NCBI GenBank assembly: GCA_933822405.4
Contig: CAKOGP040002302.1
Location: 1-64,000 of the forward strand
DNA from: Cylindrotheca closterium
Taxonomy: Eukaryota; Bacillariophyta; Bacillariophyceae; Bacillariales; Bacillariaceae
DNA: 64,000 nt
Direction: 5' to 3'
Under the pieces are notes generated by a model. The model made no database searches, was not told the DNA's origin, and worked only from the letters and a program-made list of their open reading frames with translations. The position numbers and the translations under genes were made by a program. Below are positions 1 to 64,000 of this stretch, one piece after another; position 1 is the stretch's first letter; each line of letters starts with the position of its first letter.

Positions 1-1298
1 CGTCCGGCATACTTGCGTCGAATCCCGACATCGCGCACGATCAAAGTCCGATCGCACGTGTCGAAAACCTCGTACTTGAATAGTTTCTTTTGGAACGTAA
101 AAACTCATATTTCGTCATATCCCAACAATTATCGCTTACACCACCCGATCGGGATTCTCGATTGGAAAATGGTTTCGCCGGGAACAAAGGTACCGGGCCC
201 GACCTACAGGGCCCGTTTTCTGTCATGCTAATGGTTCCACTTGGACCTCCCACTTCTTTCGGTCCACCTACTTGTATCCGAGTCTCCACAAACAACGCAA
301 CGATGGAGACCCTCTTCTTCGGCCTTATGACGGCACTCCTGGCAACTCCATTGAAAGCCGCTTCTGGTCCCTTCACTGCTACCGCCGCGGGGGCCGCACC
401 CACGTCTCACAAGGAGACATATGCGGTGGCGCCCGTCTCACTATCGCCTCCAAAACTATGCTCTATGAACACGGCCGCTGGCGTCTACGCCGCGCCAACG
501 ACGTTGACGCCACCTACCGCAAATGGAAGCCCCGTAACCGGGTCAAAATAACTCTTTACTGCCATTAATGGCAGTGCTTGGGGGGAAGAAAACCTGGTTG
601 GTTGGAGTCGTAAGCGAATGTTTGGCCAAGGGGGAAAGAAATGGACGCAGGATCTACCCTTCGGGGTACGATCCTGTGGAGACTTCAGCCTACATACTCC
701 TCGAGATTAACCTCGTCGAGTGTAGCGCTGGTGCCTCACCCGGATCCGAACCCGGAAGCCTGCGTGGGCTAGGACAATATCTCTAGCCACCAATTATGAT
801 ACGAATAAAAGACTCCCAACCGTCATTCCAATTGGATTTGAAAAAATTCGATGTATAAAATCCGTTGAAAACAGACGTTGTACGTCAATTCAAATACAAG
901 GAAAATACGCCAACGACTCAAATACAAGGAAAACACGCGAAATTCGTCCATTTGGAATTGGCCTAAGTAAGATAACAATGATTCTTCACAATAATGAAAT
1001 GTACTTGTATGAGTATCAGGTACTGTGGTAGCTTTTGACTTCAGTTGCGGGCAACAGTTTAGTGAGAATGTTTCTGCAGGTCTTGATGCCATGCATCTGC
1101 CCAAGCCCTGGGAATGTTGAATTTTTCAAGAGTTTGCGTGCCATAACATTTCTTTGCAAGATTTAGTGTAATTGTTATTGTATAGCATTGTCTTCTATGT
1201 AATCTAGCATGTAGCAAAAAATATGCGAATTGTGTGATTCTTCCCAGAATCATATTGCACTTTCAACCCTCTAGGAGAGGCATTGGCAGCAAAATCTA
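1..1298. other. GC-rich unassigned left end
   Basis: No convincing gene. Bases about 180-560 are more GC-rich than most gaps here, and overlapping open frames on both strands reflect that composition rather than one coding frame. None of the short translations resembles a family I recognise. A purine run near 580 and an imperfect hairpin near 699-720 could belong to a decayed mobile element, but no reverse transcriptase, integrase or terminal repeat is visible. A short direct repeat (about 20 bases, two copies) lies at 893-935. The stretch after 790 is AT-richer and contains the downstream region of the TAZ gene. Confidence 0.4.
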
Positions 1299-4200
1299 TC
1301 AACCTCCAACTTTCACAATATCAGCGGTTTGCTCTACTTTTCGGGTCTTTACTGTAGCATGTTCTGCTGCATTCGTAGACATTGGCCTTCCAGGTTCGAG
1401 CTTGGTTTGCACAAATTGTGAGGCGGAACTGGAATTTGGAATAGCTGTTCCAAACCGTCCTGAAGAACCGTGTGTTGCCTTGGGGATCACTGGCGTGGTT
1501 GTAGCTTGTGAAGAGACTTCAGGCGCGAGTGTTGCGGCTACTGTGTGCTGTGCTTTGCTCCCATTGCTTTGAGCAGGCAAAACTGTTACTTCTGTAGCTG
1601 GGATGCTGGTCTGTGGATCAGTTGAGATATGTTGTACTTGAATTTTTTCGGCTACACGTAGATTCGTCCTATCGCCAGACGGTGATGGAGGAAGGGCACT
1701 TCTCGCATTAGTCTGATGGATAACACTACTCACAGATACCGATTGTCCTCTAGCTGGCGACGGAGGTCTCGATTGTGCTTGGATTGCTCCGGCTACAGGT
1801 GACTTCGTCACATTCATAGTCTGTGAAGAAGCCCCAATGTGAAGGGTGCCACCTACAGTCGGAGGTCTTGGAGTCGCTGTAGGGCGAGTAGATGCCAGTA
1901 GCGTTGGCACTGTTTCAATAGCTGGTTCACGTGTGACATGGGACGAAGGCGCCGATGCTGAAGGGTGTTTCGTGCTATTTGCATTTGACAAAGGTACAAG
2001 AGCGGCTTGAGCAGTAACTGGAGTAATTGGAACGCGGGACGGTGGGGATGCCGCTACAAGTTGTTCTGTTCTCTTCACACTGGCAGCTACAGCTGGAATG
2101 CTATTTGCCGGTACAGGTTTACTGTGTGGTGCAGGTTTTGTTTGTGTTTGCACTGTTCCAGTTGTAGCTTGCTTCGCCATCTGCAAAGGCGGCGCTGGAG
2201 CTCCAAAATGACGCACACTTCTCACACTGGCTTGATGCTCAACAGGTTCGCTTCCTAACACCTTTGTGACATCATTACTTGACACAGACGCCAAACCTGC
2301 CGCTGCAGGTTGACTTAGATGAGCCAAGTGAGCTGCATTTGCGTGGGAAGGCACTTTCATTGTCGGTGATGCTGCTGGAGCAGTGGCTATTTCCACCTTC
2401 GGGTGACTCTGAGGAACATTCTGCGTTTGCACAGATTGCATTGATTCAGGATGCGCCGTTGGATGCCCTGAAGGTGGAAGCGAGGTCAAAACATGGGGTT
2501 GCTGCGTAGCTGTGGGCGGATTATCCTTTTGCATAGCAGGCTTTGCCGAGGCCAAAGCACTTGAGAGAGCGCTTTGGAGAGCAGTCTGGTGCATCAGTGC
2601 CGCTTGCATCGGCGTCTCATTCACTTCCACTGTTGTGGAAACAGGTCTCGTGGAAAGCTGTGCTACAGATTGAGGCTGCAAATGGCTCGCAGCTGGAGCG
2701 TGGAGAGACGGACTTGAGGCGATAACTGGAGGTGCCTTTCTGGACACTGTCGCACTTTGCCCAACTCCGGGTGCTATGCCATCAGGTACACCATTTGCAA
2801 AATTAGATGGCGACAAGGCTGCAGGGTGCGACAGCAATGATTTGGATGGTGTTTGTTGTGAAACCAACGATGCAACAGGCCGAACATTCTTCACCGAAGT
2901 AGCCGGGTTTGACTCGGCGTTAGGAGTGGCTCGGGCTGTCGAAATAGCAGACACTGGTTTGCTCACTCCATGCTGCGAGGACTCTTCTGGAATAGGAGAA
3001 CCAACAGGTTTGGATGCAGCCAATGTTGCTCCTGATATAGGCGAAGTGCTAACCTGGACTGGATTTTGTACTCTTTGAGCAGCAGATGCACGAAGAGGGT
3101 CCTCCACAGATGCATAGGTGGGTGGTGCCGAAACCTTGTGATCGACTCCTTTGATCGTCGTCAACGACTGAGTTTTTCCTGCAGCCTGCGAATTTGTATC
3201 CTTTGATGATTGAAGATGTTGTAGCATCGGTGCCCTTATCTGTTTTGGGGGTGCTTTAGCAGCACTTTTCTGCATTGCGGTCCAAGGATGATGAGCAAAC
3301 ACTGTTGCAGATGTTGCTTTGGTTTGGGTTGTAGGCGGAGCACCCACAGTTGCAGGGATCCCAGTCTCCTTTCCTTTTCTTGCTATTCCACTAGGAGGTG
3401 CGCTTCTTGGTGGGTGCTTCGCGTGTATGGCCGGGATTGGTTTCAGCGCACTTGCTCCCTTTGCTGCTGTCACATATGGAGGGTGTGGCCCGACTGTTTT
3501 GCTATTGTACGCCAATGTCGCAGCAGCTCGTCTTGCTGCTGCAGATCTCTTCATGAATGTAATCAGTCTTTCTCGATATATTTTGGCTCTGAATTGATTC
3601 AAACCTTTCAAAGCGTGAAGGCTTGGGGATAGGTTTGGTGGCGAACAGATCTTGCACTTGGTCGCATTAGAACACGAAACAAGGTGGTACAATAGGTGTT
3701 TGACTTTTCTGCACCATGGAAAAGGGCACACATCAAAATTGGAGGTTGATCCTGGACAATCTCGGACGTGCAACATCAAGTACTTAACACTCCTGCAAAC
3801 GTCTCGGTGTCTTTTTGACTTATGCCTGCATGGGCAAGTTGACGAATGTTGCATCAAAACAAGAAGTCGAGACGCATGATCTTCTGACAAAGCTGGCCCC
3901 TTGTACTTGTGGCCAAATGTTTCGTGTTCTGCTTGCTCTACCGGGGTGAGTGAAGAGAAATCGAAATCAGAATCGCTCGAACCCACCGAAAGATCAGATA
4001 GACTTCCATCCGATAATTCGCTCAAATCTGAGTCCGAATCGCTACCAGGCGATAAAGGCTCCCTGTATAGATGTTGTATTGGCTTTACAAGACGAGCATG
4101 AGGCGGAAGTGGCGGAGGTGGTTTCGGAAGATATTGGGATACAGCACTAGCAGATGAGCCCACGTTCCCTCCATTGTCATCAATGTGTGCCAACAAAGCA

Positions 4201-6156
4201 GGGTGATACTCGATTTGGTTGGCCGGAGCTGTAATGTCAATTCTTGGTATCTAAATATACAGAACGCCACCAAAAAGAAAGGTATCAGATGTGACTAAAG
4301 ACAACGAAACACAATAGTTGTCACACAACGATACCTACCTGTACTTTGCGACATTTGGGACACTCCTGCTGGGAGAGTGCCCACCAAGGATTGTATTCAC
4401 AAGTAGAATTGTACGGATCATTACACAGCGCACAAATGTACTCAACAGCTCTAGGCCCCTTCTTTCTTCCATTGTTCTTCCCTGAATTAGACTTTTTCCG
4501 TCCTCCTCCGACCACCTTCATTTGAATATTTGCAGGATGAGCTGGTTGCGTCACAACAAGTCGCTGCCGTTCTCTTTCTCGCCGTCTTGCGATACGCAAT
4601 AATTTCCGCTTTCTCCTTTTCTTTCGCATTCTCCTCCGTTCTTCATCTGTCAATGACTCTTCAATATTCTCTATTTCCGGCTCCTGAACCTTGACGGTTT
4701 GAACTGGTACAGGTTTCGGTTGTTTTAGTCCCGGAGGAGGCGCCGCAGCAACTGTTGGTGGCGGTGGTTTGTGCGACAAAGTGTTTTTCTCGGTAGAAAT
4801 CTCAACAGCAACAGGAGTACTGGATTGCAGTGGTACTATTGGATGGTTTGCCACCTCTGGTGCCTCTGCTGTTTCAACACTTTCCGTGGGCGTCAGTAAC
4901 GACGGGCTCTCAATGACCATCTCATGCACCCCAGATGCTGCAGCAACTCCAGAACGATGCTGCGTACTTTCAGGTACCATTCCTCCATACAAAATTCTAC
5001 CATTGGTAGGCTCTTCATTGGCCTGCGTACATGCTCCCACTCCATGCCCATGCGTCCTTCGCTTCGAGCCAAGAGTCGCACCATGCAGATTCCTAGTCAA
5101 CGAAGAACCACCCTTCAGTGGAGTACCAAACTGAGTCGGATCAGAAACCTCGCGCATCTTTTGCTCTTGTTGCTCTTGTGCCGCAAGCCTAGCGGCCTCC
5201 GCTTGCTTCTGCCTCTGTTCGGCAGCGGCAGCAAAAGTACCTTTCGCGCCTGCAGATGAGGACGCGACATAACTTCCACGTCTCGGAGCTGGCATTCCAG
5301 CTGGGTTTCGCGTTGCCCCTTGCTGGGCTGCGAGCTGCTTCTTTAACCTCACTTTTACCGGCAGCAAGTTCGCTAGAATATGTTCTTCCAATTTTTGAAC
5401 ACTTTCTTCCGTTTCTTTCCTTTTTGATTCCGGAATTGTTGTTTCGCCGTCAGTGGAACCTCCTTTCTTTAGAGAAAGGGACGCGGACGCATCAAATGCT
5501 CCGGCTTCTAGCCGGCATCCTTCATCAATCTGCCTTATGGTATCTTCTAGATGCAGTATGAAGGAGTGCAGCTTTTCCCTTCTTTCCCTTGAACCGGCTG
5601 ATTCTTCAATTTGTGCAGCACCCTTAGCACCCAAAAGTTGCCTTTCTAGCTTTCGAAACTCAAGGAGCATATATTCAAGCTCAACTTGGTATTTTGTTTG
5701 TAGATGAGCCATCAGTGTTGACTTGAGAGGTACCAGTGCTGCCGGCGATTCCACTGATGGATTTGTGGTTGGGGGAGCTGGTGCTGGCGGATGTACGACT
5801 GAATCTGTTGCAGTTGCAGTTGCTGGTGGATGGAGTGATTCTACAGATGAACTACCTGAGAAATTTGAAACCACAGGAGAGTTTGTAACAACCGACGATT
5901 GCCCGATTCCTGAGGTTTCGGCAATAGGATAAGCTCGAGAATCCTGTGATGTTTTTGAATTTGAAATGTTGGTAGTTTGTGTTTGACTTGTTCCCTCGGC
6001 TCCAGTAGACGCTGTCCCCTCTTCTACTTTGATACGTTTCGCTGGTGGCTCTTGCTCTGACGCTGTTTCATGTGCTTCACAGGCCACAGTTCGGTTGACT
6101 GATCTTGGACGAACAACCGCAGCAGCGTCTGCTGTTTGTCTATTTTCCATCCTCAT
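1299..6156 (-). CDS. TAZ zinc-finger protein with N-terminal zinc-ribbon region (two exons)
   Basis: Exon 1 is 6156-4339 and exon 2 is 4250-1299. The 88-base intron has donor GTAGGT and acceptor TTTAG, and the joined frame is phase 0, giving about 1589 residues. Exon 1 encodes a low-complexity acidic/Ser-rich start, coiled-coil-like stretches (about 150-300), a very basic run (about 500-530) and a cysteine cluster at about 572-606 (ICALC, STC, CPKC) that should bind zinc. Early in exon 2, at about 730-810, the pattern HASRLL...CPC...C...H...C...CPFPWC...H...C...C is a TAZ zinc finger, as in CBP/p300 and plant BT proteins. The remaining ~780 residues are Ala/Pro/Ser/Thr/Val-rich and look disordered. 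No bromodomain or HAT domain is visible. Likely role: a nuclear transcriptional adaptor; targets unknown. The domain call is firm and the intron is well supported by phase. Confidence 0.8.
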
Positions 6157-6921
6157 CTCGCCACAAATTGAAGTTCAAAGATATGCCCTATTTGGTGACA
6201 CTCAAACGGATTAAATCTAGTGCAGGGGCTTTGCAAGATCGATATAGATGGAATACCTCTATAGGTTGGTATGCTCCCTTATTTCGTGATAATGCTCCAG
6301 AACAACCCTTGGTTACGACAGGAAGCCTCTCTACAGCTCTACAGCTTGGCATCTGGTTCGTCGTTGCAGACACACTCGTTTCCACCAATCCGCTTGAAGA
6401 AAGCAACTAAGTGCGTGTGTAGCGAGAGGAATTCTCCGTACAAAATTAGACAGCAGATGAGACAGATTTACTTAAAAGAGAGGACACGTTCATGTAAGTG
6501 TAAGCCTCTGAACAGTTTCTTAACATAGTCGTCTCATTTTGAAACGACGCATCTGTTCTTATGGCCGAAGCAAAACGCAGGTCTTCCATAATTAGTGACA
6601 AGACAGATGTCAGAAGGTGATTGGTTGGAACATAGAACAGATATTCTACCTCATTCTTTGAGAGTATTTTGTTAGACTAAAGTAGTAGTACCAATAGTTG
6701 TACCAAGAGAACTGTGCACGGTATGGGACCGGTACCAGGCACCAGGCACAATACAGTACAGTACGGACTTGGAGGTTTTGTACCGTATTTTAACTAAAAT
6801 ACACTTACAGTGCCTACTGTACCGGTAGTGGTATTGTGTTCCACACCGCGGTATCTTTGTTGTAGACTTGCTCAGTCCTACTACACCGGTGTGCATACTA
6901 GAAAGAAACATATCAATAGCA
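6157..6921. other. Intergenic gap between TAZ and DUF4336 genes
   Basis: It holds the promoter side of the TAZ gene (from 6157) and the downstream side of the DUF4336 gene (before 6922). A cluster of the dispersed palindromic words, with GGTACC, ACCGGTA and ACAGTAC cores, lies at 6714-6832. I see no gene. Confidence 0.5.
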
Positions 6922-8594
6922 TCATCGCTTCGAAAATCGGTCGAGGAGGCCAAAGCTTCGTGCCGGTTCTCCATCACAGACAGAGCTAGGAGCAATTACT
7001 CCGAGATTTGTGAGTCCATCGGACACACGTTGAAGAAGTGCCAGGTCGTCGGCCAAAGGTCGCTGTGCTTTCATGTTATTTGACGTCGAACGGAGAGCAT
7101 CAAATGCTTGTGAAAAGTCTGATGCAGAGGCCTTTACATTGTTATTCAAATGACATGGTATCACTCGTTTCATGTCACTGAACCGGCTTGTTACTCGTTG
7201 TACCCATCGGATGGTCTCTGATGGCTCCCTGTCCAAGATTAACTTCGTCAGAATTGGAGGACAAAAGAGCTGTTGAAGCAAAGAGTGGTACAAATGCTGA
7301 GCAGTTGGGAATGTGTTGAGAAGCGATTCGATTGGAATCTTCTTACCTTTCCTTGCATTGAAATTGCTTCAAAATTCTTAACGTCGTCGTTGCCGTTCCA
7401 ATTCCAAGGGTAGAGGTTGAATGGCACAGCACCATCTCCAAGATTGCTCATCCTAGGATCAATATTTTTGGCTTCACTGATTGCATCTTCTACGGACTCT
7501 ACTGTGATTTGAGAAGGAAAGAACACTAATCCAAACTGTACCATTCGTCGCCAACCTCGTTCGCGATTGCTTGGAGTGTCTTCGACAACCTCCGAGATGT
7601 CGTCACGAGCATGGAACATCAACGCGCGAGGATCTTCTTGAATGATAGGTGGAGGAGTCTTCGTAACACTCACAACAGTGTCCGTAACAAGGAGACTTTT
7701 TGTTTCCTTATGGTAGAATGCAGTCTCCGAGAAGGCGCCAACTGATTTGAACTTGAATGGACCCAACACTTCATACTCAATTTCATCTTCCCATTCAGGA
7801 GGAGGATATGGTTTCCGAGTTTGAAATCGTTTGGAGACCATCTTTCCAGGGACTGGCAACTCGCGGAATTTCGCTCCTCTCTGATTGACACCAAGATAAT
7901 CAATTGACAGATCGACAGGAAATGCCCATTGTCCTGGCTGGATCCACACGGTCGCTCTTGGAAACCTCTTAGAGAAAGCCCCAAATGTTGCTTTATGCTC
8001 CAAGGCAACAGTTCCAAGCACGATATGTCGAACGGGTCCATATTTCTCTTCCAGGGATTTCATCATTCGGATCAGTTGCGGCGTTGGGGCCACTGGATTA
8101 TGGACCCACAATCCGCCACCCTTCAGCTTGATTACAGTCTGTCTAACAGGAACATTAACGTTGACAACACCTTGTATTTGATCATGAGTCCATATAGAAT
8201 CAGGGATTATACATTCTTCAACTGTAGCACGTCTGGATGATGTGCCTGCAAGAGGAAGTAGAGAGAAAGCAACTTTCCCAAGTGGCCAAGACACATCGGA
8301 AGTAAATGAAGGCGAAGGAATTATAGTTGCTTTCGAGGAAACGGCTAGGGCAGACTTTGGCATGAAGGTTCCTGTCAACGCGACAGCTGTCATTTTCTCT
8401 AAGGCAGCTCGTCGCGTAGAGGAAGCTCTGCCGATTGTTGCATCGTGTTCACATTCTTCATCGACGAAGCTTGGTGATTTTATGTGTTTGTTCAAATTGG
8501 TAGTTTTCGAATTCCCATGCGTACCCGTAAAGCCTAGCGCATGATGTGTAGCTGTTGCCACGAAGAGGAGTATTTCAATTAGAAGGACTCGCAT
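6922..8594 (-). CDS. DUF4336 family protein, probably plastid-targeted
   Basis: Exon 1 is 8594-7347 (416 residues). Its donor is GTAAGA and the junction is phase 0. Exon 2 starts at 7296 (after CTCAG) or 7269 (after CAACAG), both in frame, and ends at 6922; the protein is about 531-540 residues. The start ATG opens a hydrophobic signal peptide (about 1-21) ending in an ALGFTG site, which resembles the ASAFAP plastid motif. A second hydrophobic segment lies at about 68-85. The body matches the DUF4336 family of plants, algae and cyanobacteria, a metallo-beta-lactamase-like fold of unknown function: see WVHNPVAPTP, the HIVLGTVALEHK segment and LLVTDTVVSV. The residues after exon 1 (LFCPPILTKLILDREP) continue the family pattern, which supports the intron. 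Gene start is 187 bases from the divergent GNAT gene. Confidence 0.75.
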
Positions 8595-8781
8595 CCTTTC
8601 TCGTCAGCTTTCAATTGATGGCTCTCATTGCGTGTTTTGTCTGTGTTTCCATCGATTGTCGTGAGCTATCTGGAACACGTCACACGGGATTTGATTTTCG
8701 ATGGGGAGATTTTCACCAAGCAACTTGAAACTGCCGATCTCATTGGGTGTGTGAACCATCACACCTCCACCTTGCTTGACA
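8595..8781. promoter_or_regulatory. Divergent promoter region
   Basis: Only 187 bases separate the ATG codons of the DUF4336 gene (minus) and the GNAT gene (plus), so both 5' UTRs and promoters must share this space. No clear TATA box is seen. Shared regulation is inference. Confidence 0.45.
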
Positions 8782-9510
8782 ATGACGCTATCGTCATTTT
8801 TCGTTCTCTTTTTCACGCTTCTTGTATTGGACCATGCCAGATATGCCAATGGATTCTCCATGCAACTAGGGATTGGGGCTCTGTTTCAGCCACAGGGTTT
8901 GTTCACTAAGTCAGCGTATGGCGATGCCAATCTACTGTTAAAGGCTAGCGATTTCTTCGTTGACTCGTTCTGGGTGGGAAAAGTTGGCGGTGGAGCTGAT
9001 GTTCTAACATCAAAACAACGCTCTTCGTTATCAAAAACTCAGTTCAATGAATTCAGAGGGCGATATGCCGGTGTTTCCAGGGGGCAAAGTGAGCTGATAG
9101 TCTGCCAACTACCAAGTGGTGAGGTTGTGGGGTGCGCTGGGATTGAAGCAACCCCGATACCTGATGGCAGTCTGAAAGCAAAGACAGGACCACGATATCC
9201 ATTAATGAGTAACCTCGCTGTAAGTCGGCAGTATAGAAGGAAAGGGATTGCAGAAAAGCTGGTGAAAGAGGCGGAACGATTGGCACGGAAGGAGTGGGGA
9301 TACAATCTTGTTTTCCTTTATGTGGAACAGAGAAATGTCCCTGCTGTCAGATTGTACCAGAAACTCGGCTATCGAAAAATATGGGTTGATGAAGATGCGA
9401 CAACACTATTGCCGAAACCAAATGGAAGACTCAGTAACGAACCAACGAAAATAGTTTGCATGACCAAGCGACTGGACTTGGGCCTTCTCGGGAGATTCTT
9501 GCCATTCTGA
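8782..9510 (+). CDS. GNAT-family N-acetyltransferase with signal peptide
   Basis: Single exon of 242 residues. The ATG at 8782 opens a strong hydrophobic signal peptide (about 1-18) followed by YANGFSMQ, where the Phe after the likely cleavage site fits plastid import. The GNAT acetyl-CoA binding core is clear: beta-4 MSNLAVSRQYRRKGIAEKLV contains the R/Q-x-x-G-x-A/G motif A, followed by FLYVEQRNVPAVRLYQKLGY, the typical motif B end. It should transfer an acetyl group from acetyl-CoA to an amine. It resembles plastid GNAT/RimI-like enzymes that acetylate protein N termini, but the substrate cannot be read from sequence. Confidence 0.8.
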   Translation: MTLSSFFVLFFTLLVLDHARYANGFSMQLGIGALFQPQGLFTKSAYGDANLLLKASDFFVDSFWVGKVGGGADVLTSKQRSSLSKTQFNEFRGRYAGVSRGQSELIVCQLPSGEVVGCAGIEATPIPDGSLKAKTGPRYPLMSNLAVSRQYRRKGIAEKLVKEAERLARKEWGYNLVFLYVEQRNVPAVRLYQKLGYRKIWVDEDATTLLPKPNGRLSNEPTKIVCMTKRLDLGLLGRFLPF

Positions 9511-9654
9511 AATCACTCTGCTATTGATGTTGCTCTGTGCTATAGTTTCTAGAACCAAAGGCGCAAAGCACATGTATAAATTTATCTCGTATCATATATT
9601 ATCAATTTGATGCACAATTTGGAATGGACGAAATGCCATCTCGAAGCAAATGCT

Positions 9655-12333
9655 TTACACTTTGTGCTCGATCGTATCATCGTTGTCCATGGAAGCTGTG
9701 GTTGATAGTCCAGCTTGGCCATCACCATGTCTGGAACTTTCTAGCGATCTTTCTGAAACACTGTCCAGGTGACTATCGTCTTCAGAGATACTTCGCAAAG
9801 GCATGTTTCGAACAAAACCAGTCAATCGTTGCACAATTGGAGCATCATCGCTAGCTTCAATATTCATCTGCGAGATCTCAATACCCCGATGATCAACCAT
9901 TTGGCCATGGAAGCCCTTCTGAAGGTCCTTCCAAGTGTCTCGTCCAATGCGAATGGAATATACTTCTCCCTTGACTGTGATGTCTGCAGGAATTCCAGTC
10001 TGTCCACTTCCAAACGTCCAATCAAGGCCGTCTCCCTTCTTCTTGTTGAAATCACTGATTCGAGTCGACCCGTCACGGCCACTCTTGGCCTCGACCGCTT
10101 CACCGAACAATCCACCACCAACAACAGGGGTACTTCTCATCTTTTGGCGGACACGGCGTCGTGGTTTTGGTTTCTCGGCTGCTGGGGCTGGCATCCCTTG
10201 AGGGGCGGGAGCCTCTGGTTTTGCTGTTTCTCCGTCACCCATAATTTGCTCGATAGACTTCTGCACAGTTGCCATAGTTTGGATTGATTGTCTTCGCTCA
10301 AGGGTTGAACTGGCTTCTTTCAAAAGGCGTTGGGTGACATTCTTGTGACTCTTTTCGTCCACTTCTTCACAGATTTCTTGAATGACACCAGGGTACCACC
10401 GTTGAACCTTTACCTTTGCAACTCCTGGTTGGCCAATAGCACGAGAGAGAGCCGCATCAACATCCTTCATCAAAACTTCCGTTGCATGTTCGATAGCTGC
10501 CGTGGGATCCTCGCCATCCTTATATTCTGGCGACACCTTTGTTCGAGCGTATACTTCGTTGACAAGCGTAGTATGGATACCACGTGGACTCCAGGCGCGA
10601 TGATCAATAACATCCAAATTTTTCTGCAAGGTGGAAAGAATACAGAGCTTAGCTCAAGCATCAAGCATTGCACTATTGAGTAATGAATCTTACCTTGGCC
10701 ATTGTGCCCATGATTGCATTCAACAAACCCCATTTGGATTCACACTGCGTTTGAATACAAAGGAAGATAGTGCTCCCTTGCAAAATACCATGCACAATAT
10801 CTGCGTCATTTGGTTGTGAGGTTTTAGTGTTGCGTCGGTTGTCTTCTTCCTTTGCCGCGTCCTCGACAGCTTCTTCACCCTTCTTGTTGTAGTACGAAAT
10901 GGTGAATCGAAGCAAAAAGGGCGGAACGATGGTGGAAAGTAAGACCGCTAGGACAACTTTGGCGTACAACTTTTTATCAAACAGACCGTCACCAACGGCA
11001 AACACTGCGATTACAAAGGCAAATTCTCCTTCCGCAGCCATGGAGAAACCAGTAATCAAACAGTCTCTTAAATGCTTTCCAGTAAAACGTGCATCAATCG
11101 AGAAATTTGGGACCATGAAACCGACACCAACTTTTCCAATCAGTGCCAATGTGTACACCAATCCCTGCCAGATGACTTCTGCATCATTGAAACTCTGAAC
11201 GGGAACTTGGAAACCAATACTGGCAGCAAAGAAGATTCGCATAAGCCATTGCAGCAAACGTTTGAACTGACGCACAAAGGCATGATGCAATTCATGGAAG
11301 GAGCAGAACGTCAATCCGGCCACGAAACATCCCATCAGGTAGGATGCCTTGGCATAATATGTGGCAGGCATAAGAGCGAGTACAAGGAAAAACATGATAC
11401 CAAGCTCCACTTTGGCGTGATGCTTTTCATCGACACGACTCAAAATATGGTTGCGAATGATTGGTGGTAGGATGAAGATAGCAACATAACCTCCGATAAT
11501 CAAAAATCCAATGGCGCTGACAATTGGAATCAAAATTCCGGCAGCAGTGATCTCTCCCGACAGCGCCTTGAGTTGCGACAGTACCACCAGAGCGATCATA
11601 TCGTCAATGACGGCAGCCGAAATGATAAGTTGACCGACGGGACTGTATCAAGGAAAATGACCATATTAGAAATTTGTTCGACGACAACCAGAAGATTCGT
11701 TCGTTCGTTCGTTCATTCATTCGACCGATGATGCATCTACTCACGTATTCAGAATGCCTCCATTTCTCAATATATTAAGGGCGATTCCCAAGGAAGTTGG
11801 TCCAAAGACAGAACCTGCAGCAATGATCTCTTTGGTATCTGTCATTCCCAAGGCCCATGTAATCAGCATTCCCAGACCAATCGGAAGAATACTTCCGAAA
11901 AAAGCAATCAAACAGCCTCTGGTTCCAATCAGCTTAAGTGTACTCAAATCAATATCAATGCCAGCTTCAATGACAAGAAGAACCAGACTGAAAAGTACAT
12001 GTCAAAGTTAGATGAACGAAAGGGCATCAAACGATAGGACCGATCAACTTTTATGGCTTACCCTAATTCACCAAACATGACCCATGCTTCAGTGTTGTGT
12101 ACAAAGTCCAGCAGTTCCGGTCCCATGACAATACCACAAATAATCTCTCCGACCAAGTCGGGCATTCTCAAGAAACGGGAGGCAATTTGACCACTCGCAT
12201 AGATGGCCACTAGGAAAACAACCGTCTTATACAAGTCCATGTACTCAATATGCACTCCAAAGGAGTCTCCGTCGCCGCCACCGCTGAGCATGCGGTCATA
12301 GCTCTCCCAAGCATAAGTTTCAAGCTTGGACAT
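9655..12333 (-). CDS. CPA2-type monovalent cation/H+ antiporter with long cytosolic tail (four exons)
   Basis: Exons 12333-12062, 11987-11745, 11642-10694 and 10623-9655 join in frame (donors GTAAGC, GTGAGT, GTAAGA; acceptors all CAG), giving about 810 residues. Residues about 30-420 are a Na+/H+ exchanger membrane domain with around 11-12 helices: MPDLVGEIICGIVMGPELL is the family's second-helix pattern and AAVIDDMIALVV carries the paired Asp of the ion-binding site. DD is typical of NapA-like Na+/H+ exchange, while KEA/Kef proteins usually have QD. The tail of about 380 residues is hydrophilic, with charged helices, an Ala/Pro-rich linker and a RRRVRQK basic patch. No RCK/TrkA-N nucleotide-binding domain is evident. 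No plastid presequence is visible, so the membrane is unknown. Intron 2 holds TTCG/TTCA tetranucleotide repeats. Confidence 0.85.
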
Positions 12334-12826
12334 TGTTCTTTTCAAAAAGCAGAATGATACAGTATCTGTATGGCCAAGAATATATCACAATTGCCGATCA
12401 CGAAAAGGCCTATTAACTTCTGGTCGAAAATCGTATTTTCTACAGTACAGTACAGCCAGTATGCCGGGGGGGAAGCAATCAGGAAATTGAAAATGCCGAA
12501 GAAAAAGAAAGATTTTCTTGGGGGGAAGAATAAAATGGATTTCAAAATTCGGTGTTTGGGTTATGAGCTTATGTTCCGGCCATACCCATCGGACAATTTG
12601 AAATTCCGCCTTTTCGTCAACAGAGACTGAACAAACTACTGTAACCACGTCATCTTCAGCTCCAATTACTGCACCATCAGTCCATCAGCTGGCATACCTA
12701 CCGGTACAGTATCAGACACAGAAACCCCAACACCACCTCAAAACACAAAACGAGTTACAAAAACAAGAAATGGATACAATTTAAAATTAACAGCAACACC
12801 CATGCTCACTCTGAACAGAAAATAAG
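12334..12826. other. Divergent promoter gap
   Basis: This lies between the starts of the antiporter (minus) and PPR (plus) genes. It contains AT-rich and purine-rich tracts, a TACAGTACAGTACAG run near 12440-12455, and TACCGGTACAG at about 12701. No gene is seen. Confidence 0.4.
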
Positions 12827-15391
12827 ATGACATTCCGTCGAGCAAAACAAAGCGTTCTGTTCTTTTCTGGAGCATTGCTCTTTCTGTGTATCGTTCCGTC
12901 AACGGGAGCTTTCTTCCTTCCCCACTCAAAGGCTGCCAGACTAGGAACGTCGTTCTCGCAAGCGTCATCGTATCCCCTGCAACAACGGGATGATCATCGA
13001 TATTCTGGACGAAGAAAGAAGACAACTGTGAAACGACATTCCAATTCTCATCCGTCGCAAAGAAATTATGCAACCGAGGTAACTCGATTCAATCAGTGGC
13101 TCATAAAACATCTGCGGGAAGACGGCGGCAGTGTCAAGGAAGCCGAAAGTGAACTTTTGCAACGCGTGCAAAAGCATCGAGAAATATTCGAAACAGAGAA
13201 ACGTGCAGGGCCAAGGGATTTTGATACTTTCAGCTTTAATCTAATCATGAACGCATGGGGGCAACAACGATCCATGAATGCAGCGAAGAATGCCGATAAT
13301 CTGCTTCAAATATTACTGCAGCAAACACCAGTTTTGAAGCCAGATTCGTACTCGTATAGTGCTGTGTTGAATGCATATGCGAAATGCAGGGGCAAAACAG
13401 TGGCAGCAAAGCGTGCGGAAGAACTTTTGAACCAAATGGAAAACACCATCCAAGTCACAACAGATATATGTCACAATGCAGTAATCAACTGCTGGTCGGT
13501 CAGTGGGCATCCAGATGCGGGAAGACGTGCTCAACGTTGGTTGACGCGCCTCGAAGAAAGCAAAGACACGCCCAAACCGACGAAAATTTCCTACAACAAT
13601 TGCATCAAGGCTTGGGCCCGGTCACCAAATGGTGCCTCCAATGCACATCAGCTATTACAAAAAATGCAAGATTTAGGAGGACAATTCTCACCGGATAAGA
13701 TTTCCTACTCAACTTGCATTGATGCCTACTGCAAATGCACAGATGATCTTTCAGCAGCAGCTGTAAAGGCAGAGCAGCTGCTGACGCAAATGGAAGAAAA
13801 AGCGCCAATGAATGAAGATATTCGACCTGATGTCGTAGCATATACATCAGTACTATATGCCTTTGCCAAGGCTGGGACTCACACCAACGAAGCGATGCAA
13901 CTGATTGATCGAATGAAAAAACACGCAAACGAACAACCGAATACAACTTTTCTCAACACCTTGCTTCATTTATTCGCCAAGTCACACAAAATAGAACCTG
14001 CAGAGACACTACTGCGTAGTATGAAACAGAATGATATGGCCGATAGGATTTCCTATACTGCGGTGATTAGTGCCAACGCGAATGTTGGTAATGCAAAACG
14101 TGCAAAGGAGTTGCTCTCCGAAATATGGTCACAATATGAATCGTCTGAAGGCAATGCCCGATTCCTTCCAACTACAAAAACATATGCATCCGTGCTGCAC
14201 GCCATCGCGAAAAGCAAGGACCGCACGAGCATCGACCTGAATGAGGTAGATAACCTCTTGGACCAACTGAGAACCCTTCATCAAGAGACTGGAAGTCCTG
14301 AACTCCAACCCAACACTGTCCTATATAGCCTCATCTTTCTGATTCTATCTAATAGTAGAGATCCATCGGCGCCAGAACGAGCCGAAAAGCTGATGGCACT
14401 AATGAAAGAAGAGCAAGGAGGAGGGAATGAAAATGTAAGACCGGATGCCACAACATATGCGTATCTCATCAATACGTACACAAAATCAAGAGTGCATAAT
14501 TCAGCACAAATGGCACGAAAACTTCTCGAAGAAGTAGAAGCTGGCTTTGAAAAGGGCTACGATGAGCTGAGGCCTACAAAGCTTCTATACAGTGCAGTAC
14601 TCCAAGCGCATGCAAAGAGTGCGTCAAGGGAAGGGGCAGAGTGTGCCGAGGCGTTGTTGCAAAGGACAAAAGATCTCTATCGGCAAGGGAAACTGTATGC
14701 AAAACCAACCACTCTTTACTACAATGCTGTGATCGATGCGCATTCAAGGTCCAAGCGAGGTCGTGACGCAGCGAAGCGTGCTGAAGAGCTTCTTGACGAA
14801 CTGGAGCAACGCCACCGTGCCGGCGACTCTGAACTCGCACCAACAACTCGCAGCTACAATGCTGTCATTCTTGCCTGGAAGAACTCAAATTCGGAGATGG
14901 CCCCGAGGAGAGCAGAGGCACTCTTGAAACGGATGAACGAACGGTATTCAAGTGGTGATCAGACATGCCGTCCAGATCGTGTAACAATCAATACGATCAT
15001 TGGTGTATGGGCAAAGTCCCGAGCTCCAGATGCAGCCGAAAGAGCCGAAACATTCCTGAAGTTTATGGAAAACCTCTATCTAACGGTTGGCGACTCGACT
15101 TTCAAACCAGACAGCTACAGCTACAACACCGTGATTGATGCCTACTCGTCGAGTTCATTGCCGACTGCCACAGATCGAGCAGAAGGGCTCTATACGCGGA
15201 TGATGGAACGCTACCAAGCAGGCGATAGCGAGCTGAAACCAGGCATTATTACGCTGACAGCGCTACGTCGAGCATGGGCGCAGAGTGATTCCTCTGAGGC
15301 GCACGAGAGAATTAGACATCTCAGTCAGGACATTGAAAAGAAACAGAAACATCACACGGCCAACAAAAGAAAGGCAGCCAGACCTAAATGA
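12827..15391 (+). CDS. Pentatricopeptide repeat (PPR) protein, plastid-targeted
   Basis: Single exon of 854 residues. The N terminus is a signal peptide (about 9-27) ending STGAFFLP, an ASAFAP-like site followed by a basic, Ser-rich transit stretch, so plastid import is expected. From about residue 130 to 830 there are roughly 15 tandem helical repeats of 35-40 residues with the PPR signature, e.g. DSYSYSAVLNAYAKC, ISYNNCIKAWARS, LYYNAVIDAHSRS and DSYSYNTVIDAYSSS, each followed by an A-E-x-L-L helix. These P-class arrays bind organellar RNA and act in processing, stability or translation. No DYW, E or SMR domain follows; the C terminus is basic (KKQKHHTANKRKAARPK). The RNA target is unknown. 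Confidence 0.9.
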   Translation: MTFRRAKQSVLFFSGALLFLCIVPSTGAFFLPHSKAARLGTSFSQASSYPLQQRDDHRYSGRRKKTTVKRHSNSHPSQRNYATEVTRFNQWLIKHLREDGGSVKEAESELLQRVQKHREIFETEKRAGPRDFDTFSFNLIMNAWGQQRSMNAAKNADNLLQILLQQTPVLKPDSYSYSAVLNAYAKCRGKTVAAKRAEELLNQMENTIQVTTDICHNAVINCWSVSGHPDAGRRAQRWLTRLEESKDTPKPTKISYNNCIKAWARSPNGASNAHQLLQKMQDLGGQFSPDKISYSTCIDAYCKCTDDLSAAAVKAEQLLTQMEEKAPMNEDIRPDVVAYTSVLYAFAKAGTHTNEAMQLIDRMKKHANEQPNTTFLNTLLHLFAKSHKIEPAETLLRSMKQNDMADRISYTAVISANANVGNAKRAKELLSEIWSQYESSEGNARFLPTTKTYASVLHAIAKSKDRTSIDLNEVDNLLDQLRTLHQETGSPELQPNTVLYSLIFLILSNSRDPSAPERAEKLMALMKEEQGGGNENVRPDATTYAYLINTYTKSRVHNSAQMARKLLEEVEAGFEKGYDELRPTKLLYSAVLQAHAKSASREGAECAEALLQRTKDLYRQGKLYAKPTTLYYNAVIDAHSRSKRGRDAAKRAEELLDELEQRHRAGDSELAPTTRSYNAVILAWKNSNSEMAPRRAEALLKRMNERYSSGDQTCRPDRVTINTIIGVWAKSRAPDAAERAETFLKFMENLYLTVGDSTFKPDSYSYNTVIDAYSSSSLPTATDRAEGLYTRMMERYQAGDSELKPGIITLTALRRAWAQSDSSEAHERIRHLSQDIEKKQKHHTANKRKAARPK

Positions 15392-15634
15392 CAGTATTCT
15401 TTGTAGCTCTGGTCCCCACTGCTCCAAGTTTTCTGGTATGCCACTCGCAACCACTCGCTAGACCGTCATGTCGACGAACTTTAATCTTGAGGTTGAGAAT
15501 TCATCTGGATGAATAAGAAGGATTATCCTCTTTCATACTACAAGGGCAAAACATGTAAATCAGAGAAACCACAAGTGCTCTCCACTCTTGTAAATCGATT
15601 AGAAAGGTGACAATAGAGAATAGCTGTATATCTA

Positions 15635-16141
15635 TTATGTCACGATTATGCTGCGTGTTGTATCCATGCTTTCTTTTTGGTGACTGTCCACCTTTTGTCG
15701 CTTCGTTGGTGTCGCAGGAACTGTGTATGTTTTGTCACGAGGAGGATGCGCCGGTACCATAGTGGTAGCTATCCCTCTCTTCGCTCCACTTGGTTGCGAA
15801 ACAGGCTTCGTTTTGTTTTTCCTTGTTCCCATAAAGTTGACAAAGAGACATAGCGGCCTTCGCTTCCTACGCATTCTAGGAAGGCTTGCAGGAATGTGCT
15901 CCGGATAGCGCTTCATTAAGGATTCCAGGTACGGTGATACCGCAACAACTGGCATGATCTTTTCTTGTTCCGGAGACTTTGATATCAGAGAATCTGGCGG
16001 AATGAATCCATCAAGAGATCTTTCGGATGCAAACGCGACAGAAGCAAGGTCATCCTCCTCAAGATCGGAAACCCATGGCTGAGACAAGTCATCGATGTTC
16101 CAATCGTCAGCTCTGCGGTTGGTTCCCTCTTCAAATCCCAT
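15635..16141 (-). CDS. Hypothetical basic protein, 168 residues
   Basis: Uninterrupted frame from ATG 16141. The N-terminal third is acidic (WNIDDLSQPWVSDLEEDD), followed by SPYLESLMKRYPEHIP, a strongly basic patch (PRMRRKRRP) and a Pro/Thr/Lys-rich tail. No domain is recognised. The sharp acidic-to-basic layout and nuclear-localisation-like patches would fit a small nuclear protein, but this is inference. No intron is evident and no start alternative is better. Confidence 0.5.
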   Translation of the reverse strand: MGFEEGTNRRADDWNIDDLSQPWVSDLEEDDLASVAFASERSLDGFIPPDSLISKSPEQEKIMPVVAVSPYLESLMKRYPEHIPASLPRMRRKRRPLCLFVNFMGTRKNKTKPVSQPSGAKRGIATTMVPAHPPRDKTYTVPATPTKRQKVDSHQKESMDTTRSIIVT

Positions 16142-17221
16142 TCTGAATCTTTTGTGATCCTCGATTCTACCGGTATTCGGTATCTATCAACCACAGAATG
16201 TCAAGTGATCTACCTGACGTTTGCCGAAAAATGCTCAGAAGTTTGGGTTGACACGCGAGGCAAACCATTTTGATTAAGTATCTTGTGATAAAGAAAATTT
16301 TATTGTTAATTGAACAAATAGCTTCATTAAGCGCGTTTCGTTTTCAAAGCGACAAAACTCTTCTCTGCTAGATTTGTAATCCTGTATACGTTTTTTCAAA
16401 CCCTGCCTGCTTGGGACGGCCGGGAAAATCAACATTTACTCTCAATAATTGTATGCTAAATTTCTATTTCCCGGCCGTTCCTGCCCGCGCGAGTATAATA
16501 TTTTAGCTCACACAAAACTCTTCGCGAAATACAGTATCTGTTCGATACTGTAATCAGTGGTGTGACCACCACACTTGTGATACTTTCCATTCAAGTGAAA
16601 TGTACGATGACTCCAAGATGACTCCAAGATGGAAGACGGAACAGTATTGAATCTACTTTATGATATTTTCAATAACGAGTGTGCGTAGGCCTATCAATGC
16701 TTGAAGAATCACCATGCATCCTGCTAATTGTGTACATTCTCATCCAAATCGCTCATGATTTTTCTGTCGTGACACTGCGAAAGAATGAGATTGGATCCGT
16801 AGACGAAATTGTGCAATGACGAAATGAGTCAGTCCCTTCATGATATTAGTGTTGGCTGAATCTCTAACATGTACCTATCGGAATCTGGGAGGCTTTTATC
16901 AATTTGGGTTCGGGTGTGTACAGTACCTGGTACCGGTAGGTGCCAACCGGTACGAATACCGGTATGAGTTGAGTTTCTTTTGGTCTGTCTTGAGCCGTTG
17001 TAGGACAACCGGCAGATAGGAATTCCAAACTGCACACCGAATGACAACAGAGATTTGGGCTATTGTACTCGATACTTTAGGATTCCTGTTAGAAGTATAA
17101 CAATCTTTCCCGTAAGGCGCCGATTTCATTCTCTATATTATCCATCCATGGAGTTAAAGCTTGAAGAATGAGCTGCATGTATTAATGTGAAGCTAATGAT
17201 ACATTTAAATCGTACTGCAGT
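16142..17221. other. Intergenic gap with a stem-loop and palindromic words
   Basis: No gene is supported. A GC-rich inverted repeat with 15-base arms (one mismatch) lies at 16413-16427 and 16467-16481. A dense run of GGTACC/ACCGGTA words lies at 16919-16975. An 11-base unit (ACTCCAAGATG) is repeated at 16610-16631. Confidence 0.5.
16413..16481. repeat. Inverted repeat / potential hairpin
   Basis: Arms GGGACGGCCGGGAAA (16413-16427) and TTTCCCGGCCGTTCC (16467-16481) are complementary except for one G-T position, around a 39-base AT-rich loop. The arms are far more GC-rich than their surroundings. Confidence 0.6.
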
Positions 17222-18597
17222 TTATGAGTAGTCTTGCACATAGCACTTGACTGCATGATTGCGGTAGGGTTGACGAAGCTTGTGCAAAGCACGAGCTTCA
17301 ATCTGTCTTATTCTTTCTCTGGTCACAGAAAAGCGGTTGCCAATTTCTTCCAATGTCTTTGCTTTTCCGTCGTCTAATCCGAAGCGCATACGGATGACGG
17401 CTTGTTCTCGAGAGTTCAATGTGCAGATCAATCTGGAAATGTCATCCTTCAGCATTTGGTAGGATGCTTGATCGACTGGCTTTTGTTCAGGATCGGACAT
17501 GAGATCACCGAGAGTTAAAGAGTTGTCGGATCCACCGATACCGGCTCCAGAACCCTTGGTCTTGGAAGAAGTTAACTGAGTTTCCATAGAAATAGCATGT
17601 TGTGACACTCTGTTGAGGAATTCAATTTTGTCTGCTGTGTGTCCAGTTTGGGCAATCAATTCTTCGTTGGTTGCATCTCTTCCAAGCTCTAACTTAAGCT
17701 CTCGTTCCGCCTTCCGAAGTGAATTGAGTTGGTCATGAATATGGACAGGAAGTCGGATAGTTCTTCCTTGGTCTGCGATTGCTCTCATGATACTTTGTTT
17801 GATCCACCAAGTAGCGTAGGTACTGAAACGAAACCCTTTCTCGGGGTCGAATTTCTCGCAAGCTTTTGTGAGACCAAGGATACCTTCTTGGGTAAGGTCT
17901 TGGAAAGAGAGGTTGGTGTTTGGGTAGCGCTTCGCGATAGAAACGACAAGTCGAATGTTCGATTCTGTAAGAGCAGACTTGGCTCTTAAGGATCGCCGAA
18001 TTTGCTTTTTGAGTTCTTGGACACTCATATCGGTTCGGATGGTAGCCGCCCATTCTGCGTAAGTCGGAGGTCTGATGAAGAAATCCATAAGTCAGTTCCA
18101 CATTCTCGGAATTCTCAGAAAAAAGGATTATCATTTGACACTTACCTCAAAAGTTGATTTTCAAGTTCATCTCGCTCTTCTTCCCATTTCAAAAGAATTT
18201 GTATTTCTCGTGCAAGGATGATTTCTTCGTTTTTGTTCAACAGCTCGTGATTGCACATTGACTTCATGTACTCCTTCATACTGTCAGTTCCGGTTTCTCT
18301 GACACTCGCTTTAATCTTTCGTTTGTTGGGGAATTCTTTTTCGATGCTTGACAATCTTTCACTGCCATTGCCCTTGCCCTTGGATTTATCAAAAGCTGCT
18401 TCCATTGCATTGATATCTTCTGGAGAGGGTGAAAATCGTTCACCTGCGATCCGTCCTGAAGGAGAAGAAGCAGTCTCGACATCAAAAGTGCTAGAAGATA
18501 GTGAAATTGAATTCAATCTTGCAGGCTGTGGCAATTTTGTGAAGCTGTGTCCGCTTGAGGACAGAAGTGCTAATACAAAACCTGTTCTGGTGATCAT
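17222..18597 (-). CDS. Plastid RNA polymerase sigma-70 factor (two exons)
   Basis: Exon 1 is 18597-18146 and exon 2 is 18071-17222, with a 74-base intron (GTAAGT...CATCAG, phase 2); 433 residues. Residues 1-20 form a signal peptide followed by GHSFTKLP, consistent with plastid import. Residues about 107-150 are sigma region 1.2-like. Region 2 (about 188-262) is strongly conserved: [12 protein letters not shown], the [14 protein letters not shown] segment, [15 protein letters not shown] and RTIRLPVHI. Region 3 follows. Region 4 (about 365-425) ends with the helix-turn-helix [20 protein letters not shown]. It directs the plastid-encoded bacterial-type polymerase to -10/-35 promoters of plastid genes. 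Length and regions are complete and no key motif is missing. Confidence 0.93.
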
Positions 18598-19019
18598 GGC
18601 ATAGATTTGAAAGTTGAATATCGATATGAAATAGAGTGAGTGGACTTGATGGGTGAGTGACTGATGTTTGTGGACCAGAGCTGAGTGGACCAGCTCAGAG
18701 ATCCATCATGAAAGTACTGGATTTACGTACAAACTACGTACCGATTCTGGAAGCGAAGCACGGAGAAATCATCGAAAGTGCGGAAGTTACGACGGACGAA
18801 GTAAAGAACAATTGATGGTCATCGCTGATTGATTGACTGACGGTGTAGACTTTTTGACTCACGTCAACTTTGAGATTTTCCATGCGATAGGACGCGCATG
18901 AATATCTGCGACTGCTTTTGTCATGCATGCTTCTTCATTTCATCACATACCGAACATGGTATTGATCACTACTTTTTGCCTTTGGCGTCTCGGATATTCT
19001 TTGTCACCCTTGTTATCCG
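18598..19019. other. Divergent promoter gap (sigma factor / Deg protease)
   Basis: About 420 bases between the sigma factor start and the annotated start of the Deg-type protease. Part of it may be an unrecognised first exon of the protease. Nothing else is seen. Confidence 0.4.
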
Positions 19020-20805
19020 ATGTCTTCGGTTATCGGGAAACGTTGTGTTTGTAGGGTGGAAGTCTCTCGAGTGGAATGGAATTTTCTTCATCCTTGGCAA
19101 CGGACGCCTCAAAGCAAGTCGACTGGGACCGCATTTGTCATTGAAGGCAAAAAGCTTCTGACGAACGCTCATGTTGTGCGGTCGGCGACTGACATTCGCA
19201 TTCGTCCTCATGGGTCGACACGGCGATATCCAGCTGAAGTTCTATACTTTGGCCCAGATTTTGATTTGGCGTTGTTAAAGATCAAAGGCGAGCAAGAAGA
19301 GATTGACTTCTTCGCTGAGAACGGGAAGGATCATATTTGCTCGTCGGGAAAAGAACCAGACGCAAAACGAAAAAAGTTTCTACACGGACTGCAATTTGCA
19401 ACAGATTTACCAGCTCTACATGAATCAGTTCACGTTGTCGGCGTAAGTTTGATTATTAATCGACTGAAACGTGATCAATTTCAATGGTCTGACTGATTTC
19501 TGATGGAGTAGTTTCCGACCGGCGGAAATACAATTTGTGTGACCGAAGGTGTAGTAAGTCGGATTGATTTCCTTGGATTTAGCAAGTCGCTCATGCTGAC
19601 GATTCAAATCGACGCTGCAATTAATCCGGGAGTAAGTTTAAATTTGGATGATAGCGAGGATGAACTAGATCTTGTTAGCTCAGCAAAATTGTTGCAATCT
19701 AAATGTTCAGAATAGCGGCGGACCAGCATTGAATTCGGAGGGCCTTGTTACTGGGTAAGACTTGAACCAATAATTTGACCACGTCTGCAGGCAACGACAC
19801 TGCCTCTGATTTACTTCATATCCTTACTTTTTCAGAGTGGCATTTAGCACCAAATCTCACAAGAAGAACCAACCTCTATCAAACATTGGGTACCTGATAC
19901 CTATTGATATTGTAAAGAACTTTCTTGGCCGTTGCCAAGAGAACCCATCGACCTATGCCCTCTCGCCGATCATACCATATCGATTCCATTCACTAGAGAA
20001 CAAGTCGCTCCGACTGGCACACGCTGTTCCAGACACCGTGGAGGGGGTTCTCTTGACCTCTGTCTGCGACTCCATGAAAGGCTTCTTGGCCAAAGGGGAC
20101 GTTCTGACTGGGATCGATGATCGAAAGGTATCAAATGATGGCCAAGTGCAACTTCGCGGTGACGAAACCATTCAACATGGTTATTTGTTGAGGGGTAAAT
20201 TCTTGGATGAACAAGTCAGATTTTCTGTTTTCCGAAACGGTGAGCACGTGATATCATCGCCAGCTGTGCTAAGGTATATTCCAACCATTTGTCCACGTTG
20301 GGAGTCGGTCGACTATTTTCCGGACTACTTGATCTTAGGAACTGTAGTCTTGTTGCCCATGAGCACATATCTACAATGTCAAAAGGGTTGTGGAACCCGT
20401 CTTTCTGCAAGTACGACAAATTGGTGCCAAAAATGGCCGCATGAATGGGAAGGCAAGGAAGGATTGGTAGTCTTGACGGAAATGTTCAGTCACGAGGTAT
20501 GCTTTGGATACAACCGGCCATACTGGCGATTCGTCGAAACATACAATGATATTCCAATCAAGTGTTTGGCGCATCTACGTGATCTTTGGGAGGAAAGCAT
20601 GGAACAGGCCAAGGAGAGTGATGACAGGAACGGCGACTCCAACTCTGCGAAAACTTTCTCATTCGTGCGACTGGGTTTGGAACACAGCGATGACATAGTC
20701 TTTGAAGTACGTGCAGCAATCCAGGCTCAAGCTGATATTTTGAAACAGCAGCATATACCATGCCCTTCAAACATTACACAGAGCAACCCGCGATACAAAT
20801 CGTAG
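19020..20805 (+). CDS. Deg9-like trypsin-type serine protease (four exons)
   Basis: Exons 19020-19442, 19512-19631, 19711-19754 and 19836-20805 join in frame (donors GTAAGT, GTAAGT, GTAAGA; acceptors AG), giving 518 residues. The catalytic triad is present: His51 (LTNAHVV), Asp82 (DFDLALLKI) and Ser183 (NSGGPA, formed across an exon junction). The order PWQR...GTAFVIEGKKLLTNAHVV...HVVGFPTGGNTICVTEGVVSRID...IQIDAAINPGNSGGPA...IGYLIPIDIV follows plant Deg9/Deg-type proteases. A PDZ domain follows (about 260-320: VLLTSVCDSMKG, LAKGDVLTGIDDRKVSNDG), then a second region with FLAHLRDL-like segments. Deg9 enzymes act in nucleus/nucleolus or cytosol; no targeting signal is visible here. The 5' end is uncertain: a GTTTGTAG acceptor-like site at about 19045-19052 could mean an upstream exon. 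Confidence 0.82.
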
Positions 20806-20893
20806 AATTAAAAAAATGTGAATCTATCTTTAATGGAACAACATCGATGCTGCATGAATATATTTCAACAGCAAACAAATGGGCAGTTTTTCT

Positions 20894-22408
20894 TTAGGCC
20901 TTACTCTTGACGGCGGCTTCGAATCGCTCTAGTGCCAAGTCGAGCTCCTCTTCGGTGATGATGAGAGGTGGGACAAATCGGACAACATTGGAGCCAGCAG
21001 GGACCAACAACAGTCCTTCTTGCATAGCTGCACCGACAAGTTCTCCTGCGGTAGTGTCCTCAGCGATGCATTCGACACCTCGGAGAAGACCCAATCCACG
21101 GACATCTCCCAACACGGATGGGTACTTTGCGGCCAAAGCTACTAGACCCTTCTTCAATTGTTCTCCCCTGGCGTTGACGTTGTCCAAAATATTGTGCTCG
21201 CACATATAGTTGGCAACAGCAAGTCCAGCAGCGCAGGCCAATGGATTCCCACCGTAGGTACTGGCATGATCTCCAGGTCCAAAGGTAGTGGCGGCCTCTC
21301 CCTTGGCCAACATGGCTCCAATTGGAACACCACCTCCCAAGGCCTTGGCGGATGTGAAGATATCTGGAACAACGTCCAAGTGTTCGTGTCCCCACAAAGT
21401 TCCAGTGCGTCCCATTCCAGCTTGAACTTCGTCGCAGATCAACAAAGCTCCATGCTTATCACACAATTCGCGGGCCTTCTTGAAAAATGCCTTGTCTCCA
21501 GGAATGATACCTCCCTCTCCTTGAAGTGGTTCCATCATGATGGCCGCCAGCCCCTTGCCATCAGAAGTGGCGCGAACAACGGCCTCCTCCAAAGTGGCGA
21601 TATCGTTGTACTTGCAGTGATCAAATCCTTGAACCATCTGTCCATCGTATCCAAAACCCTTGTGGTACTTTGGTTGGGCAGTGGCACTGAGGGCGGCAAG
21701 GGTGCGGCCGTGGAAGGAAGCTTCGGCAGAAATAATGACGGGTTTCTGAAGAAAAAAAAGAGGAGGGTGGGTGTCAGTTGGTGTGTTTCGATTTTTCGTC
21801 ATCTCGACAATAATGGTTGACTCACAGTGATTCCACGGTTGGAAGCGTGTCGACGAGCACACTTGATTGCAGCCTCGTTGGCTTCAGCTCCACTGTTGCA
21901 AAAGAAGGCCTTGTCGGCACCAGAATTGTCGCACAACCACTTGGCCAAGGCGGCTTGTTCAGGGATTAGATACAAGTTACTGCAATGGTGGACTGAGCTC
22001 ATTTGATCCGAAACAGCCTTGGTCAAGGCAGGGTTGTTGTGACCAAGAGCACAAGTGGCAATTCCACTGACACAGTCCAAGTATTTCTTTCCGTCGGTAG
22101 TTTTCAAATAGCATCCTTCTCCAGATTCAATGGTCAATGGATAGCGTCTGAACGGCGGGGAATGAATGTGAGTACACATAAATGATGTTATGCTGCAACA
22201 ACATAACACCCTTTACCTACCCATAGGTCTTTTGCACTTTGCTGTCGTACAAGTCGGCAGTCGCCAAATCCTTCGTTGCCATCGGAGGAACAAGACCAGC
22301 GACTGTCGCATCCAAACTTGAGCCCATAGAAGCTCTGGCGGTAGGCACGAATGCCGAGACTGACTGCAGGGCGCAGGCTGTAAAGAACAGGGAAAAGGAG
22401 ATCTTCAT
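20894..22408 (-). CDS. argD: Acetylornithine aminotransferase, plastid-targeted (three exons)
   Basis: Exons 22408-22221, 22147-21826 and 21745-20894 join in frame (donors GTAGGT and GTGAGT; acceptors TTCAG), giving 453 residues. A signal peptide ends in SVSAFVPTARAS, a near-perfect ASAFAP plastid site. The enzyme is a class III PLP aminotransferase converting N-acetylglutamate semialdehyde and glutamate to N-acetylornithine in arginine synthesis. Diagnostic segments: GIATCALGHNNPAL, FFCNSGAEANEAAIKCAR, ASFHGRTLAALSAT, ALLICDEVQAGMGRTG and the PLP-lysine segment FTSAKALGGGVPIGAML, then GDHASTYGGNPLAC. All are intact. The closely related ornithine or 4-aminobutyrate aminotransferases are less likely given the best motif fit. 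Confidence 0.93.
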
Positions 22409-22831
22409 GTTTCAAATCGGTGTTGGTTTAGACTATGTGACCGGGAGAAGATTTTCTCTTTGATGGATCGCTTTTTGTGGTTCCGATCGGCGAAAAAATC
22501 TGAAATTGCAGCAGGATTCAATCGCTGTAGAAACTCTACTGAAACTTGGTGGTACACGCACGGTTGGTCCGATCAAAGATAGATCTGGCAGAATTAGCTG
22601 ACTGACTCAATCGACTGACTGACTGCCTTCTCTTCTTTTTGCAATTTCGACTGGAAAGACAATGGAAACAACGGTGTCGAATATTTTTCTACCGGAGTGG
22701 GTCGATTCCATACTATGTGCTCAAAAGCTTTTTACATGTTTTTACAAAGTATGCTTGGTAGGACTAGGAGTCTTGCAATCAAGACAGCTGAATGAATGGA
22801 TCAATCAATCATCCGATGCTCCAACGCAACT
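22409..22831. other. Gap upstream of argD
   Basis: It contains the argD promoter region and the 3' flank of the next minus-strand gene. A GACT-type simple repeat lies at about 22597-22626 and an AATG/ATCA-type one at about 22790-22812. No gene is seen. Confidence 0.4.
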
Positions 22832-23500
22832 TTACAGTAATGTCTCAGCTTCTTCAAATGTGGTCCAATCCGACGCGAGATTGCTTCTTCCATTTGGATT
22901 GGCCCATGGATTCGTCCGCCGCCGTATTGCCGTTCGCATATTGGCCCATACTTGACTCTCGTTGCAGTCGTCCCATCGCTGATACTCGGGGTATCGGAAA
23001 TAGGCATAGACATAGCCAGATCCACAAATTAAATAGCACATTCCCAAGGCAGCTTCCCACCATGCCTCTAGTAGTCCTAGACACATACTGCTCATTAGGA
23101 ATAGCAAAAAACTTCGACCAATCGGGTGATAAAGAATCCCAAAACTATCCTTCATGGGAGCATTCAACTCCACTCCCAATATCATCAAGGCAAATACTCC
23201 CAAATACGCAGCGAGAATGACTCGTGCCGAATTCATCCAGAAATCAATCAACAATCGGGCGGGAAAGGCAAAACCTTCCCACACAATGGTTCCCAACGCA
23301 GTGACAATCGTAGCCCATCGCAAGCGGGAAACCACTTCAGTCAAACTACCAATGCCGCCCACATCATCATTGGTTTTGCCCGTGTTGGGCCGAAACTCGG
23401 GATTGGCCCTGATACTAAAATCTTTGTCATAGTCGGAAACTTGAGATTGTTTGTGGGATTTGTGGGCTGGTGAAATTCCATAATTGGTAATCGACGGCAT
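22832..23500 (-). CDS. COPI-associated / TVP15-like Golgi membrane protein
   Basis: From ATG 23500 the frame gives 222 residues; the frame stays open 5' of this ATG without another ATG before a stop, so an upstream exon is possible. After a hydrophilic Ser/Gln-rich N terminus there are four hydrophobic helices: LRWATIVTALGTIVWEGFAF, ARVILAAYLGVFALMILGVEL, GRSFLLFLMSSMCLGLL and ALGMCYLICGSGYVYAYF. The spacing, the E-L after helix 2 and the HPIGRSFLLF turn match the COPI-associated protein family (yeast Tvp15), small Golgi tetraspan proteins. A short soluble tail follows. Function in the family is poorly defined (Golgi vesicle traffic). Confidence 0.65.
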   Translation of the reverse strand: MPSITNYGISPAHKSHKQSQVSDYDKDFSIRANPEFRPNTGKTNDDVGGIGSLTEVVSRLRWATIVTALGTIVWEGFAFPARLLIDFWMNSARVILAAYLGVFALMILGVELNAPMKDSFGILYHPIGRSFLLFLMSSMCLGLLEAWWEAALGMCYLICGSGYVYAYFRYPEYQRWDDCNESQVWANMRTAIRRRTNPWANPNGRSNLASDWTTFEEAETLL

Positions 23501-24217
23501 CGGAGCTGAACGAGATTGATAGGCATTGTTTTGATAACTGTGTTGACTGTAGGTTTTGCGCGAATCTCGACTGTCCACGGAGGAAGGTGGCGGTGGAGGT
23601 GCGGACGATGGCGGTGATGCAATTGGGTTTTACATTTCTTTTACCTGTCCAAATTGACTGTTTCAATTGGATTTAAATCAAGTCGTGGTATCACACGAAC
23701 TTCCAAAAATGTCTGGGTCTTGGAATGAATCAACTAGCAATGCCACTCTGTCGCTCCTTGCAAATAAAACACAGGATAGATCGGTTGGCGAAATTGACAA
23801 CGATGATGACGTCTGCTGCTTCCTGTTACCAACGGATGAATTAATTGATCAGTGCTATTGCAAGAGAGGCCAAACCCAGGGTGATGAATGAATGAATGAA
23901 TGAGATCTCTGCTAAACAGAAAATGTCGACTCACATGCGACTTGTTAGATCAATCAAATCCTGACGGGGATCAGACGTCGATGGCAATAAAAAACAACAG
24001 TCCTACAGGTACAGTACGTACCTGGTATTATACCTGGTACTGTAACTCCAGACACTGCTACCTGGTACTGTGCACCTGGTAGCAGACTTGTAGTACTACT
24101 CCACAACGTCCAAACTTGTATAGAAAAGCGACTGAAACATCGAGTCACAACTTGTGAATACTAGTAAAGGGCGGCTGAAATGTACAAAAACAGATTCTGT
24201 CATTTAAAAATAATGAA
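23501..24217. other. Intergenic gap with GAAT repeat and ACCTGGTA cluster
   Basis: No gene is supported. An AATG/GAAT microsatellite lies at about 23885-23903. Four copies of ACCTGGTA lie within 62 bases (24020-24027, 24032-24039, 24060-24067, 24074-24081), followed by TAGTACTACT. They belong to the dispersed palindromic word family described in the findings. Confidence 0.5.
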
Positions 24218-25354
24218 TCATCTATTGGCCTCGTCCTCTTCCTCGTCTTCTAGCTCTCCAACAATTCGAGTTGCTGTATCCGCAGCAATTTTCAAAAACC
24301 CGACAAAAATTGTCAATCCCCCGGCATAAACATACCAAGGATATGAACCCTCGGCGCCATCTGTTAGCGCTTTTCCGACGTATCCACTGTACACGTATGC
24401 CAATGTTCCCGGAGCAAACCCGAATAAGGTTCCAAAGAAGAAGGAACTAAAGTCAATCGAACTAGCCCCATACAGGTAGTTTGATAGCGCAAATGGAAAC
24501 AAAGGAGATAATCGCAGTAAAAACATCAGTTTGAATCCTTCTTTTCCAATGGCACGATCGATCTTTGCAAAATTTGGATACTCCTCCAAGACTCCTTCCA
24601 CATATGTTCTTAGAATAGTCCGTCCAATCGCAAAGCTAATTGCCGCGGCGATGGAGGCACTGAATAGAACCACTGAGGTTCCCACCAATGGTCCAAAGAG
24701 GTATCCTGCCGAAGCCGTGAGAGGGATTGCAGGAATCGCCAAGACTTCAGCAATTGTATATGCCACTCCAAAATAGAAGACACCTAGGACTCCCATAGAA
24801 TCTACACTTTGTACCACCTGGTCAAGAGCTGCCGTTGGATCCTGTATTATGTTTTCGACTGTTTGAACAACATCCACAGTACTGCAACAATAAATACGTA
24901 AGAGGTGGAAGCAACAAGAGTATTTCAGAAAACAAACACTTTCGCCGAAATCAAGTCATACTAGCAATAATAGTCTTTACCTCAGGTCAAAATTTCTCAA
25001 AACTGTATACCCAACCGCCGAAATCACCCCAACAGCCGCAAGTAGTCCACCGACTACAATAGAAGAGCTTGGATTGTCGTCTTGTGTCGTCTGCAATCCA
25101 TTCTTTTTATCCAACAATTCCACTTGACTTTCCATATGACTGGATGATTTGGACCATGGAAAGAAGAAGGTGTCTTCGCTCTCGGTTTCTTCGGTAGTCG
25201 ATGGTCGCTGCGCCCGTAACCGCGTTGTCGACAGCGTGCTCCGAGGGAGGCGAAATATTCTGGATGGCGTCCTGCTGTTGTGTAACTGCTGAGAAGACCA
25301 GCAATCGGCTGACTGCAATCGGGAAATGAGGGATAGCATCAGCAGGAATCTCAT
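24218..25354 (-). CDS. VTT/DedA (SNARE-associated) membrane protein, probably plastid (two exons)
   Basis: Exon 1 is 25354-24981 and exon 2 is 24881-24218 (donor GTAAAG, acceptor TGCAG, phase 2); 345 residues. The first ATG opens a short hydrophobic signal (MRFLLMLSLI) and a basic, Ser/Thr-rich stretch (about 25-60) like a transit peptide. One TM lies at about 100-120 (SIVVGGLLAAVGVISAVGYTV). The C-terminal domain is a VTT/DedA fold: LTASAGYLFGPLVGT, ISFAIGRTIL, FLLRLSPLFPFALSNYLYG and FFFGTLFGFAPGTLAYVYSG carry the family's re-entrant-loop pattern, including R-x-S-P-x-x-P-F. Family members act as lipid scramblases or transporters; plant and algal homologues are in plastids. The tail is acidic. 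Confidence 0.8.
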
Positions 25355-25741
25355 TGTGTATGGGCTTTGGGGCAATGCGAAGATGATGACCTTTTTGCTT
25401 TGTAATTGGATGCAATTTTAAAAAATACACTACTGTACGCGTGGGTGTACGATTTGAAGAATTTTTTCCTTTCGACACACAAGTTCAAAGTGTTGTCTGT
25501 GTTGCGTTGTGGAAGGGTTGACCGGGCCGACGTCATTAACTTACATGGAGTCAGATCAGTCGCAGTTGCAGTCGCAGTCACGGTCGGATGATTGATTCGA
25601 CTCATTCAGGGTCGACAAAACTCCAACCAAATGAAATGACCACATGGTCTTTTCACACCACACGTGACAATTTTCATCTGTCTAGAAAGTGTTACCTTTG
25701 CATAGCGGCTCGGTTTATTTGCACCGAAAACAACGACAGTA
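25355..25741. promoter_or_regulatory. Divergent promoter gap (VTT protein / Cas1p-like protein)
   Basis: 387 bases between two divergent ATG codons. A repeated GCAGTTGCAGTCGCAGTCACGG-like stretch lies near 25560-25580. No gene is seen. Confidence 0.4.
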
Positions 25742-28700
25742 ATGGCAGGCATCAATGACGGTGCCGCTGCTGTGGCTCCGCTAACGACCATGGCGTCTGC
25801 CATGATGTTTGGAACCATTGTCTTTGCCACAGCCGCAATGGCAACAAGAGGATACTTGACGGCGGACCATTTGCTCTTCAAGACGGCAGCAAATCCTCGA
25901 TCGAGTCCATTGGATATTCGAAGCTTAAATTCCATGTATACTTTGCTGTATCACTCCTCTGTTATGGGTTTGATTTTGTTCTACGCCTACATTTGCGAGT
26001 ACCACCCACCGTACGCCCATTCCGACAAGAATTATGACGCCGACATGTTTTTCTTTTGCACCGCGCTACTCTTTGTGGTTTCGGCATATACCTGGAGAAA
26101 ACATGACCATTCTGTCGACAGCGCCCCGAAGAGCATCCCAGATGGCTCCAACGAGGCTGCTGCAGCAACTACTGCCAAATCCATTGTGGAACCCAATGAC
26201 AAGACGGAAATTTTAAATCGTGACCAAACCGAAGAATGGAAAGGGTGGATGCAGTTCATGTTTCTGCTCTACCACTACTATCATGCAGAACCAGTGTACA
26301 ACTCGATTCGAATCATGATTACCTGCTATGTTTGGATGACAGGGTTTGGAAACTTTTCGTTTTTCTACCTAAAGGGTGACTTCGGTGTCGTACGTGTCCT
26401 ACAAATGCTTTGGCGCCTGAACTTTTTGGTCCTTTTCTTGTGTTTGACACAAGGGACGACGTTTATTCTGTACTATATTTGTCTATTGCACACCTACTAC
26501 TTCTTCATGGTGTATTTGACAATGAGAGTTGGATCTAGCAGGAATCACACCAAGTGGTGGGTCCGCATCAAAATGGCCATCCTGGCGCTTATGATCTTCC
26601 TCATCTGGGACTGTGACCTTGGATTGTTCAAGTACATGCACATGCCTTTCTTTGGTGACACCCCCATGATGGGTGCAGCAGCAGGATCCATGTGGGAATG
26701 GTACTTCCGATCGAGTTTGGATCATTGGTCGACGTTTTTGGGAATGATTTTTGCCCTCAATTTCCCAATTTGCAGTCTATTCTACCGAAAACTAGAAGCG
26801 CAAAAACCCTGCATTCATTACACGGGAAAAGCGCTTGTTGGAATTGCCCTACTTGTCGCCTTTTACTTCTGGGTGACCGGGCCATTTATGCAGAACAAAT
26901 TGGACTACAACCAGACCAATGCCTACTATGGTTTTGTCCCCCTGATAGTGTACATTTACTTCCGTAACTTGACGCCATTCTTGCGAAACCACAGTATGGA
27001 TCTTTTGCATCAAATTGGAAAATCTACATTGGAGACTTACCTCATGCAGCATCACATTTGGCTCACGTCCAATGCCAAGAGTCTACTGACACTGGTTCCA
27101 GGATGGCCAAAAATCAATTTTTTACTGGTTTCCATCATCTATGTCTTCATGAGCCGAAGACTCTACTCCTTAACTCTATTTTTGCGTGGCATGATTCTTC
27201 CCGACAACAAGGCAACCTGTTACAAGAATCTTTTCGGAATGACTTCTATAATTGGATCCTTTGTCCTTTTGGCGGCAGTTCTGGATCACCTAGATATGTT
27301 GACATTGCAGGCCGTCGGCGTTGTTTCGGTTGCCTTTGGATACATGCTTTTTGAGTTCCTTCTCAGCTTCACAGCAAGAGCTGGAGGTACTATCGAAGGC
27401 GCCAATCCTTCCAGGAACAATTCTGGAATCGCATTCACCACGCCTTACTTGGGAGGTGCCATTGCTGTTGTCTTCTTGGGAATGCTTTGGAATCGCATGA
27501 CTTATTTGGGTGCGACCAAAATCAAGCCTCTGCCTGCTACGTGCAGTATTTATGCCAATGACGGTGCCTGGGTGCCCTTCAACGGCTGCGACGAAGGATC
27601 CAGAGGAGAAGCCTACCGATCACTAGATATCGCCGCAGAGACTACGTGCAATGGCCAAAACAATGTCTATTTGTGGGGTTGGCATCAGCACGATACAAAG
27701 TACCACTGTCGCTTCAAACAGCGTGATGTAAAGAGTTTGAAGAACACACTAAAGGGACGAACCATCTACTTCGCTGGCGACTCCATGACTCGCTACATGT
27801 ACCATTCGTTCTGCCGACAATTGGGAGACGGTACTGCTGGAGCCTACAATGCCACGCAGGGCAAGCACGAGAGCATACACAAGGTCATTGGTGATATCAC
27901 TGTAGATTTCTTGTGGGCCGGTTACTCTTCTGATTTGGTAGGCGAAGCCAAGCGAGTTATGAGCCTACCAGCCGAAGCAGATTCCGGCAAGAGTAAGCGC
28001 CCAGATTTGATTGTCATGGGAGGCGGTGCATGGGATCGACTATGGGAATACGATTCAGACGACAAAAAGAAACAAGTCATGGCCAGCTACCAAACACTTG
28101 CTACGCTTATGAAAGACATGCAAAACATGGAACTTCCTGTAGTGTGGGTGACCCCTACTACTGTGAATACAGCTGCTCTTCTCACCGAAGAGAAGATCAA
28201 GAATATCAATGAGGAAGAAATGGCCAAGTTCCGAGTCGACCAAGAAGGAACCGGTATTACTGGAGCTGCATCCTTTGTCATTGATGGACCTGGATTCACC
28301 AAATCTCGTGTATCGGAGAGCTTTGATGGTGTTCATTACCCCCACCAAGTGTACTCGGCCGGATCCCAAATTCTGGCGAACGCAATGGACTGGCTATTGC
28401 CCGATCCATTGAAAGGACCACCTAAGAGCCCTCCAAGAGTTGGATCCATGTCTCAAGTCAATATGGGGTTGATGATTCTGTTCTTAGCCTTCTTTGGACT
28501 CTTTGGGTTTGATGGTTTCATGGGATTCTCCTACTTTGCCGCCATCTTTGTTCCAAGTATGGCGCCGTACCGACTCTACCACGACGCCTTCTCGTCGCTA
28601 CACCGCCGAAAGAATCTGCCCCCTATCGATGGGAGTGCAAATATTAAAAGAAGAACACCTTCTACCGATCAGGTTGAGATGGGCGCCGTGGACGATGGGA

Positions 28701-28768
28701 ACAAGTCGGAGGAAGAAACGAGCCCGTTGATAGAGCCAGAAATTGGCTCCAACGACAAGAATTCGTAA
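25742..28768 (+). CDS. Cas1p-type polysaccharide O-acetyltransferase with PC-esterase domain
   Basis: Single exon of 1008 residues. Residues about 60-600 form the Cas1p ten-TM acyltransferase domain: DQTEEWKGWMQFMFLLYHYYHA, YVWMTGFGNFSFFY, LQMLWRLNFLVLFL, and TLETYLMQHHIWL near the end are hallmark segments of the family (Cryptococcus Cas1p, human CASD1, plant RWA). Residues about 620-890 are a PC-esterase/SGNH domain: CDEGSRGEAYRSLD, the GDSMTRYMYHSFC catalytic Gly-Asp-Ser near residue 680, MGGGAWD, and DGVHYP with the Asp/His pair near 860. Two further TM helices (about 905-950) and an acidic tail follow. It probably O-acetylates a Golgi glycan. The domain order is reversed relative to CASD1 (see findings). 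Upstream ATGs do not compete. Confidence 0.9.
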   Translation: MAGINDGAAAVAPLTTMASAMMFGTIVFATAAMATRGYLTADHLLFKTAANPRSSPLDIRSLNSMYTLLYHSSVMGLILFYAYICEYHPPYAHSDKNYDADMFFFCTALLFVVSAYTWRKHDHSVDSAPKSIPDGSNEAAAATTAKSIVEPNDKTEILNRDQTEEWKGWMQFMFLLYHYYHAEPVYNSIRIMITCYVWMTGFGNFSFFYLKGDFGVVRVLQMLWRLNFLVLFLCLTQGTTFILYYICLLHTYYFFMVYLTMRVGSSRNHTKWWVRIKMAILALMIFLIWDCDLGLFKYMHMPFFGDTPMMGAAAGSMWEWYFRSSLDHWSTFLGMIFALNFPICSLFYRKLEAQKPCIHYTGKALVGIALLVAFYFWVTGPFMQNKLDYNQTNAYYGFVPLIVYIYFRNLTPFLRNHSMDLLHQIGKSTLETYLMQHHIWLTSNAKSLLTLVPGWPKINFLLVSIIYVFMSRRLYSLTLFLRGMILPDNKATCYKNLFGMTSIIGSFVLLAAVLDHLDMLTLQAVGVVSVAFGYMLFEFLLSFTARAGGTIEGANPSRNNSGIAFTTPYLGGAIAVVFLGMLWNRMTYLGATKIKPLPATCSIYANDGAWVPFNGCDEGSRGEAYRSLDIAAETTCNGQNNVYLWGWHQHDTKYHCRFKQRDVKSLKNTLKGRTIYFAGDSMTRYMYHSFCRQLGDGTAGAYNATQGKHESIHKVIGDITVDFLWAGYSSDLVGEAKRVMSLPAEADSGKSKRPDLIVMGGGAWDRLWEYDSDDKKKQVMASYQTLATLMKDMQNMELPVVWVTPTTVNTAALLTEEKIKNINEEEMAKFRVDQEGTGITGAASFVIDGPGFTKSRVSESFDGVHYPHQVYSAGSQILANAMDWLLPDPLKGPPKSPPRVGSMSQVNMGLMILFLAFFGLFGFDGFMGFSYFAAIFVPSMAPYRLYHDAFSSLHRRKNLPPIDGSANIKRRTPSTDQVEMGAVDDGNKSEEETSPLIEPEIGSNDKNS

Positions 28769-29233
28769 AGGAAACAGATGGTGTAGGTAGGAGTGATTTA
28801 CAGACACGAAATATATTTTAATAACATTGCACCTATTATATTATCTATTATGTTACCTACAGTACACTACACGCCGTAATGTACCGCTACGCTCACCTAA
28901 AAAAAAAATGGATGGTTGAAGTTGACCAGCTGGCTTTTTGTTCCTCCACCCGCCGAGAATTGCTGAGAACTTTAACACGCAGGACAAACACGACAGATGT
29001 AGGTATTACCGGTACATTACCGATCTCGACGATCTGATTGATGACTTCCCAAACAGCGTTCGGTAAATTTGCGCCGTGTCATTCTTTTCCGGTGCCAAAT
29101 GATATGGTGTTGTTGTCGACCAGAAGAACACAATATTTGAACACCAATACGACCCTTCTCAAACCCCTGCTACTACTACACCGCTACGTCATCATCACCA
29201 TTCTTCTACATTAACAACCAAGGGTTCTAGAGG
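28769..29233. other. Intergenic gap
   Basis: AT-rich 3' flank, an A8-9 run near 28901, and TACAGTACAC and TTACCGGTACATTACCG words at about 28859-28870 and 29008-29024. No gene is seen. Confidence 0.4.
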
Positions 29234-30616
29234 ATGAAGATCTCTCTTCCTCAAACCCACAAACTCAAACCAGGGAATGTGGACAACTCGAGCAAATTCC
29301 AAAAGCTGGTGAGAAGCCTGGCGCAGAATTGTCTTGTGCATCTGGAAATTGGATTTGAAGACAATGAGATCCGCACCAAGCGCAGCTTGGAAGAGTTGAT
29401 CAAGGCGGTCAATCATTTCCACCAACAAGTGGTTGCTGACAAATATTCTTCATTAGAAACCATTCGGATTGGTTGGAAATTGAAATTTGCGCTCGGGCCC
29501 ATCTTACAGAAGGTACTCCCCATCCTGCTGAAAAAGCCATCGCATATTCGACACTTGGAACTCAATTTGGATGCCGCGATACCAGCGCCGACCTTGCAGA
29601 AGCTAATTGGATGCACGACTATTGAAAAGTTGACCCTTCGTTCTATTAGTATTCTTAATCGGAGTGTCAGCGACCCCATTCACGACCGACGGATCTTTTC
29701 CTTTGACAGCTCTTGGGCGGATGATAGTGTCGTGCAGGCACTGCCTTCTTTGTCTCCCACGGTGCGGAAATTGAATTTGATTGATTGTGAAATTCAAGAA
29801 TATCAAATTCCGCGTTTGTGTGATGCATTACAGAAGAAGCGAGGGTTGCAAGCCTTGTCACTGCGGCACAATCGCAACCTAGAAGGTGGTTGGGAAGATC
29901 TCTTTTCACTGCACGTGAAATCGCTGGATTTATCGCTGTGCGACTTGGACCCACTGGATGGTATGAATATTGCCCGGGCGCTAAGAAAGAACCGCACCGT
30001 GAAACGTCTCAGTGTAGCTGGAAACTATCGAATGACCATGGCGATCCCCGAGCTAGTGGAGGTGGCTGCCAAGACTTTGGTTGCCTTTGACTGTTCCTTT
30101 TGTGAGATCAATGATGATTTTCAATCTCGAATATTCAAGATATTGGCCAATGCAGACCATTGTACGATCCGCTCTTTGATCGTGCAAGGAGCCCGCATCA
30201 AAGACACCAAATGGCTGATACAATGTCTCAAAACAAACAAATCGATTCAACGACTGGACATCCACCATCCACGGGACGCCAGCAAACCCATTGGATCCAA
30301 TAGCCTAACGAAGATCATTGAAGTTGTGAAGAAAAACTATTATCTGCAAGCTCTAAAGATTGATGTCTTGCATTACGAAAAGAAGCGGCAAACAGAAATG
30401 AACTTTTGGTTACAGTTGAACAAGTGTGGTAGACGCGTCATTCTACAGGAATGTCAGGAGAGCCCGACACCGACCATGCAATGGATGGAAGTCCTCAGGG
30501 ATGCGGGCTTGACTGGCAATTCCGATTTGGTCTATTGGATGTTGCAGAATGGAGCCGAACTCTTTTCCACTAATGATCGATCAAGACATTACTATTTGGA
30601 AGCAGTTCCAAAATGA
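29234..30616 (+). CDS. Leucine-rich repeat (RNI-like) protein
   Basis: Single exon of 460 residues with no signal peptide. Irregular LRRs run from about residue 105 to 390: IRHLELNLDAAIPAPTLQKLIG, TVRKLNLIDCEIQEYQIPRLCDAL, GLQALSLRHNRNLEGGWEDLF, VKSLDLSLCDLDPLDGMNIARAL and TVKRLSVAGNYRM. The 26-30 residue spacing and the LxxLxLxxC/N pattern with long helical segments fit RNase-inhibitor-like repeats. Such intracellular proteins are abundant in diatoms and act in protein binding; no partner domain (kinase, NACHT, F-box) is visible. The C-terminal stretch (GNSDLVYWMLQNGAELF) resembles a single ankyrin-like helix pair. Confidence 0.75.
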   Translation: MKISLPQTHKLKPGNVDNSSKFQKLVRSLAQNCLVHLEIGFEDNEIRTKRSLEELIKAVNHFHQQVVADKYSSLETIRIGWKLKFALGPILQKVLPILLKKPSHIRHLELNLDAAIPAPTLQKLIGCTTIEKLTLRSISILNRSVSDPIHDRRIFSFDSSWADDSVVQALPSLSPTVRKLNLIDCEIQEYQIPRLCDALQKKRGLQALSLRHNRNLEGGWEDLFSLHVKSLDLSLCDLDPLDGMNIARALRKNRTVKRLSVAGNYRMTMAIPELVEVAAKTLVAFDCSFCEINDDFQSRIFKILANADHCTIRSLIVQGARIKDTKWLIQCLKTNKSIQRLDIHHPRDASKPIGSNSLTKIIEVVKKNYYLQALKIDVLHYEKKRQTEMNFWLQLNKCGRRVILQECQESPTPTMQWMEVLRDAGLTGNSDLVYWMLQNGAELFSTNDRSRHYYLEAVPK

Positions 30617-31454
30617 AAACACAGAGCATTGGTAACCACCACTATCACAGCCACAACCACAGTAGAATGGGGAGACCTGTCAAGTCCCTTTCACTTGACA
30701 CAGTGACAGCACATCTCGAGAAATAGCGACTATCTCAGATGTGCAGTAGCAGTTTGGCAGGAGGGTGCCAAACATTTAGAGAATTTAGATCATGTAGTAT
30801 TATAGAATAAGACTTATTAGGTACAGTAGTTTGGATGGGGCTTCTCTCCTTTCTATCTTGTAGCACTAGCTAGGTACGGCTAGCACCAGTACCAGTCACT
30901 CGTACATATTTTTTTCATATAGGACCCCCAAATTCAATAACAATCTCTCGCAACTTGGTGTGGCGAACGAAGGATGGGATTCCGAAGAAAGCATCAATGG
31001 TACCAGAAGAAGACCTGTGTAGTAGTAGTAAAAATTCTCATGCAAGTTTACACGGACAATCGGAGCAGGTACACTTTCAACTTTTATATATCAATTACTA
31101 AGCAAGTACTTTGGAAGAATACGGTTGTTTGTCAGACGGTTGTTTGCGGAACGCCACAACTGACTTTGGTGTCGCACCTACTGTAGACTCGCGTAAAATC
31201 GTACTGCACACAACATCTTCATCATCATCGTTCCACTGTCATCAATTTGTAATCTAAAGCAACAGCAAAAGTGTTGGGCTAATCAGGATTCTCAAAGACC
31301 CTTGACAGCAGGTCTGCGTTTTTTTGTTGGTTGGGGAATCAGTTGAGACAGGGGAATTTCATTTGCAGGTTACTGGGCGAAAGGCGAAGGAACATTGAAA
31401 CATCGGAACAGCTTCCAATCGAACCTTTGGCACGCCAGATACCCATTTAGAACC
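30617..31454. other. Intergenic gap upstream of BRE1-like gene
   Basis: AT-rich, with runs of T (near 30909 and 31319). Short open frames here are not coding-like. A GGTACGGCTAGCACCAGTACCAG stretch lies near 30873-30895. No gene is seen. Confidence 0.4.
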
Positions 31455-34290
31455 ATGAAGAGAGCTTTGGCACAGAGGGCGAAAGAAAGCGGAATGACGA
31501 ATGGCGTTGGTCCTTCGTCACCGAAGCAGCCGCTGTCAATAAATACTCAGGATCGCTCTTCTGAGGGACAATTGTCTGTCTCGGATCTCCCCGAAAAGTC
31601 TCTATCGTCCACACCCACGTCTCGTCTTGAGGCACTGAAACAATCCTCAAACAGTGTTTCTTCACCAAGACCGAGCTCATCATCACCAAGACCAAAGAAG
31701 AGAGCAAGAGAATCCATTGTCAAGTTGGAAGAGGAGGGAGAAGACGACTCCAATGCTTCCTCGTTTTACCTACGACACCAAAACCGTGCCTTGGCAAGTG
31801 AACTGCGAATGCTTCAATATGAACTCAGTCGACTGGAACGAGAAAGGGACTATCGGAGATCGCAATGTACACAGGCTGTCCAAATTTTGAACTCGTTACA
31901 AGCTACATGGACACAAATGGAGTCTGCTCTGCAATGCGGGCATCCATCACAGAAAGCGAATTCTTCGATAGCCGCTGAAAATGATGCCCCACCAAGCACA
32001 GGATCAGGGAGCTCTGTAGAATTAATAGGAGCGCTGCTGAATTCTCTGGCAGTGTTGGGAACGACTCCTGGCAAAAAGGGACGAATACGGGGACACGGGG
32101 ACGAAGATTTGAGCGAGGTGAAACCTCACGATTTCATGGACGAAGATGGTACGAAGCAACTGGACGATTTGCTTCGGATAACCGACAATGTATCGGAACG
32201 TGCACAGATTCTGCAAAAATGGATTTGGGCAGTCCTGGACGAAGTCAATTCCTCAACAAACGAACGACACATAGACCTCAACAAGCCAGGAATTGAGCAT
32301 GATCAGAAAGTTGCAAATCTTAACGCAATGAATAGCACACTAAAGGAGCAGATAGCGGAGTTGTCAACTTCAAGAGACGAAATGTCAAAATCCGACAAGC
32401 GTGTACGGCGGGGGTTGTATCGACTCGCTGCTGGACGCGTCAAACTACAGGAAGTCTTGAAAGAAATTGTCGTTACTGATGAAGACAAAGAAGCTGCGGC
32501 AAAATGGATGGAAGAAACACCTATTGTTCCAGCGGTACAAGAAACTACTGCAACTAGCACGGCTTCCAACAATGCAGCGGACGGGGAAAACAAAACGGCT
32601 GATACTGCTGCAATGGCCGCTCTTTCAAAGAAAGTCGATGAATTGCAAGAAATCGCCAAATCAAGAGACGCCGAAATCAAAAAGGTATGTTAGAATTCGG
32701 TGCTTTGTTGTTTCAATTGCTGCAACCTGGCCTTACGTTTAATTTCCTCTTTTTGATTTGCAGCTCCTCGAACAAAAGGAAGAGCAAATAAGGAAGATCA
32801 ACAGCCTCATATTAAACACTAAGGTCGATGATGCCAAATCACTTTCTGAACAACAGATAAAGCAGTCAGATTTTTACGCCGAATTGACGGCAAAGCTAAT
32901 GACAAGTGAAAGAAAAGCCCAATCAACAAATGACAAACTCGGGAAGCTGACGAAGGAATGGAGTCAAGCGATGGCCGACACACAAGCAACGCAAAAAGCT
33001 ATGGAAGATATGCAGTTGAAACATTTAAAGAAATGGAAGGATTTCTCTGACGACACGGAGATGGATGAAGACGGAAATGGCGATAATACTGGCGGACCAA
33101 TTGGTGCTGAAGAAACGATCACGCTGCAGCACAAATTGAAACAAGCCATTGAGAATGTTCGCCAAGCAGAAATAACAAGGCAATCCTTGGATGAGGCTGT
33201 CACCATGAATCAAACATTGCAATCAAAGTTAGATGAAGTCAAGACAAAGTACTCGGCCCTTCAAATAAGCCGTTCAAGTGGAAATGGATCCAATAGCCAG
33301 TCGGCATCAGCATCAGCATCCACCGCTGGTCCATCAACTCCAAAACAAAGGCATTCATCACTGGGATCGAGTTCTACTCCATCTGGCGAAAAAAGTGAGG
33401 GTAGCGAAAAGCACGAAAGAGATGCAGCGAAGCTGCACAAGGACTACCGAAAAGTTCGCAAAGAGCTTGCTGCTGCGATTGCTTCAAAAGAAGCTGCAAA
33501 AGCGAAGCTCGCAACCAGCGAGCGGGAAAGGCACAGCTTGAGTTTAGCGAATTCGCGGCTTCTGAAACAGGCAGCAGAGCGTGACGACGTGAATGCGAAA
33601 TCGTTGTCGACAATCTTGCATTTGAAGCAGCTTACGGATCAAATGTCCAAGGAGAAAGAAAACCTCGAGAATCAAATCAAAAGTTCTCAGCAAGTGGCCC
33701 TTGCAGCACGGTTGGCAGCAAATGCTCGGGAACGAGTCACTGAAGAATTTGAGAAAGCGCGAAAGGAACTGGGCCTCCAAGTTAAGGAGTGGGAGGAGAA
33801 GTTCGATAGCGTGTCGAAAGACAAAGAAATTTTGGAAGGAAAACTGGCCCAGCAAAAGGCTGTGATGGCAACCGCACTCAAGGATGCTGAGAAATCAAAG
33901 AAGAGATGCGACGAACTTGTGTCGGAGTCTACCAATCTTGAGGATGAAAAACGGCAACTGAAGGAGTCTCTTGCTGTTGCAAAACATGAAGCGGCAAAGG
34001 CTTCAAGTGCTGCAAATCATTCGAGCAGTCTTGTGGATAATTCCCATGGTGGCATGGGAAGTTCGTCCTCGGGATTCACGGTAGATCAGCTCTCTACCCA
34101 AGTTTCTGTTCTGAAGAATCGACTCGTATGCCCTGTTTGCAATGTTCGCGACAAAACCTGCATTCTACTACGGTGTAGACATATGTTTTGCAGACATTGT
34201 GTAGATGAAAATATTCGTAATCGAAGCAGAAAATGTCCTGCGTGTGCATCAAGGTTTGATACCAAAGATGTTGCTGAAATTTGGCTCTAA
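31455..34290 (+). CDS. BRE1: BRE1-like RING E3 ubiquitin ligase (two exons)
   Basis: Exon 1 is 31455-32684 and exon 2 is 32764-34290 (donor GTATGT, acceptor TTGCAG, phase 0); about 918 residues. A Ser/Pro-rich start with KKRARE is followed by nearly continuous coiled coil (about 90-850) broken by acidic and Ser-rich linkers. The C terminus is a C3HC4 RING: CPVCNVRDKTCILLRCRHMF, then CRHCV, then CPACASRFDTKDVAEIWL. The order of a long coiled coil with an extreme C-terminal RING ending in D-V-x-x-I-x-L is that of yeast Bre1, human RNF20/40 and plant HUB1/2, which monoubiquitinate histone H2B during transcription. All eight zinc ligands are present. Confidence 0.88.
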
Positions 34291-34736
34291 AAATAGAGAC
34301 ACTACCCCGAAAACTACAATAGAATCTGTTTTTTTGTCTGCAAAACACAACGACAACCAGTACTCATGCCTTTACTTACACTCTACTCTTTTGTTGCTTG
34401 TCTTACTCCAGTGTCCTCCATGGTCCATTTTAATCCTTATTTTTTCACAATTCTCTTGGTCGATCCTCCTTCTAGCCTTTCATTTTTCTTGTTATACGGT
34501 ATGTCGAGTATTCTCACAGTCCTAACCCGGTAGGTACATTAATCATCAAGGTGCTTGCCATGTTGCGCTCCCAGATAGGAATCTGGAATCTTTTGCCATC
34601 TCAAATCGTTACGTACGTGTTTTAACTCACAGATTTGGGAATCCCTTTGATGGATGTGAGCTTCCAGCTGTCGGCTTTCACGAAACATCCAACGAAATCA
34701 GTGTCACAAAACACATTCAACCTGACAGAGAAAACG
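34291..34736. other. Intergenic gap
   Basis: Pyrimidine-rich 3' flank and the promoter of the rubredoxin-domain gene. An in-frame ATG at 34650 lies upstream of the chosen start at 34737 but would bury the signal peptide. No gene is seen. Confidence 0.4.
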
Positions 34737-36252
34737 ATGAGAGTCTCGGTTTTAGCCTTGTCCCTTTCTCTTTTGGCGGGAAACTCAGATGCCTTCAGCC
34801 CTCTACATTTATCAAAGGTATCCAGTGCATTGAGAAGTGGAAACAACCTACACGAGTTCGACTATTTGCTGAATGAAGATGCGTCAATCTTCACTCAACA
34901 GCAATCTCGTTCGAGACGCCGAGTTCAATTGAACGATGATAGAGCAACCGTTTTCACAAGCAGTATTGCTCCTTCAGCGGATGTTGCGGAAGAGCTGATG
35001 GCAGAATCTATGGAAGGCGACGTAGACCCATATGCTGAAATGGGATTGGAACAAATCAATGCACAGGCAGTGAAGATCCAACAAGAAGACCAATCAATGT
35101 CACAGAAAATGGAAAACAGACTAAAGGAAATGGATTTTCAAGATGTTTGCACAACATTAATTCTTCCGTCCATCCTTGCATTCGCTGGGTTGAGATGGGG
35201 GTTTAACAAAGCTGCGGGCCGTGTTGAAGAGAAGAAGGACGCCACTCTTGATAGCTTTGCCAGCGAAATGATCTATCACGATGGAGACTTCGAGGAAATG
35301 AAGCTATGTTATTCGGATTACAGCAAGAAACTTATGTTTCTGGGTCCCGCCAAATCGAATGCTATGTTAAAGAGATACTTGGAAACCTATGCCAAGAAGA
35401 GAACAGTGAGCCCTCAAGCCATCAGGTAAGGTCACTCGAATACTTTTTCCAAACAATTGTAGTTGAACTTTCCTAACTTTTTTCGATTGTTTTCCGCCAT
35501 GAAAAAGTTCTTTGTCCTATGTTTTCACTTTGTTCAAGCTGTCGGAGGAGAAAGCAGGTCAACTATTGGTCTCACTTTGCAGGGATATGGGAGACACAAA
35601 ACTCAGCAGTGCGGGGAAGCTTCTGTTTTTCGGTAGTAGAATATTGAAGAGCCCCGAGGGAAAAGCTGCGTTGCAACCAGTTAAGGACATGATCAAGGCA
35701 TCATACAGAGAGGAAGCAGTGGCCGAAACAATGGTCGAGACGTCTCAACAGTAAGTTCATTTTGTCTTTGTGAACAGATTGCCACAACCACAGCATATTC
35801 TCACCATCAATGTAAACTAAAGAGCGATGGCTGAAGCAGCTTATAGATCCGCCGTCCTTGCTGCCGGAAAAGATCAAGAAACCTTGACGATTGGGTGGGA
35901 AGTTCTTGGCTTGACAAAGGAAGTTGCAACTCGCATCTTTGAAGACGAAGCAAAGGAGGGTTTCCTTTCTGAACGCGAAAAGATGTATGGAGGCCAATCA
36001 CAAAGATACGACTCCAAAGGTAATAAACTAGATAAGGAGGGCAAGTTGACGGATGCAGAAGCTCAAAAGGCAGCCGAAGAGGAAGCAAAGCAAGAAAGTG
36101 AACCTGCTAGCAACGTATACGAATGCTCCGAGTGTGGCTTCACCCTATTCATTGCAAAGGGTCGCGAATTCAAATTTTACGGTGAAGACTTCAAGTGCCC
36201 AGAATGTGGAGCAGGCAAAGACAAATTCAAAGCAAAGGATTTGGAGGGATAG
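34737..36252 (+). CDS. Plastid protein with C-terminal rubredoxin domain (three exons)
   Basis: Exons 34737-35425, 35508-35750 and 35823-36252 join in frame (donors GTAAGG and GTAAGT; acceptors AAAAAG and CTAAAG), giving 453 residues. The start at 34737 was chosen because it opens a signal peptide ending in NSDAFSPLHL, an ASAFAP-like plastid site. One TM segment lies at about 140-158 (ICT-type LILPSILAFAGLRWGF). A helical middle region is followed by an acidic/Ala-rich linker. The C-terminal ~35 residues are a rubredoxin fold: YECSECGFTLFIAKG, then FKFYGEDFKCPECGAGKDKF, with both CxxC iron-ligand pairs. Rubredoxins carry one electron on a single Fe; plant and algal RBD1 helps photosystem II assembly, but that protein has a C-terminal membrane anchor, unlike this one. 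Precise role unknown. Confidence 0.82.
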
Positions 36253-36629
36253 TAGAAAACCGAAGTCTATTTCTTGAAACAATAATTGTAGATAATAGCA
36301 AGTCTTTGTCTTTGCTATCACGTTCATAGGGAGAAATGATTAGGGCCAATTGTCAGTTACAAGCAAGATATATCAACTCATCTCCTGAAAACTCTGCAGC
36401 TCTTACCAACTACATTGAAATAGCGGTTGCCCAAATCTAGAAAAAATGGTATAGTACACATGGGTTGGAGAAACATGCAGTCGCAGATCCAATCCGTAAA
36501 ATACGAAGATACCAGATATTGATATCTCATTCCTAAAGGTACAGTACAGCGCCGGTATAAGTACAAGGGTGCAAGCAAAATATAAAGAGGTATGTGTATC
36601 ACTTGACAAAAAAGTTGCACCAAGCAAAC
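36253..36629. other. Intergenic gap left of the inverted repeat
   Basis: AT-rich. It contains GGTACAGTACAGCGCCGGTAT near 36539-36559. No gene is seen. Confidence 0.4.
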
Positions 36630-36921
36630 CTGATTGCTTGTAATTCAAATTTGGGATTTTTCTTTTTGAGATAATTGTACTGCCGCTGCTTGGTATGAGC
36701 ATAGATGAGTCTATAGATGTTTTGAGGCGTCAAGAATGGGGCCAACCTCCTATTCCCACGCATGAAAAATAGCTTCGTTTGGAGGTACCAGATACATTAG
36801 GAAGTTTGGGGGTAGAGAATGGTATTTGAGGCAAAAGGTTGCATTCAGTGGGATTTGAACCCACGCATACGAATATATTCGAACTTGAGTCGAACCCCTT
36901 AGACCGCTCGGGCATGAATGC
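36630..36921. repeat. Left arm of large inverted repeat
   Basis: Reads as the reverse complement of 37934-38346, including the tRNA-Leu gene and blocks such as GGGGCCAACCTCC, CACGCATGAAAAATAG, TTTTGAGGCGTC and CCAAGCAAACCTGATTGCTTG-side sequence. The right arm is about 120 bases longer because of an internal length difference. The tRNA itself is identical; flanks are diverged. Confidence 0.85.
36840..36921 (-). tRNA. tRNA-Leu(CAA), left copy
   Basis: 82 nt type II tRNA. The acceptor GCATTCA pairs with TGAATGC and the discriminator is A. The A box region is TGCCCGAGCGGTCTAAGGGG. The anticodon stem TTCGA/TCGAA encloses loop CTCAAGT (anticodon CAA, reads UUG). A long variable region is followed by T-arm GTGGG-TTCAAAT-CCCAC. 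A TTTT Pol III terminator follows on the minus strand (plus AAAA at about 36832-36835). No intron and no encoded CCA. Confidence 0.93.
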
Positions 36922-37933
36922 TATAACCGTTCAAGAAGAAAACAGATCATATGAAACTCGACTATGTCATTCCAAGCGAGATGCAAAGGCATCTCTTCTC
37001 AAGGATGCTACACGGCGAAACATTAACTCATCTACGATAGTAGCTGGAACCATGCAAGCTGGATTTTGTGCCATCAAGATGAATACTAAACATGTGGTTT
37101 GTTGTGGCAAATCTATTCTTTGAAACGAGACCGGACTTGGGTGTTTGACTTGCTCAAGATTTCATTTTCGTCACTTGGATAATTCAAATGTATCAGGGGG
37201 GTGTTGTCAGTATGGAAGTTAGGATAGAAAAATCATAGTGTGATGGAAACAAGCTTCAAATAGTTGTTTTTAATAAAAACTCACAGCTTGCAGATTCTGC
37301 AATGGAAATATCCTCCAATCGTACTAGTAAGCTGCTTGACCAAACGTAAATGTTGAAGATCAGATGCACCCATGCTGTATTTGTGACGTGGTGCAAAGTG
37401 AAAATCTGCGGATCTTGTGTAGCAGGAATGATACCATCATTGCTTTATGTGAAGTCAAGCTCGATAACTGTGTCTTTGATTTCCAGACCAATTCTTTGAG
37501 ATGCAAGGTAAAAACTCAATGCAGCTTTCTCTTTATTTCTCAACAAGAAACCTGGATGCCGGTCATGCTGCTCAGACTGTTCAGCCTGTTGTATCGATAA
37601 GACTCAAGAGCCATAGAAAGATACATGAGCTCACTGCTTTCAAAAACCTTTCCAATAGATTGAGTAACAGATCATGATGAATGATGATTCAGATTCTGAT
37701 GTGGAGGACATTCCATTGTCTTTTAGGTCAACTACGCCTAAACTAAATAATTTCCTAAATACGGTGACTCTAAATCAGATGGCCAATCTCAAGTCTCTCT
37801 CATTTAATTCTACTCGTTCAAAAAAGAATTCTTCCAAAATCGGAAGTCGCCGTGTTAGTGATAGTGTCGTCTCGTTGCATTGTAATCCAATACAATACAA
37901 ATCTTATACTCATTTTTCGGCATTTGGGTGAAA
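36922..37933. other. Spacer between the inverted-repeat arms
   Basis: About 1 kb, AT-rich, with no recognisable gene. The longest open stretches (near 37364-37600 and 37674-37931) are Ser/Asn-rich and look non-coding, although the second (MMNDDSDSDVEDIPLSF) has a codon pattern that cannot be excluded as a short exon. Confidence 0.4.
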
Positions 37934-38015
37934 GCATTCATGCCCGAGCGGTCTAAGGGGTTCGACTCAAGTTCGAATATATTCGTATGCGTGGGTTCAA
38001 ATCCCACTGAATGCA
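37934..38015 (+). tRNA. tRNA-Leu(CAA), right copy
   Basis: Identical in all 82 positions to the left copy at 36840-36921 but on the opposite strand. TTTT follows at about 38019-38022. Same anticodon CAA; no intron. Confidence 0.93.
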
Positions 38016-38346
38016 ATCTTTTACCTCAAATACCATTCATTTCATCCGACACTGTTCTACCCGCAAACTTCCTGACGTATCTGGTACGAACCCCCGAACA
38101 AAGCTTCTCGGTCTCCACTTTAAAAACAGACATGTCTATCGCGGAACACTGGCTGTTTGCTCGACCTCGGCTCTTCGATCATTCCACTTTTCTATTTTTC
38201 ATGCGTGGGAGTTGGAGGTTGGCCCCACTCTCGACGCCTCAAAACATATATACCGGTAGACTCACTCATCTATGCTCATACCAAGCAGCGACAGAACAAC
38301 TATATGAAAAAAGAAGATCCCAAATTTGAATTACGAGCAATCAGCT
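37934..38346. repeat. Right arm of large inverted repeat
   Basis: Inverted copy of 36630-36921 carrying the second tRNA-Leu. After the tRNA the order of blocks mirrors the left arm (CTCAAATACCATTC, CAAACTTCCTGACGTATCTGG, TTTTTCATGCGTGGG, GGAGGTTGGCCCC, GACGCCTCAAAACAT, CCCAAATTTGAATTAC). An extra ~120 bases lie at about 38090-38185. Confidence 0.85.
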
Positions 38347-38468
38347 TTGATCGATGTTGTTGGTATGTTTCTATATTGGATTATCCCTGAAAAAGCCATC
38401 GAATTCATTTGCAAATGCCTTCAAGCTTTCGAAATTCAGAAAACAATGCAGTCGGGAATGTTGAAATC

Positions 38469-39360
38469 TTAAAGCTCGATAAGACCGACGCCTCCAGCGT
38501 TTCTCTTGTAGACGACACTCTTTTTGCCAGTCTCTTCATTTTTGAAAACAAAAAAATCGTGATCGACGTAGTCCAATGCGAAAATTGCCTCCTTGAGTGG
38601 AATAGCATTGTCGAGATCAAAGCTGTCAACCTTCATAACGGAAGGCTCTTCGGGATCCACAAATTCATCTTCTCCGACTTCTTCTCCGACATCCAACTCC
38701 ATGGCCTCGAGTGCAGCCATCAAGTCGTCACCCATGCTGCTGCCAGCGTGATGGCCGTCGCTTCGACGTTGTCGGTACTTTCCGAGCTTGGATTGCAATG
38801 CAGTAGCAGCAGAATCAATGGATGCGTACATGTCAGGGCTCTCGACCTTGCAGTTTACAGTGAGACCCTTCAAGTTGGCAGTCAAGTCGACGCGGTGTGC
38901 ATTCTTGACCTGTGAGTTGAAAGGAAGGGGCAAGGACCAGCGTGAGAACAGTGGACCAATGGATAATAATGTAAGAAATAGATGCAGTCCACCGAAATGC
39001 TACTGTCCAGTTGAAGGTTCCCATCTGTCAAAGATTCCCATCACATGACAGCTGTCGTCGTGAATGCAATTCCATGTGCCTTACCTTGGGATTCTTGTAA
39101 ACTGATAGATGAACCTCACAGTCTTGAACAATGCCATCTCCTCCCAGCTTGTTCAGAGGTCTTCCAATTCGCTTTTCAACGTGTTCTTGCAAGGCAGGAG
39201 TCAAGTCGATGTTGTTTCCAGTGATGGTCAGAGCGACACCGGCTTCGGCTTCGGTTGACATGTGAAGCTGCATTCCATTGTTTCGTTGCATGGGGCTGTA
39301 TGAGGTGAAAGCATTAGCAATCAATGGGGATAGAAGTAGCAGGGATGTGATGCGTAGCAT
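38469..39360 (-). CDS. hpf: Long-form ribosome hibernation promoting factor, plastid (two exons)
   Basis: Exon 1 is 39360-39085 and exon 2 is 38909-38469 (donor GTAAGG, acceptor TCACAG, phase 0); 238 residues. A signal peptide ends in ANAFTSYSP, an ASAFAP-like plastid site. The N-terminal domain (about 42-140, VALTITGNNIDLTPALQEHVEKRI, then AHRVDLTANLKG, then DMYASIDSAATALQSKL) is the ribosome-binding fold of HPF/YfiA. A linker leads to the C-terminal dimerisation domain (about 185-238: SFDLDNAIPLKEAIFALDYVDHDFFVF and VVYKRNAGGVGLIEL). The two-domain form blocks the decoding centre and pairs 70S ribosomes into inactive 100S particles in bacteria; plastid PSRP1 is the relative. It should act on plastid ribosomes in the dark or under stress. 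Confidence 0.92.
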
Positions 39361-40814
39361 GATTGTAGCCGTGGTTGTTGATGTTGATGTTGATGTTTTG
39401 CAGTATTCAATTTTTTGTGATTGTGTCAAAACGGATTGTCAACGGGGTTCTTTTCTCGATACGAAGAAGATCGGCGTACCGGTACCGGTATCGTAGGTTG
39501 TACGCATTCGAAGTACAGTGGCTAACATGCGATACCAGAGTGTACGTAGAACTCGAAAGATATGACGTTCAGGTCCAACGGGTCATAATTTCAAAAATCC
39601 CTCTTCATTCATTCGTTGATTACCATAGGTACCCGTACCGGTAGTACTGGGGCTGTAGGACAATAATATTTAAAACCCTCTAGATCGATCAATCGAACAA
39701 ACGCATCTCGTGCAATTCGAGCAACGTTGCCTCAATCTGCGCTGCCGAGGAAAAAAGAACAAGTGCGAGCACACATATTTTAGTGGCTCTCTTCTGCGTA
39801 TCATGCTTGTTCTTCAGAGCGAGGATGGTGATGGGTGGCTGTGAGTCCCGAGAAGAAGAGTAGTAGTAGTAGTAGGCCCAGCCTCCTTCCACAGAAGAAG
39901 CAAAAAGTAAATTTACTGTGCGCTCTAGTTGTCGTTTATTGTACTGTAGCAACGGTTACAGTATGGTGGAACCTGTATGCTGCTCGTCGGATGGCCTCGA
40001 TCGGATGGATCTTGATTTGTGGACAATCGTGATGATTCCACAAGGAAACAACTGTCTCTCCTCCTGTCGCTACTCTGTTTGGACAACATATATTGCGAGG
40101 GCAGCTTTGAAACTCGGGTGACCCAAAGTTACAGGATCGAGACTACCCAAAAGTCCTCCCACAGTGAGATAAACAGAATTATGAGATCAAAACCAACGAG
40201 GACTGTACTGAATACAGCCAAGGCTACATTTGTTACCAGTACCGAGCTACAATCCCACCTTCCGAGCCATCTCAAATGATGAGGAGAAGGTCAAACCGAG
40301 CGTGCTGGAGCGGTAAGAGAGGAATGGAGTAAATATCGTTTCAGTTTATGACCATTTTGAAGGGCTTGGTCCGGTGATGCGATTCCATGTTGTCTCGTTC
40401 TTTACTTTAGGAGGGTCCGCAGCCAGCAACTTTGTGCTGGTGTGGGGCGTGGATTCGAATGTGGTGGATTCGAAGGTGGTGAATTTGTAACAGAAACGTG
40501 CCCAAGTGGTGATGGATGTGTTGCAAAGGTCGCAATTGAGGCCGCAGCACCAAGGTGGTGAATACTACCGTAGGATGATGGATTGATTGACCCTCCTATT
40601 TTATAGAGTAGTCTGGGTGAAGAATTGAATAATTTTCAGTCGACCGGGTCAAACGAAAGTGACCATCAACAAAGGAGAATGACGACAAAAATACGAAGCA
40701 AGACATGATGCCAGACAAGTAAACCATCAGTCCTACATTTCATTCAAACTATAAAGTTTCTAGAAGATATTGTGATCCAAAAGGCTTGTTTCTCTCCATA
40801 CATTCTCGCTCATT
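39361..40814. other. Intergenic gap, about 1.45 kb
   Basis: No gene is supported. GTACCGGTACCGGTATCG lies at 39478-39495 and GGTACCCGTACCGGTAGTAC at about 39628-39647. A TAG trinucleotide repeat lies at about 39860-39877. A short degenerate GGATTCGAA-GTGGTG repeat lies at about 40450-40490. The last ~100 bases are the promoter of the next gene. Confidence 0.45.
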
Positions 40815-41795
40815 ATGCGACCAGTCGGACTTCTCTTGCTTCTTGCATTGCTCGGAGGATCGACTGTGGTCTTCAACTTGCGGGGTCAAACTTCGGTGGC
40901 ACAGTTTCATCAAATATACAATGAAATTCAACACAATTTGCCTACTATGGATCGATTACGGACACTTGTCAATAATGAAGAAATAGACAACCCGATTCCC
41001 ATATGCTTCCTTGTTTCCATCTATGGCAAATGGGCTGGTACAGTCGACAAAGTTTTTCCAGTCGAGAAGCTCCCATTTTACGAGTCACCCTATTACAATT
41101 TCTTTGGATTCACGAATCTACCGCGCTGGGAACGGCCAGGATGGACCAGAATAGTTAGGAATTTCCCTGAATTCCGACGATTTATTACACAATCCAGATG
41201 GCCCAAGTTTCAAGGATGGAAAGACGAACAGATTCAAGCCAACTGTAGCGTCGTCTTTTACATGGATTCCATCACAGAAATAACTGGGAGCTCCAAGCAG
41301 TTTCAAAAGCTGGCAAGACAAGTCGTCGAGTCAGACGTCGGGTTTGCGCAGTACCAACATCCTGGTGGCGGTGGGGCGTTTGCCGAGTTTAGGCGAATTG
41401 CGAAGGTTGGCAAAGACCGATTGTCCAATATCGAAGCGTCCAAAGAATGGCTTAGAAATCGATCCGATTTCTCGCCCAACTGTACGCTTTACGAAAATCG
41501 GTATATTGCCTACTCTGTCAATTCGACAAACTTTCGAAAGGCAACAGATTTCTTTTGGGATCGGTATTCCAAAGAAGTTGATTCCTGGAGAGATCAGCCC
41601 TTGTGGTGCTACGTTTTAGAACATTTCAATCTTACTCCAGTGCCACTTGAGCACAGAAAGCTCTTCCGTATGACACATAGACGGATGGGTAAAAATAAGC
41701 ACAAGTATGGTGCAGATTCCGAATATGGCGTCGAAGATAGAATGAAAAGTATAAAGAACCAGCTAAAGAGGAAGAAAAAGCAGCAAAAGAGTTGA
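40815..41795 (+). CDS. DUF616/TOD1-like putative glycosyltransferase
   Basis: Single exon of 326 residues. The ATG opens a hydrophobic signal anchor (about 4-22), so the protein should be type II in the secretory pathway. The body has the order of DUF616 (TOD1/MUCI70-type) proteins: PICFLVSIYGKWAG, FFGFTNLP, a CSVVFYMDSITEI acidic motif in the place of the nucleotide-sugar/metal site, VGFAQYQHPGGGGAFAEF, YENRYIAYSVNSTNFRKATDFFWDRYSKEVDSWRDQPLWCYVL. Several N-x-S/T sites are present. The C-terminal 40 residues are very basic (KNQLKRKKKQQKS). Family role: glycan synthesis; donor and acceptor are unknown. Assignment rests on pattern order rather than strong identity. Confidence 0.6.
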   Translation: MRPVGLLLLLALLGGSTVVFNLRGQTSVAQFHQIYNEIQHNLPTMDRLRTLVNNEEIDNPIPICFLVSIYGKWAGTVDKVFPVEKLPFYESPYYNFFGFTNLPRWERPGWTRIVRNFPEFRRFITQSRWPKFQGWKDEQIQANCSVVFYMDSITEITGSSKQFQKLARQVVESDVGFAQYQHPGGGGAFAEFRRIAKVGKDRLSNIEASKEWLRNRSDFSPNCTLYENRYIAYSVNSTNFRKATDFFWDRYSKEVDSWRDQPLWCYVLEHFNLTPVPLEHRKLFRMTHRRMGKNKHKYGADSEYGVEDRMKSIKNQLKRKKKQQKS

Positions 41796-42016
41796 AGCCA
41801 ATCAGCTTTCCCTCACTTGTTCATTCGTTCATATCATTCCCTACTTTGAATTGACGTCAGGATTTTTCAAGTTGAGCCGTCAGCATGTACAATAATTGAA
41901 AAAGTGTAGTTTTATTCCTAAGTAAATTAGATTACAAGTTCATTTTAAATCGCTGTTAATGCCGTATTGATCAGCAACGCTAGATATGAAGATACTAGCG
42001 ACAAAACAAAACTCCT

Positions 42017-43147
42017 CTAGCGTCGACCACCAGTGTGAGGAGACACAACGGAGTTATTCGTCAAGGTTGCGGATGCAGTCGTTGCAACCTCTTCTTCTTC
42101 AGGCATCTTTTGCCCCCCCTTCTTGTTTCCTTTTCCGACAAGATTAGCAACTTGTAGACGGAAGCAAAGAGCTGAAAACCCTTCCATCAACACTTTGCAT
42201 TGATCCGCAGTAACAGAGGTAATATCCACAGTTCGTTTGGGGAAGATAAGTGCAAAGGACTTGTGGGCATTCGCAGCCTCGCATTTCTGCCGCAAGATGG
42301 GAGTACCCGTGTACATTGGATTTCCTGGATCTGGGCTCCATGCGTGTCGTACTTCCAAGCAGGTTGTGAGATCCAGCTTGGGCGGTCTCTTGTTACTGGA
42401 AGGTTCCCCTTGTGCTGGTTTCCAACTCAATGAACGTCCATCTGGATGAATGTGAAGAATTCTCAGTCGAGATTTGCACCATCGTGAGCGACCATGCTTC
42501 ACCACTGTAATTCCAGACCTCAGTCGAGCTACAAAGCAGCGCACAATAAAATCGGATGCATTCGTACATCCTGTTGCTGGCTTAAAAGTTGGAAGGTACA
42601 TTGGCATTCGAACTTCATGAGTTTGTGTTGCTGTCGATAAGGACTGCGCTGAAGACATTGGAAATTCACCACCCATGCCCATGCCTCCGTTCATTTCATC
42701 AGGTGGTCTAGGCTTTGAGTGATCACTGCTTAACGCACGATCCGAGTTTACATCTTCTTGCTTTTGATCTCCGTACAGAACATCATCAATATTCTTGCCC
42801 TCTACACCATCTGAGCCTGAACTATCGTCCAATGACACTTGAGATTCTCTCGGGAGGCCGCCATTAGTTCCATCCCCACCAGACTGATTCATCATACTAT
42901 CCATACGTTTTGTTCCATCTTGCGTCCCCGGAATTCCTTTCTCAGGCGGCGGTTGTTGATCATCGCCCAGCGTCATGTTTCCGTTCATCTCTATGCTACT
43001 TTTTCTTGTCCTGATGTTTGGAACTAATTCTGAGAGTGCGTCAAGGTCGTCTTCTGGCTCGTTGCCCCCAGGTTTTTGTGTATCGGAAGAAATCGGAGGA
43101 GTGCCTCGAATATCAGTCAAATCAATAATCTCCTCCGGTCCTGACAT
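42017..43147 (-). CDS. PH-like domain protein
   Basis: Single exon of 376 residues. The first ~190 residues are acidic, Gly/Asp/Ser-rich and disordered. Residues about 195-350 form a PH-like fold: GITVVKHGRSRWCKSRLRILHIHPDGRSLSWKPA gives the first strands, LTTCLEVRHAWSPDPGNP the middle, and KSFALIFPKRTVDITSVTADQCKVLMEGFSALCFRL the final strands and C-terminal helix typical of PH domains of the phospholipase C/plant PH_12 kind. These domains bind phosphoinositides or proteins; no catalytic domain is attached. The Lys/Gly-rich end is short. Function unknown. Confidence 0.65.
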   Translation of the reverse strand: MSGPEEIIDLTDIRGTPPISSDTQKPGGNEPEDDLDALSELVPNIRTRKSSIEMNGNMTLGDDQQPPPEKGIPGTQDGTKRMDSMMNQSGGDGTNGGLPRESQVSLDDSSGSDGVEGKNIDDVLYGDQKQEDVNSDRALSSDHSKPRPPDEMNGGMGMGGEFPMSSAQSLSTATQTHEVRMPMYLPTFKPATGCTNASDFIVRCFVARLRSGITVVKHGRSRWCKSRLRILHIHPDGRSLSWKPAQGEPSSNKRPPKLDLTTCLEVRHAWSPDPGNPMYTGTPILRQKCEAANAHKSFALIFPKRTVDITSVTADQCKVLMEGFSALCFRLQVANLVGKGNKKGGQKMPEEEEVATTASATLTNNSVVSPHTGGRR

Positions 43148-44391
43148 TTAGCAATGAAGATTGTATTTTTCTCGAGAAGAAGTATCTGTTCTGTAATACT
43201 GGTAAACTGATGCTTCAATTGTCTTTTTGGATTCGGAAGAACCAAGTTAACACGGTTGGCAAACGCCAGGTTGATGTCAAGAACTCTTGGAAGATGATGA
43301 TGCAGCCTGCTCCATTTTCCCCACGAAGGAAAACTAACTAAGAAACCTACTGTACCAAAATAGGCCGGCGTGCCGGGTCATCGGTAGATTTTCGTCAAAT
43401 TTAGCTTCCATTCTTCGCAAAACCCCCATTGGAGAATATCCCCAAACCTTGACCCCCTCTTATCAGCCAGTCAGCGAAAGTTCTGCACATGCTGCTACTG
43501 CTGTACTGTATTGTCTGATGGTATATAAAATAGAATGTGTGGTACTGTATTAAAATATCAGAAAGCTGGAGACGATGCACTCCAATTCACGCTCTGAGAT
43601 TACCATGTTGAAACAGGAAGTGACGATGCTGTGGACGAAATACCAGAGTTTGTTCTTTCCCCACCAAGAACCAGCAGCCAGCACCAACAGGAGTCAGCAG
43701 TCACCACCAGCACCAAAGCAACTACATATACAGTTTTGGATGAAGAACCCTGACTTTTTAATTGCGAATACAGTATTCGAATGACCTCGTCTAATGCAGC
43801 ACTATGAGCTGTATGGCCCTATGGTAAAAAGTATTATAAAAGTGTTGTGAGAATCTACCGGTACAGTAGATAGCCATTTCCATGCACAATCATCTTTTTC
43901 CGCGCCAAATCATGAGCCAATCAAAACGCACCAAGAGGCAAAATTGCGCTGTATGCTCGCACTACGGTTTCGCGCTAGGGAAATCTGACATTGACACAAA
44001 GTGACATGCCGGCGCGATATGGCTTGCCTTTCGTTCGTATGAGTCGAACTCGTTGGGTTGGATGTCCGTCTGGCCTGCATACGTCTAACTTTTTAAGTGT
44101 TGAAAGACAAATATATGGAGAAATGGTGAAAAGTACCAGGTACCTGGTACACCTCCAATAAAATAAAAACTACAGCCGACTTCTGCAAAACATCTTTCAA
44201 AACTATTATAATACCGCGATAATAATATCTTGTCAAACACTACAATGCACCATTCCTTGTTTGGGTTAGTAGGGATTTATCAAAACGTTTTCTCAGAAAC
44301 AAATTAGATACAGTAAGAAATATCAATGGCACCATATCATTAGTATGCCAACAACCAACTCGTCTGGTGGTGGCAAACCAAAGGTAAAGTA
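43148..44391. other. Intergenic gap, about 1.24 kb
   Basis: No gene is supported. A short frame at 43575-43784 (Gln/Pro-rich) has no family resemblance. CTACCGGTACAGTAG lies at about 43857-43871 and the palindrome CCAGGTACCTGG at 44138-44149. The rest is AT-rich. Confidence 0.4.
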
Positions 44392-45120
44392 CTAGGCTCC
44401 GACATCTCTGAAAATGCCCGAAACTACATCCTTCGCAGTAGGGATCTGATTGAAATTTCCTCTTTTGACGGCTGGGCCACTTTGCCCCGAGTTTGGACTG
44501 TTTTCCTTAGATGGGGAGAAGAATTGCCGTACTTTCTTCATTGTCTTAGATGAGGAGAAGAACTGCCGTGCTTTGCTGCTGCTGTCGCCGTCGCTTTTGT
44601 TGAAACCAGCGTCGCTGGTATGGAGATCCAATGGCTCCAATCGGTCTCCGACTTATTCATTTCCCTCACTTCGTCTTTCTGTATGTAGTAACGCTTGGAC
44701 AGCTGCAATACAAAACGTTTCCTGATGCATAAAGGTGCACCACTTGTCTGAGATTCTTGATCGACGTCTTGTTTGTCTGGCATATTATAATTCAATACCT
44801 GCGGAAGACGAAGCTCTGGATTGGAAGGCTGCAAATGCACCTGCGGAGAGGGGGAAAGGGCCAGAACTGCAAGTAGGGACATCGTCAGCCATTGGAACAA
44901 CGTTTGACAGCGTTGTAGTACTTCTCTCTACAAAGTCTTTGAAACGCTTCAAGATCTTCTTTTTCTGGGTTCGTAGCGCATTGTCACTCCTTCTCCAAAG
45001 CTCATAAACATCACCCAATAATACGTTATCTCGTGCTGCCAAGCAAAGATGAATTGTTGAAACGACCAAAAGTTCATCTTTTGAAAACTGCTGGCACTTC
45101 CTCTTTCCAAACCATTTCAT
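44392..45120 (-). CDS. Uncertain hypothetical gene (two possible exons)
   Basis: ATG 45120 opens a 111-residue frame (MKWFGKRKCQQFSKDELLVV, then LCLAARDNVLLGDVYELW, then a basic helix). If a donor GTATTG near 44807 is used with an acceptor AATAAG near 44653, a phase-1 join leads into a frame ending at 44392, which holds a doubled motif (ARQFFSSSKTMKKVRQFFSPSK). The intron has no good pyrimidine tract, so this model is weak. Upstream (45121-45420) the same strand carries coding-like sequence in another frame; see the next entry. I do not recognise a family. Confidence 0.3.
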
Positions 45121-45420
45121 GCAAAATGTTTCACATTCATTTTTTCAAAGAAACCTTTTAGGAAATCTTTGTAGCTCTTTTGATTCAAAATCAAGTCATC
45201 CAATTCCTTGCGATGTATCTCATTCTTCAATTGAATAGCATGATGTTGAAAGTGGTTAGATTCTTGGTCGACGACTGTCAAGGACAGAAGTGCTCTTGCA
45301 CAACAGCGAAACTTGTGGTCTTGATCTTATGCAAGAAGGTTATCGACTTCTTCTTTCCCTCTTGGGGTTTCAGCAAATTCACGGAGCTCGTTTAGAAGAA
45401 TTTCTTTTTTTACTACCGAT
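45121..45420 (-). pseudogene. Possible decayed 5' part of the hypothetical gene
   Basis: On the minus strand a frame reads through ILLNELREFAETPRGKEEVDNLLA, meets a TAA (near 45328), then continues DQDHKFRCCARALLSLTVVD and IQLKNEIHRKELDDLILNQK before a TGA at about 45121. A one-base shift at that TGA leads straight into the 111-residue frame starting at 45120. One stop and one frameshift in otherwise coding-like sequence suggest a decayed gene, or unrecognised introns. Confidence 0.3.
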
Positions 45421-45911
45421 TTTAGGTGGCATTGGAGCAACGAGCAGATATTTGGAGCAATAGCTCATGACATTGTGTTGTTTACGACGATAGAATCTAT
45501 TGAATTGCATTTACTGATAAAAATAGATCATTGTCATGCTGTTTGTTGAAGCTAAGGTATCAACTAAAGCCTGAAGAAATTTAAAACAAGTTTGAATTTT
45601 CCTGGGTTGGATCAAAGATTTGTGACAAGTTGTTGTGCTGATGAAGTCCCTTTATATAGTCGAAGTTGTTGTCGGAGAAACATTAGATGAAGACGTAGCG
45701 CGCCAGCCCTCCAGCTCAATGTTTCTCCGAAACCGTAGTGTCGATGACGAAGCCTTTTTTTCGAAATTTGGATTCTGATCGATCACCAATGATTGATTCT
45801 CATTTTCAAATTCTCTCATTCGAGGCATACCACATATCACACAAGTTGATCCATAGCCATTCGCACTCGCACTTGCAATCGCAATCTGCAAGCTAACCTT
45901 AATCCAACGCC
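45421..45911. other. Gap upstream of the Ubl membrane protein
   Basis: AT-rich; no gene is supported. The last stretch before 45912 includes a CACTCGCACTTGCAATCGCAATCTGC-type imperfect repeat. Confidence 0.35.
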
Positions 45912-46349
45912 ATGGCCCTTGTTGTTTCTCCAAACTCTTCCTTTGGGAATGCACAATGTGAACAAGATGATGCAATTCATGTTTTTCTTCGAATGTGGGA
46001 TGGCAAATCTTTGAGTTGCCAAGTTGGTCGGCATGAAACTGCATTTGAAAAACTTGACCGCTTGAACCGAAGAATATTGCACGAATATCCAGTATCAAAG
46101 GCCAACTACTACATGGAGATGCAAGGAAAGCCACTTTCGATACATAATGGCGACTACCTTTTGTGGAAAAATAATGCAGATATCTTTGTTCAATACCGCA
46201 ACCCAGGAGGATGCTTCATGGTGAGCCTAACTGTGCTTACCATGATCATTATGGCAATTATTGGAAGCACATGCACTTGCGGGTTGTCACTGTTGATTGT
46301 TCCACTACTTTTGCCCCTTTTGTTCATTCTTCCATTCTTTTGTCTATGA
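45912..46349 (+). CDS. Ubiquitin-like domain protein with C-terminal membrane hairpin
   Basis: Single exon of 145 residues. Residues about 20-95 read as a ubiquitin/SUMO-like fold: IHVFLRMWDGKSLSCQVGRHETAFEKLDRL, YYMEMQGKPLSIHNGDYLLWKNNADIFVQYR, with the strand-helix-strand order and a K-P-L-x-x-x-x-x-x-L turn. Two hydrophobic helices follow (about 101-121 VSLTVLTMIIMAIIGSTCTC and 122-145 ending FFCL). There is no C-terminal Gly-Gly, so it is not a conjugated modifier; a membrane-anchored Ubl is more likely. No close family is recognised. Confidence 0.6.
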   Translation: MALVVSPNSSFGNAQCEQDDAIHVFLRMWDGKSLSCQVGRHETAFEKLDRLNRRILHEYPVSKANYYMEMQGKPLSIHNGDYLLWKNNADIFVQYRNPGGCFMVSLTVLTMIIMAIIGSTCTCGLSLLIVPLLLPLLFILPFFCL

Positions 46350-46455
46350 GGCAGGATCAAGGTGATTTGTGGGAAGGGGAATAGATGTCCTGTACTGTAT
46401 TTTGCCTTCAGGAAAGGCGATGCGTTGAGAGGCTTCACTACAGTTATCGTATCGG

Positions 46456-47031
46456 ATGAAAGAAGTAGGTGTAATCACTATAGTATCATCTGAATATCCA
46501 AACATGAACACATGTCCATTGACTTCAGAGATTCTCTACTTTTTTCGACCTGTTGTCTGTTGGGCGTCGGGAAAACAGAAATTCATCAGTATAACATCAA
46601 CTCTCCAAAACATGGAACGGAGGCAAACGATTGTGGAGTTGCTGCAATTGCAGTATGATGCCATGGAAAGATTTGCCAATGCTCAAGCTAGGCTATTAAA
46701 CGTTTCTTCAACTCACGCTGCTTCGACAGTAGCTGAATCATCGGCCGAAGACATGGAGGACGCTCTTAGCTCAATAAATAAGGTTCGAAATCGGCTTCGA
46801 TCGAACTTGAAGCAACTGGAGCAGGACGAAAAATTTTGCAAACTACATCCCAAGCACCTCGCACTAAGTCAGAGGGTTGCACAAACCATAGCCTCCAATC
46901 CATCGTGGCATACTAACGGATTGCCGAGCCATACTACGGGCATTACAGAAACAAATACAGTTGCACTGGCTACGCTGCGAGCATCAATTGAGCGAATAAA
47001 TGAAGCCGAAAGGGATAGGGTTGCAGCTTGA
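46456..47031 (+). CDS. Hypothetical coiled-coil protein
   Basis: Frame from ATG 46456 gives 191 residues; ATG 46612 (MERRQTIVELLQLQYDAMER) gives 139 and begins exactly where helical heptads start, so the shorter form is favoured. Two coiled-coil helices (about 1-30 and 45-75 of the short form) are followed by a Thr/Ser-rich stretch and a third helix (LATLRASIERINEAERDRVAA). No family is recognised; the size and helix pattern resemble small structural subunits of complexes, which is only a suggestion. Confidence 0.45.
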   Translation: MKEVGVITIVSSEYPNMNTCPLTSEILYFFRPVVCWASGKQKFISITSTLQNMERRQTIVELLQLQYDAMERFANAQARLLNVSSTHAASTVAESSAEDMEDALSSINKVRNRLRSNLKQLEQDEKFCKLHPKHLALSQRVAQTIASNPSWHTNGLPSHTTGITETNTVALATLRASIERINEAERDRVAA

Positions 47032-47230
47032 AGGTTTGACATTTGTGTACCATATCCAATGCCCGTTGCAATGGATTTGTTGATATGTCATGTTCACGAA
47101 TAATAGTGCCGCAGTTTGAATCGATGAATGCACGTGTTCGTTGAAACGACCGATCCTCAGCTAACCCATAATAAACTGATAGAAGTACTGTAATAAGAGA
47201 GATTTTGAAGATCTTTTACAAATAAAAAGC

Positions 47231-49770
47231 TTATTCTTCAGTTTCCATTTTTTCTCCGTCCTCCTTTGACTCGTCAACATCCATGTTCTCGCCAGCTCCC
47301 TCTTCTGCTGGCTTTTCCTCCTTTGGTGGAGCCGCTTCCTTCTTTGGCTTTGGAGCGGGCTTGTGCATGATTGGGCCAACAACATTCGTGAGTTCTTGGC
47401 TCTTAACACTCAAGTCAGCTATAGTGAATGCAGGATCGACGTCTTGTCCGAGCGATCCTTGTTTGTCCAGCATATCGTACACCCAACTCGATGTTGAATC
47501 ACATGCCTTGTGGCACTTTTCAAAGTCTTCATCAGTGAGGTGTGCGTATTTATCATTGCCTTGAGCACTAGACAACCAGCTCTTGTACTTCTCAACAGTG
47601 CCTTGGATGGCAGCAACGGCGGCCGGTCGGCCTTCAGCTTCAGAAGCACGAGCTTCGATTGGTCCACCGATCTTCTTGAGCTCAGCAAGCTTGGCGGCAT
47701 ATACAGACTTTGTTGCATCGAATCCATCTTCGTACAACCAGTTATCAATTTCCATTTGCTTCTTGTCAAACGCATCCTTTTCTGCCTGGGTTGCATAATT
47801 GGCCAATTGCGAATCGGATGTGATCTTGTCGCGCATGCTGTAAATGTACGATTCCAAATCGTTTCTCATATCAGCAGTTTCACGAACAATGCGATCTTGG
47901 TTGGCCATAGCGACCTCAACTTCTCGGAATTTGTTGATTTCATCCTTGGTCCAGTCCATAGCCTGTGTGCATTTGTACTCCAAGTTGGTCTTCTTGACCT
48001 TCTTCTTCTTTTCCTCACCCTCCTTTGCTTCTTCGCCGCCATCTTCTTCTTCGATATCCTCAACCATCTGAGCTGAACTCAAGCTGATGATACCATGGAT
48101 GTCTTCCTTGACATTGACGCGGATCTTCTTCTCTTCTCCTTCTGGTACCTTGATGGACCAATCAGCAACCTCGGCCGAGACACCCGCGGGCAAGCCATGG
48201 TCGTAAGCAGCTTGATCGTAAGCACAAGAGACAGAAAAGTCCCCAGTTCGTCGAAGGGTAACTCTTCTGACAATGGGGAAACTCAATCCACGATCAAACA
48301 TGGTAACAGAGTTTGTCGGTGCCCCATCTTCGCCTTCCACAGCAGCAGCTTCATCCCAAGAGAGCTTGATGGGCAATGGGTTCGATTCGATAATTTCGTA
48401 TGGCAACACCTTGAAACGGGGAGAAAGGATTGCCGATTGCAAAGCAGCTCCACGTGCGACCGCTTCGTCGGCATTCATGGTTGTCGACAGTGTCTTGACC
48501 TTCAAGATTTGCATTAGTTTGGTCTTGACAAATCCGATACGGGTACTTCCTCCAACAATTTCAATCGAAGACAAATCGCTGGACTTCATCTGGGCATCAG
48601 CGAGGGCCTTGACGATGGGCGCCTCAAATCTGTCTAACAAAGGCTTACACATGGCCTCGTATTCTTGGGCTTTGAGCATAATGTTAAAGTCCAAATCTTC
48701 CATCAAGCATTCAAGATTGATAGATGCCTCCTTGACTCCCTTGGGACTAAGTGTCTTCTTTGCCTTTTCAGCCGCAGCCAACAACTTGAGCATAACCTTG
48801 GGCTTCTTTTGAGGAGTTGAGGAAAGCTTCTTAGAGAACTTCTCTACAAACTTATCGGCCAACCAATTTGCAATGGTTTGATCAAAGTCCCGACCACCCA
48901 AATCGCTGTCATGACAAGACGACTTGACAATCAACTTTCCAGGTTCAAATGAAACAATGCTAACTGTGTATTGCGATGCACCAATGTCAATGAACATGAT
49001 ATTTGTAGGCTCTTCGTTTTCGAATTGTTTTCGGATATCCTTAAAGATTCCATATGCCAATGCCGTGGCCGTGTTTTCGTGCATTAGCCTTTGGACTCCA
49101 GGAATTCCAACAACCTCGCATCCATGCAACAAAGCCCGTCTTTGTGAATCGGTGTAGTACGAAGGAATAGCAACAACCCAATCTTGTGGGAAGAATGATG
49201 TCAAATCAGCAGTGTTGGCCATACCAGAAGTCTCGGCAGCCTTAGTGGCAGCAATCATTCCCATGTGATGGATGATCATACCGCATACATTCTCGACTGG
49301 GATAATCTTTTCGTCACCATCGACACTAACTTTGACAGCAATACTATCAGGGCCACCTAGGGAGTGCTTCATTGGTACGCATTCAAATGGGACCATCTCC
49401 ATTTCCCTTTTGGCTCGTGGGTCATCAAATGGAAGTCCAACCAAACGCTTCATGTATTTAATAGTGTTTTTGTAACTTGAGACTGCTCCCGTTCCAGCTG
49501 TTTCTCCCATCTTACGAGCTTGGTCGAAACAAACCATGGTGCTGCAACGAAGAAAGTGAAAAAATATCCAAAAGCATGCATTGTTAGTTGGGAAACCTTT
49601 CGGGAACAAAGTAGCAAGCACTATTGAACGATAGTGATGGCCAGAGCTGAGGATGATACATACGGATTCAGACGCTGAGAGTTTCCATTGAGAACAACAT
49701 CAACACCACCGCGTCCGGCAGCGGCAATAACAGAGTTCTGTAGTCCGATGTCTACACCTACAACACTCAT
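47231..49770 (-). CDS. Hsp110/HSPA4-type Hsp70 chaperone (two exons)
   Basis: Exon 1 is 49770-49664 and exon 2 is 49541-47231 (donor GTATGT, acceptor TTGCAG, phase 2); 805 residues. It starts MSVVGVDIGLQNSVIAAAGRGGVDVVLN, the Hsp110 form of the ATPase P-loop start. The nucleotide-binding domain shows FIDIGASQYTVSIV, SDLGGRDFDQTIANWLA and IEIVGGSTRIGFVKTKL. The substrate-binding half has the acidic insert (VEDIEEEDGGEEAKEGEEKKKKVKK) and long helical C-terminal region typical of Hsp110/SSE proteins, ending MDVDESKEDGEKMETEE rather than EEVD. Hsp110 acts as nucleotide exchange factor and holdase for cytosolic Hsp70. No targeting signal; cytosol/nucleus expected. It is divergent from the PDZ-ferredoxin gene across 372 bases. 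Confidence 0.93.
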
Positions 49771-50142
49771 TTTCTAATTGCGTAAGTTGGTATAGTTGAG
49801 TCAATGGCCGTCAAAAAGTCCGTGCAGGAAGATCGAAAGGGTGAGAACCACAAAACACGTTAGGTTTTATTATTCCGGTCGGCGGTGGGAGGCGTTTGGG
49901 TACGGTACAACCTCTACGGCAACGGCTAGTAGATTTAATACGGGATTGGCAAGTCTTGGGAGTCAAGGACTTTCTACGAAACAGGTGGAATTTCTTGGAA
50001 GTTGTGTTTGTGTCACAGAAACTTCCCCTCCCCTTTTCATAACAGGGGATTGACTCACGCACAGAACTTCAACCACAATCCAAAAATTACTCCAGACAGT
50101 ATTGTACAGTACGAGTATCACTGACTGTCAAACTCTTCCTAC
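49771..50142. promoter_or_regulatory. Divergent promoter gap (Hsp110 / PDZ-ferredoxin)
   Basis: Holds both 5' flanks. A short GTACAGTACGAG word is at about 50103-50114. No clear heat-shock element array (nGAAn repeats) was seen, although single GAA/TTC units occur. Confidence 0.35.
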
Positions 50143-51117
50143 ATGATATCGCAATTGGTCACAGTTTCGTTGCTTTTGACCAAAGGCACACTGGGAAATG
50201 CTTTGTCAACACCCTTCGGAAAAACTACTCGCAACATTGCCACCCAAACGCTCCAAGGAGCAGGCCCTGCTACTGTCGATTTGAACCAATACAATTTGCC
50301 AGTCGAAACAATTGAAGAAGAGTGGTGTGCAGTCGTTGTCCAAAAGACGGCTGAAAATGAGGAGGGTATCTATCTGGGATGCAAAAGCAATTCGGAAGTC
50401 TTTGTCGACACATTTTTGACGACCTTTCCACGAAAAGAGGGTATGGGGATAGAACTACTGGAGCTTGCTGGAGGCAGAGACGATGACCTAGGTATTACTG
50501 TCGTATCTGGGCTTGTACCGGGTGGGTCGGCTGAAGGCTCGGAGATCATGACGGGTGATTCCATTGCGGAAGTTTCCTTGGTTCGAAGCAAAACCAAAAT
50601 AGGTGACAATCGTCCTATATCCGAGCAAAACCAAGAATGGACTGTTAAAACAGAATGCTTCTCCTACGACGCTACAGTAAAGGCGATACAGTCGCTTCCC
50701 CCGATAATTGAAGGATACGAAGACTACTTCACCGTCAAAGTGCGGCGGCTCCGTTCTCGACCAAAAGTCCGCGTCAAGCTTCAGTATCCTCCTGAGCAGA
50801 ACGAACCAGATGCTATCATTGAGATGAATGCAGGAGAGAACCTGCGACAAGGCATGTTGGTACGAGGGATCAAACTAAACGATCCACTAGCCAAACGGTT
50901 TGACACCAAATCGGGAGGCAATTGTGGGGCAGGTGGCCTATGCAGGACGTGTCAAGTGACTGTCATGAGCGGTGGTGAACTGCTGAATGATCAGCGAGTC
51001 GCTGAAAAGCAAATGTTGGCAGATAATTCTAGAGCAAGACTTGCCTGCAAGGCAATTGTTGGTTTCGGAATGCAAGAAGGAGACATGACAATCCGCGTCA
51101 ATCCCAATCAGTGGTGA
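50143..51117 (+). CDS. PDZ domain fused to 2Fe-2S ferredoxin domain
   Basis: Single exon of 324 residues. A weak hydrophobic N terminus (MISQLVTVSLLLTKG) followed by a Thr/Arg-rich stretch may be a targeting peptide. Residues about 100-205 form a PDZ-like fold (GIELLELAGGRDDDLGITVVSGLVPGGSAEGS, then MTGDSIAEV). Residues about 220-324 form a plant-type ferredoxin: GGNCGAGGLCRTCQVTV, then ARLACKA, giving the C-x5-C-x2-C...C ligand set of a 2Fe-2S cluster, with EGDMTIRVNP at the end. It should be an electron carrier tethered to a partner by the PDZ domain, probably in the plastid; the partner is unknown. Confidence 0.75.
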   Translation: MISQLVTVSLLLTKGTLGNALSTPFGKTTRNIATQTLQGAGPATVDLNQYNLPVETIEEEWCAVVVQKTAENEEGIYLGCKSNSEVFVDTFLTTFPRKEGMGIELLELAGGRDDDLGITVVSGLVPGGSAEGSEIMTGDSIAEVSLVRSKTKIGDNRPISEQNQEWTVKTECFSYDATVKAIQSLPPIIEGYEDYFTVKVRRLRSRPKVRVKLQYPPEQNEPDAIIEMNAGENLRQGMLVRGIKLNDPLAKRFDTKSGGNCGAGGLCRTCQVTVMSGGELLNDQRVAEKQMLADNSRARLACKAIVGFGMQEGDMTIRVNPNQW

Positions 51118-51229
51118 TATGTAGGACTAGATCAATCATCATGATTCTTCATATTTTAATTTCATTGTTACATTAAAAGTGGAAAATCGTTTCTGTCACA
51201 TTTCCTTCTAAACCATGCTTTAGGTTTAC

Positions 51230-52189
51230 TTACTCATCAACGTCATCGCGGAATTGCGCGCTGCGCCTTGTTCTGGTGCCTCCAGATCCGCCGCTCCCAC
51301 CACTAGAGCCTGCTTGCCGGCGCCGTCTAGCTTCCGCAGCATCAGCCCGCTTCTGCTTTTCAGTCCCCTTGGGAACTCCAAAAATTGGTTCCAGGGAAGG
51401 CCAGATATGTTTCTTCCACGCCTTGTGTACCTTCTTGTGCAAAAATGTCAGATTGTAACGAATATTTCTAGCTCCTGTCTTCAACACTTGTGGAGCATAG
51501 ACGTTCCAGTAGCTGTGAATCCAAGTATCATAGCCCTCCTGCAGTTGTTCCATCGCCAAAGCCATAGGTGCTTCGTCTGCTTCCCAACCCATGAAGTAAC
51601 CATAGTCTTGGTACTTGCGCTCGAGCTTCTTGATCATTTTGGGGTAATCACCATAGTACTTGGACAAGATGTCTGGAACATTCTCAATCTTTTCAGGATC
51701 GTGCTTCTCGTAGAAACTGAGAACTCGCTTGCGTGGGACACCCCCCATCCCCAAACGGAAACCAATTTGTCCCATGACATGGTGCTTGGACATGAAACCT
51801 CCAAGGTAATCACTAGCAAAAATCAATGCGGGCAAAAGAGTGGATCCTGTCATTAGAATCAACAAGATCAAAGGCGTTCTCTTGATTTGGCCCTTCTTTG
51901 TTGTGGGCGCTGTTGGCATTTTCATGTAATCATCCTCATCGCTAGCAGACTTGCTCTTCTTGCTCTTTTTCTTCTTCTTTGGCATGATGACTTCATCCTC
52001 TTCTTCGGTGGCCTCATCATCCGAGTCCTTTTCCTTGTCTCCGCTCATACCTGGAGGCAAAGGCATGTCACCGGTTTCTTCAAACTCCCCTTGGCCATTT
52101 GCCTCATCTCCAAACATATCCGAACTGACACGTTCGTCATCTTGTTTGCGATTGCGGCGTCTCAATTTTCCGGCTGCTCCTCGTGCCAT
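51230..52189 (-). CDS. Conserved-looking single-TM protein of unknown function
   Basis: Single exon of 319 residues. An acidic N-terminal third with a KKKKKSKKSKS patch is followed by one TM helix (about 105-125, TPLILLILMTGSTLLPALIF) and a compact basic/aromatic domain (FYEKHDPEKIENVPDILSKYYGDYPKMIKKLERKYQDYGYF, YDTWIHSYWNVYAPQVL). The tail is Arg/Gly/Ser-rich. No signal peptide; the TM probably acts as a signal anchor. The aromatic-rich central segment looks well constrained, but I do not recognise the family. Confidence 0.65.
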   Translation of the reverse strand: MARGAAGKLRRRNRKQDDERVSSDMFGDEANGQGEFEETGDMPLPPGMSGDKEKDSDDEATEEEDEVIMPKKKKKSKKSKSASDEDDYMKMPTAPTTKKGQIKRTPLILLILMTGSTLLPALIFASDYLGGFMSKHHVMGQIGFRLGMGGVPRKRVLSFYEKHDPEKIENVPDILSKYYGDYPKMIKKLERKYQDYGYFMGWEADEAPMALAMEQLQEGYDTWIHSYWNVYAPQVLKTGARNIRYNLTFLHKKVHKAWKKHIWPSLEPIFGVPKGTEKQKRADAAEARRRRQAGSSGGSGGSGGTRTRRSAQFRDDVDE

Positions 52190-52500
52190 AATTCAATTTC
52201 TAGTTTAGATTGCTGATAGGATCGTAGTCGCGGTCTTTTGTGAATAGATGTTGTTCTTTCAAAGTAAAACAAGCGTTGAAGTTCTTGTGATACCAAAGAT
52301 GTTTTCATTTCATCATAGCCATCAAGTCGCACTGCTCCACGTGTTACGTTGGTTTTAGCCCATTTGGTTGATTAAGCCGATTAGAATCGAGTCAACTCAA
52401 TCAATCAATAATCAATCAACCTTGAAACTCGATCCAAAACCCGAAACCTCCAACAGTGGGACATCCGACAACTGTACCGACAGTACTGTATGGTAGACCA
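52190..52500. other. Divergent gap
   Basis: 311 bases between the single-TM protein and PSTK starts. A run of CAATCAATAATCAATCAA repeats lies at about 52400-52420 and an ACAGTACTGTATGG word at about 52479-52492. No gene is seen. Confidence 0.35.
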
Positions 52501-53403
52501 ATGTCTTCAAGTAGGACAGTAATGTTGCTGGGTGGTCTTCCAGCGAGTGGAAAGAGTACGCTGGCAAAGAAAATTCAATCTCACTTCGAAACCGACGGCA
52601 ATTTATCATGCGTTCATTTGGAATATGATGTCTTTGAAGATGAAATTTCTTCGACCTTTCAAGATGTAGGATCAGGAACAAAACCACAGGAAGCAAGGGA
52701 TAATACGATTACAGCTTGGAATGAAGCGCGAAAGGCTGCAGTTGCTAACCTGGAAGGTGTCCTTCGAAAAGCTCGTATAGAGGAATCTTTAGTTGTTTTA
52801 ATGGATGACAACTATCACCTCAGGGGCATGCGAAAGCAAATTCATCGACTTCTTTTAGATCATGATCACGGTCCTGGTCAACAGCTTAACTTTGGTATCC
52901 TTTGGATGGAAACTGATGTGGAAACGTGTTTACAACGCAATGAATCACGAACGAGGCGAGTCCCAAAGCACGTCATTCAGAAAATGAAAGATACTTTGGA
53001 GAAACCACGTGCTAACTGGGAAGCATACTGCCTTTCAATATCTGATGAGACGCCATTCGGAGACATTCTAAACTTTATCAATAACTGTCAGGAAATCCAG
53101 GAACTGCCACAAGACTTGGTGGATCAGAAACAACAGGAGAAAGATCGAATTCAAACGTCCGAGAACCAACGACACGATTGGGACAACCTGCTGCGCTCCT
53201 GGGTAGGGCAAGTCGCCAAGTATGACAAGACACTAGCCAGAAGTGCCAATGCCGCTCGGAAAGAAGTGATGACTCAGATCAAAGCAACAGTTTCCGAGGT
53301 AAAGTCAGAAAGAGATTTGCTTGAGAGATTCATAGATTATGTTGTAGTATCCACTGATAGAGAAAGCATTCATGAAGAATTGAAGAGTGCATTGCAGGAA
53401 TAA
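52501..53403 (+). CDS. PSTK: L-seryl-tRNA(Sec) kinase (PSTK)
   Basis: Single exon, 300 residues from ATG 52501. The P-loop GLPASGKST sits at residues 12-20, followed by the LEYDVFE strand, the MDDNYHLRGMRKQIHRLL segment with the D-D-N motif, and LWMETDVETCLQRNESR...VPKHVIQKMKDTLEKPRANWE, the archaeal/eukaryotic PSTK pattern of C-L-x-R-N and I-x-x-M...K-P. The kinase phosphorylates Ser on tRNA(Sec) before conversion to Sec. A C-terminal helical region completes it. This implies the organism makes selenoproteins, as diatoms do. Closest confusion would be KTI12-like ATPases, but the D-D-N and K-P motifs favour PSTK. Confidence 0.85.
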   Translation: MSSSRTVMLLGGLPASGKSTLAKKIQSHFETDGNLSCVHLEYDVFEDEISSTFQDVGSGTKPQEARDNTITAWNEARKAAVANLEGVLRKARIEESLVVLMDDNYHLRGMRKQIHRLLLDHDHGPGQQLNFGILWMETDVETCLQRNESRTRRVPKHVIQKMKDTLEKPRANWEAYCLSISDETPFGDILNFINNCQEIQELPQDLVDQKQQEKDRIQTSENQRHDWDNLLRSWVGQVAKYDKTLARSANAARKEVMTQIKATVSEVKSERDLLERFIDYVVVSTDRESIHEELKSALQE

Positions 53404-53547
53404 CGATGAAAAAGTGAATGAATAGATCAGTAGAGTGATCTTGCCCAACGCGAAAGCTATTGTTTGTCGTTTGTTGTATTCTGTTGTATTCTGTTGTGTT
53501 GTGATATGATATGATGTGATATGATCGCTACATTGCTGTAATCTATT

Positions 53548-54327
53548 TTAATTTTGCTGGTTGTGCCACGCCACAACGTCGACATATTTTAGCTCGCCTC
53601 CAAAACAGTCCAATGCACTCCCAACGGTGGCATCGACCTTGTCGTTGCCTAGTCGCTTCACAAGTTCCAAATCTTCTATCGACCTTACACCTCCTGCATA
53701 CGTCACTGGAATGGGCGAATGTTGACCCAACAGAACGACCAAGTCTTCAAGAATTCCACATTGCATTCCTTCCACATCGACACCATGAACCAAGAATTCA
53801 TCACAGTAACTCGCCAACTCTTTCAGGCTTTCGGCGTTCACCTTGTAGTCAGTAAAGGTTTGCCACCGGTTTGTGACAACGTAGTAATCTCCTTCCGGTG
53901 CATCCGGCTTTCTGCGACATGATAGATCCAGGATCAATCGGTCTTTTCCGCAGATTTCTAACAGTTTCTTGAGTCGTTCCATGTGAATTTGACCGTTTGC
54001 AAAGACGTGAGATGTTACAATCACGTGAGAGGCTCCTGCTTCCAACCATTCCTTAGCATTCGTGTCGTTGATCCCCCCTCCAACTTGCAAGCCCTTTGAA
54101 TAGGCACCCAAAGCAGCCTTCGCGGCCTCTGTATTTCCAGGTCCTAGCATGATCACATGTCCTCCCAACAGTTTATCCTTTTGATACATCGTGGCGTAGT
54201 CTTGCGATGGACGATCTGTCTCAAAGTTGGTGTTCAGTTTATCCGATTCTGTCTCATCATTCAAAGTAGAACCAACAATCTGCTTCACCTGTCCATTGTG
54301 AAGGTCGATACAAGGTCGGAACTTCAT
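53548..54327 (-). CDS. HIS6: Phosphoribosylformimino-AICAR-phosphate isomerase (histidine synthesis)
   Basis: Single exon of 259 residues from ATG 54327 (MKFRPCIDLHNGQVKQIVG). It is the (beta/alpha)8 HisA/His6 type: FRPCIDLHNGQVKQIVG start, GGHVIMLGPGN, LQVGGGINDTNAKEWLEAGASHVIVTS, the LILDLSCRRK strand, VHGVDVEGMQCG, PVTYAGGVRSIEDLE and VDATVGSALDCFGG. The enzyme opens the ribose ring of ProFAR in the fourth step of histidine synthesis. The eukaryotic (yeast His6/plant) form is indicated by length and the R-P-C-I-D start. No plastid presequence is present at this start; an upstream in-frame non-ATG stretch exists but gives no signal peptide. Confidence 0.92.
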   Translation of the reverse strand: MKFRPCIDLHNGQVKQIVGSTLNDETESDKLNTNFETDRPSQDYATMYQKDKLLGGHVIMLGPGNTEAAKAALGAYSKGLQVGGGINDTNAKEWLEAGASHVIVTSHVFANGQIHMERLKKLLEICGKDRLILDLSCRRKPDAPEGDYYVVTNRWQTFTDYKVNAESLKELASYCDEFLVHGVDVEGMQCGILEDLVVLLGQHSPIPVTYAGGVRSIEDLELVKRLGNDKVDATVGSALDCFGGELKYVDVVAWHNQQN

Positions 54328-54512
54328 TTCTATCAATCTTTTGTGTGTTGGTTTCAAGAATATGATTGATGCGTTTTGTGATCGTCGTCGAAATAACGGT
54401 GTCCTGACAGACGTTGATTGTGGCGTTCACAAAATCATCACCACATCGCAACCAACGACAAAATTGCCACGAAAATCAACAGTTCAAAGAAAGCTCTTAA
54501 AGGAACCTCAAG

Positions 54513-55445
54513 ATGAGATCTTCCTTGCTATTACCTGCATGCAATCTCCTTCTGGTATTCGCTTGTTTACAAGGTAAATCAAGCGCATTTCAATCCGGCT
54601 TTCGGTTAAGCTCTCCACGTTACCTGGAATTCAACCGACAACTTTCCAATAAAAATTATGATGACGGAGAAGTTGGAACAGGCGACAATTGGATTGAGAG
54701 ATCATTTCCTGTGGATACAGAAGAAGGAATCAGTACGAAGAAAGTAGAGGACTACAATCTTGGCATCTCGGGAGAAGCCTTTCAAACTGGTTCGTTGAGT
54801 AAAAAGATGTTCGATGCAATTTGCTCCCGAACCTCCTTGGATATGAGCGACGAAATTCGGGAGGCCTTTGTTTTATATGCCATGGATTTCACAGCCAAAG
54901 AAGCTGCACGTGCAGCCTTATCACAAAACGGATTGGAGATGGTTCTACAAGAAGAAGAAGAAGACCAAGGAATGTGGGGAGACGTGGAAGCGATTCGTTT
55001 GTACAATGTAGAAACAGGCAGTGCCATTGCAAAGATGTATGATTCATTGGAAGATGCAGTCAAAGACTGGACGCCTGGTCAAACTTTTGATTTTGTAGCG
55101 CGACAAGTTCCTGCCAAGATCAGAGAGCTATCGTTGGACGAGCTCGTTGACGCCCTGGATCCTGAAGGCAAAATCCGTGCGGAAACTGGTGAAAAATCGG
55201 CACCTGACGAGGAGGCACTCTTATCAATCTTTGATGAGACAGACATTTCTTCGCTATCTGACTTGGCAGCAGACAACATTCGACGGACTGAGAATACTCC
55301 TCGTATAGCAACCAGAGAAGATGAAGCTTTTGCTGGCTTGTCCTCCAAAGGATATAATGTGATCAAGAGAAGCGATCTCTCTCTTACCGCGAGAAATGCA
55401 GATGGCTCTGAAAATGAAAAGAGTACGTCGGAGGAACCACTGTAG
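54513..55445 (+). CDS. Plastid-targeted protein of unknown function
   Basis: Single exon of 310 residues. A signal peptide (about 1-24) ends in GKSSAFQSGFRLSS, an ASAFAP-like site, so plastid import is expected. The mature part is acidic and mainly helical; EAFVLYAMDFTAKEAARAAL and GQTFDFVARQVPAKIRELSLDELVDAL look structured. No catalytic motif or known domain is recognised. Its last ~50 bases overlap, in another frame, the annotated start of the oxygenase gene. Confidence 0.7.
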   Translation: MRSSLLLPACNLLLVFACLQGKSSAFQSGFRLSSPRYLEFNRQLSNKNYDDGEVGTGDNWIERSFPVDTEEGISTKKVEDYNLGISGEAFQTGSLSKKMFDAICSRTSLDMSDEIREAFVLYAMDFTAKEAARAALSQNGLEMVLQEEEEDQGMWGDVEAIRLYNVETGSAIAKMYDSLEDAVKDWTPGQTFDFVARQVPAKIRELSLDELVDALDPEGKIRAETGEKSAPDEEALLSIFDETDISSLSDLAADNIRRTENTPRIATREDEAFAGLSSKGYNVIKRSDLSLTARNADGSENEKSTSEEPL

Positions 55446-56598
55446 GCTGCATAGATGTAATGTACGTGCATTTCTGAGTCTCACCGTTCTTTGCCTTTGC
55501 ATGTATTACCCAGCTCTTCTACACGTCATGGATGCACTAGTCTCACATGGAGTTTTGATCGTGGACATGTCAGATGGTGGGTCCAAGTTTGATGATACCA
55601 AGGTGCTTGCAGATATGTGGCAGGTCACTGGTGACTTTTTTGAAAAGGTGCAAGATGATGCTGTTGCAGCTGAATTGTTGCCTGGAATGGAGGTTGTAGC
55701 GGAGACTGGCTCTCAACATGCAAGAGTTGGATACTCGTCCTTCGATAACGGCTCCTTGAAGTTCCTGGAAACCAGAAGAGAGCGAAATTCGGGAGATATT
55801 CTCCCTAAAGAATTGACTGATGTCGTCGGTGCCGATGGCGTCCAATCTTTCTCGTCTGCCTTTGATGTGATTACAAGTGCCTGCAAAGATGTTGTGCGTA
55901 TTGCAGTCGCAACTTGCAGTGTGGAGTACGGCGCCTTCCAAAAGGGTAAGAATCAAGGTGCACGAGCTTCCGAAGCTGCCAATCTTTTGGTCCAGGAGGT
56001 CATTGACGACGGGAAGCCCATGCGAAGTACAGACATTGAGCACAGTGAAGGAACCGTGAGTATGAGTCCACATCGCCTAGGCCAGTATTCTGAGAGCAGC
56101 GAGGCCGAGACTGCAGCCCGTGAGGTGTTTGGTGCCCATGTAGACGCCTCCTTCATTACTGCCGTTCCAGTTGCCGCAATTAGTGGGTTGGAGGTTTATG
56201 ATGAAGATTCGGAGAAATGGTACCGTCCCGAACTGAAGGCACGAGAAACATGGGAAGCAGAAAAGAAAGAAAAAGGAGGAGATTCTTCCGCAGTGGTAGA
56301 AGAGCTGAAGTGTGGCGCTACCGTCCCATGGCATTCTAGATACCTCGTCGTCATGGCTGGCGAGCAACTCCAAGTTGCAACTCGAAATGAAATCCCTGCG
56401 ACAGTTCACCGAGTGGTAGCAGCTAAGGATGGCCCATCCCGACTAAGTGCGCCAATACTTCTACGCCCAAGACCAGGAACCAAATTTCATGTGGACCGAT
56501 ACTTGGGAGGAACAATGGGAAATGCGTTGTTGCTGGAGTGTGACGGCAAGACAATGGAGGAGATCTATGACGCTACTCAACCCCAATCGTATCAGTAG
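55396..56598 (+). CDS. 2-oxoglutarate/Fe(II) oxygenase-like protein (IPNS-type)
   Basis: Up to 400 residues. The frame runs from ATG 55396, which overlaps the preceding CDS by 50 bases; in-frame ATGs at 55414, 55501 and 55528 are alternatives. The 55528 start (MDALVSHGVLIVDM) begins at the usual first strand of this family, while the longer form adds a basic N terminus with a hydrophobic segment. Iron ligands are visible: HVDASFIT (His and Asp, near residue 248) and TVHRVV (His, near 337), then RLSAPILLRPRPG with the R-x-S 2-oxoglutarate motif. The WYRPE and VMAGEQLQVATRNEIPATVHRV segments match isopenicillin-N-synthase-like dioxygenases. The substrate is unknown. Confidence 0.75.
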   Translation: MQMALKMKRVRRRNHCRLHRCNVRAFLSLTVLCLCMYYPALLHVMDALVSHGVLIVDMSDGGSKFDDTKVLADMWQVTGDFFEKVQDDAVAAELLPGMEVVAETGSQHARVGYSSFDNGSLKFLETRRERNSGDILPKELTDVVGADGVQSFSSAFDVITSACKDVVRIAVATCSVEYGAFQKGKNQGARASEAANLLVQEVIDDGKPMRSTDIEHSEGTVSMSPHRLGQYSESSEAETAAREVFGAHVDASFITAVPVAAISGLEVYDEDSEKWYRPELKARETWEAEKKEKGGDSSAVVEELKCGATVPWHSRYLVVMAGEQLQVATRNEIPATVHRVVAAKDGPSRLSAPILLRPRPGTKFHVDRYLGGTMGNALLLECDGKTMEEIYDATQPQSYQ

Positions 56599-56686
56599 AA
56601 AATAATTAGAGCAAATATCGACTGTCCTGAATAGCATTTTTATTGAGCGGTCTCTAATGGCAGAGTTGGGATTGATTTTATTTATG

Positions 56687-58689
56687 TTAGTTTGCTCGTC
56701 TTCGATGGCTTCCAGACTCACGGCGGCTCTTGCTTCCGTGCTCATCAGATCTACTTATCGTTTTCCCTCTTGTAGCAGGCATTAATTTCAGTGGTCTCTT
56801 CCTACTTCCACTACTGTCATATGACGCCTTCCATCGCAAGGATGGATCATTCCCATATTCTTCAATTTCATAGGCACGTCCACTTTCAATTCGCCTTTTT
56901 CGACGCTCGCGTTCCCGTTTAATTGCGTCCTCTCTATCCAATTCATCAAAGCTATAAATAGAGACGTTTGGTTTTGTGCGCTTTGATTGCCCCCGTTTCC
57001 CATACCTGGTGACAGCTTCGGTTGTACCCTGTAGTAGAGTTGGGACGATGATCGCCCTTGGTTCCTCCAGAGCCTTTCGAAACATTGCCGTTCTCCCAAG
57101 TTCAAGAACACCTCGGGATCCATTTCTCAACACAACATCCATGGCTGCTTTGCGCAACTTTGGTAAATCATTCCCGGACTTGCTTTTCTGCGATGCGCAT
57201 AATGAAAGTGCCCGGACAACATTGATGGATGTAACAAGCTGTGCTGCAGCTACCTCGCACATCAGAGATAATCTGGGCATATTGGCTTCTTCTGCCAACT
57301 CAATGCCTGCAAGGGCGACTTGAAACGAAACAAGCGGACGACTGTCTTGCGCATATCGAGGATGCCCCGCTTTTGTCATCGGAAGTGGAGGAATAGGCCC
57401 CTTCTCTCCGGTTGGCCTTTCTTTGCAAGCAACAATGAATGCATTCAAGCCCAGAACGACGACTCGATTGGTATAGCAGTATTCAAGTAGCAGTTTTATG
57501 GCCTCGGGAGAGTGGTTTTGAACAGTGACTTTGAACAAATCTTTCTTCAGAGGTTCGCTCTGACCTCGATGCCTCGATGACAACACTGGCGAATCGGACC
57601 TCACCTTTGCGCACCCATCAAACCGAAGATCTTCCTCATCGTCGTTTTCGATTTCATTTGCTCCTGATGAAGCAGCAATTTCTGCGTTTTGGGCGTCGTT
57701 TTCATTGAACGGCATGACTTCGATACTGTTGTCGTCTTCATCCTCGTCAACCGCTTTCATTTCTGATTCCACCCTTGCTACCACAGATTTTGTGTCCTCG
57801 ACATTGGGTGTGAATTCCAATGCTGTATCTTGCGCCAGAGCTGCCGCAAGTGCGTCAGTCTTTGCCTTCATGATAATATCATAAATCCAGGGACACCGTG
57901 CCTGCAAGATGGGAGTGTAAGCCTTGACCTTCGTCCACAAGACTTTTTGGTTTCTCCCCTTATCATCTACAAGCTTGCCTTGGCAGTCCAAGACTATATC
58001 AGCATATTTGTTCCATTTATCTGGCAGCAAAATTCGCATTTGGTCAAAGAAATGAGCATCCGCAATTCGTTGTTGTCGCTTTCGTTCTGCTTCAATTTCT
58101 CGCTCAATTGATTTGTTCGCTCGGACTTTGATGCGATCATTCTTCATCAACGCGCTGGTCTCGGCAGTATCGGACCCATTCAACAGTTGACAGTGTAGAA
58201 ATTCAAGATCAGAGACCTCAATGTGGTCTCTTCGTTTCTGGCGATCATTACAGAACTCCACAAATCGCTTAAATACAGCTGCGAGTTTCGTATTCTTATC
58301 CATTCCAATGAATACTGTAGCACCAGGTCTAATAATTGGGTGATTAGGGGCAGCAGATATCTCTTCCTCGCATTCTAGGTAAAGCACCTGTCATTTTGCA
58401 ATGAAAAACATGTGAGCAAACTTAAAATTGAAGGTGTCACGTAGCCAAAGTACTGTCCAGAACGTACCAAATCACATTCAGTGGTTGTTCGATTCGAATT
58501 CGAAGCGCCATCAGGGTTGACAGCAATTCCTCCATCTAAATCTCCATTTGCATCACGGTCGTTTCCGTCTTCCATTTCCATGTCAATGTTGTTTCCATTT
58601 CCTTCTTCCTGATCCCAAGGGGCTCCGGCTCCCAATCCATGATTGTTGTGATTGATTTCGTTGTTGTTCTCGTCGTTAATATTCTCCAT
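56687..58689 (-). CDS. Ubiquitin-like plus BTB-like domain protein (two exons)
   Basis: Exon 1 is 58689-58468 and exon 2 is 58387-56687 (donor GTACGT, acceptor GACAG, phase 0); about 640 residues. Exon 1 is Asn/Asp/Gly-rich. At about 75-165 a Rad60/SUMO-like ubiquitin fold is seen: LVLYLECEEEIS, FIGMDKNTKLAAVFKRFVEFCND, LEFLHCQLLNGSDTAETSALMKNDRIKV. A charged helix follows, then a BTB/POZ-like region split by an acidic insert: VKAYTPILQARCPWIYDIIMK and VTVQNHSPEAIKLLLEYCYTNRVVVL, plus a BACK-like helical block (LSLMCEVAAAQLVTSINVVRALSLC). The C terminus is Arg/Ser-rich with nuclear localisation signals. Likely a nuclear adaptor, possibly for a cullin-3 ligase; that is inference. Confidence 0.7.
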
Positions 58690-59351
58690 CCTTTCACTTA
58701 TGAGCTCAGGTTTCCGCTCTCCAATACCGTCCAGAAGGTTCCAAAGCTGTGAGTTTCACTGCTTCTGCCAATTCCGTTATCAAGATTACAACACCAACGG
58801 TCTCTCTTGTTATTCTGCTGCTGCGCCGCGGTTTGAGTTTTATACGTGATTGAACGATAACGGCTGCACAGATCGGAGTTATAGCGTTGGAGTAGGTACA
58901 TGTACGTACACCATGTACCGGTAGTGCTGTGCTGGCATTTTCAAATAATCCCTTACAGAAGGTTCGAACTTAGTTCCTTTTGGCCAGAACTTGGACTAAG
59001 CACAAAGCAGTACAGTACAGTTCAGTACAGTATTATACCTACTGTATCTATCTGAGAGTGGTAGGACTACTATTGAAGCGCGGCGGAGAAGAATTACGAT
59101 TCAGCAGCCAGGGCGATATCAGTGCTTAGCTGACATTGTATCTTTCCAACAGTTGTGTTGATGTGGGAGGTGGAGATCTCATGCCTGTGAGGAACAAAGT
59201 AAATGAATCGAGCTGTGGTTGTTCGTTCTGGTGGCCTTTCAAATCGAAAGCAATCTGACTCCACAGAAGTGGTCAACATACAGCAGTAAGACAGAAGGTA
59301 CACGTACCTTGTACTCTTGGTGCAGCAAAAACACAAAAATACAAAAGTATT
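58690..59351. other. Gap with dense palindromic words
   Basis: No gene is supported. GGTACATGTACGTACACC lies at about 58894-58911 followed by ATGTACCGGTAG, and ACAGTACAGTACAGTTCAG at about 59008-59026. TTTT runs on the minus strand after the first permuted tRNA are at 59343-59346 and 59334-59338. Confidence 0.5.
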
Positions 59352-59428
59352 CGTAGTCAGACGCCTTACCGTTGGGCCAACGGGCCGGAATAAGCCCGCC
59401 CGGGATTCGAACCCGGAATCTTCTGATT
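59352..59428 (-). tRNA. Circularly permuted tRNA-Arg(ACG), copy 1
   Basis: On the minus strand the 3' half comes first (59428-59393: AATCAGA, variable AGATT, T-arm CCGGG-TTCGAAT-CCCGG, acceptor GCGGGCT), then 6 bases (TATTCC), then the 5' half (59386-59352: acceptor GGCCCGT, U8, A-box TGGCCCAACGG, D-stem GCC/GGC, anticodon stem TCTGA, CTACG). Joined 5'-to-3' the halves make a 71-nt tRNA body: acceptor GGCCCGT/GCGGGCT (7 pairs, two wobble), anticodon stem TCTGA/TCAGA, loop CTACGAA with anticodon ACG, U33 and a full T-arm. The T following the acceptor would be the discriminator. The outer ends pair as GTAG/CTAC with flanking bulges CAAA and GAA, a bulge-helix-bulge-like splice motif. A TTTT terminator lies 5 bases after the 3' bulge. 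Confidence 0.85.
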
Positions 59429-60262
59429 TGCTACTCCTGCATTCCTTATCCGCCAGATTTTATTATAATATTTATAGATAAAAGGGAAAAGTAACAGCAT
59501 CATGATTCTTTCACCAGGTTGTACTCGCACCATCGTAACCCAATTGGCCTATAGTATCCTTCCCTCTCTGATAACGCGTCGATCGTTTTTTAAGTACAGG
59601 AAAGCAACACAAGTGCAACCTCAGCCAAAGAATAACTAAGTACAACCTACAGCAAGAACCCCCCATGGATTGGTGGCTATTCCATCAGGAAGAAGCCACC
59701 AGGGCCACTATTGACTGAATACCACCAAAAGCCTAACAACCATTGTTTGATAAACAAGGCGATATTGCCCGATGCATGATTCTTTTGGACTCCTGGCTTT
59801 GGACAGAGCAGCAACTAGCTACCACTTCCCGTAACCTGACTGGCTGGACTGCCGAGTCCCGAGCAGATATATTAGAGCGATCCAAGGCCAACGGTCGTCG
59901 CCAATCTCAAGCCTAAGATCAATCATCTATCATCTACTCACAGCTGCTTCAGACCCCCGTAAATTCACCCCAATAGCAATAGCAATCACCGCCTATCATG
60001 CCCAACAGTAGCTACATCAATGCACTAGTACGCTCTCTCTACGATGAGAGTCAGGAGCCCAACATTATCACGTTAAGTTCCCTCTTCCATCCCCATCATG
60101 TTCCTTTCCCTACAGTTGTGTCATTCTTTTCTAAAGTTTCCTCTTGGAAGCTTTGTCAATAGTTGTCGTCTTCCAAGGGACAGAACAACAAATAACACTA
60201 GAAAAACGAAATTCCCAAAGGCCACAAAAGTTCAACAACTCCAGATCAGATTTTCAGCCAAG
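59429..60262. other. Gap between first permuted tRNA and tandem repeats
   Basis: AT-rich, mostly featureless. A short frame from ATG 59998 (MPNSSYINALVRSLYDESQE) ends after about 53 residues and has a protein-like start, but there is no family match and no continuation; it could be a lone exon or chance. The upstream region of copy 1 (promoter side) lies at 59429-59480. Confidence 0.35.
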
Positions 60263-60551
60263 CAAGACATCGCGCTTACAATAATTCTGCCATTGCCAAT
60301 AGTCAGAACGTACTTACACAGAGTAGGTACCCCTGCTAAACTGGCAGTAGAACTAGCCAAACAAGACATCGCGCTTACAATAATTCTGCCATTGCCAATA
60401 GTCAGAACGTACATACACAGAGTAGGTACCCCTGCTAAACTGGCAGTAGAACTAGCCAAACAAGACATAGCGCTTACAATAATTCTGCCATTACCAGTGG
60501 TCATAACACACAGTAGGTACCTGGTGCCCCTGCTAAAGTGGCAGTAGAACA
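60263..60551. repeat. 99-bp tandem repeat, about three units
   Basis: Units start at 60263, 60362 and 60461. The first two are nearly identical (two or three differences); the third has a short deletion and an inserted CTGGT near its end. Each unit contains CAAGACATCGCGCTTACAAT and AGTAGGTACCCCTGCTAAA. Because 99 is a multiple of three, frames stay open on both strands through the array, which explains the open reading frames here. Confidence 0.9.
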
Positions 60552-60590
60552 CACATGCATCCGCAGGTGCAAAAGTGAGACTGTCGCAAT

Positions 60591-60667
60591 CGTAGTCAGA
60601 CGCCTTGCCGTTGGGCCAACGGGCCATAGCAAGCCCGCCCGGGATTCGAACCCGGAATCTTCTGATT
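60591..60667 (-). tRNA. Circularly permuted tRNA-Arg(ACG), copy 2
   Basis: Same permuted layout as copy 1: 3' half at 60667-60632, 6-base spacer (TGCTAT), 5' half at 60625-60591. The tRNA halves differ from copy 1 at one position, C instead of T in the D-loop (GGCAA versus GGTAA). The spacer and both outer flanks are largely different from copy 1, yet the outer GTAG/CTAC pairing with bulges TAAA and GAT is kept. TTTT on the minus strand at 60574-60571 is a Pol III terminator. B-box GGTTCGAATCC precedes A-box TGGCCCAACGG in the direction of transcription. Confidence 0.85.
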
Positions 60668-60826
60668 TACTACTGTCAGTGCTCTGGAAACCAAATTTTA
60701 TCTACTTAATTTGCGTCCTAACCATAGCAAAGTTCAAAAGGAATTCATAACCGGTACATTTGCAGGCAAGTGAGTGGTGCTGATGCATGTACTGTCACAA
60801 TGTGGCATTATTTGATTAGTTTCCAC

Positions 60827-63800
60827 CTATTGATCCAATCCAAGGGCTGCCTTTAGAAGCCTTTTGTTTTCTTCTACTGTCTCATTGTCTATTTCTGAGA
60901 AGTCCAGGGATTCATAGATGTTGAAAATTTGGTATGCTTCGGCTTCCTCTGGTGCTTCCAAACCCAAATCTCCGTCAACAAAAGAGGCATAAAGGACAAT
61001 TTCCTTGATCGGATCAACTGCATTGTCATACCGTCCTCTCAATAATTCGCTGGTAGTCAAACCCAGTGCTTGCTTCGACAGTCTCACAATTGTTGCTTCA
61101 AACATTTCTTCACACTCTTCAGCCTCCAAATTTAGACTCTCCTGGATTTCGGTGAGGATTTCACTGGTTTCGGCTGTAATCTCGCCAGACTTCAATCCAG
61201 GAATGATCTCGGATTCGAACATTCTGATGAGACGAGGCTTGGAAATGCCAACATCTTCTGCAAGGTCCATGCCCATCACATTGCACTTCTCTCGGAAGGC
61301 TTTCACCCGTTCAGGTGTAGGGTCATCCATGATGGTATTGATTTCCTCTGAAAGCACCTTCTTTTGGGATTGCATGAGCAGCTTTTCGCCTTGCTCTGCT
61401 GATAGACCGATCTTGCCCTGAATGTTTGCAAGAAACATCATGTCTTGTTGGTCAAGTGCTCCCTTTTGTGCCATTGATCGGGATACAAAGTTGTCATACA
61501 CAGTGCTTCCAATGTTGCTGTTGATATCTTCCATTTTTTCGCTTGTCAGCCCAAGAATTCCCCCGAACGTTGCTCGAGAAGTCTCGTATCGAGAAGCTTG
61601 CTCTCCTTGATTTGTGAAAGCACCAACAACGAACTGACGGTATAGGGTCTCCGCCATTTCTTGGTCGATCGCTTCGGATCCGAGTGCTGTGATAGGGTAT
61701 GAAGTCTCAAGTACGGGAACAGTTTCTCCATCAACTTCTTCGGTGCCGATTTCCTTCTCCTCTGCAATTTCGTTTTCGTTGTAAAAATCAACTAGGTTCA
61801 TGATGTCGCTCATGATCTGAACCTCAGCGCCAACTCCCAGTACCCCCTGAGTTTACAACACAAGGTGAGAATGAGTATCACTTTCCCTTTCCCTTTCACG
61901 AAGTCACGAGACTGAACACAATCACTTACATCTGCCGCCTTTCCTGATTGGAACATATCTTGTCCCATATCCTTCCCGCGTCTTTTTGCTAGTTGCTCTT
62001 GTGAGAGCATCGTGCGTTCCATTTCACTGTTGATCCATTCAACCATGGGAACCATTTTTTCTTCGACAGCCTCAAGGAAGAGTTGCTTGGTATCTTCCTC
62101 TCGCACACCAAGACGATCTCTGAGGTCGTTCAATGCATCTTTAAGTTCGGGTCGAATCACACCGGTTGATCCCATAGCCTCAACGATACTTTTTCGGTAG
62201 ACAGCTCCAAAATACTCCATGTGAGATGGATACGTGTCCTCCTTTTCAAGTCGGTACATCTCTCGGAGCGACTCAAGCGCCTCGTTCATTTCCTTTGTAG
62301 GAATTCCACTTGGAGACTTTTCACTGATGATAGATACAGCCTTAGCGTAATAAGAAGCACCTTGTTCTCGAAGGAAGTCGTCGGTAAGCTTGTACGCTTC
62401 GACTTCATCATTTATAGCCTTCTTCATATTCTTTGCAAGTTCAGGTGTGTAATCCGCAGTAATTTCATTTAGTGCTCGCACACAAACCTTTTGCAATTCG
62501 GGACCAAAGGTTGCTCGAGACTCAACCTCAGCTTGGTCGTCAGAGATTCCCAAGAGACCTTTCACTTCAGCCATTCGTGCGAACATTTCTTCGGAAATTT
62601 TCCCATCTTCAGAATTCCGAAGCGATCTGGATGAGAAAATCTTGTAGATCTTGATGCGTTCGTCGGGTCGCAAAAATCCATTGGCAGAATGTTTGTCCCA
62701 AGGGTCGCAAAAAGTTTTATCAAAATTCTCGAATTCATTCCAGCCAGATTTCTCCAAGATGGCAAGAAGAGCTTGCTTTGCCTCAAGCGCTTCAAGGAGG
62801 TTGTCATAGACTGCAACTTCATTGTTGACCTTGGCGAACTTGTTTGTTTGCTCGAGGGGACCTCCGAGGGCTTGCATTACCATGGAAGAAAGCAAATCCT
62901 TAGACTTCGCTTCTGGTAGCAAAAGCTCTTCTCTTCGGACCTCCATCTGCTCCCAGGCACCATCAGGGGTTCTTAGTCCATCCAAAACACCCTGTATGGC
63001 TTCCAGTGCTGTGACTTGATAAAGTGGAGTTGCTTCTGCGGCGATTTCGTAGGCTGCATCTTTAGGGGTTAAACCGAGAACTTCGGCAAGTTGGTCCAGC
63101 TATATAGGGAGTAAAAGGCCCGTTAGGTAAATACGCTGCAAAATAACGGGGAGCAATCTATCAATACTTACTCTTGCTTGTGTTCCCTCGCTAAACTTGG
63201 CAGAGTTCAACTCAACAACTTCATCATCCTCCCCCAAGCCAAGCAGTTCCTTGACTTCTTCATTGAAGGCTGCAACATGCATATCGAAGGCAGTTTGTTC
63301 GTCAATACCAAGGGTTTCCCGAGCGCGCTCCAAGGTAGAACCAGATACACTATTGGTTCCCAACTTGGTCCTGGTGGACTTCAATGCACGTGCATAGAAT
63401 GGTTCTTGGACATCAGCAACTCGATCCATGGCCTCTGATAATGTGAGCTTCATTGCTTTGGCAACTCTTGTCATCTCAAACTGGAATGCCTCTGGAGTCT
63501 CTCCACCTTGGGTGAGTGCACGTTCCGTCAGGAACAAAAGCTTGTCCATTGCTTGGCGGTCTGGGTGATCGGGGTCGTCAAGGTCTTCCTCTGGGGTGAA
63601 GATGCATGTTTGGCGGAACCATTCAGCGGCGGCAGCAGAATGCGCTTCTCCAACTTGGAGATTTGACAAACTCAAAGCCTGCCTTAGTTTTGTCAACTCT
63701 TTCAACTCACTTGTTTTAGCGATGGGGTTGAATTTCACCATTCCAAGGAAGTATTTGCTGTATACATCAGAGCACATGCATTCAAATTCTTCGTCATCTA

Positions 63801-64000
63801 CAATTCCAAATACTTCTTGCACTTCCTTGACGTATCCGGCTGTGGTCAACGGGTCGTCTAATCCGTGGTCCAAGATTGCTTGGGCAATGGCAGGTGGAGT
63901 CACAACTTCTGAAACCGAATCCAACTTTGATTTTCCAATCGCACCAGCAACACCAGTGACAAGTGCTCCAGCTGCATGAGCTGCCAATCGTCGGCTAGGA
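60827..64000 (-). CDS. TIC110: Tic110, plastid inner-envelope import protein (5'-truncated by window edge)
   Basis: Exons within the window: 64000-63172 (open at the edge), 63099-61930 and 61846-60827, joined in phase 0 (donors GTAAGT, GTAAGT; acceptors TATAG, CTCAG), about 1005 residues. The first visible stretch (AAHAAGALVTGVAGAIGKS) is a Gly/Ala-rich membrane helix, matching the N-terminal anchor of Tic110. The rest is a long array of helical bundles with repeated acidic motifs (TPPAIAQAILDHGLDD, VFGIVDDEEFECMCSDVYSKYF, LGLTPKDAAYEIAAEATPLYQVTALEAI, MGMDLAEDVGISKPRLIRMFESEI), ending AALGLDQ. Tic110 is the stromal scaffold at the inner-envelope translocon that recruits chaperones for import of precursors. 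In complex plastids it acts in the innermost membrane. The 5' end with targeting sequence lies beyond 64000. Confidence 0.9.

Follow-up and report, generated by a model that had tools for sequence, protein, structure and literature searches.

Can a diatom obtain a cytosolic tRNA from a gene in which the 3' half precedes the 5' half? This question is raised by a locus on contig CAKOGP040002302.1 of Cylindrotheca closterium, of which a stretch of 64,000 nucleotides was analyzed (hereafter the window). A reading made from the letters and their open reading frames, the sequence-only reading, had proposed a circularly permuted tRNA-Arg(ACG) gene at 59352..59428 on the minus strand.

Layout of the permuted gene

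The reversed order of the halves is present on the minus strand as proposed. The gene (copy 1, 59351-59427) consists of a 36-nt 3' half, a 5-nt spacer, and a 36-nt 5' half. The 3' half (59392..59427, ATCAGAAGATTCCGGGTTCGAATCCCGGGCGGGCTT) comprises tRNA positions 38-73, i.e. A38, the 3' strand of the anticodon stem, the variable loop, the T arm, the 3' strand of the acceptor stem, and U73. It is followed by the spacer ATTCC (59387..59391), which links the acceptor ends, and by the 5' half (59351..59386, GGCCCGTTGGCCCAACGGTAAGGCGTCTGACTACGA), which comprises positions 1-37 and ends in CTACGA. The proposed locus is right, but its bounds had to be shifted, since a junction between positions 37 and 38 is the sole one that fits all three copies of the gene (see below). 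The sequence of copy 1 is compatible with junctions from 36/37 to 39/40, that of copy 2 with 36/37 or 37/38, and that of copy 3 with 37/38 or 38/39; the single junction they have in common, 37/38, is the canonical tRNA-intron site. Likewise, the spacer is short as stated, but counts 5 nt instead of 6, as T73 is identical in all three copies and is counted as the discriminator base.

When the halves are rejoined, the anticodon stem (TCTGA/TCAGA), a 5-bp T stem, and a 7-bp acceptor stem containing the two wobble pairs G1.U72 and U7.G66 (ARAGORN drawing) form as predicted, and the anticodon ACG lies in a 7-nt loop. The G1.U72 pair is not regarded as a defect, since a comparison by eye finds it also in the nuclear tRNA-Arg(TCG) and tRNA-Arg(CCT) genes of the same genome. 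Position 73, compared by eye as well, is U in the three permuted copies (window positions 59392 and 60631; position 1536 of L010) versus A in nuclear tRNA-Arg(TCG) and tRNA-Arg(CCT), a difference that is counted against a functional gene.

Detection of the rejoined tRNA

Standard tRNA finders had been expected to miss or mis-call such a gene. ARAGORN calls tRNA-Arg(acg) in all three copies when they are rejoined and in none of them in native order, and in the 64-kb window ARAGORN and Rfam, the latter at its gathering threshold, report two tRNA-Leu(CAA) genes and nothing else. The two lie facing outward (36840-36921 on the minus strand and 37934-38015 on the plus strand) within an inverted repeat of about 1.7 kb (window 36618-38356), which has three arm pairs that are 86-96% complementary.

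The search for permuted tRNAs that had been suggested was carried out with a held-out covariance model. For this model, 12 ordinary tRNAs were drawn from contigs regarded as nuclear, cut at 37/38, permuted, and supplied with random spacers; the three permuted genes and tRNA-Gly, which had been misaligned, did not enter it. The search covered the window and 74 loci (200,416 bases), with L009 and L011-L017 left out as overlapping the window or L010. The three genes rank first with 64.0, 63.3, and 60.2 bits, versus 34.5 bits for the best of the 116 other matches up to an E value of 10, which are largely halves of ordinary tRNAs. In two further sets of 30 and 49 loci, the best scores are 35.8 and 23.8 bits. 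The reversed-order tRNA-Arg(ACG) at copy 1 is real and not a product of chance.

Three copies and their conservation

An 85-bp repeat of copy 1 with 93% identity is found at 60590-60674 and contains copy 2 (60590-60666, minus strand), which also lies in the window. Its 3' half (60631..60666) is identical to that of copy 1 in 36/36 positions, its spacer is GCTAT (60626..60630, 5 nt), and its 5' half (60590..60625) agrees in 35/36 positions, the exception being a T to C change in the D loop. A 99-bp tandem repeat of approximately 2.5 copies occupies window positions 60256-60507 between these two genes. Copy 3 resides on another contig (C529, 307434-307510, plus strand) and has the spacer CTACT. 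In all three copies the 3' half stands before the 5' half on one strand.

The mature 72 nt are the same in copies 1 and 3 and differ at one D-loop base in copy 2. The spacers ATTCC, GCTAT, and CTACT share only one or two of five letters in pairwise comparison (three or four differ), with the length of 5 nt kept in 3/3 copies. The difference in divergence between spacer and mature sequence yields Fisher p values of 1.8e-5 (copies 1 and 2), 1.4e-4 (copies 1 and 3), and 1.8e-5 (copies 2 and 3). Ungapped comparison of the 120-bp flanks gives 19-33% identity between copies. In gapped BLAST of 600-bp flanks, the match is extended upstream by 8 bases between copies 1 and 2 and downstream by 9 bases between copies 1 and 3; no other similarity with an E value below 0.1 is found except the 38-bp overlap of the neighboring copies 1 and 2. 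Since recent copying of the whole permuted gene or of its precursor would have preserved the spacers, the pattern points to old copies and to selection on the mature tRNA sequence.

Search for an ordinary nuclear tRNA-Arg(ACG)

The sequence-only reading had asked whether an ordinary tRNA-Arg(ACG) gene exists in the genome. Three sequence searches of the 47.6-Mb assembly (572 contigs) found none in the nucleus. The rejoined tRNA as DNA query matches six fragments, both halves at each of the three permuted loci and none elsewhere, which makes an ordinary gene interrupted by an intron unlikely. The contiguous 17-nt anticodon arm has no site with up to one mismatch in the 47.6-Mb assembly; with up to two mismatches there are 17 matches, all with two, and one of the 17 lies in a gene called by ARAGORN, tRNA-Arg(CCT). 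When the query comprises the 25-nt arm together with the variable loop and as many as three mismatches are allowed, the same tRNA-Arg(CCT) is the single match in the assembly; it serves as a positive control, and no ordinary tRNA-Arg(ACG) appears in that search. These searches cover the 572-contig assembly and genes of similar sequence, so that a divergent or unassembled gene could escape them. An ordinary tRNA-Arg(ACG) was seen on contig C70 and nowhere else; C70 also encodes Psb28 and is therefore assigned to the plastid.

In the mature tRNA-Arg(ACG), A34 would be converted to inosine. CGT and CGC together account for 159 of the 606 arginine codons in 21 open reading frames of the window, taken as open frames without intron models. 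Given that no ordinary nuclear gene was found in the 47.6-Mb assembly, the three permuted genes are probably the only cytosolic source of the tRNA reading CGU and CGC.

Transcription signals

Signals around the permuted genes were compared with those of 33 of 35 ordinary nuclear tRNA genes; two genes on C5 (L005 and L050), at that time taken as plastid, were omitted. The TTTT stop described for copy 1 is present (59343..59346, context ACTTTTG, 4 nt past the 5' half), and in copy 2 a T4 run (CACTTTTG, 60571..60574) follows 15 nt past the 5' half. The motif TTTTG occurs in all three permuted genes, 4, 15, and 2 nt past copies 1, 2, and 3, and within 40 nt downstream of 26 of the 33 ordinary genes, versus 8% of random 45-nt windows drawn from the 64-kb window. 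No T4 run is found within the 5-nt spacers.

Upstream of copy 1, an AT-rich region (approximately 59456..59480, minus strand) harbors TATA at two places, 49 and 40 nt ahead of the 3' half. Between -50 and -20, the AT fraction is 0.77, 0.73, and 0.77 for copies 1-3; it averages 0.73 for ordinary genes and 0.54 for the background of this window. A literal TATA between -60 and -20 is found in 15/33 ordinary and 2/3 permuted genes and in 6% of background windows. For C. merolae, upstream-directed transcription is argued to allow reversed A and B boxes in the accessible text of Soma (2014) (PMC3978253), and such transcription would account for their tolerance here. RNA polymerase III would transcribe leader, 3' half, spacer, 5' half, and trailer in this order, probably positioned by the AT-rich upstream region, since the A and B boxes stand in reversed order; transcription would end at TTTTG. 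A search of the assembly for the TFIIIC B-block domain gave no match.

Function and alternative explanations

The proposed functional permuted gene is supported by the layout of the locus, its conservation in three copies, the transcription signals it shares with ordinary nuclear tRNA genes, and the failure to find an ordinary nuclear gene for tRNA-Arg(ACG) in the assembly. We regard it as very probable, judging from sequence features, that each locus is a functional type II (37/38) circularly permuted tRNA-Arg(ACG) gene, with a product that matures via a circle and is probably the sole cytosolic reader of CGU and CGC. Points that weigh against this view are U73, the relaxed motif at the outer ends and the ligase results described below, the missing TFIIIC B-block match, and a literal TATA in front of just two of the three copies.

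The best of the alternatives, although very unlikely, is rearrangement debris, i.e. a tandem duplication that lost its outer halves and left dead permuted pseudogenes. Such a duplication does exist in this genome: directly behind a tRNA-Thr(TGT) gene on contig C2, the 3' half of that gene is repeated in a 69-bp tandem duplication. Against decay stand the 0-1 of 72 mature bases that differ among three copies although spacers and flanks have diverged, the retained terminators and AT-rich upstream regions, and the failure to find an ordinary nuclear gene as a replacement.

Even less probable is an ordinary order of halves in disguise, either a tRNA with a long intron of approximately 1.16 kb, reaching from the 5' half of copy 2 to the 3' half of copy 1, or a trans-spliced split tRNA. 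Copies 1 and 2 lie 1.24 kb apart on the same strand, so that a 5' half does come before a 3' half. However, a TTTTG terminator stands 15 nt past the 5' half of copy 2, a terminator-like T4 run follows every 5' half, copy 3 holds both halves in permuted order on another contig, and the spacer is constant in length but not in letters.

The only RuBisCO large-subunit match scores best against PDB 7yk5, 5n9z, 5mz2, 5oya, and 6ftl, and psbV against 8iwh, 6jlu, 6j3y, 8j5k, and 7vd5, all of which we take to be diatom entries, in line with the diatom implied in the sequence-only reading; the contig of the window presumably derives from the same organism as this plastid. An assembly error or a foreign contig is equally improbable: the assembly has 572 contigs including organellar ones, and C550 and C529 are presumed to belong with the plastid of the diatom, but the three loci have different flanks and the contigs that carry them measure 163 and 783 kb, the occurrence of just one match for the RuBisCO large subunit among all contigs speaks for one alga, and the TTTTG terminator habit is common to the ordinary nuclear tRNA genes.

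Proposed processing of the precursor

A functional permuted gene would need its leader and trailer removed at the anticodon loop. The GTAG of the copy 1 leader (AGTAGCAA, 59428..59435, minus strand) is able to form base pairs with the CTAC that occupies positions 32-35 in the 5' half. The sequence-only reading had described this helix with its flanking bulges as conforming to the demands of the splicing endonuclease; the complementarity is there, but that description was overstated. A 4-bp central helix with 3- and 4-nt bulges can form in copies 1 and 2; in copy 1, the 4-nt 3' bulge after the GTAG helix is CAAA, where 3 nt are expected. The leader of copy 3 (GTCG) provides three of the four central pairs and a 3-nt bulge, as judged by eye. 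Energy minimization with the tRNA body enforced favors for copy 1 a long leader/trailer helix that leaves CTAC free, for copy 2 a broken extended helix, and for copy 3 a short helix. Because copies 1 and 2 have a bulge of 4 nt, the central helix of copy 3 contains a mismatch, and copy 1 has a different minimum-energy fold, a strict bulge-helix-bulge (BHB) motif was rejected, and any such motif formed here would be a relaxed one. Relaxed hBH motifs at 37/38 are described for green algae and a nucleomorph in the available text of Soma (2014) (PMC3978253).

Introns at 37/38 occur in ordinary nuclear genes of this genome as well, namely tRNA-Ala(TGC) (L095, L121), which ARAGORN marks, and tRNA-Ala(CGC) (L120) and tRNA-Tyr(GTA) (L143, L146), in which they are read from lengths of 85-92 nt. 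By eye, the Tyr introns show no base at the usual place to pair with position 32, so that a strict BHB is not general in this genome.

The tRNA-intron endonuclease domain PF01974 is found above its cut-off at two loci; when the two open reading frames were rescanned, they scored 47.1 and 27.5 bits, the second being barely over the cut-off of 27. A search of the assembly for RtcB gave no match. One ligase domain PF09511 (T4 Rnl1-type), possibly that of the tRNA ligase, is encoded on contig C113, with T4 RNA ligase 1 as the closest PDB entries and no other Trl1 domains in its reading frame. The following steps are modeled on the pathway for C. merolae and green algae as given in the consulted part of PMC3978253. 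The halves would fold to a cloverleaf with the acceptor ends bridged by the 5-nt spacer, a step supported by the covariance model and folding. The tRNA-splicing endonuclease would then remove leader and trailer at the anticodon loop, and an RNA ligase would seal the ring. Subsequently, RNase P and tRNase Z would excise the spacer, and CCA would be added.

Further permuted genes and related elements

The B-box pattern GGGTTCGANTCCC occurs at 46 places in the assembly, versus two for a reversed-pattern control. They comprise the three permuted tRNA-Arg(ACG) genes, nine organellar and 32 ordinary nuclear genes, and two places without a tRNA called at the match. A broader B-box pattern has 327 places versus 191 for its control; among the 100 of these places that were listed, 40 regions (41 places) with pairing flanks were picked by eye, and these contained three ordinary tRNA genes and no permuted gene. 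The Rfam tRNA search scored 63 of 1908 candidates. No further permuted isotype was found in the class surveyed, with Cys, His, Gln, and initiator Met among the isotypes outside it. Searches for relatives gave no matches in the collections viral_contigs and genome_contigs, neither of which is meant for diatom nuclei.

Several other tRNA-like arrangements were encountered. The tRNA-Thr(TGT) gene with the duplicated 3' half (C2, about 258449-258520, minus strand; L078) resembles the first step of a duplication route to permuted genes. Three tRNA-Ala(AGC) genes (L055, L056, and L057; two on C235, one on C562) have in common a downstream GAGGTTAGANTCCTC arm like a second B box and no T4 run within 25 nt; the arm may be a promoter element external to the gene or a small RNA joined to it. 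A short SINE-like repeat family with a B box, built around GGCGCAGCGGTTCGATTCCGTAATACC with slight variants, is present on several contigs (L130 with two copies, L131, L134, L135, L136, and L138).

Relation to known permuted tRNA genes

The list in the available text of Soma (2014) contains 34 permuted genes, i.e. 11 from C. merolae, 19 from four prasinophytes, two from the Bigelowiella natans nucleomorph, and two from Thermofilum pendens, none of which is a tRNA-Arg(ACG) or of stramenopile origin (PMC3978253). The words diatom, stramenopile, and heterokont are absent from this text. Later additions, as far as the accessible sources report them, are permuted genes of the Amorphochlora nucleomorph and of Auxenochlorella (PMC12633428). 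No report from a diatom or another stramenopile was found in the accessible portions of the literature using 'permuted tRNA' (including PMC4090602, PMC8450103, PMC12633428, PMC13353863, and PMC4033280), a body that mostly excludes subscription papers.

The following comparisons rest on the consulted parts of the sources named. The genes of the prasinophytes Ostreococcus and Micromonas (Maruyama et al., 2010, via PMC3978253) share with the diatom genes the 37/38 junction, the leading 3' half, a short spacer, a putative relaxed BHB (hBH), and, in some cases, an AT-rich upstream region. They differ in spacers of 11-64 nt as opposed to 5 nt and in their isotypes, namely Ser, Leu, Cys, iMet, Asn, and Arg(TCT), whereas the diatom has three copies of one tRNA-Arg(ACG) gene (PMC3978253). 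Cyanidioschyzon merolae (Soma et al., 2007, via PMC3978253) shows the same logic, with an upstream TATA-like signal, a downstream T-stretch, and a two-gene case, Gly(CCC), but its genes are also broken at 20/21, 50/51, and 59/60, and its permuted Arg gene is the type IV CCT. The permuted chlorarachniophyte nucleomorph tRNA-Ser likewise has 5-nt spacers and the 37/38 junction in B. natans; it is, however, a class II tRNA from a relict green-algal nucleus (PMC3978253, PMC4494063). The 5-nt spacer of all three copies also falls within the known range of 1-74 nt (PMC3978253). In Auxenochlorella, a green alga unlike the present case, permuted halves were likewise found once the tRNAscan-SE set proved incomplete (PMC12633428). 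In Thermofilum pendens (Chan et al., 2011, via PMC3978253), permuted halves are also the single source of an anticodon; this organism is an archaeon with a 59/60 junction and an encoded CCA. On these partial sources, the mechanism is known and the lineage new, with permuted genes so far described in red and green algae, in nucleomorphs of green origin, and in a single archaeon, although priority is not proven.

Implications

The sequence evidence makes it likely, at a somewhat lower confidence than the function of the individual loci, that this diatom obtains its entire cytosolic supply of tRNA-Arg(ICG), and with it the decoding of CGU and CGC, via circular RNA from three permuted genes. These would have arisen independently of the permuted genes in red and green algae, possibly through tandem duplication of a 3' half. 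If true, permuted tRNA genes would extend to the stramenopiles, another major lineage of eukaryotes, and would occur in an assembly as large as roughly 48 Mb, and they would explain a tRNA-Arg(ACG) reported missing by standard annotation. The duplication model of their origin would become testable across related diatoms. Several stramenopile species can be cultured and transformed, and the conserved three-copy diatom case would provide a test of whether a cell can rely on a tRNA precursor in circular form to read two essential codons.
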